From Prevotella sp. (GTDB taxonomy: Bacteria > Bacteroidota > Bacteroidia > Bacteroidales > Bacteroidaceae): a stretch of 53,548 nucleotides of DNA. Under the pieces are notes generated by a model. That model was not told the origin of the DNA and did not search any database. It saw only the letters and a program-made list of their open reading frames with translations. Where the stretch lies: positions 1-53,548 of the forward strand of contig JAFTGB010000062.1 in assembly GCA_017458125.1 (NCBI GenBank), read 5' to 3'. Position 1 is the stretch's first letter, and the number at the start of each line of letters is the position of its first letter. Positions 1-53,548 of the stretch are shown here, in pieces. A program made the position numbers and the translations under genes.

Positions 1-38
1 CCTCAAAGTAGCGAGTCTACCAATTCCGCCACCTCTCC
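1..38 (-). tRNA. tRNA-Leu(GAG), 3' part cut by window edge
   Basis: Reverse strand reads the acceptor start GGAGAGG, then a D-arm nearly identical to the neighbouring Leu tRNA, then an anticodon loop with GAG. The variable arm, T arm and 3' end lie outside the window. It is the third gene of a tRNA operon read from the promoter at 324-354. Confidence 0.88.
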
Positions 39-74
39 AACATGTTACTTTGTTTACACATTGATCAAAAAGAG

Positions 75-156
75 TGCCCAGAACAGGACTCGAACCTGCA
101 CGCCTCGCGGCACACGCACCTGAAACGTGCGCGTCTACCAATTCCGCCACCTGGGC
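75..156 (-). tRNA. tRNA-Leu(CAG)
   Basis: A complete 82-base class II tRNA. The acceptor arm GCCCAGG pairs with TCTGGGC, the anticodon loop TTCAGGT gives CAG, there is a long variable arm, and the T loop reads TTCGAGT. Discriminator A is at 75. CCA is not encoded. It is cotranscribed with tRNA-Gly and the partial tRNA-Leu. Confidence 0.95.
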
Positions 157-206
157 ATTTTCATTATGAGCCAATCTCATAACGCTCTTTTTCATTCAAC
201 ATGTTG

Positions 207-279
207 AGCGGAAAACGGGACTCGGACCCGCGACCCCAACCTTGGCAAGGTTGTGCTCTACCAACTGAGCTATTTCCGC
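207..279 (-). tRNA. tRNA-Gly(GCC)
   Basis: A complete cloverleaf of 73 bases. The 5' end is GCGGAAA, the D loop reads AGCTCAGTTGGTAGAGC, the anticodon arm AACCTTGCCAAGGTT gives GCC, and the discriminator is U, usual for glycine. It is the first gene behind the promoter at 324-354. Confidence 0.96.
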
Positions 280-323
280 CTCTAAAACCCCTAAGCGAGG
301 TGCATCTCTCTCGATTGCGGATG

Positions 324-354
324 CAAAGGTACGACTTTTTTCGGAACCACCAAA
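324..354 (-). promoter_or_regulatory. Promoter of the tRNA operon
   Basis: On the reverse strand a -33 TTTG (351-354) lies 19 bases before a -7 TACCTTTG (324-331). This is the Bacteroidetes sigma-ABfr consensus. It points into tRNA-Gly about 45 bases downstream. Confidence 0.85.
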
Positions 355-455
355 ACTTTTCGGAACTTTTTTCATAAAAACTTTTCTTTTCCCCATTTTC
401 TGGCCTTCCGCCCCACCCTATACCTTATTTTATATAGGCTTTGTTTCGTAATACT

Positions 456-518
456 GATGCTGATTAGCAAAATTTTGACCATCAGAATTTTATTTCTGAC
501 CATTAGAATTTTTCCAAT
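456..518. repeat. Three degenerate 21-base tandem units
   Basis: Units at 456-476, 477-497 and 498-518. The last two begin GACCATCAGAATTTT and GACCATTAGAATTTT; the first is related but weaker (GATTAGCAAAATTTT). The region 355-607 otherwise holds no gene. A 12-base palindrome ATGGAATTCCAT lies at 551-562. The core CATTAGAATTTTAT recurs in inverted orientation at about 43534-43555. Confidence 0.65.
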
Positions 519-607
519 CAACGTAGTAACTTTTAGAAACTTGGTGGCGCATGGAATTCCATTCTTGAAACGGAAATCTTATATGGATAGCCAATAATAT
601 TTATTGT

Positions 608-655
608 CTACACCCGCAACACCCAGTTTGGGTTCGCCGAGTGTTGTGGGTGTAG
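608..655. repeat. Imperfect inverted repeat at the end of the defence operon
   Basis: A 15-base arm CTACACCCGCAACAC (608-622) pairs with GTGTTGTGGGTGTAG (641-655) with one mismatch and an 18-base loop. No U-run follows on either strand, so it is not a classical intrinsic terminator. It encodes the last residues and stop codon of the truncated gene at 608-868, which suggests it marks the break point. Confidence 0.7.
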
Positions 656-868
656 GCCGTTTTTCTGACAATCATCAATGGTCTTATAGTTCTTGTCATT
701 ACCACAATCTAGATGCTCATACATAAGCATGAGGAACATTTCAATAGCATCATGAAAAGCAAGAATGGAGAAGCCTGCCACGACTTCTGCTTGTCGTGCT
801 TGCTCTTCTCCTTTAAAGTAAAGATACTTGATATATGAAAGCCTTTGTAAAACTACTTCTTTTTCCAT
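608..868 (-). pseudogene. HEPN-like protein, truncated stub (86 aa)
   Basis: The N-terminal 65 residues form a helical segment (KYLYFKGEEQARQAEVVAGF, then FHDAIEMFLML) like the start of larger HEPN-type proteins that accompany DUF262 nucleases in Bacteroidetes. The last 18 residues are encoded by the inverted repeat at 608-655, so the natural C-terminus is probably lost. No catalytic RX4-6H motif is visible. It starts 21 bases after the DUF262 stop codon and is the last gene of the type I restriction operon. The family call is from memory of sequence style and is only moderately sure. Confidence 0.45.
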
Positions 869-889
869 GTTTCATTCTTATTGTAGAAA

Positions 890-2722
890 TTATTCTCCTG
901 GAAATTCATATACTTTCATCAGCTCATCAACCAAAGCTGTAGTGCGAGTTTTGATGTCCTCAATCGTCCATTTGTCCTTAGTTGCTATTTCTCGATTAAT
1001 CTCCAGACCATTCTTGTAGCCGATGAACCGTTGGCCGTCTTTGCTCTTGCGATCACGTTTTTCTTCGAACGATTTGTTTCCAAGTGTACTATTATAACCC
1101 GTAACAGTAAGATTACCTATCTTGTGAGTATATTCTTCAAGATATTTATTAGCTAACTGTCTGTTGCCACCTGCTATCATATCAACCCAGCATTGAGGGA
1201 TGTTTTCGCCTTCAGGGAAAATATGTTCAATTGTCCAAACAAAGACCTTCTTGTCTGTGCGTCTCCAAAGGTCTGTCCACGTTTCTTGTGTCATGGCCGA
1301 TTCTGCAAGTTTGCATAGGATGTAGCGCGTTGCTCCCACATTATCCTTATATACATCGCCCTCTAAACTGCGGCGGAACTGCTCGTCAGAAGCACAATTG
1401 GTAGGTGTACTCAGTACATCAACAATCAACGACATGACATCATTACCAACAGAATGTAACTCTTCTATTTTACTGATAATATCCATGAAGATGCGTGTTA
1501 AATCGCGTGTGTTGGGATAGTCAGTAATATTTCTGCGAACGAAATATTTAGCAAGCAATCGGATAAGCTGATTGATTTGTTCCTCAGTAACATTAAGTTC
1601 TTCCTTATTTCTCATTAAGTACATGAGAAGTAGGTAAGACGGTGCGCCTTGAATGTGATCGAGGTCTTCCAATGCTTTGCGATAAGTCATCTCCGTGGAA
1701 TCTTGCAGAATGAGCCAAGAATAAATCTGTCCACAGCACAAAATATCCTCCAGGAATGAAGATAAGTTTTTATTAATAAGGCTCTCGAAGATATTAAGTA
1801 AATTGGAGCGAGTGGCCATAACGCCCAATGGGTCCTTCTTTCGGTCGTTGTCACTCTGGAAAGGCTCATTCAAACGATGCTTGAAAGCATTGTAATACTG
1901 GCGGAAGAAGCGCTCCTGTATTCCGTAGTCATCGGATAGGTTGCCAAGTAGCATCTGCCAACGATTGAAGCAGTCGTCAATAGTAAGATTATTACTTTCT
2001 GCCCGAGCCATGATGAGATTCTTCATCAAGTCGATTGCAGTCAAAGGAGTTCCACGGTTATTCAGCGACTCAAACAACACATACGCGTCGGAATGAGTAG
2101 ACACCTCTATCTTTACAAGCATGGCTTGCTTCACCTTATTATACTTGCCCAACAAGAAATTGACAGCATTATTACCATCCATGCCTTCCATCTCCTTATC
2201 AATGCGTTTAAGAAAATAGGTGAAGCAACGGGCAATCTTTCTCATTGGATAATATGGATGCTTAGGAGCAGAAGCCTTTCGCAGTCCTGTCTCATTCATC
2301 AAGTGGTCAAAGTCATCCTTGTTGAAATTCTGTATCTGCGGTACCAACTTCATCTCATTTGGAGAATTCTTGCTTTTCAAGGATTTCCTAAGTGATGGCA
2401 AAACATCTTCGTCATCTTCGCTCAAATCTTCTCTATGTTCCTTCAAACGAGTATAGATGGCTGTCAAGAACAAACTGATGGTTGTTAGACGCTGCTGGCC
2501 ATCTATCACTTCCAAATAAGGATTAATCGCATCTCCCAAAGGAATACATATGATAGACCCAATAAAATACTCGTCGTTATTTTCGCTTATGTCATCGTAA
2601 AGAGCCTCCCACTCACGATAACTCCAGGTATACTCGCGTTGATACTTAGGGATAGTATAATAGAAATTACCATCCGATGAAAGAATCTCGTATATATGAT
2701 ATTTATTAACGCTTTGAATCAT
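890..2722 (-). CDS. DUF262 and DUF1524 domain protein (GmrSD-like)
   Basis: A 610-residue protein with the DUF262 (ParB/Srx-fold NTPase) signature IPKYQREYTW at residues 24-33 and GQQRLTT at about 75-81. A C-terminal DUF1524 HNH-type nuclease module has EHIFP near residue 500 and HKIGNLT downstream. This order is that of single-chain GmrSD type IV restriction enzymes, which cut modified DNA using NTP, and of related phage-defence proteins. It starts 11 bases after the 69-residue gene and is the penultimate gene of the type I operon. Its target modification cannot be read from sequence. Domain call sure, biological role inferred. Confidence 0.9.
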   Translation of the reverse strand: MIQSVNKYHIYEILSSDGNFYYTIPKYQREYTWSYREWEALYDDISENNDEYFIGSIICIPLGDAINPYLEVIDGQQRLTTISLFLTAIYTRLKEHREDLSEDDEDVLPSLRKSLKSKNSPNEMKLVPQIQNFNKDDFDHLMNETGLRKASAPKHPYYPMRKIARCFTYFLKRIDKEMEGMDGNNAVNFLLGKYNKVKQAMLVKIEVSTHSDAYVLFESLNNRGTPLTAIDLMKNLIMARAESNNLTIDDCFNRWQMLLGNLSDDYGIQERFFRQYYNAFKHRLNEPFQSDNDRKKDPLGVMATRSNLLNIFESLINKNLSSFLEDILCCGQIYSWLILQDSTEMTYRKALEDLDHIQGAPSYLLLMYLMRNKEELNVTEEQINQLIRLLAKYFVRRNITDYPNTRDLTRIFMDIISKIEELHSVGNDVMSLIVDVLSTPTNCASDEQFRRSLEGDVYKDNVGATRYILCKLAESAMTQETWTDLWRRTDKKVFVWTIEHIFPEGENIPQCWVDMIAGGNRQLANKYLEEYTHKIGNLTVTGYNSTLGNKSFEEKRDRKSKDGQRFIGYKNGLEINREIATKDKWTIEDIKTRTTALVDELMKVYEFPGE

Positions 2723-2733
2723 GATCTTATGCT

Positions 2734-2943
2734 TTATTTGATTTCATTCCCGTAATAGTTGAACGTATTAGAATTATCGTTCATATTTATCTCTGTAGAA
2801 CTTGTTGTATCATTCTCAAATGCCAGATAACAGATGTCATCGACATTGTTTTCCTGACTTTCCAATTGTGGTGTTGCACTAATAGCATCAATTAGTTCAT
2901 TGGAAAAGCCAACTTCATGTAAAGTGTCTTTTAGATTCTTCAT
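2734..2943 (-). CDS. Small acidic protein of unknown function (69 aa)
   Basis: I do not recognise the family. It is an acidic 69-residue protein with a predicted helical N-terminus (MKNLKDTLHEVGFSNELIDA) and an Asn/Thr-rich, probably disordered C-terminus ending in YYGNEIK. It begins 2 bases after the serine protease stop and ends 11 bases before the DUF262 start, so translation is probably coupled to both. The position suggests an adaptor, substrate or inhibitor linking protease and nuclease, but that is inference from spacing only. Confidence 0.65.
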   Translation of the reverse strand: MKNLKDTLHEVGFSNELIDAISATPQLESQENNVDDICYLAFENDTTSSTEINMNDNSNTFNYYGNEIK

Positions 2944-2945
2944 GG

Positions 2946-3962
2946 TTATCTGGGCATTTGCATTGGAACATTCGTAGCCGCATTTCTAATGATACAATAG
3001 TGTTGAGACAAGAAGATTTTAGCCATTGGCGTATTCTCGAACAACCAATAGAATAAAGCCCACATCCGTCTCATAGCGCGGTCTAAACCATCTATGGATT
3101 CCGAATGCGTAATTTTCAATCTACATTTATTCCATGCTACATCTCTGTTAATAGCATGTCCATGACTCTTCCATTCACTATGCTTACAAAGCAAACTGGC
3201 TATTTCGTCAGCACGGTTCTTTTTGTCTTCTTCTGTTACATCTATACCAGACGAAGAATGTATCATCCAAGTCTTAAACTTATAATTAATCAGATAGTCC
3301 TTGACCATATCCGTTGAATATTTGCTGGCACTTTGAGCCATTCCTATATCCCGAAGGTCAATATTTCGCAACAATTGAACATCTGTCCAATCGGGTTGCA
3401 TGTGTTGTTTTATCTTTTCCTCCCCACGTTTTTGAATATCATCTAATGCCAACAAAATGGATTGGGCTGGAACAAATCTGCCTTCTCGGTTAGGTATTTG
3501 CGGGTCAATGGGACCGAACTTTGATTGCTTTGACATGATTATCTCATCGCCAGACATAATGAAGATTGTTCCAGCACTCATAGCCATATTAAGCAGAATA
3601 AAGTTTACTTTCTCAAAACGAGGACGGAGTGCTGTCACAAAGTTGTTTACCTGATTGGCCAATCCGCCTGGTGTAACGAGTACCACATCTACCTCTCTTA
3701 CATCAGCAGGTACGGAGTTGACCATTTCATTAAATGGCAAATCATCAGAATTATCAATGGCATTGTTTATACCACCTCTAACGACATTGGCAACATAACA
3801 AAGCACATACTTCTTTCTAATTGCCTCCATTTCGGCAATACTGCGTCTAAGTTCGGCAACAAAATTAAGGTTGGGAGCAAATTGATGTCCTACAAGACAT
3901 TCAAATTCCTGGCCGTCTCTCATAACGTCCAATGGAGTGGGAATACTATTGACTGAATTCAT
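2946..3962 (-). CDS. SDH-family Clp-fold serine protease
   Basis: A 338-residue protein of the ClpP/crotonase fold (serine dehydrogenase proteinase, PF01972-like). Visible are the oxyanion-type VTPGG at 96-100, the nucleophile region NMAMSAGT with candidate Ser129, and FGPIDPQI at 149-156, a family hallmark. There is no signal peptide or membrane segment, so it is cytosolic. Its substrate is unknown. It follows hsdS by about 12 bases and is followed 2 bases later by the 69-residue gene. Relatives are often found beside restriction genes. The fold is clear, the role in defence is inferred. Confidence 0.85.
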   Translation of the reverse strand: MNSVNSIPTPLDVMRDGQEFECLVGHQFAPNLNFVAELRRSIAEMEAIRKKYVLCYVANVVRGGINNAIDNSDDLPFNEMVNSVPADVREVDVVLVTPGGLANQVNNFVTALRPRFEKVNFILLNMAMSAGTIFIMSGDEIIMSKQSKFGPIDPQIPNREGRFVPAQSILLALDDIQKRGEEKIKQHMQPDWTDVQLLRNIDLRDIGMAQSASKYSTDMVKDYLINYKFKTWMIHSSSGIDVTEEDKKNRADEIASLLCKHSEWKSHGHAINRDVAWNKCRLKITHSESIDGLDRAMRRMWALFYWLFENTPMAKIFLSQHYCIIRNAATNVPMQMPR

Positions 3963-3974
3963 ATTTTTAGATAA

Positions 3975-5753
3975 TTAGTTGTTTTTATAATCAGGTGCAA
4001 AACCGTTCTCACGCATCCACTGGATGGCTGATAACCAACGTTCTTTTGATATACGCTTCTTTGATTCATGCCAGTTGTTCAGCACCTCATTCACGATGTC
4101 GGCATCTGTGAAAGGTTTGTTACTATGCAGCAAATCTTCCCATGCGCTATAGAGCGTGGCAACGATTTCACAACGCTCTGTGTTTTGCGTCTTGAACGTA
4201 TCAATAATTTTTTCGAATGTGGGCAAAACGGTAGAATAGTATTTGTCAAAATACGTTTTATGCTTGCCGCAGTTCTGCATTGGCACATATCTGTTCCCTT
4301 TCTCTGTCCGCTTCACATCAAACCACTTCTGCTTTCTCAACTGACTATCAATGGAGCGTAGGGCGCGGTTGTCATAAGGACCTGCCGCATCTCTGTGATA
4401 GTGTGAGCCTATGTCTATATGACAAAGACGTTCTGTGAGGAACAGCATCTTCTCCATCTTAACATGACCGAAGGTTGGTTCCTCGCACAGTCTGTCAGCA
4501 ATCTCTGCCGCTAAAACGCTTCTTCGGAAATGGACATTTGCAGATGTGGCTTTAGTCTTGACCGCAGTTTCCACCAGTCTTATTTTACCAGTTAGTAACT
4601 GCTGCATCATGCCTTGCTTTATCTGCTCGTATTTCGCTTTCTTGGCTTCGAGAGCAGAGATTTCGTTATCCATCGAGGTGAGGACAGAGGCGATGGCATT
4701 CTGTTCATCTAATAAAGGTGCTTTCACTATAATGTTAGAGTACTCTCCAATCCACCATCGCTTATGGTCGGTCATCGGAAAGTCTATCATCTGCATGATT
4801 TCAAAAACAAATCGAAGATTGTTTTCTTCATTTCTTAATGTCAACATCTTCATTGCAGAAGACTTAGCCTTGAAAGGGAAATCAACATATTTTGATTCTG
4901 TCACGAAATCATCAAAGATGATTACTGGCAGATTGTTGTATATTCCATTTGGGTCATTTGTATATCCCAAAATAAAAGTTTTACCAGCTGTTAATACAGG
5001 AACCCCATTGTCTGAATAATCTGTTGAAGATACTAAATACTTTGTTGGTTGTTCATATTGCAATATCTCTCCCAACTTCTTTTCCACCCATGGCTCTGAG
5101 AATCCTTTTAGGCGTTTCTTACCTGTAAGGAGTTGCTGCATGGCACCTTGCTTGATGGCACGTTTCTTCTCTATCAGTTTGCCCAGTTCTGAGATTAGGG
5201 CATCAATATTGGAAAGAGCTGTGGCGATACGTGTTTGCTCAGATTTGTCTTTCGGAATTACAACTGACACACCACTTAATATTTTTGTGTTAATTGAAGG
5301 CATTGCAAGGCCGACAGCTACAGATACTACTCTTTTTTTTGCTTCATCTGTTTGTAGATGGTAAGTCAAGTATAATGAATCTATGTTCCGCTTTAGGCGA
5401 ACACGTAATAAACGCCCAGAAAAGAGCCATCCATCTTCATTCTCAGAAACGTAGCTACATCTGTCAACGGAACCAACCCTACTGAATACCAAGTCATTCT
5501 TCTTTAGCACATACGAATTGAGTCTATGGTAATCGCTTTTCCCAACTTTAGGAACACCATTACTTATGTTTATATCAATATGACCGATATGCTCAACAGT
5601 AATTATGGGTACACCATTTAATACATAATCATCAGAATGTAATGCAGACCCAAAGGGACCTGTTTTTACATCTGAGATTTCCCCAATTGTATTTACCTCC
5701 CAATCCTCAGGAATCCTCCCAACCTCTGTATCTTTGAATCTTGTTTCTATCAT
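3975..5753 (-). CDS. hsdS: Type I restriction specificity subunit HsdS with C-terminal extra domain
   Basis: A 592-residue protein, about 180 longer than usual HsdS. Target recognition domain 1 spans about 1-180, followed by a conserved helix ending IKQGAMQQLLTGKKRL. TRD2 spans about 222-372 and is followed by a second copy of that helix (IKQGMMQQLLTGKIRL). From about 405 to the end lies a further domain with FGHVKMEKMLFLTERL and AAGPYD, which resembles DUF4065/Panacea-type domains. HsdS chooses the DNA site for the HsdM/HsdR complex. It overlaps the DUF1016 stop by ATGA. The specificity call is sure, the tail assignment tentative. Confidence 0.92.
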   Translation of the reverse strand: MIETRFKDTEVGRIPEDWEVNTIGEISDVKTGPFGSALHSDDYVLNGVPIITVEHIGHIDINISNGVPKVGKSDYHRLNSYVLKKNDLVFSRVGSVDRCSYVSENEDGWLFSGRLLRVRLKRNIDSLYLTYHLQTDEAKKRVVSVAVGLAMPSINTKILSGVSVVIPKDKSEQTRIATALSNIDALISELGKLIEKKRAIKQGAMQQLLTGKKRLKGFSEPWVEKKLGEILQYEQPTKYLVSSTDYSDNGVPVLTAGKTFILGYTNDPNGIYNNLPVIIFDDFVTESKYVDFPFKAKSSAMKMLTLRNEENNLRFVFEIMQMIDFPMTDHKRWWIGEYSNIIVKAPLLDEQNAIASVLTSMDNEISALEAKKAKYEQIKQGMMQQLLTGKIRLVETAVKTKATSANVHFRRSVLAAEIADRLCEEPTFGHVKMEKMLFLTERLCHIDIGSHYHRDAAGPYDNRALRSIDSQLRKQKWFDVKRTEKGNRYVPMQNCGKHKTYFDKYYSTVLPTFEKIIDTFKTQNTERCEIVATLYSAWEDLLHSNKPFTDADIVNEVLNNWHESKKRISKERWLSAIQWMRENGFAPDYKNN

Positions 5754-6946
5754 TTGCTAATCTCTTTTAACAGAAAGTCTTGAAGAGTTTTCTTGTCGGG
5801 CAGCGAAAGCATATAGGTGGAGACAAACAAGTTGTTGTCCATGCCAGCCAAAGCATACTCCACCATCTTGTCGCCTTTGCGAGTGCAAAGCAGTATGCCC
5901 ACAGGAGGGTTATCCCCAGGGTTCATTTCATTCTCTCTGAAATATGAGACGTAGGCATTGAGCTGACTGAGGTCGGCATGGCGGAACTCGTCATCTTTCA
6001 GTTCGATGATGACATTGCAGTGCAGGATACGATTGTAGAACACCAAGTCGGCAAAGTAGTATTCATCGTCGATAATCATCCGTTTCTGCCGTGCCTCAAA
6101 ACAAAATCCCTTGCCCATTTCGAGCAAAAATTCTTGAAGATGCGTTATCAGGGCATTTTCCAAATCGTTTTCTGTAAATGCTTCAGGACGTAAGCCAAGA
6201 AACTCAAACGAGAACGGATCCCTGATGGTTAATGCTGGCAAACTGTTTTTCTCCGTCCTGTCTATCAGCAATTGGGGATTTTTGCTTACACCTGCACGGA
6301 AATATAGGTTCGATGAAATCTGTCTGCGCAGTTCCTTTACGCTCCAACAACAGCGGATGCACTCTGTCTCGTAGAAGAAACGAGCCAATGGGTCGCCAAC
6401 GGTCATTATCTCCACAAGGTGTGAGAAAGAAAGTTGTGAGATGAGCTTATCAGCCGGAGAGATGAATTTGTCCGATGCCGTCGGACTTATCTCCAATTTC
6501 TCCGACGCTGTCGGGGAAATTGCTAAAGATTTTCCCGACGCTGTCGGGGAAATCACAGATTTATGCGACGCAGTCGCATAAATGTTTCCCGTCAAATAAC
6601 TATATATTTGGGGATAGATGAGATAGAATTTACGGCAACTATAAAGTATTGTTTCATTGATTCCCCTCTTGTTTACCGTCTCTGCCAAACGCTTCAGCAG
6701 TCGGTCGCCATACTTGGCGCGGTCATTGCCATGCTGTTCATATTCCACAATATAGAATCCAATGACATAGTTTCTTATCGTGGCAAAGCGGTTTATCGCC
6801 TTCACGGTTGCCGAATAGGCGGAATCGTGCAGCTGTAACACCAGTTCTGACAGATGCTCGAATGAAAACGCCGTCTCTTCTGCCCAATTATCTGGCAAGT
6901 TATATAGAACAGATATTTCTGTATGGTTTACTTTTTTCTTGTCCAT
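5750..6946 (-). CDS. DUF1016 (YhcG-like) PD-(D/E)XK nuclease
   Basis: A 398-residue protein. The N-terminal YhcG_N-type helical DNA-binding domain covers about 25-120 (SCRKFYLIYPQIYSYL). The C-terminal nuclease domain includes DLVFYNRILHCNVIIELK at about 315-335, giving the D...ExK catalytic pattern. Between them, residues 120-165 hold a repeated linker (ISPTASGK, ISPTASEK, ISPTASDK). Members commonly sit between hsdM and hsdS in Bacteroidetes and are presumed Holliday-junction-resolvase-like accessory nucleases. It ends with an ATGA overlap into hsdS. Confidence 0.88.
   Translation of the reverse strand: MDKKKVNHTEISVLYNLPDNWAEETAFSFEHLSELVLQLHDSAYSATVKAINRFATIRNYVIGFYIVEYEQHGNDRAKYGDRLLKRLAETVNKRGINETILYSCRKFYLIYPQIYSYLTGNIYATASHKSVISPTASGKSLAISPTASEKLEISPTASDKFISPADKLISQLSFSHLVEIMTVGDPLARFFYETECIRCCWSVKELRRQISSNLYFRAGVSKNPQLLIDRTEKNSLPALTIRDPFSFEFLGLRPEAFTENDLENALITHLQEFLLEMGKGFCFEARQKRMIIDDEYYFADLVFYNRILHCNVIIELKDDEFRHADLSQLNAYVSYFRENEMNPGDNPPVGILLCTRKGDKMVEYALAGMDNNLFVSTYMLSLPDKKTLQDFLLKEISK
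6470..6590 (-). repeat. Imperfect tandem repeats coding the DUF1016 linker
   Basis: Several copies of a CCGACGCTGTCGGGGAAAT-like unit, each containing a short palindrome, encode the repeated ISPTASxK segment. Copies differ mainly by substitutions, and the reading frame stays open throughout. Confidence 0.7.
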
Positions 6947-6960
6947 ATAAAAAACACGTT

Positions 6961-9390
6961 TTATAAGGTGAATCCCATTTCTTTGAGTGAGCGAAGTACC
7001 TCCTGCTCCAAATCGTTCACTTTGCTCTCGGTTGCCCCCAATGTCAACTCATAACGCTCGAAAAGGGTGGTTACATCGCTTGCAATCTGGTGTGTGACGT
7101 TTTGCATCAAGGCTTCGCAACCACCGACAACACTCGCCAGCCACTTGCGTTCTACCACAAGCATCTTGATTTCATCCTCTGTCAGGGCTGCATATTTCGC
7201 CACAACTGCCTCTGTGAGTTCGGTTCGCTTCTGCTTCCATTGGGAAACATACCCTTCCTTCTTCGTATAAGTAGATTCCCAAAGTTTCAGGATTTCTAAA
7301 TCCTCCTTGCTGGTGCCATCCGTCTTTGCATTCTTGATGGCTTTCTTTACGTCAGCAATCTTCACATTGACAGGCTTGTCCTCGTCGTCGTCATCGTTGA
7401 AACGGAATACTCCAGTATTCGACTCCACGAGGTCGGACAATTCCTGTTGTAGGCTCTCTATAGAAGACGACAATTCAGCAATCTCGGCTGTCTCAGTGGT
7501 AAAATACTCTGCAAGAACGATATTGACAGGCACAAGGTCGCAAACTATCTCGTCGTACATGATAGCCTTCTTCTTGTCACCTTTGCCCGACTTTGTAGCT
7601 CGCACTTCTGGGAATGTCCACCCATCGTTAGCAATCATATAGCAGTCATCCTGCATCACGTCTGCCCAGTAGTTGAGCAATACATCATAGACTTCGTAAG
7701 CATCCACCAGTCCGCTGTGGTCTTTTGCCTTGATCAGAAGTGATTCCGACCAGTCGGTAATCAGTTCCTTGGGACGTGCGCCCTGACCGACGGCTTTCAT
7801 CAGTGGCATAATCTCCGCTTTCCACTCATTCAGGAGCGCAGAGAATCGCTCGTTTTGCGAGACGTAAGAAGGATCTTTCTCTATTGACTGAGCAATATCT
7901 GCCTTTGCTGGCTTAAGGTTGTAGTAACCGTTTGCCTCGATGTTGAACAGACTGACCTTCAGTGAAGGACAGGCATTCCAGTACGTTTGCATCCCGTCCA
8001 CATCATGGGCAGGAAGTCCGCCATGCAAATGAGCCTCGATGTCATGCTGAATCTCAGTGTCTTTTGGCTGTATGTATCGGGGAATGTTCAGATTGTAGTC
8101 GTTGCTCTCAATCTCGTCCCATTTCACCAGTCTGCAGTAATGGTCTTTCTTTTCTTGCGCATTCCACGCATCCACAATACGCTTGATGTCCTGCTCACGA
8201 AGACGGTTCTTTGCTCCATCCTTTTTGAAGCCATCCTTTGCATCTATGAAGAAGATACCCTTACGACTGTCCTTGTCCTTTTTATCGATGATGATGATGG
8301 AAGCAGGAATACCTGTGCCAAAGAAGATGTTTGGCGGCAGTCCGATGATTCCCTTGATATAGTGCTTCTTGACGATATGTTTGCGGATGTCGTACTCAGC
8401 ATTGCCACGGAAAAGAACACCATGAGGCAGGATGCAAGCACCACGGCCTTCGTCTGTCTTCATCGAGGCAATGAGGTGGAGTAGAAAAGCATAGTCGCCA
8501 CACTTGGCAGGTGGCAACAGATTGGCTGTCCATCGGTTATACTGGTCGTTCTCCATATCCGACGCCAGCCAGTTCTTCATGGAGAAAGGTGGATTGGCTA
8601 CGCAAACATCGAAAGTGCTGACCATGCCATATTGCTTAAATTGCGGGTCGGCCAAAGTGTCGCCCACCTTGATGTCGGCACTGCTGATACCATGAAGCAA
8701 CATGTTCAGCTTAGCCAATGCCGCCGTGCTGCTGTCCTTCTCCTGTCCGAAGATAGACACACGTGGATTGCTGGCTTCTGCCAAGGCACGAAGCAACAAA
8801 GAACCAGAACCACAGGTGGGGTCATAGATGGTATGCTCAGCACGGTCAAGTTCGTCGATACGAAGTAACTTTGCCATCACACGGCTCACCTCTGCAGGAG
8901 TATAGAACTGTCCCTTGCTCTTACCGCTCTCGGCAGCAAAGTTTTTCATCAAGTATTCGTAGGCATCGCCCAGAAGGTCATCATCAGCAGCACGGTTATG
9001 GGAAAAGTCGAGTGCATCATTCTCAAACACACCGATGAGTTTTGAAAGGGTATCAACCATCGTGCGCCCACTGCCTAATTTCGTCGGGTCGTTGAAGTTA
9101 GGCAGGGCAAGGTCGCCAATCTGTCGGGCATTCATTTCCTTGATGGCTTCCAGTTTGGTATTCATCTTCTCACCAATCTTGTCATTCTGCTTCAAGGCTA
9201 CGAAATCTTTGAAACCGCATCCCTCTGGTACTTTCAGACGGAAGCCTGGTTGTCCTGCCTTGTCAGAGAGATACTTCACAAACAAGACTATCAGAACATA
9301 GTCCTTGTACTGACTGGCGTCCATCGAGCCGCGAAGTGCGTTACACGACTCCCAGAGAGCGTTGTATAATTGTGATTTCTTAATTGCCAT
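6961..9390 (-). CDS. hsdM: Type I restriction-modification methyltransferase HsdM
   Basis: An 809-residue N6-adenine methyltransferase. The N-terminal HsdM bundle covers about 1-140 and QFYTP is at 161-165. The SAM-binding DPTCGSGSLL is at 190-199 and the catalytic NPPF at 266-269, which indicates adenine as target. The long C-terminal part (about 560-809) is rich in charged helices and includes an EDEIKML segment and probable coiled coil. With HsdS it forms the methylase, and with HsdR the restriction complex. It lies 14 bases after hsdR and 14 bases before the DUF1016 gene. No damage seen. Confidence 0.96.
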   Translation of the reverse strand: MAIKKSQLYNALWESCNALRGSMDASQYKDYVLIVLFVKYLSDKAGQPGFRLKVPEGCGFKDFVALKQNDKIGEKMNTKLEAIKEMNARQIGDLALPNFNDPTKLGSGRTMVDTLSKLIGVFENDALDFSHNRAADDDLLGDAYEYLMKNFAAESGKSKGQFYTPAEVSRVMAKLLRIDELDRAEHTIYDPTCGSGSLLLRALAEASNPRVSIFGQEKDSSTAALAKLNMLLHGISSADIKVGDTLADPQFKQYGMVSTFDVCVANPPFSMKNWLASDMENDQYNRWTANLLPPAKCGDYAFLLHLIASMKTDEGRGACILPHGVLFRGNAEYDIRKHIVKKHYIKGIIGLPPNIFFGTGIPASIIIIDKKDKDSRKGIFFIDAKDGFKKDGAKNRLREQDIKRIVDAWNAQEKKDHYCRLVKWDEIESNDYNLNIPRYIQPKDTEIQHDIEAHLHGGLPAHDVDGMQTYWNACPSLKVSLFNIEANGYYNLKPAKADIAQSIEKDPSYVSQNERFSALLNEWKAEIMPLMKAVGQGARPKELITDWSESLLIKAKDHSGLVDAYEVYDVLLNYWADVMQDDCYMIANDGWTFPEVRATKSGKGDKKKAIMYDEIVCDLVPVNIVLAEYFTTETAEIAELSSSIESLQQELSDLVESNTGVFRFNDDDDEDKPVNVKIADVKKAIKNAKTDGTSKEDLEILKLWESTYTKKEGYVSQWKQKRTELTEAVVAKYAALTEDEIKMLVVERKWLASVVGGCEALMQNVTHQIASDVTTLFERYELTLGATESKVNDLEQEVLRSLKEMGFTL

Positions 9391-9404
9391 ATATTGATTA
9401 TCTG

Positions 9405-12400
9405 TTATGAGTTTTGAGAAGCGAGACGATAAATCTCGTAGATGTCCTGCTCACTGAACGCTGGGAACATGGTTTGCAGGTCCTCACGCAAGTAGCAACT
9501 GGCGTTGCTGTCGGGATCTTGCCAGTTAGCTCCTGCATTGCGATAGATGAAATCATCAATCTTCTTGATGATTTCAATTACCTCGTTGTCATCCGCAGGA
9601 GCATTCCATGTTGTGCGGTTGTTCCACAGAGCCTTGCTGCGCCTGTTGTCAAGTCCGTTTGGCGCATCACTACCATGCTTGATGGCTTTGATGTGCTCGA
9701 TAAGTGCACTTATTATTTCACGGGCTGTAGCATTCTCTCTCTTTAATCTTTCGAGGAGCATTTGTAATCTTTCACTAAAGCCCATTCTTGCTTCATTATC
9801 ACCACTATTCCAGTCTGTATTTACACGACGAGCCATTCCCTCAATAACTTCGGCTGCGCCATTAGCATTACCGCCAGCCTGACGGATAGCTTCATCTGTA
9901 GCAGCTTCCGTATCAGTGTTATCATTGATAAAGTCAAGGAAGGAAAAATCCGCTGTGGAAGGTATAAATGTCTCAGCCTCTTCCGCACGAATATGCTGGT
10001 CAAGAAGCTGGCGCATATCAGGATCATAAGTGCGAGGATCGAAATCGTCACCAGACTTCTGGAGCACCTTGCGATATATGGTCCCTGCCTCGCGCGACAA
10101 AGATGCAAATTGTTCTATTTGCTCTGGCGTAAAATCTGTCTGACTGAAATAGTCGGACATATTGTTATATGCAGTAACCATGCCACCCGTTATGCTATAC
10201 ATGGCGGTTCTGCGGCATTGTGCAGGGTCTTCATCGTCCTGCTCGGTTACGTAATACTCTGCAAGCGGTTCCAGTTCGGTCAGTCCTTTGCTTTCCCAGA
10301 TGGCTTTCAGACCTTCAAAGGCCTCTTTTGCAGCCATCAGTTTTTCCTTGCATTTGTTGACAGCACTATCAAGCAGACCTTCCACATCAACATCATCTAA
10401 TCCTGAGAATCCTTGACCGTCATTAAACTTTATAACAGTATTTTTTATACAATTAAACAAGTTCTTAAAGTCGACGATAAGTCCAAACTCCTTGTGTGTC
10501 TTTACGCTGATGTTGCCTTCTTCGTCCTTAATGTCTTCGCCAAGACGGTTCACACGGCAAACGGCTTGGAACAAGGTATGATCTTTAATCTCATGGTCAA
10601 TGTAAAGGACAGTGGCGCTTGGAGCATCGAAGCCCGTGAGCAGCTTATCTACAACAATAAGCAACTTCATCTGGGCCGGGCACTTGATAAAGAGATTCTT
10701 TGCCCACTTCTCATAGTCATCAGCGTTTTTGATGCCATCGCCAGCATCCTTAAACGATTGTTTTGCCCAATCGTACTTGAACTTGGCTTCCGTTTCCTTG
10801 CCGGTGTCAGCTGAATCATTGGCAATATCGCTGTCCTTGGGATCGTAGCACGTTACTACAGCAACACGCCCTCTGAGCAAGGTGTTATCGCTATCTTGGG
10901 TAAAGAACTTATAATATCTATATGCTTGATAGATAGAACCTGCCACCAACATGGCATTACCCCAGTCGTGCTTCAACAGACCATATCCCACATCGTCAAG
11001 GATGCTGTAGCCTATACGCTCGATGCGTTCCTTCGTCGAATAGACTTTTTCCAAAGTAGCCCATCGGTCTTCCACCATCTTGCGTTGCTCGTTGGTCAGA
11101 TTACGCCCGGCTGTCAGTGCATCCAGCTTCTGGTCAACTCTCTGCTTGCTGGAAAGTTGCTGTTCTACGTTGCGGTATTCATATTGTAGGTCGAGGATAA
11201 CTTTGTCTTCTACAGCCTGTTTGTGCAGATACTTGTGGATATAGGGGCCAAAGGTTAGCTCCGACATATTCTTGATACGGTTGAACATATCGCCCTTGTC
11301 CTTCTTCAAGAGAGGTGTGCCTGTAAAACCTATTAGCATAACCTCCTTGCCCATGATGGCTCGCATGGCTTTATGTAGGCGACCGCTCTGCGTGCGGTGA
11401 CATTCATCCACAAACACAAAGATGTTATCACCCTTCACACTAAAGTTACCAGCATATTTCTGTGCGATGATAGCCTGCAGTTCATCAAGGTATTTGTCCA
11501 GACTAACTTTTGTACCTGATTCGTCTTTCTCGGCTTCATCCTCAGAGCCGTTTGCACCGAACTTGTGGATGAGTGAGCAGATAAGCCATTCTTCCCCTTT
11601 ATTAAGCGTTTCAAGGAGGTCGTTGCTGGAAGTGGCATGATGGAGCGTGTTGCCACCCTTTATAAACGTTCCTGCCAGTTGTAGGTCAAGTTCTTTGCGA
11701 TCGGTGATAACCACGACACGAGGATTCTCATAATTGCGACGAATATAGGATGCCAAAGCAACCATCGTAAGGCTCTTGCCAGAACCTTGCGAGTGCCAGA
11801 TCACTCCGCTTTCCTTCTTAGGCATACGTGCCGCAGCTGCTTTGATAGCATATATCTGATGTGGACGTAGCACTTTCTTGATGCCGCCGTCGTTCAACAC
11901 GCCATAACGGAAGATGAACATGAAATTTTCCTTGTTGAAAAACATGCTGTAGGATTCCTGCTCTGTCAGCACATCGCCCAGCTTGGTAGTGTCACGTTTC
12001 CATTTGCACCAGAACTTCAAAGGTGTGCCAATCGTTCCATATCGGAAATCCACACCATCGTTAGAGGCGATAGTGAACTGTGTGGTGGTAAAGAAGGAAG
12101 GAATAAAGTCACGCTCGTTTGACAGATGTTGTTTGATACCTTCTTCATAATTGACAAGGCTACGCTTCAGTTCAATGACAGCCAAAGCGATGCCGTTTAC
12201 ATAAACAACAATGTCGGGACGCTTGTTCTTACCCAACAATGGATCGATATAGCTGACCTCTTCGGCTATGGCAAAGTTGTTGTTTGTAAAGTCTTTGAAG
12301 TTGAAGAACATTACATCCTCATGGTTTGATTCAGGGTCAGGCTGTGACTTAATGCCCGACATCAAAATATCATACAGGTCTGTATTGCACTGCATCAGGC

Positions 12401-12689
12401 CGCTCATCTTGGCATTTCCAAGTCGGGCTTTGCTCTTTAATTGAAAGAGAGCATCTTCAATTTGTCGTTCAGTGTATCTTGGCGTTTTTTCATCCTCTTT
12501 CTTCTGGTCTTTCAGGAATTTACGCACTTCATCATCAAGGATGGGTGAATTCTGCTTGCCCAAACTATTTACAGTCTCGCCTTTAGCATACTGCCAGTTG
12601 CCGAGATAATCGTAATGAAGTTCGTCAACAAAACGCTTGACGAGCTTATTCTGATAATCTCTTTCCTTTTGTTCTTGATACGTTACCAT
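9405..12689 (-). CDS. hsdR: Type I restriction endonuclease subunit HsdR
   Basis: A 1094-residue motor and nuclease subunit. The N-terminal PD-(D/E)XK nuclease shows PD at 158-159 and ELK at 173-175. The SF2 helicase core shows Walker A QGSGKS at 301-306, DECH at 428-431 and GFTGTP about 20 residues later. The C-terminal helical domain is of EcoR124I type. It translocates DNA and cuts at a distance from unmethylated sites. It follows the metalloprotease gene by 4 bases. Full length, no frameshift. Confidence 0.96.
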   Translation of the reverse strand: MVTYQEQKERDYQNKLVKRFVDELHYDYLGNWQYAKGETVNSLGKQNSPILDDEVRKFLKDQKKEDEKTPRYTERQIEDALFQLKSKARLGNAKMSGLMQCNTDLYDILMSGIKSQPDPESNHEDVMFFNFKDFTNNNFAIAEEVSYIDPLLGKNKRPDIVVYVNGIALAVIELKRSLVNYEEGIKQHLSNERDFIPSFFTTTQFTIASNDGVDFRYGTIGTPLKFWCKWKRDTTKLGDVLTEQESYSMFFNKENFMFIFRYGVLNDGGIKKVLRPHQIYAIKAAAARMPKKESGVIWHSQGSGKSLTMVALASYIRRNYENPRVVVITDRKELDLQLAGTFIKGGNTLHHATSSNDLLETLNKGEEWLICSLIHKFGANGSEDEAEKDESGTKVSLDKYLDELQAIIAQKYAGNFSVKGDNIFVFVDECHRTQSGRLHKAMRAIMGKEVMLIGFTGTPLLKKDKGDMFNRIKNMSELTFGPYIHKYLHKQAVEDKVILDLQYEYRNVEQQLSSKQRVDQKLDALTAGRNLTNEQRKMVEDRWATLEKVYSTKERIERIGYSILDDVGYGLLKHDWGNAMLVAGSIYQAYRYYKFFTQDSDNTLLRGRVAVVTCYDPKDSDIANDSADTGKETEAKFKYDWAKQSFKDAGDGIKNADDYEKWAKNLFIKCPAQMKLLIVVDKLLTGFDAPSATVLYIDHEIKDHTLFQAVCRVNRLGEDIKDEEGNISVKTHKEFGLIVDFKNLFNCIKNTVIKFNDGQGFSGLDDVDVEGLLDSAVNKCKEKLMAAKEAFEGLKAIWESKGLTELEPLAEYYVTEQDDEDPAQCRRTAMYSITGGMVTAYNNMSDYFSQTDFTPEQIEQFASLSREAGTIYRKVLQKSGDDFDPRTYDPDMRQLLDQHIRAEEAETFIPSTADFSFLDFINDNTDTEAATDEAIRQAGGNANGAAEVIEGMARRVNTDWNSGDNEARMGFSERLQMLLERLKRENATAREIISALIEHIKAIKHGSDAPNGLDNRRSKALWNNRTTWNAPADDNEVIEIIKKIDDFIYRNAGANWQDPDSNASCYLREDLQTMFPAFSEQDIYEIYRLASQNS

Positions 12690-12693
12690 AGCC

Positions 12694-13380
12694 TTATAGG
12701 GGGAATTCGTTTAATTGTTTTTTTATCTTTTTCCATCCTGGAAGATAAGTTCCAAGGATATGCTGGAATTTGTCTGTGTGATTTTGTTCAATAAGATGAG
12801 TAAGCTCGTGGGCCACCACATATTCAATACAATTCAACGGTTTCTTCGCCAGCTGGAGGTTGAACATGATCTTGCCTGTATCTTTGTGGCATTTGCCCCA
12901 ACTTGAAGGCATCTGTTGGATGGTCCATTCTGTAACCTTGACTCCAAGGATGCTTTCCCACTTATCCACATACTGAGCTATCGTTGGGGTGACTTGTTCC
13001 TTATACCAGTTCCAAAGGACATTTGCAATGTTTTCCTTTGTGGTACGCTCATAGACATAGACATTGATATAGTCGCCTTGAATATCGACGTGAAAGGTAC
13101 AGGTGTTATCTCTGATAACCTTCAGGCGATAAAGTTCACCTTTGTAGTAATGGGCTTCGCCAGACACATATTCACGTTCATCTTGGAACGTATAGGATGT
13201 TGTCTCTTTGCGCTTCTGTACGAGCCAAACCCATTTCTTCAATATAAAGAGCTTAATCTGCTCATCAGTATATGACTGTGGAGCAGACACATGGACTCTG
13301 CCATCTGGTGGATAGACCGCCAAATGTAGGTTCTTAATGGGCTTACGCTCAACTTCTATACCAATGCCATTGACTACCAT
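12694..13380 (-). CDS. YgjP-like metallopeptidase-domain protein
   Basis: A 228-residue protein of the DUF45/YgjP (WLM, SprT-like) group. It has the zinc motif HELTH at 191-195 with a further His in HTDKF at 201-205, and MPSSWGKC at about 157-164, a family signature. No signal peptide. It is often the gene next to hsdR in Bacteroidetes type I loci, and its substrate is unknown. It begins 3 bases after the HTH gene and ends 4 bases before hsdR. Confidence 0.87.
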   Translation of the reverse strand: MVVNGIGIEVERKPIKNLHLAVYPPDGRVHVSAPQSYTDEQIKLFILKKWVWLVQKRKETTSYTFQDEREYVSGEAHYYKGELYRLKVIRDNTCTFHVDIQGDYINVYVYERTTKENIANVLWNWYKEQVTPTIAQYVDKWESILGVKVTEWTIQQMPSSWGKCHKDTGKIMFNLQLAKKPLNCIEYVVAHELTHLIEQNHTDKFQHILGTYLPGWKKIKKQLNEFPL

Positions 13381-13383
13381 TCC

Positions 13384-13614
13384 TTACTTTGATTCTTGTG
13401 ACAACAAATAAGATTTGTACTCGCGAACTATCAATTCCCTAATATCAACTTCGAGCAAGTCTGAAATCTTCAATAGGCTTGGAAGGTCGGGCTGAGAAGA
13501 ATTGGTACACCATTTTGAAACAGTGGAGGGCGTTACCCCCATCTGCTCAGATAACCATTTATTGGTTCGTTTCTTCTCTACCAACACCAACTTGATACGA
13601 TTTACATCTTCCAT
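13384..13614 (-). CDS. XRE-type HTH regulator, putative controller of the operon
   Basis: A 76-residue single-domain helix-turn-helix protein. Residues 17-45 read as HTH (NKWLSEQMGVTPSTVSKW). Length and position as first gene match small controller proteins of restriction operons that delay HsdR expression on entry to a new host. The start ATG lies about 20 bases downstream of the -7 element, and a 13-base palindrome sits inside the promoter. Autoregulation is inferred. Confidence 0.85.
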   Translation of the reverse strand: MEDVNRIKLVLVEKKRTNKWLSEQMGVTPSTVSKWCTNSSQPDLPSLLKISDLLEVDIRELIVREYKSYLLSQESK

Positions 13615-13633
13615 ATATCTCTGTTTAATACCA

Positions 13634-13667
13634 CAAAGGTAATGAATTTAATTCACTTTCTCGCAAA
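13634..13667 (-). promoter_or_regulatory. Promoter of the type I restriction operon with candidate operator
   Basis: On the reverse strand a -7 TACCTTTG (13634-13641) and a possible -33 TTTG (13664-13667) are 22 bases apart, slightly long. In the spacer a perfect palindrome TGAATT-T-AATTCA occupies 13643-13655, well placed to be the operator of the HTH protein. The leader to its ATG is only about 10-20 bases. Confidence 0.65.
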
Positions 13668-14093
13668 TTTGAATAAATCTTTATAGCAAATCAATTGATT
13701 TTATGTTTTTTTATGGTTTTTGGCATCTAAAGAAGAAAGTTTTCCCTAAGTTACTTTGACTATCACCAAAGGAATCTGGAATTTGCAGACTGCATCAATC
13801 CTTGTCGGCATTATCACACCAGCATAAATCTGGGGAGCGAATTTCCTTTTTATGGAAAAACTTAATAATGGTGAATGGTTTGCGAACGCTTTCGCTTTAT
13901 GACCATATTACGAGAATGCCAAATAACGAAACGCAGTTATAAAAATAAGAGGTGTTACAGTCTCTCTTACAGGCGAGCGCCTGAGAGAGAGGAGAGAGAG
14001 AGAATCAAATTATCGGAATGACCAAGAAAATAGCCATTCTTTTTCGCTGTGTTGGGGCATGGGGTGAGGGGGATTTATCTGATAGACGGTCGT
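13668..14093. other. Gene-free AT-rich stretch
   Basis: No convincing coding frame on either strand. A purine-rich low-complexity run of GA repeats lies at about 13973-14003. Nothing else recognisable. Confidence 0.6.
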
Positions 14094-14276
14094 TTAAGCA
14101 TGCGGCTCGTCGTAGGCATCGACAATAAGGTGGCGACAGCCCGACTTGGTGCTGGCATTGGCTACAATGAAACCTGCGACAATCTCTGAGGGATTGTCGG
14201 GCAAGCAAAAATAGTAGGCTTTGCCAAACAACTCATCTTGGTAATCTTGAGCCTCGTTGTGGAAGACTTGCAAGTA
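14094..14276 (-). pseudogene. GNAT acetyltransferase remnant with internal deletion
   Basis: The reverse strand reads 60 codons that match two separate parts of a Bacteroidetes GNAT family: DYQDELFGKAYYFCLPDNP from the N-terminal third, and KSGCRHLIVDAYDEP from the later core strand, joined directly at about NAS-TKSG. The segment normally between them, with the acetyl-CoA site, is missing. A TGA lies in frame two codons upstream of the first conserved stretch and a stop follows DEPHA, so both ends are also lost. Identity rests on recall of the family pattern. Confidence 0.6.
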
Positions 14277-14297
14277 TCATGTTTTCAGCGTCTTAGT

Positions 14298-14324
14298 ATG
14301 ATGTTTAGGAGGTCGAAACATCAT
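14298..14324. repeat. Perfect 9-bp inverted repeat
   Basis: ATGATGTTT (14298-14306) and AAACATCAT (14316-14324) form a stem with a 9-base loop just upstream of the GNAT remnant. A longer-range inverted pair TGTGTGAAGG (14350-14359) and CCTTCACACA (14455-14464) follows. Function unknown. They could be relics of a mobile element. Confidence 0.55.
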
Positions 14325-14534
14325 GTTTCTGAAGGCTTTCACTGATGCATGTGTGAAGGATGTGAAGGATAAATATAAAACTTTATATATAGGAAAACAT
14401 TTAGGTCGGGGGTAAATAATTTCTATAGTAAAAGTTGAAAATCCTACTTTCATACCTTCACACAGCGTCATTCTGCTATAAGGTAAGTAGAACCAAACCC
14501 GTGATACGGCGATAGAATAGCTGGCTGGTGTGTG

Positions 14535-15674
14535 TCAATCCATCCTGCTTCTGTAGTCTTCGTACCCAAAACGGCGCAGCAGAACCAGTGTTCCGTCGCT
14601 TTTTTGCATGCCTATCGACGGGTGCTGGATGCCGTTGAACATCGTTGTCTTCACCGTTGTGTAGTGTATCATGTCTTCAAAGACGACGTGCTCTCCCACC
14701 TCCAGTTCGTGGTCAAAGCGCCAAAGTCCCATGAAGTCGCCGCTCAGACAGCTGTTGCCGCCGAGTCTGTAGAGATGAGAGGTGAGAGATGAGAGATGAG
14801 GGATAGGATTACCTTCCTCCACATGCTCGGCTCCGCGGACGTCGGGATAGTACGGCATCTCCAGACAGTCGGGCATGTGGCAGGTGAAGCTGACGTCGAG
14901 AATGGCCGTGCGGATGCCCTTGTCCTCAACAATGTCCACCACGCTGCTCACCAGCGGGCCCGTCTGCCAGGCAAAGGCACTGCCTGGCTCGAAGATGACC
15001 TTCAGATGGGGCCAACGCCGATGGAAGTCCTGCATGAGTCGCACCAGCCGCTCCACGTCGTAGTCTGCTCGCGTAACCAAGTGACCTCCGCCGAAGTTTA
15101 TCCATTGCAGCTGCGGGAACCAACGCGAGAAGCGCGACTCGATGTGCGACAGCGTACGCTCGAAGACGTCAGAACCGCTCTCGCAGTGGCAATGACAGTG
15201 GAAGCCTTTCACGTCGGCAGGCAACTGCTCCGGTAGCTTGTCGGCGGTCACGCCGAAGCGCGTGCCCGGAGCACAGGGGTTGTAGAGCAGCGTGCCCACC
15301 TCGGAGTATTCGGGATTGACGCGCAAACCGATGGAGCACTCCCCTGCCCGCTCGTGGAAACGCTCGTACTGCGTCAGCGAGTTGAACGTCAGATGACTGG
15401 AGCAGCGCACGATGTCGTCAAACTCGTCGTCCTTATAGGCTGGCGAATAGGTGTGCGCCTTGGCGCCGAACTCCTCTAAAGCCAGCCGTGCCTCTGACAG
15501 CGAACTGGCCGTCGTCGCGCGGATGTACTCGCGGAATACGGGGAACGTTTTCCACAGCGCAAAGGCCTTGAATGCCAGTATCCACTCCGAGTCTGTTCGC
15601 CGTGCCACATCCTGTATCAGCCCAAGGTTGCGGCGCAGCCTGTCCTCCTCTATAATATAAATAGGTGTATTCAT
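14535..15674 (-). CDS. nspC: Carboxynorspermidine decarboxylase
   Basis: A fold III PLP enzyme of alanine-racemase type that decarboxylates carboxyspermidine or carboxynorspermidine in polyamine synthesis. Seen are the PLP lysine in LAFKAFA near the N-terminus, GGGH in the middle, FEPGSAF, and CHMPDCLEMPYYP with the catalytic cysteine. The start is ATG at 15674; a GTG three codons upstream is less likely. A short low-complexity insert HLSSLTSHL, coded by four heptamers, lies just before YRLGGNSC. The gene ends by 14535 and lies downstream of tRNA-Arg on the same strand. Confidence 0.92.
   Translation of the reverse strand: MNTPIYIIEEDRLRRNLGLIQDVARRTDSEWILAFKAFALWKTFPVFREYIRATTASSLSEARLALEEFGAKAHTYSPAYKDDEFDDIVRCSSHLTFNSLTQYERFHERAGECSIGLRVNPEYSEVGTLLYNPCAPGTRFGVTADKLPEQLPADVKGFHCHCHCESGSDVFERTLSHIESRFSRWFPQLQWINFGGGHLVTRADYDVERLVRLMQDFHRRWPHLKVIFEPGSAFAWQTGPLVSSVVDIVEDKGIRTAILDVSFTCHMPDCLEMPYYPDVRGAEHVEEGNPIPHLSSLTSHLYRLGGNSCLSGDFMGLWRFDHELEVGEHVVFEDMIHYTTVKTTMFNGIQHPSIGMQKSDGTLVLLRRFGYEDYRSRMD
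14771..14798. repeat. Four tandem heptamers inside nspC
   Basis: AGAGATG, AGAGGTG, AGAGATG, AGAGATG in tandem. They code HLSSLTSHL on the reverse strand and keep the frame open. Confidence 0.85.
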
Positions 15675-15729
15675 GTCCGTCACTCCTATATCGCAAAAGG
15701 ATAGCCTGTAGCTATCCTTCTCTCAATCG

Positions 15730-15803
15730 TGATTCCGTTGGGACTCGAACCCAAGACCCACAGCTTAGAAGGCTGTTGCTCTATCCAGCTGAGCTACGGA
15801 ACC
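15730..15803 (-). tRNA. tRNA-Arg(TCT)
   Basis: A 74-base cloverleaf. The acceptor GGTTCCG pairs with CGGAATC, the anticodon arm ACAGC-CTTCTAA-GCTGT gives TCT, the T loop is TTCGAGT and the discriminator A. A -7 element TACCTTTG on the same strand lies at 15848-15855. Confidence 0.96.
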
Positions 15804-15847
15804 CCAGGAAAAACAGCCGGACAGAAGTCCTTCTGCATTTTCGGCTG

Positions 15848-15855
15848 CAAAGGTA
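15848..15855 (-). promoter_or_regulatory. -7 element of tRNA-Arg
   Basis: TACCTTTG on the reverse strand, about 45 bases before the tRNA. No -33 TTTG at the ideal distance; the nearest (15880-15883) is 24 bases away. Confidence 0.6.
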
Positions 15856-15937
15856 CGAATTTTTTTTCATTCCACCACTCAAAAGCCCAATTATTTTGTC
15901 GGAGAATGGCAAAACAGGCACATTATAGATGTCAACG

Positions 15938-15969
15938 TTTGGAAGTATCAAAAAAATATCGTACCTTTG
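15938..15969 (+). promoter_or_regulatory. Promoter of phoH
   Basis: TTTG at 15938-15941, then 20 bases, then TACCTTTG at 15962-15969. This shows that a TTG at 15967 cannot be the start codon of the gene and supports GTG at 15991. Confidence 0.85.
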
Positions 15970-15990
15970 CGGCATATTAGGAAAGTAATC

Positions 15991-16956
15991 GTGATAGAGA
16001 AGCATATCGTATTAGAGGACATAGACCCCGTGGTATTCTACGGCATTGGTAATCAGCACCTCCAGATGCTGCGGGCACTGTACCCGAAACTGCGCATCGT
16101 GGCGCGCGACAACGTCATCCGAATACTCGGCGACGAGGAACAGATGGCAGCCTTCGAGGAGTCTGCCGAGCGCATCAGACAGCATGTGGTGCGATTCAAC
16201 GCACTGAAGGAGGAAGACATACTGGACATCGTAAAAGGCCACCGCACGAAGGACGAGGTGCCCGAAGGCGTGGTGTGCTACTCCATGTCGGGACGCGCCA
16301 TCAAGGCCCGCTCGGAGAATCAGCAGCGGCTCATCGACACCTATCGTGACAACGACATGGTGTTCGCCGTAGGGCCCGCAGGAACGGGCAAGACCTACCT
16401 CTCGATAGCACTGGCGGTGCGCGCGCTGAAGGAGAAGACGGCCAAGAAAATCATCCTCTCGCGGCCGGCCGTGGAGGCCGGCGAGAAGTTAGGTTTCCTG
16501 CCGGGCGACATGAAGGACAAGATAGACCCCTACCTGCAGCCGCTGTACGACGCTTTGGAGGACATGCTGCCGCAGGTGAAGCTGCAGGAGATGATGGAGC
16601 ACCACATCATTCAGATAGCCCCGCTGGCCTTCATGCGCGGACGCACGTTGTCGGACGCTGTGGTCATCTTAGACGAGGCCCAGAACACCACACCGCAGCA
16701 GATCCGCATGTTCCTCACCCGCATGGGATGGAACACGAAGATGATCATCACGGGCGACATGACGCAGATAGACCTGCCGCGCTCGCAGAAGAGCGGACTC
16801 GTAGAGGCACTGGAGATTCTCAGTGGCATCGAGGGCATCGGCGTTGTGGAGCTCAATCGCAAGGACATCGTGCGTCACAAGCTGGTGACCCGCATCGTCA
16901 ACGCCTACGAACGGTTTGACAAGAGCGGCAGTCAATCGAAAATCGAAAATCAGTAA
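15991..16956 (+). CDS. phoH: PhoH-family ATPase
   Basis: A cytosolic P-loop ATPase of 321 residues from a GTG start, preceded by the purine-rich AGGAAAG at 15980-15986. Walker A is GPAGTGKTYL, Walker B is VVILDEAQN, and TGDMTQIDLP is the family signature. PhoH proteins have a helicase-like core and roles in RNA metabolism and phosphate stress are proposed, not proven. The last codons run into period-7 repeats that contain the stop. purC follows after 15 bases. Confidence 0.92.
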   Translation: MIEKHIVLEDIDPVVFYGIGNQHLQMLRALYPKLRIVARDNVIRILGDEEQMAAFEESAERIRQHVVRFNALKEEDILDIVKGHRTKDEVPEGVVCYSMSGRAIKARSENQQRLIDTYRDNDMVFAVGPAGTGKTYLSIALAVRALKEKTAKKIILSRPAVEAGEKLGFLPGDMKDKIDPYLQPLYDALEDMLPQVKLQEMMEHHIIQIAPLAFMRGRTLSDAVVILDEAQNTTPQQIRMFLTRMGWNTKMIITGDMTQIDLPRSQKSGLVEALEILSGIEGIGVVELNRKDIVRHKLVTRIVNAYERFDKSGSQSKIENQ

Positions 16957-16967
16957 ATCGAAAATAA
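16934..16967. repeat. Period-7 repeats over the phoH stop codon
   Basis: AATCGAA, AATCGAA, AATCAGT and then AAATCGA form an imperfect heptamer run spanning the end of phoH and the gap to purC. The stop codon is at 16954-16956. Confidence 0.7.
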
Positions 16968-16971
16968 AAAG

Positions 16972-17919
16972 ATGAAAGCTTTAACAAACACTAATTTCAA
17001 CTTCAAGAATCAAAAAAATGTGTACCATGGTAAGGTGCGCGATGTGTATAACATCAACGACGACCTGATGGTGATGGTGGCCACTGACCGCATATCGGCC
17101 TTTGACGTCATCCTGCCCAAGGGCATACCCTACAAGGGACAGGTGCTGAACCAGATTGCCGCCAAGTTCCTCGACGCCACCACCGACATCTGCCCCAACT
17201 GGAAACTGGCAACGCCAGACCCCATGGTGACCGTGGGCTTGAAGTGTGAGGGCTTCCGTGTGGAGATGATTATCCGCTCTATCCTCACCGGCTCGGCATG
17301 GCGCGAGTATAAGAACGGTTGCCGCGAGCTGTGCGGCGTCAAGCTGCCTGACGGCATGAAGGAGAACGAGCGTTTCCCCGAACCCATCATCACGCCCACC
17401 ACGAAGGCCGACGAGGGGCACGACATGAACATCTCGAAGGAGGAGATTATAGCACAGGGACTTGTCTCGGCCGAAGACTACGCCGTCATGGAGGACTATA
17501 CACGCAAGATTTTTGCCCGCGGACAGATGATAGCCGAGAAGCGCGGACTCATCCTCGTCGACACCAAGTACGAGTTCGGCAAGCGTGACGGCAAAGTCTA
17601 CCTCATTGACGAGATACACACCCCCGACTCGTCGCGCTACTTCTATGCCGACGGCTACGAGGAGAAGCTGGCCAAGGGCGAGCCCCAGCGACAGCTCTCG
17701 AAGGAGTTTGTGCGCCAGTGGCTCATCGAGCATGACTTCATGAACGAGCCCGGCCAGCAGATGCCCGACATCACCGACGAATACGCTCAAAGCGTCTCTG
17801 ACCGCTACATCGAGCTCTTCGAGCACATCACCGGCGAACGCTTCGAGAAAGCCTCCGACACCGAGGACCTCGCCGCCCGCATAGAAAAGAACGTCAGTGA
17901 CTGGCTCGCCACCCGCTAA
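16972..17919 (+). CDS. purC: Phosphoribosylaminoimidazole-succinocarboxamide synthase
   Basis: The SAICAR synthase of purine synthesis joins aspartate to CAIR with ATP. The N-terminal [20 protein letters not shown] and SAFD form the ATP grasp-like lobe. [26 protein letters not shown] and [11 protein letters not shown] are substrate-site signatures. The length of 315 residues fits the longer Bacteroidetes/yeast-like form. It is cotranscribed after phoH and followed by menG after 14 bases. Confidence 0.95.
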
Positions 17920-17933
17920 CGCTCAACAAAAAA

Positions 17934-18671
17934 ATGTATCAGCAAGAGACGATAACCCCCTACAGCCCCAACACGGCAGACAAGGCCCGGCAGGTGGAGA
18001 CGATGTTCGACAACATCGCCCCCACCTACGACCGCCTGAACCATCGGCTCTCCTGGAACATTGACCGCTACTGGCGCCGCAAGGCCATTGACCGTCTGGT
18101 GCCGCACCGCCCCAAGACCATCCTCGACATCGCCACCGGCACGGGCGACTTTGCCATCCAGGCCGCACAGGCGATGCCCGGGGTTACCGTTACCGGAGCC
18201 GACATCAGCGAGGGCATGATGAAAATCGGAGCCCAGAAGGTGGAGCAGGCAGGACTCAGCCAGCAGGTGCACTTCCAGCGCGAGGACTGCATGCAGCTAT
18301 CCTTCGCCGACGACACCTTTGACGCCGTCACCGCAGCCTTCGGCATACGAAACTTCGCCAACCTCGACCGCGGACTCAGCGAGATGTGCCGCGTACTCAA
18401 GCCAGGAGGGCGGCTCGTCATCGTGGAGCTCACCACCCCCGTGCGGTTCCCCATGCGGCAGCTGTTCCACGTCTACTCACACACCGTGCTGCCCCTGTAC
18501 GGGCGGCTCATCTCGCACGACACCAGCGCCTATTCCTACCTGACGCGCACCATCGAAGCCTTTCCGCAGGGTGAGCGCATGATGGACATACTCCAGAAAG
18601 CAGGATTTGCAGAGGCAAACTTCCAACGGCTAACTTTCGGCATCTGCACACTATATTACTCAACCAAATAA
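17934..18671 (+). CDS. ubiE: Demethylmenaquinone methyltransferase
   Basis: A 245-residue SAM-dependent class I methyltransferase that makes menaquinone from demethylmenaquinone (MenG/UbiE). Signatures: [13 protein letters not shown] near the N-terminus, SAM motif [10 protein letters not shown], and [13 protein letters not shown]. In an anaerobic menaquinone-using Bacteroidales the menG role applies. It lies between purC and aroE, with 13 bases to the next gene. Confidence 0.93.
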
Positions 18672-18684
18672 AAAAGATAGTATT

Positions 18685-19431
18685 ATGGAAAAGTACGGAT
18701 TAATAGGCTTCCCGCTCGGGCACTCGTTCTCCATCAGCTACTTCAACCAGAAGTTCCAGGACGAGAACATCGACGCCGTTTACGAGAATTTCGAGATTCC
18801 CACCATCGACATCCTGCCCGAAGTGCTGAGTTCCAACCCGGAACTGAAAGGACTTAATGTCACCATCCCCTACAAGGAGAAAGTGCTGCCCTTCCTTGAC
18901 AACATCTCCCCGGAGGCACGCGCCATAGGAGCCGTCAACGTCATACGTGTCCTGCACGAGGGCAAGAACATCAAGCTGAAAGGCTACAACTCCGATGTCA
19001 TCGGCTTCACCAAGAGCATTGAACCCATGATAGACCTGAAGCACCACCGCAAGGCACTCATCCTGGGCACCGGAGGAGCATCGAAAGCCGTCGACTACGG
19101 TTTGCGCAACCTGGGCCTGGAGACCATCTTCGTCAGCCGCTACGAGAAACAGGGCACCATACAATACCGCCAGATAACAGCCGACGTCGTCAAGGAATAC
19201 AACGTCATCGTCAACTGCACACCCGTGGGCATGTACCCCAACACTGAGCAATGCCCGCCACTGCCCTACGAGGCCATGGACTCGCGAACCATACTCTACG
19301 ACCTCATCTACAACCCTGACGAGACGCTGTTCATGAAGCGCGGAGCAGAGTACGGCGCACAGACGAAGAACGGATTAGAGATGCTGCTCCTGCAGGCCTT
19401 TGCCTCCTGGGAGTTCTGGCACGAGAAATAA
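18685..19431 (+). CDS. aroE: Shikimate dehydrogenase
   Basis: NADPH-dependent reduction of 3-dehydroshikimate in aromatic amino acid synthesis. LIGFPLGHSFS binds shikimate at the N-terminus, NVTIPYKE carries the catalytic Lys, GAVNVI and the Rossmann LGTGGASKA follow, and NCTPVGM and GLEMLLLQA close the protein. 248 residues, the usual short form. Confidence 0.94.
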   Translation: MEKYGLIGFPLGHSFSISYFNQKFQDENIDAVYENFEIPTIDILPEVLSSNPELKGLNVTIPYKEKVLPFLDNISPEARAIGAVNVIRVLHEGKNIKLKGYNSDVIGFTKSIEPMIDLKHHRKALILGTGGASKAVDYGLRNLGLETIFVSRYEKQGTIQYRQITADVVKEYNVIVNCTPVGMYPNTEQCPPLPYEAMDSRTILYDLIYNPDETLFMKRGAEYGAQTKNGLEMLLLQAFASWEFWHEK

Positions 19432-19442
19432 CGCTCAAACCG

Positions 19443-20585
19443 ATGAACACCTACACCGACAACATCAATCAGCTGACACTCCAGTACAATGACGCCATCA
19501 GGGCACTGGAGGACGCCTATAACTTGGAGAGCACCCAGAGCTATGCCAGGAACCTCACCTCGTCACACCTCAAGCGACAATACTCCAAACAGTACGAGGC
19601 TCTGGTGCGCGAATATGCCGGAAAACGCCAGCAGCTGACCAATGCCTACAAACAAGCCCATCCGCAGTGGGCACGGCGTCGCAGCATATGGGGCAAGGTG
19701 TTCGTCCTCGGCGTCATAGCCATGATGATGTGTTGCGGAGCTACCCTTTCTGCCGTCGACGACAATAGTGCCAGCACGCTCTACGGAGACACGGAAGCAG
19801 CATCCGGCGGAACGGCCACCGAAACCTACTGGAACGCTGACAACATACCCATACCCTACCTGCAAGACGCTACCCAATACGTGTCGAACCCTGACAGTGT
19901 GCTGACACAAGGAGCCGTAAACCGCATGAACGCCACGCTGAAACGCCTTGAGACAGAGCTTGATGTGCAATCGGTGGTCATCGTCGTAAACCATATAGAG
20001 AATGACGACCCTTTCCGCATGGCTCAGGACGTCGGCAACAAGTACGGCGTTGGGCGCAATGACCGCGGGCTCGTCGTCGTGGTAGGCTATCAAGACCACA
20101 GCATCAACATGTCACCGGGACGCGCCTTAGAGGCTGACCTCACCGACGCCGAGTGTCACCGGCTCGAACAGCTCTATGTCGTGCCCGCCATGCGTGCCGA
20201 GATGCCCGACAGCGGCATGATATATCTGGCAGAGGCCGTACTCTCTACACTGCAGCAGAAGGAGCTGCCGCAGATGTCAGCCCTCACCAGTGCTCAAGAC
20301 GAGGCTGACGACGAGGCGGCAACACGCATGGGACTCTTCTTCATGCTGTTCATAGCATGGTGCGTCTTCTACCTCTTCCTGAACCGCAAATACCAGTGGC
20401 TCGGACTTGTTGGCGGAGCAGCACTGCTGCCCAACCCGTTCTATGAGAGCACAGGCGGAGGCATCTACATAGGAGGTGGCGGCGGTGGCTTCGGCAGAGG
20501 CGGTGGCTTCGGTGGTGGAGGTTTCAGCGGTGGCTCATTTGGAGGAGGGTCTTTCGGCGGAGGCGGTGCCACTTCGAGGTGGTAG
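19443..20585 (+). CDS. TPM-domain membrane protein (YgcG-like)
   Basis: A 380-residue protein. The N-terminal 75 residues are helical and charged, followed by a membrane segment (VFVLGVIAMMMCCGATLSAV). The TPM/YgcG domain covers about 135-260 (VSNPDSVLTQGAVNRMN, VGRNDRGLVVVVGYQD). A second membrane helix (LFFMLFIAWCVFYLFL) follows, and the C-terminus is a glycine-rich tail of GGGFGRGGGF type. It is paired with lemA, as is common for this family; a role in envelope or photosystem-like quality control is known only by analogy. Confidence 0.87.
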   Translation: MNTYTDNINQLTLQYNDAIRALEDAYNLESTQSYARNLTSSHLKRQYSKQYEALVREYAGKRQQLTNAYKQAHPQWARRRSIWGKVFVLGVIAMMMCCGATLSAVDDNSASTLYGDTEAASGGTATETYWNADNIPIPYLQDATQYVSNPDSVLTQGAVNRMNATLKRLETELDVQSVVIVVNHIENDDPFRMAQDVGNKYGVGRNDRGLVVVVGYQDHSINMSPGRALEADLTDAECHRLEQLYVVPAMRAEMPDSGMIYLAEAVLSTLQQKELPQMSALTSAQDEADDEAATRMGLFFMLFIAWCVFYLFLNRKYQWLGLVGGAALLPNPFYESTGGGIYIGGGGGGFGRGGGFGGGGFSGGSFGGGSFGGGGATSRW

Positions 20586-20640
20586 CCTCTGAGTTGCGAG
20601 AATAAAAGAAATAAAGTATAAATAAAAAATAATAGCTATT

Positions 20641-21228
20641 ATGAAACTCAGTAAATCACTTATCGCAATTATCGCAGCTGTCGTCATCATCGGCGGATGG
20701 GCTGCAAGTGCCTACAACTCCATGGTCGGCGAACAGGAGAAAGCCACCACAGCACTGGCTAACGTGCAGTCAGCCTATCAGCGCCGTGCTGATCTCATCC
20801 CTAATCTGGTAGAAACCGTCAAAGGCTATGCCGCCCACGAGAAGCAGACACTGGAAGACGTAGTGGCAGCACGCTCCAAGGCCACACAAGTGACACTCGA
20901 CCCCGAGAACATGACCCCCGAGAAGCTGAAGGAGTTCCAGCAGGCTCAAGGCGAACTCGGCTCTGCACTCGGAAGACTGATAGCCATTCAGGAGAACTAC
21001 CCCGACCTGAAAGCCAACGAGAACTTCCGTGACTTGCAGGTACAACTGGAGGGCACGGAGAACCGCATCAACGAGGCCCGCAACAGTTATAACAAGGTGG
21101 TGCAGCAGTACAATGTGGTCATACGCTCGTTCCCCAAGAACATCCTTGCCGGCATGTTCGGCTTTGCTAAAATGGACAAGTTCGAGGCTGAGGCCGGTGC
21201 CGAGAAAGCCCCTCAGGTAAAATTCTGA
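20641..21228 (+). CDS. lemA: LemA family protein
   Basis: A 195-residue protein with one N-terminal membrane helix (LIAIIAAVVIIGGWAAS), then a long helical bundle with the LemA signatures YNSMV, RRADLIPNLVETVKGYA, NYPDLKANENF and RNSYN. The C-terminus FPKNILAGMFGF is typical. Function unknown; the pairing with the TPM protein suggests a joint envelope role. Confidence 0.93.
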   Translation: MKLSKSLIAIIAAVVIIGGWAASAYNSMVGEQEKATTALANVQSAYQRRADLIPNLVETVKGYAAHEKQTLEDVVAARSKATQVTLDPENMTPEKLKEFQQAQGELGSALGRLIAIQENYPDLKANENFRDLQVQLEGTENRINEARNSYNKVVQQYNVVIRSFPKNILAGMFGFAKMDKFEAEAGAEKAPQVKF

Positions 21229-21271
21229 GCAAGCAATGAAGCTAATGAATGATTTACCAAGGATTGACGAA

Positions 21272-22171
21272 ATGAAAAACAAACTGTTACTGCTGGGATT
21301 AATGCTCTGTATAGCAGCCTTCACCTCATGCAAAGACGAAGAGGCCATGGGACGTGCTGTAAAAGGCGTCTGGGAGGGCGACATGGGCATTACCCGCACA
21401 CTTCGCGGCAAGACCATCAAGCCCACCCGCACCGTATTACAATTCAACCAGGAAAGAAACACGTCAACCGTGGGCAGCGGCATCATGATAGAATATTACA
21501 ACCTGCCAGGTTTAGAGGCGGTCTATAGCCATATCACATGGAACACATGGACACGCAAAAACGGCAACGTGGGCTTTGAGTTCAAAGTCGACGACGTTGC
21601 CGATGAAAAGTATGTGTTCTACGATGACTGGTCAATGACTGACGAGAGGTTCACTGGCAAGTACCCCGACAAGAACGGCAAAGACGTCAGCGTCAGTTTG
21701 AAGCGTATCCAGACAATGCCTGACGTGAGCAAAGTCAAGGTATGGGGATTCTTCGACAAAATGGACACCTGGTATCCCGTGGCCTACGAGGGCACTGTCA
21801 ACATACAGCGCGAATACCAAAGCAAGAGCTACTCGCCGACAAAGGTCACCATCGTCTTCGACATCGACCCGGTATACAACGAAACCAACCACAGCTCCGA
21901 GGGCTATATCATAGAGCATTACAGCGATGCACCCTTCGGCAGCTATCTGGCCGACAAGGTGGAATTCTGGGGCTTGTACTCGGGCGATCTGAGTTTCAGA
22001 ACCAGCGACAACACTGAATACCGTTTCTACAACACCAAGGTGAGCGAACAGCAGCTGACTGGCGAATATATCATTTCCGTCAGCAGCACTCAGGCGACCA
22101 CCTTCAAGCGTACTACCGTTCCCGATGTCAGTTTCATACAGCAGTGGGGCATTACAAGCAGAATCAGATAA
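21272..22171 (+). CDS. Putative lipoprotein, family not recognised
   Basis: The start at ATG 21272 is chosen because it places a lipoprotein signal (MKNKLLLLGLMLCIAAFTSC) at the very N-terminus; upstream in-frame ATGs would bury it. About 299 residues, mature part after Cys of two similar beta-rich halves: VWEGDMGITRT and VWGFFDKMDTWY may start them, each followed by a strand-rich lipocalin-like stretch. The similarity of halves is by eye. It lies between lemA and purM in the same direction. Confidence 0.7.
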   Translation: MKNKLLLLGLMLCIAAFTSCKDEEAMGRAVKGVWEGDMGITRTLRGKTIKPTRTVLQFNQERNTSTVGSGIMIEYYNLPGLEAVYSHITWNTWTRKNGNVGFEFKVDDVADEKYVFYDDWSMTDERFTGKYPDKNGKDVSVSLKRIQTMPDVSKVKVWGFFDKMDTWYPVAYEGTVNIQREYQSKSYSPTKVTIVFDIDPVYNETNHSSEGYIIEHYSDAPFGSYLADKVEFWGLYSGDLSFRTSDNTEYRFYNTKVSEQQLTGEYIISVSSTQATTFKRTTVPDVSFIQQWGITSRIR

Positions 22172-22180
22172 ATTACCGAT

Positions 22181-23368
22181 ATGAACAACCGCTATATGCA
22201 GCGCGGCGTGAGTGCAGCCAAAGAGGACGTACATGCCGCCATCAAGAACATAGACAAAGGTATCTTCCCGCAGGCCTTCTGCAAGATCATCCCCGACATT
22301 CTGGGCGGCGACCCCGAGTATTGCAACATCATGCATGCCGACGGGGCAGGCACCAAGTCGAGCCTCGCCTACATGTACTGGAAGGAAACGGGCGACCTCT
22401 CCGTATGGAAAGGCATTGCCCAGGATGCCATCGTGATGAACACCGACGACCTGCTCTGCGTGGGTGCCGTAGACAATATCCTCGTCAGCAGCACCATCGG
22501 GCGCAACAAGATGCTCGTCCCCGGTGAGGTCATCTCGGCCATCATCAACGGTACGGACGAACTGCTTGCCGAACTGCGCGACATGGGCATCGGCATCTAC
22601 CCGACAGGCGGCGAGACGGCTGATGTGGGCGATCTCGTGCGCACCATCATCGTCGACTCCACCGTCACCTGCCGCATGAAGCGTGCGGACGTGATAGACA
22701 ATGCCAACATCCGTCCGGGCGATGTCATCGTAGGACTCTCCTCAACAGGGCAGGCCACCTATGAGCACCGCTACAACGGCGGTATGGGCAGCAATGGTCT
22801 CACCTCAGCCCGCCACGATGTCTTCGCGAAGTATCTCGCCGAGCGCTACCCCGAGAGCTATGACCACGCCGTCCCCTCCGACCTCGTCTACAGCGGCAAG
22901 TACATGCTGACCGACTCCGTCCCGTACACTGAGGCACTGCCTCAGTCCTCCCTCCTTCCCGACATGGGTCAGCTGGTGCTCTCCCCCACCCGCACCTATG
23001 CTCCCGTCATCAAGCGCCTGCTTGACGAGTTGCGACCCGAGATTCACGGCATGGTACACTGCACGGGTGGCGCACAGACAAAGGTGCTGCACTTCGTGAA
23101 TGACAACTGCCGTGTTGTCAAGGACAACATGTTCCCCGTACCTCCGCTGTTCCAAGCCATCCACGACTGCTCAGGCACTGACTGGAAGGAGATGTACCAG
23201 GTGTTCAACATGGGGCACCGCATGGAGATCTACGTCCGCCCGGAGGTGGCCGAGCAGGTGATTGCCATCTCGAAGTCGTTCAACATCGATGCCCAGGTGG
23301 TAGGCCGCATCGAGGAGGGCGCTCGTTCGCTCACCATCCACAGCGAGTACGGCACGTTTGATTACTAA
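22181..23368 (+). CDS. purM: Phosphoribosylformylglycinamidine cyclo-ligase (AIR synthase)
   Basis: PurM-fold ATPase, 395 residues, the divergent longer Bacteroidetes form. Visible are the metal/ATP site HADGAGTKSSLAY, MNTDDLLCVGA, PTGGETADVGD, GDVIVGLSSTGQATYEHRYNGG in two parts, and HCTGGAQTK. It makes aminoimidazole ribotide in purine synthesis. It follows the lipoprotein gene by 9 bases and prfA follows closely. Confidence 0.9.
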   Translation: MNNRYMQRGVSAAKEDVHAAIKNIDKGIFPQAFCKIIPDILGGDPEYCNIMHADGAGTKSSLAYMYWKETGDLSVWKGIAQDAIVMNTDDLLCVGAVDNILVSSTIGRNKMLVPGEVISAIINGTDELLAELRDMGIGIYPTGGETADVGDLVRTIIVDSTVTCRMKRADVIDNANIRPGDVIVGLSSTGQATYEHRYNGGMGSNGLTSARHDVFAKYLAERYPESYDHAVPSDLVYSGKYMLTDSVPYTEALPQSSLLPDMGQLVLSPTRTYAPVIKRLLDELRPEIHGMVHCTGGAQTKVLHFVNDNCRVVKDNMFPVPPLFQAIHDCSGTDWKEMYQVFNMGHRMEIYVRPEVAEQVIAISKSFNIDAQVVGRIEEGARSLTIHSEYGTFDY

Positions 23369-23411
23369 TGTACAGTATGTTGCGATTCTATCGCAACAAT
23401 CACAACAAAGA

Positions 23412-24521
23412 ATGGAAAATAACAGCATACTACAAAAGCTCGACGGCCTGGAGGCTCGCTTCGAGGAGGTGTCGACCCTGATTACCGACCCCGAGGTGAT
23501 AGCCGACCAGCAGCGTTTCGTCAAGCTGACCAAGGAATACAAAGACCTGGGCGACATTATGGATGCCCGCAAGCGATACATCGCCTGTCTGAACAGCATC
23601 AAGGAGGCTAAGGACATCCTGGCCAACGAGGACGATGCCGAGATGAAGGAGATGGCACGCGAGGAACTCTCGGAGAACGAGGCCCTGCAGCCGAAGTTGG
23701 AAGAGGAAATCAAAATAGCCCTCATACCGAAGGACCCCGAGGACGCCAAGAACGTACAGATGGAGATTCGTGCCGGTACGGGTGGCGACGAGGCTTGCCT
23801 CTTTGCCGGTGATTTGTTCAAGATGTACAAGAGCTACTGCGACTCGAAGGGCTGGCAGCTCTCTATCACCAGCGTTTCGGAAGGTGCCGTTGGCGGATAC
23901 AAAGAGATTGACTTTGCCGTCAGCGGTGCCGATGTATATGGTACGCTGAAGTATGAGAGTGGTGTCCACCGTGTACAGCGTGTGCCGGCTACTGAGACGC
24001 AGGGTCGTATGCACACCTCGGCGGCTACGGTGGCCGTACTGCCAGAGGCGGATAAGTTTGAGGTGCATGTCAACGAGGGTGAAATCAAGTGGGACACGTT
24101 CCGAAGCTCGGGTGCCGGCGGCCAGAATGTGAACAAGGTGGAATCGGGTGTTCGTCTGCGCTATATGTGGAAGAATCCCAACACGGGCGAGACGGAGGAA
24201 ATCCTGATTGAGTGTACCGAGACGCGCGACCAGCCGAAGAACAAGGAGCGCGCCCTCTCGCGCCTCTATACCTTTATATATGATAAGGAGCACCAAAAGT
24301 ATATGGACGACATTGCCTCGCGTCGTAAAAGTCTGGTATCAACGGGCGACCGTTCAGCCAAGATCCGCACCTACAACTTCCCGCAGGGCCGAGTGACCGA
24401 CCATCGCATCGGCTATACCACTCATGACCTGCAGGGATTCCTCGGAGGAGATATCCAACCCATGATTGATGCCTTGACCGTGGCCGAGAATGCAGAACGC
24501 ATGAAGGAGTCAGAACTTTAA
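23412..24521 (+). CDS. prfA: Peptide chain release factor 1
   Basis: Terminates translation at UAA and UAG. The GGQ loop GAGGQNVNK is at about residues 233-241, and the anticodon-like domain is in the middle. The start at ATG 23412 (MENNSILQKLDGLE) gives 370 residues, near the family norm; an upstream in-frame extension overlapping purM is not needed. The C-terminal HRIGYTTHDLQGFLGG is typical. Confidence 0.95.
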   Translation: MENNSILQKLDGLEARFEEVSTLITDPEVIADQQRFVKLTKEYKDLGDIMDARKRYIACLNSIKEAKDILANEDDAEMKEMAREELSENEALQPKLEEEIKIALIPKDPEDAKNVQMEIRAGTGGDEACLFAGDLFKMYKSYCDSKGWQLSITSVSEGAVGGYKEIDFAVSGADVYGTLKYESGVHRVQRVPATETQGRMHTSAATVAVLPEADKFEVHVNEGEIKWDTFRSSGAGGQNVNKVESGVRLRYMWKNPNTGETEEILIECTETRDQPKNKERALSRLYTFIYDKEHQKYMDDIASRRKSLVSTGDRSAKIRTYNFPQGRVTDHRIGYTTHDLQGFLGGDIQPMIDALTVAENAERMKESEL

Positions 24522-24533
24522 ATAAAGCATATT

Positions 24534-24740
24534 ATGGGATTTTGGAAAGAGGTAAAGAAAGAATGGACGTGGAAGAGCATTGTCAGCCAATGGCCTGACT
24601 ACGTGGCTATAATTATTGCTGTCTCCTTCGCCACTGGACATGACTATCCTTTCTGGAAGTGGTCGCTCGTGTGGATTATTGCCTTTTGTCTCTCAAGATT
24701 TATCATTATTTCAATTACTAAACTTATCAAGAAATCATGA
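24534..24740 (+). CDS. Small membrane protein (68 aa)
   Basis: I do not recognise a family. The basic, Trp-rich N-terminus ([14 protein letters not shown]) is followed by two hydrophobic helices ([18 protein letters not shown] and [18 protein letters not shown]) and a basic tail. Its TGA overlaps the ATG of pyrF by ATGA, so it is translated with it. It sits between prfA and pyrF. Confidence 0.75.
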
Positions 24741-25561
24741 ATCGTCAACAACTGATACAACAAATCCGCGAGAAGCAGTCGTTTCTCTGCGTAGGTCTCG
24801 ATACAGACTTGAAAAAAATTCCGCAGCAGTTGCTGAAAGAAGATGATCCTATCTTCACATTCAACAAGGCTATCATCGACGCAACAGCACCTTACTGCGT
24901 CTCATACAAGCCCAACCTGGCTTTCTACGAGGCCTTCGGCGTGAAAGGTCTTATCTCGTTCGAGAAGACTATCAAATATCTGAAGGAGAACTATCCCCAC
25001 CATTTCATCATTGCCGATGCCAAGCGTGGCGATATTGGCAACACGTCGAAGATGTATGCCAAGACATTCTTTGAGGAATATGACGTCGATGCACTGACCG
25101 TCGCTCCTTACATGGGCGAGGACTCCGTAACTCCCTTCTTAGGCTATGAGGACAAGTGGGTCATCCTGCTGGCACTGACCTCCAACAAGGGCTCACAGGA
25201 CTTCCAACTGACGGAGGACAAAAACGGGGAGCGTCTGTTTGAGAAAGTGCTCAAGCAGAGCCAGCAGTGGGGCACAGAGGAGAACATGATGTATGTGGTA
25301 GGTGCAACTCAAGGCCGTATGTTTGAGGACATCCGCCGTGTGGCTCCCCGCCATTTCCTGCTTGTTCCGGGCGTAGGCGCACAGGGCGGTTCATTAGAGG
25401 AAGTATGCAAGTATGGCATGATTTCTGGTGAGATAGGACTGCTGGTCAACTCGTCACGCGGCATCATCTATGCCTCACAGGGTGAGGACTTTGCCGAGGT
25501 GGCAGGCCAGAAAGCCCAGGAGTTGCAACAGCAGATGGCAAAAATAATGCTTAATGCTTAA
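24737..25561 (+). CDS. pyrF: Orotidine 5'-phosphate decarboxylase
   Basis: Last step of UMP synthesis. The 274-residue protein belongs to the longer group: [23 protein letters not shown], the catalytic [11 protein letters not shown] and [11 protein letters not shown] are all intact. The last codons (KIMLNA) are written in TAATGCT heptamers that include the stop. Confidence 0.95.
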
Positions 25562-25626
25562 TGCTTAATTCATAATTATTTTGTACCTTTGCACTCAAAA
25601 CAAATAAATAGTAAATAGTAAATCGT
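25545..25626. repeat. Two period-7 repeat tracts flanking the pheS promoter
   Basis: TAATGCT three times at 25545-25565 over the pyrF stop codon, and AAATAGT, AAATAGT, AAATCGT at 25606-25626 in the pheS leader. Confidence 0.85.
25584..25591 (+). promoter_or_regulatory. -7 element of pheS
   Basis: TACCTTTG 54 bases before the pheS ATG. No TTTG at the -33 position; that region is occupied by the heptamer repeat. Confidence 0.65.
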
Positions 25627-25645
25627 CAAATAATAAACAAAAAAG

Positions 25646-26704
25646 ATGTTACTTGACAAGATAGACGAGCTTCTGAAAGAAGTAGAGACCCTTAGCGCAA
25701 AAAATCTCGAAGAGGTAGAGCAACTGCGTCTGAAATACCTGAGCAAGAAAGGTGAGATAACTGCCCTGATGGCTGATTTCCGCAGTGTGGCAGCTGACGA
25801 GAAGAAAACCGTTGGCATGAAAATCAACGAGCTGAAGACGCTGGCCACCGAACGCATCAACAAACTGCGTGAGGACTGTGCCACACAAGATACCAGCGAC
25901 GAAGCCATTGACCTGACACGCACACCCTACCCCATACAGTTGGGTACGCGTCACCCGCTGACCATCGTCACCAATGAGATTATAGATATTTTCTCACGCA
26001 TGGGTTTCGTGCTGGCTGACGGACCTGAAGTGGAGGATGACCTGCATGTGTTCACCAAGATGAATTTTGCTGCCGACCATCCTGCCCGCGATATGCAGGA
26101 CACCTTCTTCGTCTCACAGCATCCCAACGATGTGACGAAGAATATCCTGCTCCGTTCGCATACATCGAGCGTACAGGCTCGTGTAATGGAGAATATGCAC
26201 ACCGAAGACGGCAAGCTGACCGCTCCCATCCGCGTCATCTGCCCCGGACGTGTCTATCGCAACGAGGCCATCACCGCCCGTGCTCACTGCTTCTTCCATC
26301 AGGTGGAAGGCCTCTATATCGACAAGAACGTGTCGTTCACCGACCTGAAGCAGGTGCTGCTAAACTTTGCCCGCGAGATGTTCGGCCCCGACACGCAGAT
26401 ACGTTTACGCCCCTCCTACTTCCCCTTCACCGAACCTTCGGCAGAGATGGACATCTCATGTTTCATCTGCGGTGGCGAGGGCTGCGGATTCTGCAAGCAC
26501 ACCGGATGGGTGGAGATACTTGGTTGCGGCATGGTAGACCCCAACGTATTGGAACTCTGCGGTATAGACTCCAAGGAATATAGCGGCTATGCTTTCGGCA
26601 TGGGCGTTGAACGCATCACCAACCTGAAGTACAGAGTAAGCGACCTGCGCATGTTCTCCGAGAATGATGTACGCTTCCTGAAGGAGTTTGAGGCAGCAAA
26701 CTAA
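25646..26704 (+). CDS. pheS: Phenylalanyl-tRNA synthetase alpha subunit
   Basis: Class II aminoacyl-tRNA synthetase, 352 residues. An N-terminal coiled coil (about 1-90) is followed by the catalytic core with HPL, DGPEVEDDLHVF, FDALN-like region replaced by FTKMNFAADHPARD, LLRSHTSSVQ (motif 2 area), CPGRVYRNE and the C-terminal GMGVERITNLKY (motif 3). A cysteine cluster CFICGGEGCGFCKHTG sits before the end, as in many bacteria. The beta subunit is not nearby. Confidence 0.95.
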   Translation: MLLDKIDELLKEVETLSAKNLEEVEQLRLKYLSKKGEITALMADFRSVAADEKKTVGMKINELKTLATERINKLREDCATQDTSDEAIDLTRTPYPIQLGTRHPLTIVTNEIIDIFSRMGFVLADGPEVEDDLHVFTKMNFAADHPARDMQDTFFVSQHPNDVTKNILLRSHTSSVQARVMENMHTEDGKLTAPIRVICPGRVYRNEAITARAHCFFHQVEGLYIDKNVSFTDLKQVLLNFAREMFGPDTQIRLRPSYFPFTEPSAEMDISCFICGGEGCGFCKHTGWVEILGCGMVDPNVLELCGIDSKEYSGYAFGMGVERITNLKYRVSDLRMFSENDVRFLKEFEAAN

Positions 26705-26715
26705 ACTCCCTCTCT

Positions 26716-27324
26716 ATGAAACTCATAGTAATGACCCAGCCCACGTTTTTCGTGGAGGAAGACAAGATACTCACGTCACTCTTTGACGAGGGACTTGACA
26801 ATCTGCACCTCCACAAGGCAGGGGCATCGCCGATGTACTCTGAAAGGCTGCTCACACTGCTGCCTAACGAATACTACGGTAAGATAATGGTTCATGACAA
26901 CCTATACCTGAAAGAAGAATACAAACTGAGGGGTATTCACATTGATGACGAGACAACCCCTGTACCCAAAGGATACAAGGGACACATCAGCCGTTCGTGC
27001 ACTCATCTTGACAAACTCAAGGAAGCCAAGCACAATGCCGACTACGTGCTGCTCAAATACATCTTTGATAGCCAAACAGAGGCAGCACAGTCTTCAACGT
27101 TTACCATGCAGGAGCTACAGGAGGCATCACGACGCGGACTCATTGACAAACATGTCTATGCCCTTGGTGGAATGAACCTTGACAACATCAAGATAGCCAA
27201 AGACTTAGGATTTGGAGGCGTAGTCATCAGAGGAGACCTTTGGAACCGCTTCAACATCCATCAGGAGTTGGACTATCAAGAACTCATTGACCATTTCTCG
27301 AAACTTCGAAAAGCAATCGGATAA
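26716..27324 (+). CDS. Thiamine phosphate synthase-like protein (ThiE/TenI)
   Basis: A 202-residue TIM-barrel protein. LHLHKAGASPMYSERLL and GIHIDDE match the ThiE/TenI core, SRSCTHLDKLKEA matches the phosphate/metal region, and ALGGMNLDNIKIAKDLGFGGVVIRG ends the barrel (two motifs). Residues needed for thiamine phosphate synthesis are only partly preserved, so it may be a TenI-like or other paralog. It lies 11 bases after pheS and 2 bases before prs. Confidence 0.75.
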   Translation: MKLIVMTQPTFFVEEDKILTSLFDEGLDNLHLHKAGASPMYSERLLTLLPNEYYGKIMVHDNLYLKEEYKLRGIHIDDETTPVPKGYKGHISRSCTHLDKLKEAKHNADYVLLKYIFDSQTEAAQSSTFTMQELQEASRRGLIDKHVYALGGMNLDNIKIAKDLGFGGVVIRGDLWNRFNIHQELDYQELIDHFSKLRKAIG

Positions 27325-27326
27325 AT

Positions 27327-28262
27327 ATGTCAGACAAAAATTACATGGTGTTTTCAGGTACTGCCACAAAGTACCTTGCAGAGAAAATCTGCCAGAGTTT
27401 GGGATGCCCGTTGGGTGAACTGCTTATCACAAAGTTCTCCGATGGAGAGTTTGCCGTATCGTACGAAGAAAGTATCCGTGGACGAGACATCTTCTTGGTT
27501 CAGAGCACATTTCCTTCATCTGACAACTTGATGGAACTGCTGTTGATGATTGATGCTGCCAAGCGTGCATCTGCACGCACCATCAATGCTGTCATCCCTT
27601 ACTTCGGATGGGCACGCCAGGACCGTAAGGACAAGCCTCGTGTAAGCATCGGCGCAAAACTGGTTGCCGACTTGCTGTCAGCAGCTGGAGTCAACCGTGT
27701 AATTACGATGGACCTGCATGCTGACCAGATACAGGGATTCTTCAATGTTCCTGTCGATCACCTCTATGCTTCCAACGTCATCCTTCCCTATCTGCAGAGT
27801 CTGCACTTGGAAGATCTTGTCATCGCATCGCCTGACGTTGGCGGCTCCAAGCGTGCCAACACCTATGCCAAATACTTAGGATGCCCACTGGTGCTCTGCA
27901 ACAAGACACGTGCACGCGCCAACGTGGTGGCTTCCATGCAGATTATCGGCGATGTAGAAGGCAAGAATGTAGTCATCATCGACGACATGGTAGACACCGC
28001 TGGTACCATCACCAAGGCTGCCGACATCATGAAAGCAGCAGGAGCAAAAACGGTCAGGGCGTGTGCTTCACACTGCGTCATGAGCGGTCCTGCCAGCGAC
28101 CGTGTGCAGGAATCAGCACTGGAAGAAATCGTTTTCACCGACTCCATTCCTTACACCCAACGCTGTGCCAAGGTCAAGCAACTGAGTGTTGCCGATTTAT
28201 TTGCTGAAACCATCCGAAGAGTAATTGACAATGAGAGCATTTCAAGCCAGTATATTATTTAG
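27327..28262 (+). CDS. prs: Ribose-phosphate pyrophosphokinase
   Basis: Makes PRPP from ribose 5-phosphate and ATP. Signatures: FSDGEFAVSYEESIRG, PYFGWARQDRKD, TMDLHADQIQGFF and the PRPP loop VVIIDDMVDTAGTI. 311 residues, normal length. Its last 32 bases overlap the start of the next gene. Confidence 0.95.
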   Translation: MSDKNYMVFSGTATKYLAEKICQSLGCPLGELLITKFSDGEFAVSYEESIRGRDIFLVQSTFPSSDNLMELLLMIDAAKRASARTINAVIPYFGWARQDRKDKPRVSIGAKLVADLLSAAGVNRVITMDLHADQIQGFFNVPVDHLYASNVILPYLQSLHLEDLVIASPDVGGSKRANTYAKYLGCPLVLCNKTRARANVVASMQIIGDVEGKNVVIIDDMVDTAGTITKAADIMKAAGAKTVRACASHCVMSGPASDRVQESALEEIVFTDSIPYTQRCAKVKQLSVADLFAETIRRVIDNESISSQYII

Positions 28263-29325
28263 TGCCATCGCACTGACGGCATGCCAGTCGAACAGCTATG
28301 AAATCAACGGAAGCATAAAAGGTGCTGCCAATGGTGACACTTTGTTCCTGACAAAGAACCTGGAGACAGGCGTTCCAAGCGACACCATCATTGTAGAAGA
28401 CGGCAAATTCAACATCAGCGGCGAGACCGACTCCACGATGCTCTGCATGATTTACAGCTCAAACCGCAATGAAATCAATGCCCCTTTCTTCCTGGAACCC
28501 GGAACTATCACCATCGACCTGTCTGAAGAGCCTGGAGCCAGCCGTGTGGGTGGAACACATTGTAACAAGAAATGGCAGGAGCTTAATGACTCCGTGATGG
28601 TTATTGGAAAGGAAATCAACCGTATAGCTGAGCACATCTACGGCAACAACCTGCCAGAAGAAGAGCAGAAGAAAGGCATGGAGCAGATAGACAAACTCAA
28701 CAAGCGCTTTTCAAAGCTCATAGTCAAGACTGCCGAGCAGAATACGGATAATGAGTTTGGCTACTTCCTGATAACATACTATCCGGAAGAACTCATAGAC
28801 AATGCCACACGCGAACGGCTCATCAAGGAACTGCCCGCTGAGATGCGCCAAAGGACTGCCATCCAAAAGATAGAGGCAACTATCAAGGCTGCAGCCAATA
28901 CTGCTGAGGGAGCTACCATTACCAACTTCACCCAGCCGTCGATTGACGGCAAGGAGCTAAGCCTGATGGATGAGGTGCAGAAGAACAAGGTTACCATCAT
29001 TGACTTTTGGGCTTCGTGGTGCGGACCTTGCAAGCAGGAGATGCCTTCGATGATACAACTGTATGAGAAATACCAATCCAAGGGACTTGGCATTGTAGGT
29101 GTGTCTCTTGACTCAGACAAGGACGCATGGCTGCAAGCTACCGAAAAACTGGGTGTCAAATGGCCGCAAATGAGTGACCTGAAGGGATGGGACAATGAAG
29201 TGTCCACATACTTCAATATTACCAGCATCCCGCATACTGTCGTCGTCGACAAGAAAGGAAAGATTCTGCGACGGGGGCTGAGAGGTGAAGCATTGGAGCA
29301 GTATGTAGCTGAGCTCTTGAAATAA
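28231..29325 (+). CDS. TlpA-like thioredoxin lipoprotein with DUF4369-type N-terminus
   Basis: The start ATG 28231 gives a lipoprotein signal with ALTAC, so the protein is anchored on the outside of a membrane. Residues about 20-115 form a DUF4369-like beta domain (YEINGSIKGAANGDTLFL). A helical linker is followed by a thioredoxin domain with FWASWCGPCKQEMPSM (redox WCGPC) and the cis-proline region ITSIPHTVVVDKKG. Probably a periplasmic disulfide reductase. It overlaps prs by about 30 bases. A terminator follows at 29349-29391. Confidence 0.88.
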   Translation: MRAFQASILFSAIALTACQSNSYEINGSIKGAANGDTLFLTKNLETGVPSDTIIVEDGKFNISGETDSTMLCMIYSSNRNEINAPFFLEPGTITIDLSEEPGASRVGGTHCNKKWQELNDSVMVIGKEINRIAEHIYGNNLPEEEQKKGMEQIDKLNKRFSKLIVKTAEQNTDNEFGYFLITYYPEELIDNATRERLIKELPAEMRQRTAIQKIEATIKAAANTAEGATITNFTQPSIDGKELSLMDEVQKNKVTIIDFWASWCGPCKQEMPSMIQLYEKYQSKGLGIVGVSLDSDKDAWLQATEKLGVKWPQMSDLKGWDNEVSTYFNITSIPHTVVVDKKGKILRRGLRGEALEQYVAELLK

Positions 29326-29348
29326 CACAAACACGGCTATCCAAAAAG

Positions 29349-29391
29349 AACTGCGACTTCCCGGTAAAGCACTGGAAAGTCGCAGTTTTTT
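29349..29391. terminator. Bidirectional intrinsic terminator
   Basis: AACTGCGACTT (29349-29359) pairs with AAGTCGCAGTT (29377-29387), followed by T residues on the plus strand. On the minus strand the stem is followed by CTTTTTGG. It separates two convergent genes. Confidence 0.88.
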
Positions 29392-29410
29392 CTCTACGCC
29401 TCGTCGACAC

Positions 29411-29830
29411 TTAGAAAGGAAGGTCGTCCGTTGAACCTTCACTGGCAGGTTCCTGAGCAGGAGGGAAGGGTGCGGTAGCATCAGCTGCCGGTGCTACAGG
29501 AGCAGCTGCTTGCTGAGGGGGGAACGGAGCGGCAACAGAGGCAGCTGCAACGGGAGCAGCTCCACGCTGGACATTATAAGCTCGAATCTCGTTGAACCAG
29601 CGGCCATTGTATTCATGTGCGTCAATATCAAAGGAAACCGTTAATTCTTCTCCCATCTGGATATTAAATTGTTTGATACGATCCTCACCAAAAAGGCGGA
29701 ATACGCACTTGCGAGAATACTGCCCAGGCACCTCGATGACATATTCCTGAGACATCCAAGGATTACCCGTACGTTGAGAAACACCACTGTTCGCCGGTAA
29801 AACGGCAATGATTTTACCTGTTAAATCCAT
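29411..29830 (-). CDS. DUF3127 OB-fold protein with SSB-like acidic tip
   Basis: A 139-residue protein. Residues 1-90 are the DUF3127 domain (MDLTGKIIAVLPANSG, QEYVIEVPG, FNEIRAYNV), related to the OB fold of single-stranded DNA-binding proteins. Residues 91-130 are a low-complexity Ala/Pro linker, and the last residues are STDDLPF, which closely mimics the DDIPF tip by which SSB recruits repair proteins. It is divergent from dnaN. Function as a DNA-repair or replication accessory is inferred. Confidence 0.85.
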   Translation of the reverse strand: MDLTGKIIAVLPANSGVSQRTGNPWMSQEYVIEVPGQYSRKCVFRLFGEDRIKQFNIQMGEELTVSFDIDAHEYNGRWFNEIRAYNVQRGAAPVAAASVAAPFPPQQAAAPVAPAADATAPFPPAQEPASEGSTDDLPF

Positions 29831-29921
29831 AATAATTATTAGTTGTTTACTACTTGTTTTTTGTTTCAGATTGCGAAATTACGGAAAATAATTTTAAAAA
29901 GAGAATTTTTCAGCCAATATT

Positions 29922-29953
29922 TTTGCTATTGAGCAAGAGTTTTTGTATTTTTG
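29922..29953 (+). promoter_or_regulatory. Promoter of the dnaN operon
   Basis: TTTG at 29922-29925, 20 bases, TATTTTTG at 29946-29953. The leader to the dnaN ATG is about 35 bases. Confidence 0.78.
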
Positions 29954-29994
29954 TAGTCAATTTGAACTGAAATGAAACTAAAACATAAGTATAT

Positions 29995-31119
29995 ATGAGA
30001 TTTACCGTATCCAGCACTGCGCTTAGCAGCAAACTTAATGCTCTTTCCAGAGTCATCAATAACAAAAACTCCTTGCCCATCTTGGCAGATTTCCTGTTCG
30101 ACATCCAGACTGGCATCCTCTATCTGACAGCATCAGACAGTGAGAATGTGATGAACACACAACTTGAACTGACCGACAGCGACTCTGACGGCCGTTTTGC
30201 CATCAGCAGCCACAACCTGCTGGAGGCTGTCAAAGGATTCTCGGAGCAGCCCATTACGTTTGATGTCAACCTTGAGTCGAACATTGCCAAAATATCATAC
30301 CAAAACGGACTCTTCTCGCTCCCCGTTGAGAACGCAGACGAGTTTCCACAAGCACAGGCCGTATCAGAGGGTGCCACGAAGATAGTCATTCCTAATGCCT
30401 TGCTCGCAGAAAACATCACACGCTCTTTGTTTGCAACAGCTCAGGATGAGCTTCGCCCCGTGATGAACGGCATCTTTTTTGACCTCACTCCAGAGAGTCT
30501 GGCCTTAGTAGCCTCTGATGGCCATAAGTTGGTGCGCAACAAGGTGCTGACCGTTCATAGCGAAGTGCCTGCATCTTTTATCCTGCCCAAGAAGCCGGCC
30601 TCGCTGCTGAAAAACATTTTAGGCAAAGATGGCGGCGACGTCACCATTCTCTTTGATGAGCGCAATGCTCAAATCAACTATGGCGACGGACAAATCACAT
30701 GCAGACTCATCGAAGGACGTTATCCTAACTATAACTCCGTAATTCCACAGGGGAACCCCAACCAGCTGACGGTAGACCGTCTGGCATTACTTGCCGCACT
30801 TCGCCGTGTGCAGCCATTTGCCAATGATTCCAGCAACCTTATCCGTTTCCATGTGGACGGCGGTACACTGCAACTTGATGCAGAAGACTATGACTTCTCC
30901 AAGACTGCTACCGAACGCATGTCATGCGAATATAACGGACAACCGATGAGCATTGGTTTCAAAGGGTCGTCATTCATCGAGATTTTGAGCAACTTTGATT
31001 GTGAAGAAGTCATCATACAGTTGGCTGATCCCAGCCGTGCCGGACTGGTACTGCCCTCAGAGCAACCAGAGAATCAGGATGTGCTGATGCTGATGATGCC
31101 CATGCTCATTAATGATTGA
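29995..31119 (+). CDS. dnaN: DNA polymerase III beta subunit (sliding clamp)
   Basis: The 374-residue three-domain clamp that tethers the replicative polymerase. MRFTVSSTALSSKLNALSRV starts domain 1, SRAFVN-like and LVASDGHKLVRN mark domain 2, and RVQPFANDSSNLIRF and LMMPM mark the C-terminal clamp domain. It is the first gene of a plus-strand operon and ends 8 bases before the exonuclease ATG. Confidence 0.95.
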   Translation: MRFTVSSTALSSKLNALSRVINNKNSLPILADFLFDIQTGILYLTASDSENVMNTQLELTDSDSDGRFAISSHNLLEAVKGFSEQPITFDVNLESNIAKISYQNGLFSLPVENADEFPQAQAVSEGATKIVIPNALLAENITRSLFATAQDELRPVMNGIFFDLTPESLALVASDGHKLVRNKVLTVHSEVPASFILPKKPASLLKNILGKDGGDVTILFDERNAQINYGDGQITCRLIEGRYPNYNSVIPQGNPNQLTVDRLALLAALRRVQPFANDSSNLIRFHVDGGTLQLDAEDYDFSKTATERMSCEYNGQPMSIGFKGSSFIEILSNFDCEEVIIQLADPSRAGLVLPSEQPENQDVLMLMMPMLIND

Positions 31120-31127
31120 TAAATGCC

Positions 31128-31958
31128 ATGAAACTGAACCTGCAGAAACCACTCGTCATTTTCGACTTGGAGACAACGGGACTTGACTTGGTCAAGGACC
31201 GAATCATTCAGCTATCTTATATTAAAGTGTACCCCAATGGTCATGAGGTACGTGGCAACGAACTTATCAATCCAGAAAAGACCATCCCTAATGAAGTTGT
31301 CCAGTTGACTGGCATCACCAATGCTGACGTGAAGGACAAGCCGACATTCAAACAACTGGCCACAAAGTTGTGCGAGGTGTTTACGGGCTCGGACATTGCC
31401 GGTTTCAACTCCAACCACTTCGACGTCCCCCTGCTGGCTGAAGAATTTCTTCGTGCAGGCATAGACTTTGACTTCTCAAAATGCCGTCTCATTGACGTCC
31501 AAACCATATTCCACAAGATGGAACGCCGTAATCTGGCGGCTGCCTACAAGTTCTATTGCGGACGCAAGATGGAAGATGACTTCGAGGCACACCGCGCTGA
31601 CCAGGACACAGAGGCTACCTACCGGGTTCTTCAGGGTGAATTGGACTACTACACGGCAGAGCACCAGCAGGCACTGGGTGAAGACCCGGCAGAACGCGTG
31701 TTGAAAAACGACATGCAGTTTCTGGCTGACTTCTCGAAAACCAATGACAATGTGGACTTTGCCGGACGTATCGTATGGGCAGAGGTCAAAGGAAAACGGA
31801 CCGAAGTCTTTAACTTTGGCAAACACAAGGGGGTGCCCGTAGCTGACGTGCTGCGTATTGACCCAGGATACTACAGCTGGATACTTGGAGGTGACTTCAC
31901 CTACAACACCAAACAGGTTCTGACGCGCATCAGACTGCGTGAAGCGCAAAAGAACTAA
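31128..31958 (+). CDS. DEDDh 3'-5' exonuclease (epsilon/ExoX-like)
   Basis: About 276 residues from ATG 31128. The exonuclease motifs are FDLETTGLD near the N-terminus (Exo I), GFNSNHFDVPLL (Exo II) and AHRADQDTEATYRVL (Exo IIIe with His). The C-terminal 70 residues contain FNFGKHKG and a short domain found in ExoX-like proteins. It could proofread with the replicative polymerase or act in repair. An in-frame TTG upstream overlaps the dnaN stop and is not preferred. Confidence 0.88.
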   Translation: MKLNLQKPLVIFDLETTGLDLVKDRIIQLSYIKVYPNGHEVRGNELINPEKTIPNEVVQLTGITNADVKDKPTFKQLATKLCEVFTGSDIAGFNSNHFDVPLLAEEFLRAGIDFDFSKCRLIDVQTIFHKMERRNLAAAYKFYCGRKMEDDFEAHRADQDTEATYRVLQGELDYYTAEHQQALGEDPAERVLKNDMQFLADFSKTNDNVDFAGRIVWAEVKGKRTEVFNFGKHKGVPVADVLRIDPGYYSWILGGDFTYNTKQVLTRIRLREAQKN

Positions 31959-31971
31959 GCATAAGTTCAAA

Positions 31972-33168
31972 ATGGGAAACTTAGCAGGAAAAAGGATTGT
32001 ACTGGGCATTACGGGTAGTATAGCTGCATATAAGGCATGCTATATTATTCGTGGGCTCATCAAGGCAGGAGCAGAGGTGCAGGTAGTCATCACCCCTGCC
32101 GGTAAGGAGTTTATCACACCCATCACGCTTTCTGCACTGACTCAAAAGCCAGTGATCAGTGAATTCTTCTCACAGCGTGATGGCACATGGCACTCACATG
32201 TCAAACTCGGACTGTGGGCCGACGCCATGCTCATTGCCCCATGCACCGCTTCTACGCTGGGAAAAATGGCTAACGGCGTGGCTGATAACATGCTGGTAAC
32301 GACATACTTGTCAATGAAAGCGCCAGTCTTTATTGCACCCGCCATGGACCTTGACATGTACCAGCATCCTACTACTCAGCAGAATATGGAACGACTGCGC
32401 TCTTTCGGGAACCATATTATTGAACCCAAGAGTGGTTTTCTGGCATCGGGCCTTGAAGGCAAGGGGCGCATGGAAGAACCGGACAACATCGTAGCCTGTC
32501 TGGAGGCTTTCTTCAGTGTCAAGGATTTGAAAGGCAAAAGAGTAATGATTACTGCCGGACCAACATACGAGAAGATAGACCCTGTACGCTTCATCGGCAA
32601 CTACAGCAGCGGGAAGATGGGGTTTGCCTTGGCAGAAGAGTGCGCACTCCGTGGTGCAGAAGTAACACTCATAGCCGGTCCGGTAAGTGTCAAAAGTTCA
32701 GTACAGGGCATTCACCGTATTGACGTCGAGAGTTGCGAGGAGATGTATCAGGCTTCAACCAAGGCTTTTACTGACTGTGATGCCGCTATCCTCTGCGCTG
32801 CCGTAGCCGATTTTCGTCCCAAAGCCATTTCCGACCAGAAAATCAAACGGGAGAAAGACGATTTGGTCATCCACCTTCAGCCCACTCACGACATTGCTGC
32901 CGAGTTGGGACGTAGTAAGCGTGACGGACAGATACTGGTGGGATTTGCACTTGAAACCAACGACGAGGAGGCCAACGCCCAACAAAAGCTCAAGAAGAAG
33001 AACCTCGACTTCATTGTCCTTAACTCCCTGCGCAACAAAGGAACCTGTTTCCAGAGTGATGAGAACCAAATCAGCATCATCTCCACTTCTGGCCGTCAAG
33101 ACTTTGACAAGAAAGACAAGAAAGCCGTAGCCACCGACATCATTGATGCCATGGCCCGTCTCTTTTAA
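31972..33168 (+). CDS. coaBC: Bifunctional phosphopantothenoylcysteine decarboxylase/synthetase
   Basis: Two steps of coenzyme A synthesis in one protein. The start ATG 31972 places MGNLAGKRIVLGITGSIAAYK at the N-terminus; an earlier in-frame ATG would overlap the exonuclease gene. CoaC domain about 1-185 has FMN-site residues APAMDLDMY. CoaB domain about 190-398 has ITAGPTYEKIDPVRFIGN, the CTP-binding AAVADFRP and a GFALETND segment. Normal length. Confidence 0.95.
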   Translation: MGNLAGKRIVLGITGSIAAYKACYIIRGLIKAGAEVQVVITPAGKEFITPITLSALTQKPVISEFFSQRDGTWHSHVKLGLWADAMLIAPCTASTLGKMANGVADNMLVTTYLSMKAPVFIAPAMDLDMYQHPTTQQNMERLRSFGNHIIEPKSGFLASGLEGKGRMEEPDNIVACLEAFFSVKDLKGKRVMITAGPTYEKIDPVRFIGNYSSGKMGFALAEECALRGAEVTLIAGPVSVKSSVQGIHRIDVESCEEMYQASTKAFTDCDAAILCAAVADFRPKAISDQKIKREKDDLVIHLQPTHDIAAELGRSKRDGQILVGFALETNDEEANAQQKLKKKNLDFIVLNSLRNKGTCFQSDENQISIISTSGRQDFDKKDKKAVATDIIDAMARLF

Positions 33169-33185
33169 TTTATACCCATCTACTC

Positions 33186-34088
33186 ATGAAGTCAGTAATA
33201 CTGCTCATATCCATGCTGTTTGGCTTTGCCTCGTCAGTGCTTGCACAGGAACTGCAAGTAAGAATCAACATCAACAGCTCGCAGGTGGAAGGGACCGACA
33301 AGAGTGTGTTTGAAAACCTTCAGCAGACACTGGAGCAGTTCATGAACGACCGCCAATGGACTGAACTACAGTTTCAGAAGAACGAGCGCATCGTGTGCAA
33401 CTTCAACCTGACGGTGACCAAATACGACAAAGCCAACAACCGCTTTACCTGCACCGCTATGATTCAGGCCAATCGTCCTGTCTATAACTCGGCCTACAAT
33501 TCCACCTTATATAATAATAAGGACGGGGACTTTAACTTTGACTTCGTCCAGTTTGACCAGCTGATTTTCAACGACGAGATTGTTGACAACCAGCTGACGG
33601 CATTGATGGCTTACTACGCTTACCTGATAATCGGACTTGACCTTGACTCCTTCGCCCCAATGGGCGGCACTGAAGTCCTGCAACGCTGCATGCATCTGAC
33701 AAACAACGCTCAAGACCTGGGTTTCAGCGGATGGAAAGCCTTCGAGACCTCACGTAACCGCTTTGCCATCATCAACGATTATCTGGACGAGGCCATGAAG
33801 CCCTTTCGCCAGCTTCAATATGACTACTACCGCACAGGACTGGACGAGATGGCCAACAATGCCGAGCGTGGACGCACCAACATTACTACAGCACTGGAGC
33901 AGTTGAAGAAAGCCCATGAAGACAAGCCGCTGAGTCTGCTTCCACAAATATGGACCGACTACAAGCGCGACGAACTGGCAAACATCTACAAAGGCAAAGG
34001 GACACAAAAGGAGAAAGAAAGCGTATACGACCTGCTCTTCAACATCAATGCCTCTCAGAACGATGCGTGGGAACTCATCAAGCAATAA
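33186..34088 (+). CDS. PorD-like protein (DUF4835)
   Basis: A 300-residue secreted protein with a signal peptide (MKSVILLISMLFGFASSVLA). The mature part has the DUF4835 pattern: VRININSSQVEGTDKSVFENL, MIQANRPVYNSAYNST and LTALMAYYAYLIIGLDLDS (listed in parts). DUF4835 includes PorD, linked to the type IX secretion system of Bacteroidetes. It lies between coaBC and recN, the usual order. The PorD name is by family recall. Confidence 0.85.
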   Translation: MKSVILLISMLFGFASSVLAQELQVRININSSQVEGTDKSVFENLQQTLEQFMNDRQWTELQFQKNERIVCNFNLTVTKYDKANNRFTCTAMIQANRPVYNSAYNSTLYNNKDGDFNFDFVQFDQLIFNDEIVDNQLTALMAYYAYLIIGLDLDSFAPMGGTEVLQRCMHLTNNAQDLGFSGWKAFETSRNRFAIINDYLDEAMKPFRQLQYDYYRTGLDEMANNAERGRTNITTALEQLKKAHEDKPLSLLPQIWTDYKRDELANIYKGKGTQKEKESVYDLLFNINASQNDAWELIKQ

Positions 34089-34113
34089 CCATTAAATACA
34101 TCAATACGACAAA

Positions 34114-35772
34114 ATGCTACGGCAACTGTATATCAAGAACTTTACACTGATAGACGAACTCAACATTGAACTTCACCCTGGTTTCTCTGTCATTACGGGT
34201 GAGACCGGTGCAGGAAAGAGCATTATCCTGGGAGCCATAGGACTGCTCCTTGGCCAGCGCGCCGACTCGAAAACCATTAAACAGGGTGCTGACAAGTGCA
34301 TCATCGAGGCTCACTTTGACCTGTCACGGTATGACCAGAAACCGTTCTTCGACGAGAATGACATCGAGTACGATGCCAACGACACCATCATTCGTCGCGA
34401 ACTGACTTCAGCCGGAAAAAGCCGTGCTTTCGTTAATGATTCCCCGACATCACTTTCTGCATTGAAGGAACTCGGTGAGCGCCTCGTTGACGTGCACTCA
34501 CAGCACCAGAACCTGCTGCTCAGTAAACAGGACTTCCAGCTTAACGTAGTAGATATCATAGCTGATGATGCTGCCCAACTGAACGATTACCGCAACTGTT
34601 ATGCTGATTATCAGCAGACCAAGTTGCAGCTTGAGAAACTTGAGGAGGACATTGCGCTCAATCGCCAAAACCAAGACTTCCTGCAGTTCCAATACGAGGA
34701 ACTGATGAAAGCCAACCTCACCGAAGGAGAACTGGAGGAGCTGGAACAACAAAGCGACACGATGTCGCATGCTGAAGACATCAAGTCGGCTCTTTTTGAC
34801 GCCGACAAGTCGCTCAACGGCGAACAAGGCGGGGCTGTAGGTCTGGTGAAGAGCACACACGCTGCCCTCAGCAGCATTGCCAAGATACTGCCCAAGACTA
34901 CTGAACTTGCGGAACGCTTAGAGGCATGCCACATAGAACTGAAAGACATTGCCGCTGATGTTGACCGTTTGTTGGAGGACACAGACTTTGACCCCGCTGA
35001 ACTCGATCGCATCAACAGCCGTTTGGACAAATTATATGACTTGGAGAAGAAATACCACGCTGACAGCATAGAAGCCCTGATAGTCCAGCGTGACGAACTC
35101 AAAAGTAAGCTGACAGGCATCGAGAACAGTGATGAAGCTCTGGAAGAACTCCGTCAACAGCTGCAAGCGCAACACGAAAAGTGTGTGCAAAAAGCACAGG
35201 CTTTGACCCGTCTTCGTCAAAAGGCTTCCAAGAACATTGAGCAACAGATGCAACAAAGACTGGTGCCACTCGGCATGCCCAATGTGCGCTTTCAAATCAG
35301 CATCACCCAGGACACACTGGGACGTGACGGTCAGGACAATGTCAGCTTCCTGTTTTCAGCCAATACCTCTACCCCATTGCAACCCGTCTCTCAGGTGGCT
35401 TCTGGTGGCGAGATTGCCCGTGTCATGCTGTCGTTGAAAGCTATGATCAGTGGTGCCGTCAAGTTGCCTACCATCATTTTCGACGAGATAGACACCGGAG
35501 TCAGCGGAAAGATGGCAGAGAAGATGGCAGAGATGATGCAGGAGATGGGGAACCACGAGCGACAAGTCATCTCCATCACCCACCTTCCGCAAATTGCCGC
35601 TCTCGGTCTCCACCACTACCGTGTGTCAAAAGAAGAGACGGCAAGCGGAACAACCAGCCACATGCAGGAGCTGACAGCCGACGAGCGCATCCACGAGATA
35701 GCTCAAATGCTCAGTGGCAGCGATGTTTCCGAGGCAGCCATCCAGAATGCCAGGGAACTTATGAAACGATAA
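34114..35772 (+). CDS. recN: DNA repair protein RecN
   Basis: A 552-residue SMC-like ATPase for double-strand-break repair. Walker A GETGAGKSIILGA at about residue 29-41, VDVHSQHQNLLL, long coiled coil in the middle (about 150-360), ABC signature VASGGEIARVML, Walker B IIFDEIDTGVSG, and ITHLPQIAA. Normal length and intact. Confidence 0.95.
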   Translation: MLRQLYIKNFTLIDELNIELHPGFSVITGETGAGKSIILGAIGLLLGQRADSKTIKQGADKCIIEAHFDLSRYDQKPFFDENDIEYDANDTIIRRELTSAGKSRAFVNDSPTSLSALKELGERLVDVHSQHQNLLLSKQDFQLNVVDIIADDAAQLNDYRNCYADYQQTKLQLEKLEEDIALNRQNQDFLQFQYEELMKANLTEGELEELEQQSDTMSHAEDIKSALFDADKSLNGEQGGAVGLVKSTHAALSSIAKILPKTTELAERLEACHIELKDIAADVDRLLEDTDFDPAELDRINSRLDKLYDLEKKYHADSIEALIVQRDELKSKLTGIENSDEALEELRQQLQAQHEKCVQKAQALTRLRQKASKNIEQQMQQRLVPLGMPNVRFQISITQDTLGRDGQDNVSFLFSANTSTPLQPVSQVASGGEIARVMLSLKAMISGAVKLPTIIFDEIDTGVSGKMAEKMAEMMQEMGNHERQVISITHLPQIAALGLHHYRVSKEETASGTTSHMQELTADERIHEIAQMLSGSDVSEAAIQNARELMKR

Positions 35773-35807
35773 AAAAACAACATGCTAAAGGAAATACCCA
35801 TAAGAAA

Positions 35808-37487
35808 ATGGAAAAGAAAAGATTATTGACCATAGTGCTCACCATTGCTATGAGTGCCTTCACGCTTCACGCCCAAAATCCCTCATGGGCCAAAAAAGCC
35901 GCCTCTGCGGTGTTTACGCTGAAGACGTTCCGAGCCGACGGCAGTCTGTTGGCCAGCAGCAACGGCTTCTTCACCAATGAGGACGGCATAGCCCTCAGTT
36001 GCTTTGCACCCTTTAAGGGAGCAGAGCGTGCTGTCATCATTGATGCCCAAGGGAAAGAGTGGCCTGTAGAGAGTCTGATAGGAGCCAACGAAATGTATGA
36101 TGTAGCCAAGTTCCAAGTGGCTATAAAAAAGTCCACGGCCTTGCCCCTTGCATCGGCTGCCACCAAGGGAGCCACGGTATGGATGATGCCTTATAGTGCC
36201 AAGAAGACCCCTGACTGCCAGCGTGGCACCGTCAGTAGCACAGAGACTTTTCAGGACAAATATCTTTACTATACCCTGTCCGTGCCGGCCAACGAGCAAA
36301 ACACAGGCTGTCCGGTACTCGACGACAACGGGCAAGTGCTGGGATTACTCCAGCCGTCCACCACAACAAGCACTACCAACTATGCTGTCAGTGCACCTTT
36401 CGTCAACGACATACATGCCTCGGCATTCAGTGCCACAGACCCCACACTACGAAGCACAGCCATCGACAAGGCCTTGCCTGACAGTCAGGATGAAGCACTG
36501 CTGGCTCTTTACATGAGTGCGTCGGCCATGGATAATGCCAGATATGAAAACTTAGTCGACCGTTTCATCCAGAAGTTTCCTGACTCGGCTGACGGTTATA
36601 TCAACCGCGCCCGCATACTGACCGCAAAGGGAAGTTTTGAAGCCGCAGACAAAGATATGAAGCAGGCACTGAGCACGGGAGACAAGAAAGACGACGTACA
36701 TTACCAGTATGCGCAACTCATCTACCAGAAGGAGGTGTACCAAAGCAGCCAGCCCTACCCTGACTGGTCGTTGGATAGGGCTTTGAGCGAGTCGCAAGAG
36801 GCTTCACGGTTGAATCCGCAACCCGTCTATCGCCAGCAACAGGCACAAATTCTTTATGCCCAGAAAAAGTACGATGAAGCATACACCATCTACAACGAAC
36901 TGACGACAGGTCCTCTGCGCAGTGCCGAAATCTTCTATGCTGCAGCACAATGCAAACTCCAGACAGGAGACCGCAACACGATGCTGGCACTGCTTGACAG
37001 TGCTGTCAATACCTTTACGAAACCTTATGTCAAGACTGCCGCACCCTTCTTGTTAGCTCGTGCGCAGGCACTCCACGACGCCGGGAAATACCGCCCTGCC
37101 GTCAGCGACTATAACGAGTATGAGGCCCTGATGGCAAGCCAGCTGACTGCCGACTTCTACTACCTGCGACACCAAGCCGAGGTGGGAGGACACCTTTATC
37201 AGCAGGCCCTTGACGACATCAAACGAGCAACTGAGATGGCACCTCAAGAAGCTCTTTACTGGGCAGAGAAGGCCAGTCTGGAACTACGTGTGGGTATGAC
37301 TGACGAGGCTCTCAAGACCGCAAAACGGTGCATCAGCACTGACCCCGGCATGAGTGACGGATACCTCTTCCTTGGAGTAGCCCAATGCGTGAAAGGCCAG
37401 AAGAGCGAAGGCCTTCAGAACCTTTCCAAAGCAAAAGAGCTTGGCAACAGCCAAGCCCAATCACTCATTGATAAGTATTCCAAGTAG
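35808..37487 (+). CDS. Degenerate trypsin-fold protein with TPR repeats
   Basis: A 559-residue exported protein with signal peptide (LLTIVLTIAMSAFTLHAQ). Residues about 25-210 have the shape of an HtrA/trypsin-like domain (VFTLKTFRADGSLLASSNGF, then EDGIALSCF, then NTGCPVLDDNGQVLGLL), but the catalytic His site reads SCFAPF and the Ser site reads NTGCP instead of NSGGP. Only Asp98 (DVAKF) remains, so it should be inactive as a protease. Residues 230-559 are TPR-type helical repeats. It is likely a periplasmic or surface scaffold. Confidence 0.8.
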   Translation: MEKKRLLTIVLTIAMSAFTLHAQNPSWAKKAASAVFTLKTFRADGSLLASSNGFFTNEDGIALSCFAPFKGAERAVIIDAQGKEWPVESLIGANEMYDVAKFQVAIKKSTALPLASAATKGATVWMMPYSAKKTPDCQRGTVSSTETFQDKYLYYTLSVPANEQNTGCPVLDDNGQVLGLLQPSTTTSTTNYAVSAPFVNDIHASAFSATDPTLRSTAIDKALPDSQDEALLALYMSASAMDNARYENLVDRFIQKFPDSADGYINRARILTAKGSFEAADKDMKQALSTGDKKDDVHYQYAQLIYQKEVYQSSQPYPDWSLDRALSESQEASRLNPQPVYRQQQAQILYAQKKYDEAYTIYNELTTGPLRSAEIFYAAAQCKLQTGDRNTMLALLDSAVNTFTKPYVKTAAPFLLARAQALHDAGKYRPAVSDYNEYEALMASQLTADFYYLRHQAEVGGHLYQQALDDIKRATEMAPQEALYWAEKASLELRVGMTDEALKTAKRCISTDPGMSDGYLFLGVAQCVKGQKSEGLQNLSKAKELGNSQAQSLIDKYSK

Positions 37488-37491
37488 CCCT

Positions 37492-39036
37492 TCAGAACGG
37501 CACCTGCGTGTCACGCTCACCTAAGAATGGCGACTCGCTACCTTCCGGCGGGTTGCCGTTTACTTTACTGCCCAAAATGATGCCACCATTGTCGTCCGCC
37601 TCCTGGTGGCCCAAGCGACGGTCCTCAGGGTTTTCAAAACGCGTAAATTCGCCACGGAACGTCAACAGCACATCGCCAGTGGCACCCTTACGATGCTTGG
37701 CAATGATAATCTGAGCCATACCGCGCAGGTCGTGCCCGCTGTCGTCCTGATAGATGTGGTAGTATTCCGGGCGGTGTACGAAGAGCACCATGTCGGCATC
37801 CTGCTCAATGGCTCCTGACTCACGAAGGTCTGACAATTGGGGGCGCTTGCCTTCAAGCCCCTCACGACTCTCCACGCCACGGTTCAACTGCGACAGGGCC
37901 AGAATAGGGATGTCGAGTTCCTTAGCCAGCCCCTTCAACGAGCGCGAGATGGTGGACACCTCCTCTTGACGACTGGAGAAGCGCATGCCGTTGGCATTCA
38001 TCAGCTGCAAGTAGTCTATCATGATGATTTTGACACCGTGTTCACGCACCAGTCGGCGAGCCTTCGTTCTCAGTTCAAACACCGACAAGCCCGGTGTGTC
38101 GTCGACGTAGAGCGGAGCACCTAACAGATTGTTCAAGCGCTTGTCAAGCCGCTCCCATTCATCCGGCTTCAGCTGACCATTGAGAATTTTAGAACCTTGT
38201 ATCTCACAACAGTTGCTGATGAGTCGGTTCACCAGCTGCACGTTCGACATTTCGAGCGAAAAGAAAGCCATAGGAACCTTATAGTCAGCAGCAATATTCT
38301 TTGCCATCGACAAGGCAAATGACGTCTTACCCATGGCTGGGCGCCCGGCAATGATGACTAGGTCAGAGGCTTGCCATCCACTGGTGATGTCGTCCAACTT
38401 ATGATAGCCCGTTGCCACTCCCGTCAGTCCGTCTTCGTTGGAGTAAGCCTTTTGTATGGCATCCACGGCATTACGGATGACAGGGTTTATCTGGGTGTAG
38501 TCTTTCTTCATGTTGCGCTGTCCCAACTCGAAGAGCGCCCCTTCGGCCTCCTGCATCAAGTCGTCTACGTCTACCGTCTCGTCAAAGGCCTTGGTCTCAA
38601 TGACGCTGGCAAAGGAGATGAGTTGTCGGGCCAGCGACTTCTGCGCAATGATGCGCGCATGATATTCGATGTTGGCCGACGAGGCCACCTGACTGGACAA
38701 TTCCGTAATATAGCCTGGACCGCCCACGTCCTCCAAGTCACCCTGGCGGGCCAGCTGTTCGGTCACCGTCCATACGTCAACAGGGTTTTCATGCATCGAC
38801 AGGTCACGGATAGCCGTGTATACTTTCTGATTACGTGGCTCGTAGAAACTTTCCGGCGAAAGAATCTCGCACACAATGGCGTAGGCATCCTTGTCTATCA
38901 TCAGCGCACCTAACACGGCACGCTCCATGTCCGTAGCCTGTGGTTGCACATGGGCGTAGGCATTGTCGACGGCCATCTGACGACGCTGCCCGTTACGGCG
39001 CTGTCCGCCGCTATTGTTGTTTGACTGTTCTGGCAT
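37492..39036 (-). CDS. dnaB: Replicative DNA helicase DnaB
   Basis: A 514-residue RecA-fold hexameric helicase. The N-terminal domain has TDMERAVLGALMIDKDAY. Walker A is GRPAMGKTSFALS, Walker B IIMIDYLQLM, and SQLNRGVESR and DLRESGAIEQDADMVLFVHR are the later signatures. The C-terminus is a short polar tail. The stop lies 4 bases from the stop of the convergent TPR gene. No intein. Confidence 0.95.
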   Translation of the reverse strand: MPEQSNNNSGGQRRNGQRRQMAVDNAYAHVQPQATDMERAVLGALMIDKDAYAIVCEILSPESFYEPRNQKVYTAIRDLSMHENPVDVWTVTEQLARQGDLEDVGGPGYITELSSQVASSANIEYHARIIAQKSLARQLISFASVIETKAFDETVDVDDLMQEAEGALFELGQRNMKKDYTQINPVIRNAVDAIQKAYSNEDGLTGVATGYHKLDDITSGWQASDLVIIAGRPAMGKTSFALSMAKNIAADYKVPMAFFSLEMSNVQLVNRLISNCCEIQGSKILNGQLKPDEWERLDKRLNNLLGAPLYVDDTPGLSVFELRTKARRLVREHGVKIIMIDYLQLMNANGMRFSSRQEEVSTISRSLKGLAKELDIPILALSQLNRGVESREGLEGKRPQLSDLRESGAIEQDADMVLFVHRPEYYHIYQDDSGHDLRGMAQIIIAKHRKGATGDVLLTFRGEFTRFENPEDRRLGHQEADDNGGIILGSKVNGNPPEGSESPFLGERDTQVPF

Positions 39037-39058
39037 AACTCAATTGTTTTTCGGACTG

Positions 39059-39066
39059 CAAAGGTA
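39059..39066 (-). promoter_or_regulatory. -7 element of dnaB
   Basis: TACCTTTG on the reverse strand, 23 bases before the dnaB ATG. No clear TTTG at -33. Confidence 0.65.
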
Positions 39067-39145
39067 CGTAAAAACCTTGATACTTCATGCACTTTTGAGA
39101 GAATTAACGCAAATCACACTTTGTTACCCAAAAGTAACAAACACA

Positions 39146-39898
39146 TCATTCTTTGTTTACGTTTTCAATGATTCCCTTAATCACATCACTCATTCTCTCG
39201 CTCTTTATCTGTGTACGATAATGCACATTAACACCAGCTTCTTGCATGCACTTGAAGAAAACCTTGGCACAGGCAATCTTCACCTTTTCATCTGGCCGAA
39301 GGTCATTTTCTAAACTATTAACATCTTTTGTCTCGACTACAAGATTTAGCTCCTTAGTACCGTCTTCACGCTCTACAATATACATAAAATCCGGACTATA
39401 GCTCGAACTCGCAATTGTAGGTATGGCAATACTGCTCCGGGGTATCTTGCCAAATACTGTAACTTTGGCTATACCAACTTGATTGATGATATTGTCTTTC
39501 TCCAAAGGAGAGTCATAGGCCACCGTATCATAAAGGTAAGTTCCTAAAGGGTTAATATCCTTTTCTATATTCACTCCTATCAATCCTGCCTTGATGGTTT
39601 GGTTTGGCTTGCCGTCATAGGTCAACTTCGTGTCTTTAGGGATAAAGTCGGTCTTCGAATAATTGAACTTGCCCATCAGATTCGTTGTAAACCAGTCGTA
39701 TATGGCTTGAATGTTCTTGTTAAGCGAGTACTCGCTGAACCACCTCTTCGTATCTTCACCCTCATGCGTTTTTGCGTATTCAGTGGTTGCATGATGAATG
39801 ATGGAGATAGGTACGGCTGTTGCATTACTTAGCCGGCGAAGATACTCTCCGTATGGGATATGACGGCTAATGACCGGTATTTCGTTAGTGTTATTCAC
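39146..39898 (-). pseudogene. C-terminal fragment of type III restriction subunit Res
   Basis: A 250-residue open frame equal to the C-terminal quarter of Res. IPVISRHIPYGEYLRRL matches an internal Res segment, and the PD-(D/E)XK nuclease is complete with YSPDFMYIV (Pro169-Asp170) and VVETKDV (Glu189, Lys191). The whole SF2 helicase part is missing. The frame begins 6 bases after the methylase stop, so it is transcribed behind the type II cassette. It may be a relic or could still be made as a free nuclease domain. Confidence 0.85.
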
Positions 39899-39904
39899 AT
39901 CCTC

Positions 39905-41176
39905 CTACCAATTTAAATTTATGCGGTTTCTTCTTACGAATTCATTGAACACAGCTTCTACCACAGGTACAGACACCGAATTTCCAAATTGCTTATATGC
40001 CCAAGCATCTGAAGGATGTAGTCTGAATGTGTCTGGAAACCCTTGCAATCTTGCACATTCACGTGGCGTAATATGTCTGGCTCTGTTATGCTGAATCACA
40101 CCAAGCCGATTGGCATCAGATGAAGTCAAGGTAACAGAAATACTTTCAGGGTCCAAGAATTTGAATACCTCAAAAGACATATTGCCACAAACAGGATTGT
40201 ATCTTCCCTCACTATTTACCTGAAGATACCGTTTGTCTATCAGCGAAGCAATGACTTCCTCAATGTCTGACGCAGTATAGAACGTCTTGATCTGTTCCAG
40301 CGTAAGTTTCTTTCCGTCTTTATCTTTTCCGAATATGGGCTTGCGACGATTAAGTATCAAGGCATTCATAAATCGAATTTCAGCATCAGAACATTTACCC
40401 TTCATTCCTAATTCCCAAGAATGAAGTGACTGTCCTCCACGATAGTCAATGAGCCGATAGCCATGAAGAACGCTCAAGTCATCACCTACAACTTCACGAA
40501 GCATCTGCTGGAATCTGTCAGAACAATAATACTTCTCATCAACATCTGGCTCCAGCACGTCACCCACACAACATTTCACTTTCTCGCCAAACAATGAAAG
40601 TTCAAGAGAATTCTGTTTGTACTTGTGAGAATCAGCTGAACCAAGGTCGGTAGAAAGATCCATTTCAGGAGTTGCCCCCAAGATGCCAACGATATAAAGA
40701 CGTACACGATTCTGAGGAACACCAAAGTTACTGCTATTCTGTAGCAAGTCGTATGTGCCATAACCTAAACCATGAAGTTTATCCATGATGGTATTGAAAG
40801 TGCGTCCTCCATCATGAGTGTAAAGACCACGCACGTTTTCAAGCAAAAAGGCCTTGGGACGATATTTCTCAAGTAGCCGCTCTATTTCAAAGAATAAAGT
40901 ACCTCTTGTATCGCCAAAGCCCATGCGTTTGCCAGCGTAGGAGAATGGCTGACATGGAAAACCACCAAGCAATAAATCAAATGGCTCCACTTCATCAATC
41001 AGCTTCACATCACCACTGGGATGTTCGCCGAAGTTGAGTTGATAGGTTTCACAGGCTTTTTCGTTAATCTCGCTTGAAAGCACACATTTTGACTCTATCC
41101 CGTTTTTAGATAGAGCCTGGCTAACTCCCAAGCGGATACCACCTACACCTGCGAACAGATCTATATATTTTATCAT
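39905..41176 (-). CDS. DNA cytosine-5 methyltransferase of a type II system
   Basis: A 423-residue m5C methylase with all main motifs: I DLFAGVGGIRLG at 6-17, IV GGFPCQPFS with catalytic Cys75, VI ENVRG at 113-117, VIII QNRVRLYIVG, IX TPRECARLQGFPD, and X QFGNSVSVPVVEA. The variable region between VIII and IX, about 190-350, should carry the target recognition domain; the target cannot be read. It overlaps the endonuclease stop by ATGA. Intact. Confidence 0.95.
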   Translation of the reverse strand: MIKYIDLFAGVGGIRLGVSQALSKNGIESKCVLSSEINEKACETYQLNFGEHPSGDVKLIDEVEPFDLLLGGFPCQPFSYAGKRMGFGDTRGTLFFEIERLLEKYRPKAFLLENVRGLYTHDGGRTFNTIMDKLHGLGYGTYDLLQNSSNFGVPQNRVRLYIVGILGATPEMDLSTDLGSADSHKYKQNSLELSLFGEKVKCCVGDVLEPDVDEKYYCSDRFQQMLREVVGDDLSVLHGYRLIDYRGGQSLHSWELGMKGKCSDAEIRFMNALILNRRKPIFGKDKDGKKLTLEQIKTFYTASDIEEVIASLIDKRYLQVNSEGRYNPVCGNMSFEVFKFLDPESISVTLTSSDANRLGVIQHNRARHITPRECARLQGFPDTFRLHPSDAWAYKQFGNSVSVPVVEAVFNEFVRRNRINLNW

Positions 41177-42222
41177 CCTATTTTCTCCTTGATAAATTCA
41201 ATCAGCAAATCAAACTCAGAGGGTGTGTAAGCCACATTGCAATGACTATTGTTGCACATATCATTCATCGCAGCAGGACGTGAAAAATTACCAACTCCAT
41301 CAATAATATACGCTACAAAACACCTTTTGTTGTTTGTGTTACGGAATCGAGCCTGTGCTTCTCGTGCTTTTCTTTCTGAAACGCTATTTGATGTTTCTTG
41401 GAATGACACCTCAATACCAACATATTTCTTATAACGACCATCGTCGTCCTTACGGTCTACTACAATATCGAAGGTGGCATCTTTGTCATCATCTAATTTT
41501 ACTCCAGGAATTTTCCCATTATTTACTAAGTTATAATTATTCCCCAAACGCTCTCTCATATAGTTTAAGGCATAGACTTGTGCATAATTACCAAGGTCTG
41601 TTGCTGTCTTTCCTGCAATAATCCTACTCACTCGGATATAATTCTCTCTAACATATTGCTTAATTTTATCCTCTTCTCCAAGATTTTCATAAGCATTACA
41701 TTTGTATAGAATCGCACGATTAATTTCTATCGACGATGCAGAACCATAGGTAAGAAGCATAATAAGGTCTTTGCATAATTTTTTATCTTTGCAAGCTACC
41801 TGCAGATTCTCTTTAGTATCAATCTGCATTCTTTCATTATCAAGTTTGCCTTTAATGGGTAATACGGAAAATTTGTAAACATACTTTTTACGTCCCAACA
41901 TATATGTTAGTTCATTGCTGGGGAACAACTCTTTGAAAGTTGTATTAAAACGTTGAAGAGGTTCAGAACCAACGTCTGTTAGAAGAGCCAAATGTTTTAA
42001 AAACAGATGGTATTCAAAATCTGAAGCATCAAGCAGGCTGAAAAGTTTGTCTGGCTTATTCCGATCTGCCAATGTCAGCAGAGAAATAAACTTTTCCTGA
42101 GAATCCAGCAAATATTGCAAGATACTAACTTTCATAGCCTCATCTCTTACATCCTTAGGCCACCACTTACATCCAACTTTCTCTAAATCCTTTACGGAAC
42201 GTATATACCTATCGTCGTTCAT
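41173..42222 (-). CDS. PD-(D/E)XK type II restriction endonuclease
   Basis: A 349-residue protein whose C-terminal third holds a nuclease pattern: ATFDIVVDRKD (Asp252), then GIEVSFQETSNSVSERKA (Glu271, with S/Q in place of the usual Lys). The N-terminal 230 residues are helical. It directly precedes and overlaps the methylase gene, which is the main argument for its role as the cognate endonuclease. Transcription order is R before M. Specificity unknown. Confidence 0.8.
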   Translation of the reverse strand: MNDDRYIRSVKDLEKVGCKWWPKDVRDEAMKVSILQYLLDSQEKFISLLTLADRNKPDKLFSLLDASDFEYHLFLKHLALLTDVGSEPLQRFNTTFKELFPSNELTYMLGRKKYVYKFSVLPIKGKLDNERMQIDTKENLQVACKDKKLCKDLIMLLTYGSASSIEINRAILYKCNAYENLGEEDKIKQYVRENYIRVSRIIAGKTATDLGNYAQVYALNYMRERLGNNYNLVNNGKIPGVKLDDDKDATFDIVVDRKDDDGRYKKYVGIEVSFQETSNSVSERKAREAQARFRNTNNKRCFVAYIIDGVGNFSRPAAMNDMCNNSHCNVAYTPSEFDLLIEFIKEKIG

Positions 42223-42249
42223 AATTTGTATTTTTAATGCTTTTAAAGT

Positions 42250-42534
42250 TCATATACCATATTTCAAGGCGAAGTAGTTTACCACCTCGGGAATATATTT
42301 CTTGTAGGAAGGTTGGTTGCTAATACACCAATCTTTAAGCTCGTTTCTGTCCTTAAAACCTTTTATGATAGTAGGAAAGTATGGATCCATAATAAGACTT
42401 ACTTCTAATTCCAGCGCATCAACAAATTGTCTCGGCGTCAAGATTCCAAGTTTCTTGTGCCGTATCTTTCTGTCCAAATTTATATCTTCGAAGGTCTTCC
42501 CGATTTTTTTACCTGTCTTTAAGTCAACAATCAT
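42250..42534 (-). CDS. Unrecognised 94-residue protein of the type II cassette
   Basis: I do not recognise a family. It begins MIVDLKTGKKIGKTFEDI, has several charged helices and ends in VVNYFALKYGI. Its ATG follows the upstream stop by one base, and a strong Shine-Dalgarno sequence AAAGGAGG lies at about 42543-42550 on this strand, unusual for Bacteroidetes. It ends 27 bases before the endonuclease start. It could be a controller, an antitoxin-like protein or a passenger. Confidence 0.6.
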   Translation of the reverse strand: MIVDLKTGKKIGKTFEDINLDRKIRHKKLGILTPRQFVDALELEVSLIMDPYFPTIIKGFKDRNELKDWCISNQPSYKKYIPEVVNYFALKYGI

Positions 42535-42535
42535 A

Positions 42536-43081
42536 TTAGCATGCCTCCTTTCTATAGTCGTTGAATATTTTACTGCACGTGCTGCCGTCGTTGAAACTGA
42601 GAATACGCTCAGCTATCTCCTCTGCAATATTCAGTTTTTCTGCTAATTCTTCTTTCGTGAACTTGAATTTGTCATTGTAGACAAACCCATCCGAACCTGT
42701 ATTATACGGTGGGTCAATATAGATACATTTCACCTTTCCGGCATACGATTTGGCAAGGTGTTTCAGTGCGTCAAGGTTATCACCACTGATGTATATGTTC
42801 TCACTTTTGATGTTTTCTGGCTTACTATTATGTACTTCGTCTGGCACAATAACCATTGTCGACTCCATACCTGTCAGCATCCTGGCATAGCTTTTGCATA
42901 GAAAATCAAAGCCCTGATTCTCCTTAACCAAGTCCACTTTGTCTGATATCAAAGACTCGAACTTTGCCATGTCGAACTTCCCCTCACTATTGAAACAGTC
43001 AGCAAAGTCTCTGTGCAGGAGTTCCATCACCCCGCTGTTGGGTCTCACTTTTTTGTTGTTCTCGGTTATATTCTTTATCAT
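42536..43081 (-). pseudogene. N-terminal fragment of type III methyltransferase Mod
   Basis: A 181-residue frame. Residues 1-163 match type III Mod: GDNLDALKHLAKSYAGKVK, the catalytic YIDPPYNTGSDGF (DPPY 123-126), and FTKEELAEKLNIAEEIAERILSF. After Phe163 the sequence leaves the family; the last 18 codons (about 42539-42592) are foreign. The remaining two thirds of Mod, with the SAM-binding site and target recognition domain, are absent, so it cannot methylate on its own. It is the first gene of the hybrid locus. Confidence 0.85.
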
Positions 43082-43173
43082 ATCGATTTATGTTTTATCA
43101 AAGCGCCTGGTGTCGCTTTTCCAATATGTAGTGTCACTGTCCTGTGGCCGAAGCCTTGCAGACATAGACGATG

Positions 43174-43181
43174 CAAATATA
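43174..43181 (-). promoter_or_regulatory. -7 element upstream of the mod fragment
   Basis: TATATTTG on the reverse strand gives a leader of about 90 bases to the mod ATG. No TTTG at the right -33 distance. It is the only promoter-like site I see for the whole hybrid restriction locus. Confidence 0.5.
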
Positions 43182-43379
43182 CAAAATCTTTTGCGAAAAG
43201 AGTCCTTTCTGAGCGAAAAAGTACAAAAAAAACTATTTCACTTGCAGAATTGAAATTTAACGTTTATTTAGCATCCTATTCGTTTTTATCTTTCTCATTA
43301 GCCTCTTCTGCGGTAATTCAAGGTAAAATTGCAGTTTTAGAATTTTATATTAATTTTTAAAGCATTTTACATGAAATTT

Positions 43380-43555
43380 ATCAGCAACAGCATCAAGAAT
43401 CATCAGCGACGGTGGCAAAAAGAATTAGCGACGGTGGTAAATTTCATGGCTGACGGCTGCAAATTTGATTGGCCGATTTGATAATACGGATGATGTTTTT
43501 TACCAAAATGGGGCATAAAATTCGGTACCGCGGGGCATAAAATTCTAATGCGCTG
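43380..43555. repeat. Array with 22-base periodicity
   Basis: Eight consecutive 22-base blocks start at 43380, 43402, 43424, 43446, 43468, 43490, 43512 and 43534. Blocks 2 and 3 share AGCGACGGTGG, blocks 3 and 4 share TAAATTT/CAAATTT, and blocks 7 and 8 share GGCATAAAATTC, all in register. Blocks 5 and 6 are diverged. The 43182-43640 interval contains no gene. Confidence 0.65.
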
Positions 43556-43640
43556 ACGTTCAAATAGATAAGAAGGGGATAAATACTGCTTCTGCTAACA
43601 TGGTGCAGCAGAATGGGGAGAAAGCTGAAAAAAGGTACAC

Positions 43641-44420
43641 TTACTTGGTGAGCAGCTGATCAATGGTCAGCTGACTGTTGGGTTTCATCATACGGCTGAC
43701 ACTGTCTACAAAGACGTTGCTGAAGACGGGACGGCCCATCACCTCGTTGACAATCCACTGGATGCGGCCCATGTGCCTGTCACGCTCTGCCTGGTCATGG
43801 GCCAGCCGCTGCGGCAACGGATAGACACTGAGCAGATAGAAAGCCAAGCAGTCTGGCACTATCATGTCGCGCACCATCATGCGCCGCTGCTCGACGGAAT
43901 AGTGCTTCTGGTAGAAAGGATAGTCTTCTCCGAGATACTTGTCCAGGCTGATACCCAACGTCCCGTTTCCCACTACGATACTTTGGTCAAAGGAACCTAT
44001 CTGCGTATACACCAGCGGTATCTCCAGCGTCGGCAGTTTCTCTTTCAGTCGTCCGAAGGCATCGCTAAGTGCGGCTTCCAGGTCGGAGATGTCACTGTAC
44101 TGTTGCTGAACATCGCCAAGCATGTGCTGCAGCGTAGAATCCTCAAAGAAATGCAGGAACTTGACATTGATGTCCGGAGCATTCACCTTGCCCAGCCGCA
44201 ACATATCTTCAATCAGCGTGCGCGTCTGCATGGGATAGGTCATCTTCATCTGCTGTAAAGCCGAATAGTCGCCTGTTGTGAGATAGAGGTTTTCAACGCG
44301 GTCGTAGCGCTCTATACTGATCTGCACGTCTCCTGCATCACGGTTTTTAGGCTTCAGCTGCCACTCGCAACCGACGCAAACCATCATGACAAAAAACAAT
44401 ATGCCGTAGATTTTATTCAC
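43641..44420 (-). CDS. GldB-like lipoprotein
   Basis: A 259-residue lipoprotein from a GTG start at 44420, with lipobox VCVGC at about residue 14-18. The mature part has the GldB pattern: ISIERYDR, LPTLEIPLVYTQIGSF, LGISLDKYLGEDYPFY and MVRDMIVPDCLAFYLLS. GldB is an envelope protein first known in gliding motility and kept in many non-gliding Bacteroidetes. It is transcribed from the promoter at 44452-44483. Confidence 0.85.
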   Translation of the reverse strand: MNKIYGILFFVMMVCVGCEWQLKPKNRDAGDVQISIERYDRVENLYLTTGDYSALQQMKMTYPMQTRTLIEDMLRLGKVNAPDINVKFLHFFEDSTLQHMLGDVQQQYSDISDLEAALSDAFGRLKEKLPTLEIPLVYTQIGSFDQSIVVGNGTLGISLDKYLGEDYPFYQKHYSVEQRRMMVRDMIVPDCLAFYLLSVYPLPQRLAHDQAERDRHMGRIQWIVNEVMGRPVFSNVFVDSVSRMMKPNSQLTIDQLLTK

Positions 44421-44451
44421 TACAATCCTATAAAAACGTTAAAAACCGTTG

Positions 44452-44483
44452 CAAATTTACTAAAAAATATTTTAAAAACCAAA
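44452..44483 (-). promoter_or_regulatory. Promoter of the gldB-like gene
   Basis: On the reverse strand TTTG (44480-44483), 20 bases, TAAATTTG (44452-44459), 32 bases before the GTG start. Confidence 0.75.
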
Positions 44484-44573
44484 TTTTAACCTAAAAAAGA
44501 TAAAAAAATCAATATTTTATGGGCTACTTTCAGTTATTTATGTGAAATTTGCAAAAAACATAACTACATTATA

Positions 44574-45800
44574 ATGAAAAAACTTATCTGCTCCCTACTA
44601 CTCTTGGCAGCCTGCACCATAGCAGCCTCTGCCAGCCAGTCCATCACCGTCAGCGTCAGCAATCCCCAGAATGCCAGCCGTCACGACGTGCCCGTCGTCA
44701 TTCAGCTCTTTCCCTATGGCGAGGTGCGCTCAGCCCTGGTCACACTCAACGGACAGGAGATTCCCTGCCAGCTGGACGACCTCAATCAAGACGAGACTTT
44801 CGACGAGTTGTGCTTTCTGGCCGACTTAGACAAGAAAGAGAATAAGCAATACGTCGTCACCCTTTACGAGAGTGGTGAACCGCGACCCTATCCTGCCCGC
44901 GTCTTTGCAGAGATGGTGATGGCCAACACCAAGGACAAGACGCTGAAGAAGCACCAGCAAAACAACTTCATCGAGGCTATCACTGCCCGTGGCGACGCTG
45001 CCTACACCTACAACCTGCAACACCATCACGGTGTGGACTTCGAGAGCGAGCTGAACGGCATCCGCATCTACTTCGACGCCCGCCAGACGCTTGACCTCTA
45101 TGGAAAGTTCAAGAAACAGCTTGAACTGAAGGACACGCAGTTCTACACCACCGACGAGCAGAAAGCCAAAGGCTACGGTGACGACGTGCTTTGGGTGGGG
45201 CAGACCTTCGGACTGGGTGCCTTCCGCGGCTGGGACGGCCATCAGCCTACCCTTGTCGAGCCCGTACGCAGCCGCACGCAACGCATCATCAGCTACGGTC
45301 CGCTGCGCACCATCGTAGAACTGGTAGACCGCGGCTGGAAGGCTGAAGCCGACAAGGCTCCCGTCAACATGACGCTGCGCTACACTCAGTACGCCGGTCA
45401 CCGCGACACCGATGTCGACGTTTTCTTCAACAAGGATGTCAGTGACTACAGCTTCTCTACGGGCATCATCAATGTCAAGGGCTCTCAGGAGTTCAGCGAC
45501 AAACAGGGGTTACGCGCCTGCTGGGGTACCGACTATCCTGCCACCGACACCCTGAAATGGAAGCGCGAGACGGTTGGACTGGCTGTACTGGTGCCCAGAA
45601 ACAACATCGCCAGCGAAGAACCTGCCAACAAGGACAACTACGCCTATGTGCTAAAGGTGAACGGCAACCACATGGCTTACAAAGTCAACTACACGTCGGC
45701 CAACGAACAGTTCGGCTACCACAACGCCAAGGATTGGTTCGACTACCTGACAGCATGGAAGCGCGAGGTGGAACAGCCCGTTGTGGTGAGCATCAAATAA
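44574..45800 (+). CDS. DUF4861 family exported protein
   Basis: A 408-residue protein with a signal peptide (KKLICSLLLLAACTIAASA). The mature part carries the DUF4861 pattern: ITVSVSNPQNASRHDVPVV, HHGVDFESELNGIRIYFD, GYGDDVLWVGQTFGLGAFRG and GHRDTDVDVFFNKDVSDYSF (separate segments). The family is common in Bacteroidetes and thought to act on polysaccharides, but no catalytic residues can be assigned. It ends 1 base before the convergent glycosyltransferase stop. Confidence 0.85.
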   Translation: MKKLICSLLLLAACTIAASASQSITVSVSNPQNASRHDVPVVIQLFPYGEVRSALVTLNGQEIPCQLDDLNQDETFDELCFLADLDKKENKQYVVTLYESGEPRPYPARVFAEMVMANTKDKTLKKHQQNNFIEAITARGDAAYTYNLQHHHGVDFESELNGIRIYFDARQTLDLYGKFKKQLELKDTQFYTTDEQKAKGYGDDVLWVGQTFGLGAFRGWDGHQPTLVEPVRSRTQRIISYGPLRTIVELVDRGWKAEADKAPVNMTLRYTQYAGHRDTDVDVFFNKDVSDYSFSTGIINVKGSQEFSDKQGLRACWGTDYPATDTLKWKRETVGLAVLVPRNNIASEEPANKDNYAYVLKVNGNHMAYKVNYTSANEQFGYHNAKDWFDYLTAWKREVEQPVVVSIK

Positions 45801-45801
45801 C

Positions 45802-46818
45802 TCAAAACTCCGAATACCGCTTTCGCCCCTTGACATAGTATTGCCAGAGCAACGAGAACATGCGTTGCCCTGGTATTTTTTTTGTCACACGCGAAGCCTG
45901 AATGCGGCGACGGTCGTCGTCAAAATCATGATGCCACTGACGGAAGGCACGCCGGGCACGCCAAATGGCCTTGAAGTCGCCCACGTTGCCGTTGACGAGC
46001 AGTGTCTCCCATGCGGCTACGTAATCCAGTAGCCACCGCCATCGCATGACGTGCCGCAGCTCGTCGTCAGGCAGACATTTATAGAGCATGGTCAGGTTGT
46101 TGCGGAAGTTGAGGAACGTCTTCATAGGGTTCGACTTGGGCAGTGTTCCTCCACCCACATGATAGACCTTCGACTGTGGCAGGCAGTAGACCTTACGGCC
46201 ACGGATGCAGAGTCGCCAACAAAGGTCTATCTCCTCATTGTGCGCAAAGAAACGTCCGTCCAGTCCGCCACAGTCCCAGTAGTCCTGAGCCCGGATTATG
46301 AGGGCTGCACCTGTTGCCCACAGCACTTCCTGAGGCGTGTCGTACTGTCCGTTGTCCTGTTCGACGGTATCGAAAATGCGGCCACGGCAGAAGGGGTATC
46401 CGTAGCGGTCGAGAAACCCCCCGCAAGCCCCTGCGTATTCAAAGCTGTCCCTCTGATGTATGGCAAGCAACTTAGGCTGACAGGCCGCCACCTCCAGATG
46501 CTTGTCCATGAATGCTATCAGCGGGGTTAGCCAGTGTGGAGTGACCTCTATGTCACTGTTCAGCAGCAGATAGTATTCGGCCTCCACCTGTCGCAAGGCT
46601 TTGTTATAGCCTTCGGCGAAACCCCAGTTCTTATCCAGCACAATCACCTTGCATTGTGGGAAATCCCTGCGTAAAAGGCCGAGTGAGTCGTCAGTCGACG
46701 CATTGTCGGCCACGTAGACCGTTGCCTCGCCTTGCGAGTATTCAAGCACAGTGGGCAGATATTGAGCCAGCATCTGCTGGCCGTTCCAGTTCAAGATGAC
46801 GATTGCTACCTTCTCCAT
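45802..46818 (-). CDS. Family 2 glycosyltransferase
   Basis: A 338-residue GT-A glycosyltransferase of the rhamnosyltransferase-like group. VAIVILNWNGQ at the N-terminus and ADNASTDDS bind the sugar nucleotide, LLLNSDIEV is the DXD-type metal motif, and FFAHNEEIDLCWRL is the later acceptor/catalytic region. Probably involved in surface polysaccharide. Its ATG overlaps the mtaB stop (TAATG). Confidence 0.9.
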   Translation of the reverse strand: MEKVAIVILNWNGQQMLAQYLPTVLEYSQGEATVYVADNASTDDSLGLLRRDFPQCKVIVLDKNWGFAEGYNKALRQVEAEYYLLLNSDIEVTPHWLTPLIAFMDKHLEVAACQPKLLAIHQRDSFEYAGACGGFLDRYGYPFCRGRIFDTVEQDNGQYDTPQEVLWATGAALIIRAQDYWDCGGLDGRFFAHNEEIDLCWRLCIRGRKVYCLPQSKVYHVGGGTLPKSNPMKTFLNFRNNLTMLYKCLPDDELRHVMRWRWLLDYVAAWETLLVNGNVGDFKAIWRARRAFRQWHHDFDDDRRRIQASRVTKKIPGQRMFSLLWQYYVKGRKRYSEF

Positions 46819-48152
46819 TATTCTTGTTTTATTTCCACGCGCAGAGCCGTCTTGTCGTGATTGAAGTCGCCCAGACGGACGCGCATCAGCTGGTTGTCGT
46901 ATTCTGGACGAGCCATGGATGGCGACAGTTCCACACGCACATAATTTGCCGTGAAACCATGCATAGCCTTGCCACGCGGAGCTTTCTCGAACAACACCTC
47001 GGCCTCCGTGCCCACATGGCGGGCGTAGAAAAGGTGCGTCTTGTGTTCCGACAGTTCCAACAGCCGCTGGCTACGCTCACGCTTGTCATGGTCGTTCACC
47101 ACGTAGGGTATGCTCAATGCAGACGTGCCCGGGCGTTCGCTATAGGGAAACACATGCAGCTGCGTGACGTCTAAGGCACTCAGGAAGTCGTAGGTCTCCT
47201 CAAAGCACTCCGGCGTCTCCCCCCGGCATCCCACCATCACGTCGACACCGATGAAGGCATCAGGCGTCAGCGTTTTGATGTGCCGGATCTTGTCTGCAAA
47301 CAACTGGCGGTCGTAGTGGCGGTGCATCAGCTTCAGCACCTTGTCGCTGCCGCTCTGCAGGGGGATGTGGTAGTGGGGCATGAAGGCCCTGCTATGGGCA
47401 CAGTAGTCTATCAGCTCGTCGCTTAGCAAGTCGGGTTCCAAGCTGCTGATGCGATAGCGGCTGATGCCTTCCACCCCGTCCAAGGCCCTTACCAGGTCTA
47501 CGAAGCGTTCCCCCGTCGTCTTGCCGAAGTCGCCGATGTTGACGCCAGTCAGCACAATCTCCTTGCCACCCTCACGCGCAGCCTCTTCTGCCTGCGCCAC
47601 CAGCGAGGCAATGGTCGGATTACGACTGAAGCCACGGGCGTAAGGTATGGTGCAGTAGGTGCAGAAGTAGTCGCAACCGTCCTGTACCTTCAGGAAGTAT
47701 CGCGTCCTGTTACCCTTGGAACACGAGGGGGCAAAGGTCTTGATGTCCTTTGTCTTCTGGCAGAACACTCTGCTCTCACCTCTCCTAACCCAGGCATCGC
47801 TGAGAAACTGGACAAGGCTGGCCTTCTCGTTAGAACCCAGCACCAGGTCAACACCCTCTATCTTGCTCACCCGCTCAGGGGCCAGTTGGGCATAGCAACC
47901 CGTCACCACCACAAAGGCATCAGGGTGCTGGCGCACCAGCCTGTGTATAGCCTGTCGGCACTTATGGTCAGCTACCTCCGTTACCGAACAGGTGTTGATG
48001 AGGCAGATGTCGGCCTGCTGGCCTTTCTCCACTGTCTGCACGCCCAGTTCGGCCAGCAACTTCCCGAAAGTCGACGTCTCCGAGAAGTTGAGCTTGCACC
48101 CCAGCGTATAGTATGCCGCCCGCTTTCCCTGAAATGCTGATGAGTCTATCAT
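46818..48152 (-). CDS. mtaB: tRNA t6A37 methylthiotransferase
   Basis: A 444-residue radical SAM enzyme that makes ms2t6A in tRNAs. The N-terminal cluster cysteines lie in LGCKLNFSE, INTCSVTEVADHKC and GCYAQLAPE; the radical SAM triad is CDYFCTYCTIPYARG. A TRAM domain ends the protein. A -7 element is at 48186-48193. Complete. Confidence 0.93.
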   Translation of the reverse strand: MIDSSAFQGKRAAYYTLGCKLNFSETSTFGKLLAELGVQTVEKGQQADICLINTCSVTEVADHKCRQAIHRLVRQHPDAFVVVTGCYAQLAPERVSKIEGVDLVLGSNEKASLVQFLSDAWVRRGESRVFCQKTKDIKTFAPSCSKGNRTRYFLKVQDGCDYFCTYCTIPYARGFSRNPTIASLVAQAEEAAREGGKEIVLTGVNIGDFGKTTGERFVDLVRALDGVEGISRYRISSLEPDLLSDELIDYCAHSRAFMPHYHIPLQSGSDKVLKLMHRHYDRQLFADKIRHIKTLTPDAFIGVDVMVGCRGETPECFEETYDFLSALDVTQLHVFPYSERPGTSALSIPYVVNDHDKRERSQRLLELSEHKTHLFYARHVGTEAEVLFEKAPRGKAMHGFTANYVRVELSPSMARPEYDNQLMRVRLGDFNHDKTALRVEIKQE

Positions 48153-48185
48153 ATATATATAATATAGGTGTCTCTGTTACGGGCG

Positions 48186-48193
48186 CAAAGGTA
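48186..48193 (-). promoter_or_regulatory. -7 element of mtaB
   Basis: TACCTTTG on the reverse strand, 33 bases before the mtaB ATG. No clear TTTG at -33. Confidence 0.6.
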
Positions 48194-48227
48194 CACAAAA
48201 AAACTCATTTAAGCCCTGTTTTTAGCA

Positions 48228-48287
48228 ATTATTCAGATAAGTGTAAGAAATGCACGAAATTTAACATTTCGTAATTAGCTGAATAAT
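48228..48287. repeat. Nested inverted repeats between divergent genes
   Basis: Outer arms ATTATTCAG (48228-48236) and CTGAATAAT (48279-48287) enclose inner arms ACGAAAT (48254-48260) and ATTTCGT (48266-48272). It lies between the mtaB promoter and the small lipoprotein promoter. Could be an operator pair or a structured transcript. Confidence 0.6.
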
Positions 48288-48362
48288 AGCGGTTTGCAAA
48301 AAAGTTACAAAAAAGTCCAAAAAAAAATCACAAAAAAAGATACAACGTATTGAAAAAATGCC

Positions 48363-48370
48363 TAACTTTG
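48363..48370 (+). promoter_or_regulatory. -7 element of the small lipoprotein gene
   Basis: TAACTTTG followed by a 53-base leader. No exact TTTG at -33. Confidence 0.65.
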
Positions 48371-48423
48371 CAGCGTTTTAATAAACAAATGATTGTTTTA
48401 CAGATTTAAAAGCTTAGAAAAAA

Positions 48424-48606
48424 ATGAAGAAATTAGTATTTATGTTCGTAGCTGTTGCAGCTATCTCGTTCGCTTCTTGTGGTGGTAACAAGACTCAGCA
48501 GGGTGCACCTGTAGATTCTGACTCTATCGCCGTTGTTGACAGCGTTGACACCGTTGCTGCTGACACTGTTGCTGCTGACACCGTCGCTGCTGACAGCGTT
48601 AAGTAA
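48424..48606 (+). CDS. Small repeat-bearing lipoprotein (60 aa)
   Basis: Signal MKKLVFMFVAVAAISFASC with Cys19 as lipidation site, then a GGNK spacer, then an acidic tail with the five-residue repeat VAADT (about residues 42-56), coded by 15-base near-repeats at about 48545-48595. No globular domain. Such small abundant lipoproteins are common in Bacteroidetes envelopes. Strong context: own promoter and terminator. Confidence 0.8.
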   Translation: MKKLVFMFVAVAAISFASCGGNKTQQGAPVDSDSIAVVDSVDTVAADTVAADTVAADSVK

Positions 48607-48635
48607 TCAGTTCGAACAGAAGATTGAGAGAACAG

Positions 48636-48672
48636 CCGCCAGACTTCCAAGTCTGGCGGTTTTCTTTTTCAC
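48636..48672 (+). terminator. Terminator of the small lipoprotein gene
   Basis: CCGCCAGACTT (48636-48646) pairs with AAGTCTGGCGG (48649-48659) with a two-base overlap-free loop, followed by TTTTCTTTTTC. Confidence 0.9.
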
Positions 48673-48685
48673 ACGTTATAGCACT

Positions 48686-48717
48686 GAAAAATCCCGAGCG
48701 TCATGACGCCCGGGATT
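48686..48717 (-). terminator. Terminator of the rpsF-rpsR-rplI operon
   Basis: On the reverse strand AATCCCGGGCGTC pairs with GACGCTCGGGATT, with few or no loop bases around a central CATG-like turn, followed by TTTTTC. Confidence 0.85.
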
Positions 48718-48757
48718 CATCAGTGTATAATAACTATGATTTGCCTTACAGCGATTA

Positions 48758-49303
48758 TTACTCAGTTACTGCGGGAGCCTCCTCCTCAGCAGGAGCCTCT
48801 ACGGGAGCCTCCTCAACCACGGGAGCTTCAGCCTCCTCGGCCTTCACCTCCTCAGCGGGAGCATTCTCAGCCACCACCTTGACGGGAATCTCAACAGTCA
48901 CCTCTTTGTGGAAGTGAACCAGAGCAGTAAAGTCGCCAACGGTCTTGGCATCCTTCATGGTGATAATCTTGCGGTCGATGTCATGACCCAGCTTCTTCAG
49001 CTCCTCAGACACCTGATTGATGCCCACCGAACCATAAAGCTGACCCGTGGCACTCACCTTGGCAGCGATGCACAGAGCCACATCCTTGATAGCCTCGGCC
49101 TTCTTCTCAGCCTCAGCCTTCAGGGCAGCCAGCTTGTGAGCCTGCTGTTTCAGGTTCTCAGCCAGAATCTTCTTAGCCATGGGGCTGGCGATAACACCCT
49201 TTCCCTGAGGAATGAGGTAGTTACGGCCGTAGCCCGACTTCACGTTTACGATATCGTTCTTATATCCCAGACCGATAATGTCTTCTTTCAGTATAATTTC
49301 CAT
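48758..49303 (-). CDS. rplI: 50S ribosomal protein L9 with acidic C-terminal extension
   Basis: 181 residues. The N-terminal domain (MEIILKEDIIGLGYKND and GYGRNYLIPQGKG) and the C-terminal RNA-binding domain to about residue 147 are normal. A further 34 residues rich in Glu, Ala, Pro and Val (AEEVKAEEAEAPVVEEAPVE) form an acidic disordered tail. Third gene of the rpsF-rpsR-rplI operon. Confidence 0.95.
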   Translation of the reverse strand: MEIILKEDIIGLGYKNDIVNVKSGYGRNYLIPQGKGVIASPMAKKILAENLKQQAHKLAALKAEAEKKAEAIKDVALCIAAKVSATGQLYGSVGINQVSEELKKLGHDIDRKIITMKDAKTVGDFTALVHFHKEVTVEIPVKVVAENAPAEEVKAEEAEAPVVEEAPVEAPAEEEAPAVTE

Positions 49304-49321
49304 ATTGCGTCCTCCTCCTTA

Positions 49322-49588
49322 TTATTTCATCATGTCGGTTACGTAAGGCAGCAGGGCAATCTGGCGGGCACGCTTGACAGCCTGAGCCACGCGACGCTGG
49401 TACTTCAGCGAAGTGCCGGTGATGCGACGGGGCAGAATCTTGCCTTGCTCGTTCAGGAACTTCTTCAAGAACTCGGGATCCTTGTAGTCAATGTACTTGA
49501 TGCCGCTTTTCTTGAAACGGCAATACTTCTTCTTCTTCGTGTCGATAGAAGGAGCATTCAGATAACGGATTTCTGATTCCTGTGCCAT
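49322..49588 (-). CDS. rpsR: 30S ribosomal protein S18
   Basis: 88 residues with [20 protein letters not shown] near the N-terminus, then the S18 core [20 protein letters not shown] and [11 protein letters not shown]. The usual zinc cysteines are mostly absent, as in many Bacteroidetes. It lies between rpsF and rplI. Confidence 0.96.
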
Positions 49589-49591
49589 AGT

Positions 49592-49936
49592 TTAAGCCTC
49601 CTCTTTTTTAGCAAGTTTGTTACGACGCTTCTCAGCATACTCAACGGCATACTTGTCGAGCTTCACAGTCTGGAAACGAATGACCTTCTCGTCGCGGCGG
49701 AAGGCAGTCTCCAGCGTCTTAATCACTGACGGCTCAGCCTTAAACTCCAGCAGGCAGTAGAAGCCCGTGGATTTCTTCTCGATAGCATAAGCCATCTTCT
49801 TCAGTCCCCAGGCCTCTTCGTTCACAATCTCTGCACCCTTGTCGGTGAGGACTTTCTTGAACTTAGCGACCGTTTCCTTTGTCTGTTCATCAGACAAAAC
49901 GGGAGTCAAAATGAAAACGGTTTCGTATTGATTCAT
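49592..49936 (-). CDS. rpsF: 30S ribosomal protein S6
   Basis: 114 residues: [33 protein letters not shown] and [12 protein letters not shown] are S6 signatures. First gene of the operon, partner of S18 on the small subunit. Confidence 0.96.
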
Positions 49937-49982
49937 ACTACGTTAAAAAATTTAAAAATGTTGTTTTTGCAATTTGCGGGTG

Positions 49983-50014
49983 CAAAGGTACGAATAAACA
50001 AGCAAAAAAACAAA
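49983..50014 (-). promoter_or_regulatory. Promoter of the rpsF operon
   Basis: On the reverse strand TTTG (50011-50014), 20 bases, TACCTTTG (49983-49990), about 45 bases before the rpsF ATG. Confidence 0.85.
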
Positions 50015-50064
50015 TTTATTTGTGTATTTTTGGATAATTGCTCGTTATTCTCAGCTTTATTTCG

Positions 50065-50072
50065 TACTTTTG
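50065..50072 (+). promoter_or_regulatory. -7 element of the small membrane gene and tex
   Basis: TACTTTTG 20 bases before the ATG at 50092. The nearest -33-like ATTG lies 24 bases away. Confidence 0.6.
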
Positions 50073-50091
50073 CCTGAAAATTAACGTTTTC

Positions 50092-50271
50092 ATGAAGAAA
50101 TTAGTGCCTTACGCGGGCTTAATACTTATGGCTACTGGTACGGTGGCACTCATGCTGACACGACTTGAACAGCTGTCGGCCAGCAATCTCCTGCTTGGCT
50201 CCGGCCTGCTGCTCATCGTTGCGGGCATACTACTTCACGTGTGGACCATTAAGCGCGAAAGCAAATACTGA
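50092..50271 (+). CDS. Small two-helix membrane protein (59 aa)
   Basis: From ATG 50092, just behind the -7 element; a longer in-frame TTG start would lie upstream of the promoter. Two hydrophobic helices (LVPYAGLILMATGTVALML and NLLLGSGLLLIVAGILLHV) and a short basic tail. Family not recognised. It precedes tex by 2 bases. Confidence 0.75.
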   Translation: MKKLVPYAGLILMATGTVALMLTRLEQLSASNLLLGSGLLLIVAGILLHVWTIKRESKY

Positions 50272-50273
50272 CT

Positions 50274-52433
50274 ATGGAACTTCTCAAGACCTTTACACGG
50301 CTCATCGCCAACGAGCTGCATCTCTCAGAACATGTCGTCGAGAACACGCTGCGGCTGCTCGAAGAGGGGTGCACCATACCGTTCATCTCACGCTACCGCA
50401 AGGAGCGTACGGGCGGGCTGGACGAAGTGCAGATAACGGGCATCAGCAACCGCCGCGAACAACTGTTGGAGATAGCGCGGCGCAAACAGACCATCACCAA
50501 GACCATCAGCGAACAGCAGCAGATGACTCCCGAACTGCAACGGCGCATCGACGACTGCTGGGACACGACGGTGCTGGAGGACATCTACCTGCCTTATAAG
50601 CCCAAGCGTCGCACACGGGCTCAGGTGGCACGCGAGCAAGGGCTGGAACCGCTGGCCACCCTGCTGCTCATGCAACGCGAACAGCCCGAGCTGGCTGCAC
50701 GCCGTTTCGTCACCGGTGCCGTGGGCAGTGTTGCCGAAGCTCTGCGCGGCGCACAGGACATCATAGCCGAACAGGTCAGCGAGTCGGAGCGCAACCGCAA
50801 CACGGTGCGCTCGGCCTTCCGCCGCGAGGCCTTCATACAGTCGAAGGTCGTCAAGGCCAAGAAGGACGACGACGAGGCTCAGAAGTACAGCGACTACTTT
50901 GACTGGGAGGAACCCCTGCGCCGGTGCTCCAGCCACCGCTTGCTGGCCATGCGACGCGGTGAGGACGAGGGCTTCCTGCGACTGCACCTGACCATCGACG
51001 ACCAAGAGGCTGTCAACCGACTCACACGCAACCTCCCCCCTGCCCCACCGCAGGCGACGTCCAAAGCCTGCCGAAGGCTGCTGGAGGAGGCCGTTGCCGA
51101 CGGCTACAAACGGCTGCTGCTGCCCTCCATCGAGTCCGAGTTCATGAACCAGAGCAAGGAGCGTGCCGACCAGGAAGCTATCCGCGTCTTCGCCGAGAAC
51201 CTGCGGCAGCTGCTGCTCTCGCCACCCCTCGGTCCGCATCGCGTCATGGGTATCGACCCCGGCTTCCGCACAGGCTGCAAGGTGGTATGCCTCGACGCAC
51301 AGGGCAACCTGCTTCACCACGAGGCCATCTTCCCGCATCCGCCCGTCAACCACCGCATGCAGGCCACCATGCACCTCACCCAGATGGTTGCCGACTACCA
51401 CGTCGAAGCCATCGCCATCGGCAACGGCACGGCCAGCCGCGAAACGCGCGAGTTCGTGGAGGACAGCCTCAGCGGCGAGCGTGACATCCCCGTCTTCGTC
51501 GTCAGCGAAGACGGCGCCTCCGTCTACTCGGCCTCAAAGGTCGCCCGCGACGAGTTCCCCGACTACGACGTCACCGTGCGCGGAGCCGTCTCCATAGGCC
51601 GCCGCCTCATGGATCCGCTGGCTGAGCTGGTCAAGATAGACCCCAAGAGCATCGGCGTGGGACAGTATCAGCACGACGTAGATCAGGCCAAACTCAAGCA
51701 CCAGCTCGACCAGACCGTGGAGAGCTGCGTCAACCTGGTGGGGGTCAACCTCAACACGGCCTCGCAACACCTGCTGACTTACGTCAGCGGCCTTGGCCCT
51801 CAGCTGGCGCAGAACATCATCGACTACAGGCGCGAACATGGTGCCTTCAGCAGCCGCGCACAGCTCAAGAAAGTGCCACGGCTGGGACCTGCTGCCTACC
51901 AGCAGTGTGCGGGTTTTCTGCGCATTGCCAACGGTACCAACCCGCTGGACAACAGTGCCGTACATCCCGAGAGCTACCACGTCGTGGAACAGATGGCACG
52001 CGACGCACACTGCACCGTCCTGGACCTCATCCAGAACAAGGACATGCGTGCGCAGATAGACATACGGCGCTACGTCACCGACGACATAGGACTGCCTACG
52101 CTCACCGACATCATGAACGAACTGGAGAAACCCGGACGCGACCCACGCCAGCAGATAGAGCAGTTCCACTTCGACGACACCGTGGCCACCATCGACGACC
52201 TGCACGAAGGCATGGAGCTGCCGGGCATCGTTACCAACATCACCAACTTCGGAGCCTTCGTAGACATCGGCGTCCATCAGGACGGACTCGTACATGTCTC
52301 GCAGCTTGCCAACCGTTACGTCAGCGACCCCACGCAGGTGGTTCGTCTCCACCAGCACGTCCGTGTGCGTGTGGTCAGCGTCGACCTGCGCCGTCACCGC
52401 ATTGCACTTAGCATGAAAGGCGTACAGCAGTAA
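50274..52433 (+). CDS. tex: Tex family RNA-binding protein
   Basis: A 719-residue transcription accessory protein. N-terminal Tex helices with GCTIPFISRYRKERTGGLDE (about 31-50) and YLPYKPKRRTRA. The YqgF/RNase H-like domain has GIDPGFRTGCKVV. Helix-hairpin-helix motifs lie at about 490-560 (HLLTYVSGLGPQLAQNII, then FSSRAQLKKVPRLGPAAYQQ). A C-terminal S1 domain has GIVTNITNFGAFVDIGVHQD. Involved in RNA metabolism and stress tolerance. Intact. Confidence 0.95.
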   Translation: MELLKTFTRLIANELHLSEHVVENTLRLLEEGCTIPFISRYRKERTGGLDEVQITGISNRREQLLEIARRKQTITKTISEQQQMTPELQRRIDDCWDTTVLEDIYLPYKPKRRTRAQVAREQGLEPLATLLLMQREQPELAARRFVTGAVGSVAEALRGAQDIIAEQVSESERNRNTVRSAFRREAFIQSKVVKAKKDDDEAQKYSDYFDWEEPLRRCSSHRLLAMRRGEDEGFLRLHLTIDDQEAVNRLTRNLPPAPPQATSKACRRLLEEAVADGYKRLLLPSIESEFMNQSKERADQEAIRVFAENLRQLLLSPPLGPHRVMGIDPGFRTGCKVVCLDAQGNLLHHEAIFPHPPVNHRMQATMHLTQMVADYHVEAIAIGNGTASRETREFVEDSLSGERDIPVFVVSEDGASVYSASKVARDEFPDYDVTVRGAVSIGRRLMDPLAELVKIDPKSIGVGQYQHDVDQAKLKHQLDQTVESCVNLVGVNLNTASQHLLTYVSGLGPQLAQNIIDYRREHGAFSSRAQLKKVPRLGPAAYQQCAGFLRIANGTNPLDNSAVHPESYHVVEQMARDAHCTVLDLIQNKDMRAQIDIRRYVTDDIGLPTLTDIMNELEKPGRDPRQQIEQFHFDDTVATIDDLHEGMELPGIVTNITNFGAFVDIGVHQDGLVHVSQLANRYVSDPTQVVRLHQHVRVRVVSVDLRRHRIALSMKGVQQ

Positions 52434-52541
52434 GCCAAACATGGACAAACACGTCCTGCCTTTATGGGTAGGAATACGAACTAAAATCCCAATATTATAT
52501 AAAAGGTAGGGGCTAATAGCGGCCGTTTGAAATATTCTTCG

Positions 52542-52549
52542 TATATTTG
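52542..52549 (+). promoter_or_regulatory. -7 element of the mntA-hepT pair
   Basis: TATATTTG, 59 bases before the ATG at 52609. A TTTG at 52526-52529 is only 12 bases away, so the -33 is not certain. Confidence 0.5.
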
Positions 52550-52608
52550 CACACATAAATATAACAAGGAGAAGTAACTTTGTCGCTATATTCTAAAACG
52601 ATAAGCTT

Positions 52609-52905
52609 ATGAGTACACAAATGATGAACAAGGCTATTGCCGACTACTTCAAGACTCAGCCTATCCAGCGTGCATGGCTGTTCGGTTCCTATGCACGAGG
52701 CGACGAGTCGCCGCTGAGCGATGTTGACATCCTCGTACAGTATGACGAAGGAGGCATAAGTCTGCTGAAACATGCGGCAATGATTTGTGAGTTGGAGAAA
52801 ATTCTCGACCGTCCCGTCGACATCGTGCCAGAAAAGATGCTTCGCCCGAGAGTAAGAGAAAGTGTAGACCAAGACAAAAAACTGATTTATGAGAGACCCC
52901 GTTAG
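52609..52905 (+). CDS. MntA-type minimal nucleotidyltransferase (antitoxin)
   Basis: A 98-residue protein with the nucleotidyltransferase signature LFGSYARGDESPLSDVD at about residues 24-40 and a later acidic residue in RPVDIVPEK. MntA antitoxins AMPylate the partner HepT toxin near its RX4-6H motif. It overlaps the HepT gene by 17 bases. Complete active-site motif. Confidence 0.88.
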   Translation: MSTQMMNKAIADYFKTQPIQRAWLFGSYARGDESPLSDVDILVQYDEGGISLLKHAAMICELEKILDRPVDIVPEKMLRPRVRESVDQDKKLIYERPR

Positions 52906-53389
52906 AGACCGCGACCGTCTGGAACATATTGTTGAGGCAATAGACCGCATCCTCGACAATATCGACTTCAAGTCGAGGGATAAACTTGAAAGTGACAACC
53001 TGAGATACTACGGCATAGTGAAGAGCATCGAGATTATAGGCGAAGCGGCCTATAAACTCTCGCGCGCATTCTGCCGCAAATACGCCGAGACTCCCTGGGA
53101 GTTTATCGCCAAGATGCGCCATGTGCTGGTACATGACTATTATCAGATAGACCCCGATGCCGTATGGATAGTCATCAAGGAGGATTTGCCGCCCCTTCGC
53201 CAGCAAGTCTGCCGCTATCTTTCCGAAACCGACTGGAACGAATGGGAACATAACGAAGTGGTCATTTCCGAGACCGCAGCCCACAAGAGCCTTATCCAGA
53301 CCGCCGAGCGGATGAAGCGGCGAGGCTACGACACCTATGAGATATGCAAGATTACGGGATTGGGACGGGATGAAATAGAGGCTCTGTAA
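52889..53389 (+). CDS. HepT-like HEPN toxin (DUF86) with C-terminal extension
   Basis: A 166-residue protein. Residues 1-112 are a DUF86 HEPN domain with SIEIIGEAAYKLS and the ribonuclease motif RHVLVHDYY (R..H). Residues 113-166 go beyond the usual length; the end, AERMKRRGYDTYEICKITGL, resembles the tail of Rpn-type nucleases. It is the likely RNase toxin of the pair. Confidence 0.85.
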   Translation: MRDPVRDRDRLEHIVEAIDRILDNIDFKSRDKLESDNLRYYGIVKSIEIIGEAAYKLSRAFCRKYAETPWEFIAKMRHVLVHDYYQIDPDAVWIVIKEDLPPLRQQVCRYLSETDWNEWEHNEVVISETAAHKSLIQTAERMKRRGYDTYEICKITGLGRDEIEAL

Positions 53390-53416
53390 TAGTAGATAGC
53401 CGAGGATGAAGGACTG

Positions 53417-53548
53417 ATGAAGAAAGCCGTCAAGTCCTTGAAACGTCTTGCCGCAAAGAAGCAGGCAATGGACGAAACGGAATACATCATGTCGTCACCC
53501 GCCATGGTCGATATTCTCAGGCAAGGCGATGACGACATCAAAAACGGA
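53417..53548 (+). CDS. Start of a small gene, possibly an antitoxin, cut by window edge
   Basis: 44 codons are visible from ATG 53417: basic helix KKAVKSLKRLAAKKQ, then DETEYIMSSPAMVDILRQ. This style resembles small type II antitoxins, but I cannot name a family. Codons upstream of the ATG (AEDEGL) also read like coding sequence back to a TAG at 53393, so the N-terminus may be lost. It lies 28 bases after hepT. Confidence 0.35.
   Translation, partial: MKKAVKSLKRLAAKKQAMDETEYIMSSPAMVDILRQGDDDIKNG

Follow-up and report, generated by a model that had tools for sequence, protein, structure and literature searches.

Inside the window, by which we mean the whole 53,548-nucleotide stretch of Prevotella sp. 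DNA that was analysed, a type II restriction-modification pair is enclosed by pieces of a type III system. How did the two come to share one operon, and are the outer pieces debris or a means of exchanging what lies between them?

The preliminary description had proposed, in this order, the start of a type III Mod, a 94-residue gene, an endonuclease, an m5C methylase and the end of a type III Res. All five open reading frames are found on the minus strand where it had placed them, and the family matches agree with it. The locus is laid out as follows.

43641..44420, minus strand: GldB-like lipoprotein gene, one flank of the inserted block (PF25594, 4.8e-36)
43082..43231, minus strand: upstream region of mod, likely with the promoter (blastn pairing to L056 834-983, alignment, sliding identity)
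42572..43081, minus strand: 5' arm, the first 170 codons of a truncated type III Mod (95.1% nucleotide identity to the relative G020)
42536..42571, minus strand: 11 foreign codons and a stop past the Mod joint (G020 alignment ends at 42572; translation)
42250..42534, minus strand: 94-residue ORF, from about residue 18 onward like a small protein of viral contigs
41173..42222, minus strand: full-length BanI-family type II restriction endonuclease (PF24447, 5.6e-113; 96% amino acid identity to L065)
39905..41176, minus strand: full-length m5C DNA methyltransferase (PF00145, 4.1e-88; 90% amino acid identity to L065)
39884..39904, minus strand: linker in which a GTG start lies in frame at 39898; the five codons that precede the Res arm are foreign
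39615..39883, minus strand: 3' Res arm, proximal part (about 98% identity to G020)
39146..39614, minus strand: 3' Res arm, distal part with most of the endonuclease domain (about 81% identity to G020; a different res allele)
37492..39036, minus strand: dnaB, the other flank (88% amino acid identity to G007)

A BanI-type pair between the ends of a type III operon

The outer fragments belong by sequence to type III systems of the EcoP15I kind. The frame at 42536-43081 matches PADLOC MTase_III from the model start (1.1e-56, positions 1-179 of 657), and the frame at 39146-39898 matches the Res C-terminus (PRK15483 positions 753-985 of 986, 2.4e-64). The closest relatives found for both are neither short stand-alone proteins nor outside the type III families; they are a full-length Mod of 661 residues and a full-length Res of 1001 residues, encoded side by side. 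In this intact reference, contig G020:C79, mod (984-2969) adjoins res (2982-5987) and the EcoP15I C-terminal domain is present. A second relative, G291, has the same intact operon.

In the alignment of the window to G020 the Mod similarity stops sharply at 42572 and the Res similarity resumes at 39883. Both truncations are therefore as first described, with other numbers: the Mod piece has 170 codons, and not 163 with a break near 42590, because the similarity ends at 42572, and the Res arm is the last 245 codons, and not 250 from 39898. The part absent from the window spans G020 1494-5249, about 3.75 kb. As had been proposed, it comprises the catalytic remainder of Mod and the Res helicase, which are present in G020 and absent from the arms. 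The intact Mod carries PF01555 at 117-457 and PF18273 at 556-650; the window Mod, unlike EcoP15I-kind systems, lacks most of the methylase domain and the C-terminal domain. The ResIII helicase lies at 81-261 of the intact Res, and the window fragment, which begins at residue 757, has lost it. The Res nuclease domain is open and intact, as claimed earlier (PF19778 RE_endonuc, 3.3e-25, model positions 3-105 of 108, fragment residues 121-231).

Protein identity of the arms to the G020 operon is 93-94% for Mod and 91% for Res. Since both pieces are this similar to a single operon and agree with it in order and strand, chance is an unlikely source. The region upstream of mod is also common to the window and G020, with 79-89% identity in 30-base bins over the last 140 bases. 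It is confirmed that the BanI-type pair occupies the place of the missing middle of a type III mod-res operon, and that both outer ends remain.

BanI-type systems recognise and methylate GGYRCC. The pair in the window is complete: the endonuclease covers PF24447 positions 2-337 of 338, the methylase covers PF00145 positions 2-322 of 324 and TIGR00675 positions 1-328 of 329, and the first 4 nt of the methylase gene are shared with the end of the endonuclease gene. The order is that of L065, L066 and L067. The window differs in having its pair behind a Mod remnant and the 94-residue ORF, and in the absence of the sequence found ahead of the enzyme in L065, L069, L070 and G236.

Recombination inside the Res arm

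The synonymous difference (pS) between the window and G020 in the Res arm is 0.05 over 95 codons and 0.80 over the next 93, with values of 0.74-0.80 in the distal part. The best breakpoint is at window position 39614, with 6/285 mismatches on the proximal and 83/435 on the distal side (Fisher 1.6e-13). G020 and G291, compared over the same arm as a control, show no step (74/285 and 61/279, p 0.28). As the step at about 39614 is absent from this control, we conclude that homologous recombination cut inside the Res arm. The breakpoint belongs to the lineage of the window or to that of G020, and G020 could be the recombinant.

The explanation that we consider probable is that the BanI-type pair took the place of the interior of the mod-res operon, and that the old ends of this operon then served as homology arms for exchange. 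The operon would have lost its middle and gained the pair, together with a small gene that has relatives in viral contigs, in a first joining that was presumably non-homologous. The upstream region of mod, the first 170 mod codons and the last 245 res codons would have been kept and become the arms. Homologous recombination through them could then trade the filled operon for other copies of the old operon, and this exchange would be how the filled form spreads. The new pair would be transcribed from the old mod promoter, for which the absence of the BanI upstream sequence is an indirect sign, and be active, and the remnants would no longer function as a type III system.

The main alternative is a one-off accident: the pair was inserted non-homologously with a deletion, the ends are inert debris, and the Res-arm step arose independently in the G020 lineage. 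We regard this as unlikely; in its favour, the breakpoint could lie in either lineage and the window alone shows a filling among the 29 Mod loci. These loci are the Mod matches at 1e-20, found in 29 of 396 genus genomes. The window frame is 183 residues long and the remaining 28 are 629-840, so there is no second truncated Mod gene among them and the type III case is single. Four loci with short-frame Mod matches from wider lists were inspected (L051, L013, L041, L025); they are 27-49% identical to the reference and were not counted.

Hollowed-out loci of the BanI enzyme

The points against a one-off accident come from other loci of the BanI enzyme. It was matched in 5 of 398 genus genomes, twice at full length and three times truncated near residues 31, 84 and 195. 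A scan of genome contigs gave six loci, three full length and three cut; three of the six repeat genus matches by their coordinates, so there are eight distinct loci including the window. Two candidates are outside this count, G006:C102, where the methylase is at the contig end and the enzyme side is off the contig, and G236:C11, which has a different methylase tail.

Four of the eight loci are hollowed out: the start of the enzyme is retained and other modules follow. These are Mrr with a DUF6722 protein in L068 and L069, Mrr in G236, and DUF4160 with DUF2442 in L070, which also retains an Mrr end of 20 codons as a second layer. Some of the methylase tail is left at three of the four; in L069 about 20 residues are recognisable, in L068 the methylase arm is frameshifted, and in G236:C153 no methylase match was found. 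L068 is without the upstream sequence common to L065, L069, L070 and G236.

L068 and L069 are separate records with a common Mrr insert and the same joints, set within arms that are more diverged than the insert. Mismatches between them amount to 166/510 (32.5%) in the arm against 156/1248 (12.5%) in the insert (Fisher 3.5e-21), and pS is 0.89 in the arm against 0.36-0.51 in the insert. The intact control pair, L066 and L067, is even (0.23, 0.21, 0.24). In the BanI-arm tree L068 and L069 as sisters are not rejected (AU p 0.107 for DNA, 0.229 for protein), so the case for an exchange between these two loci is made by the difference in divergence and not by the tree. The decay of the remnants at these two loci is a point for the accident. 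Together with the breakpoint in the Res arm, the insert within more diverged arms lends support to the earlier suggestion that one restriction system was swapped into another and that the ends may act as homology arms.

A wider reading, which we put forward tentatively and hold to be somewhat less probable than its opposite, is that displaced restriction genes of rumen Bacteroidales leave behind cut ends that make up a self-renewing slot. A defence module landing in it would preserve the outer gene ends, could pass between strains by homologous recombination through them, and could in its turn be hollowed out by another. The layers would be type III around BanI, BanI around Mrr, and DUF4160/DUF2442 within remnants of BanI and Mrr. 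Turnover of defences would then run through nested replacements, and the arms could shorten over time.

An assembly chimera of the metagenome bin is highly improbable. The source genome is a draft of 86 contigs, most of the relatives are likewise drafts assembled from metagenomes and those from the genome-contig scan are metagenome-assembled, but two false joins would need to restore the order and strand of one operon, and the same joints occur in both L068 and L069. Least probable of all is that the remnants still work, the Res endonuclease or the Mod fragment serving the new system as, for example, an extra nuclease or a regulator: neither frame is interrupted and the Res nuclease domain is complete, and the non-synonymous to synonymous counts are 6:6 on the window branch of Mod, equal to the G020 branch, and 5:24 on the window branch of the Res arm against 13:31 on the G020 branch, but Mod and Res are without the domains named above, and the methylase leftover is frameshifted in L068 and reduced to very little in L069. 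Selection on the remnants was not used as evidence, since these counts are small and cover time on both sides of the event.

Known replacements, the small gene and the genomic site

Helicobacter and Campylobacter provide known cases of replacement at restriction-modification loci. According to the part of PMC4615327 considered here, at PabI-family loci a restriction system replaces part of another in place with its neighbours disrupted, a segment with hrgC substitutes for the PabI pair, an R.PabI gene has two conjugative elements nested within it, and homologous recombination is proposed as the transfer route. The window resembles these loci in that a newer system replaces part of an older one with remnants on both sides. 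It differs in that the nesting described in that part concerns conjugative elements and not defence modules, the arms are not presented there as the outer ends of a displaced operon, and a single enzyme family plays both parts here, as the filling in the window and as the hollowed-out partner elsewhere. In the enteric immigration control region, as far as the extract of PMC12707154 goes, defence genes also turn over between fixed boundaries, but the boundaries are conserved anchor genes and here they are the cut ends of genes from displaced defence systems. Among the listed titles and abstract openings of the literature on restriction-modification replacement and nesting we found no nested defence modules between the ends of an old system, and PMC4615327 comes nearest. 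As far as these searches show, serial nesting of defence genes by way of leftover gene ends is a new form of such replacement.

In the portion of PMC4176335 consulted, the fast turnover of restriction systems, with mobile elements rarely carrying complete ones, is called an intriguing question. Arms made from the gene ends of the previous system would offer a simple route without a mobile element. Every strain that carries a relative of the old system would be a ready recipient, and a single event would remove the old defence and install the new one, perhaps under the existing promoter. The leftover ends could act as docking arms for defence swaps, and the same pattern is seen with other genes in some related bacteria. 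It would also follow that searches for whole defence genes overlook a readable history of earlier systems around the present ones.

The 94-residue ORF has relatives at 13 viral loci (39-52% identity); it matches no Pfam family above the cut-off and, at the limits used, no entry of NCBIfam, PADLOC or PHROGs. The viral contigs searched gave no match to the BanI enzyme or the Res arm and one distant match to Mod, so a phage vector is not supported and phage transfer is not claimed. The phage records searched also gave no BanI match. Plasmids were uninformative: 28 records have distant BanI relatives, and the 15 listed are at 30-34% identity.

The intact operon had been expected beside dnaB. It was found in G020, which keeps it elsewhere, and no intact mod-res between the GldB gene and dnaB was found among the relatives searched. 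In G007, the only one of the relatives listed in which these two genes are adjacent, their matches are 177 bp apart, with no space for mod-res. That the replacement took place on this very spot beside dnaB is thus possible but unproven. The block in the window is AT-richer than its surroundings, with a G+C content of 34-43% across 39000-43499 against at least 50% over most of both sides.

A BanI-family pair inside a type III mod-res operon

The block in the window consists of five open frames, all on the minus strand, which follow each other in mod-to-res order. Its G+C content is 34-43%, compared with mostly 50% or more in the surroundings.

Open frames of the block
42536-43081, minus strand, Mod start; in a family search, type III Mod models are matched starting at position 1
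42250-42534, minus strand, ORF of 94 amino acids
41173-42222, minus strand, BanI-family endonuclease, family matched nearly end to end
39905-41176, minus strand, C5 methylase, family matched nearly end to end
39146-39898, minus strand, Res end; positions 753-985 of 986 of the type III Res model, containing the endonuclease domain

Mod and Res were searched for in 100 relatives, including the window's own genome, and matches were found in 46 and 21 of them, respectively. The closest of these by far is G020, identical in 93% and 91% of residues, and it carries a 661-residue Mod adjoining a 1001-residue Res. The joints relative to this intact operon are sharp: in the alignment the similarity extends up to window position 42572 and resumes at 39883, i.e. 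the old operon has lost about 3.75 kb and holds about 2.7 kb of other DNA instead. The type II cassette replacing the middle of a mod-res operon, as proposed in the preliminary description, is real, and the inference drawn there is largely right. At a threshold of 1e-20, Mod is matched in 29 of 396 genus genomes, and the short frame is found in the window only. A second intact mod-res operon is present in G291, a genome from the genus sample. In G020, the intact res is immediately followed by a HicB-family gene (PF05534; locus L056, 6004-6351).

An intact operon next to dnaB had also been envisaged. The operon of G020 is intact but lies in other surroundings, as the two arms, i.e. the kept ends of Mod and Res, are the sole DNA that blastn finds in common between the window and its 11.8-kb contig. 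In G007, alone among the relatives listed, the best matches to dnaB and the GldB gene are side by side. They are separated by 177 bp, so that, relative to G007, the block (about 39069 to about 43731) counts as an insertion. Its upper edge is uncertain, owing to poor conservation at the end of the GldB gene. The block may stem from a swap at the dnaB-GldB place, or the filled operon may have arrived whole. Upstream of mod, the 14-base motif GGGGCATAAAATTC occurs twice with a spacing of 22 bases (43510-43545); judged by eye, both this motif and sequence close to it look like the terminal repeats of IS21-type elements.

The DNA common to the window and the stand-alone BanI locus L065 (39906-42235) covers both genes and the 13 preceding bases, leaving the 94-residue ORF outside. 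From residue about 18 on, this ORF resembles a small protein of 13 viral contigs, and one unannotated phage record gives a 42% match over 77% of the ORF. A search of 119 genomes recovered the ORF from the window's own and from one more (E 0.003, two stops); plasmid records gave no match.

Recombination inside the Res arm

Compared with G020, the Res arm is nearly identical over the roughly 270 bases next to the joint and about 80% identical thereafter. A likelihood scan places the step at 39614, with 6/285 mismatches before and 83/435 after it (Fisher 1.6e-13), and the synonymous difference rises from 0.05 to 0.80. In the control pair G020-G291, mismatches are evenly spread over the same arm (74/285 vs 61/279, p 0.28). 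The Res arm has recombined, in the lineage of either the window or G020. The Mod arm and G020 share 95% identity (pS 0.14), and the last 140 bases 5' of its start codon are 79-89% identical. A second exchange point may lie near this codon, a weak indication, as non-coding DNA may drift differently.

Other BanI loci and their replacements

In the genus, the BanI enzyme is matched in 5 of 398 genomes, twice at full length and three times cut. Short peptide patterns, scanned against genome contigs, gave 22 candidate stretches, of which 7 were confirmed; these represent six distinct loci, three of them full length. All six come from metagenome-assembled records, several of which name the rumen in their title, and by coordinates three of the six are genus matches again. 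With the window there are eight distinct loci, four whole (window, L065, L066, L067) and four cut.

Content of the cut loci
L068, L069: enzyme residues 1-197, a 38-residue tail, a DUF6722 protein, Mrr, methylase end from about residue 323
G236: enzyme residues 1-30, 81 other codons, Mrr
L070: enzyme residues 1-84, the last 20 Mrr codons, a DUF4160 gene, a DUF2442 gene, methylase tail

Of the methylase tail, L070 keeps a clear copy, L068 a frameshifted one and L069 about 20 residues; none was seen in G236:C153. Some 15 to 95 bases 5' of the enzyme start are common to L065, L069, L070 and G236, and are absent from L068. The DUF4160 and DUF2442 genes presumably form a toxin-antitoxin-like pair. 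Since they lie with an Mrr remnant between BanI arms, L070 contains two replacement layers. The nested block seems to be flanked by direct repeats; two minus-strand ORFs at its flanks (5796-5990 and 7339-7983) share, by eye, a near-identical stretch of about 39 residues. In G236, Mrr (L064, 1843-2640) lacks by eye about 23 residues of the catalytic domain compared with L069, and the match to Pfam Mrr_cat is likewise shorter.

L068 and L069 share one insert, joined at the same points. They differ at 156/1248 positions in the insert and 166/510 in the enzyme arm (Fisher 3.5e-21), while the difference in the intact pair L066-L067 is even along the length. The arm has a synonymous difference of 0.89, the insert one of 0.36-0.51, and relaxed selection acting on dead arms would not increase this measure. 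Together with a non-synonymous difference of 0.16, the value in the arm suggests that the arms diverged mostly as working genes. The BanI-arm tree is compatible with a sister relationship of L068 and L069 (p 0.107 and 0.229), which counts against exchange.

Proposed mechanism and known systems

Most likely, the module entered by a rare event and then spread via the old gene ends. A rare non-homologous event would place a new defence module inside an old operon, whose gene ends would thereafter be homology arms; any cell carrying an operon related to the old one could then gain the module by ordinary double crossover. Later modules could repeat the process inside the previous one. Shortening arms would fit the enzyme arms of 197, 84 and about 30 residues, leaving aside the order of events. 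We infer that the first event was non-homologous, that the old promoter is used and that the present BanI pair is active.

Among the titles and abstract openings listed by a literature search, none described defence modules lying between the remaining ends of the system they displaced; this does not prove that no such report exists. In Campylobacter and Helicobacter, R-M systems are reported to replace parts of others, and a restriction gene there contains nested conjugative elements (PMC4615327). Defence islands bounded by conserved anchor genes are also well known (PMC12707154). The wider pattern across loci is more interesting than the case in the window alone.

Perhaps one more replacement occurred at a methylase gene in G236, where a different C5 methylase tail, some 50 residues long, immediately precedes a large gene (L204, 2725-4850) whose product, judged by eye, looks like an McrB-type GTPase.
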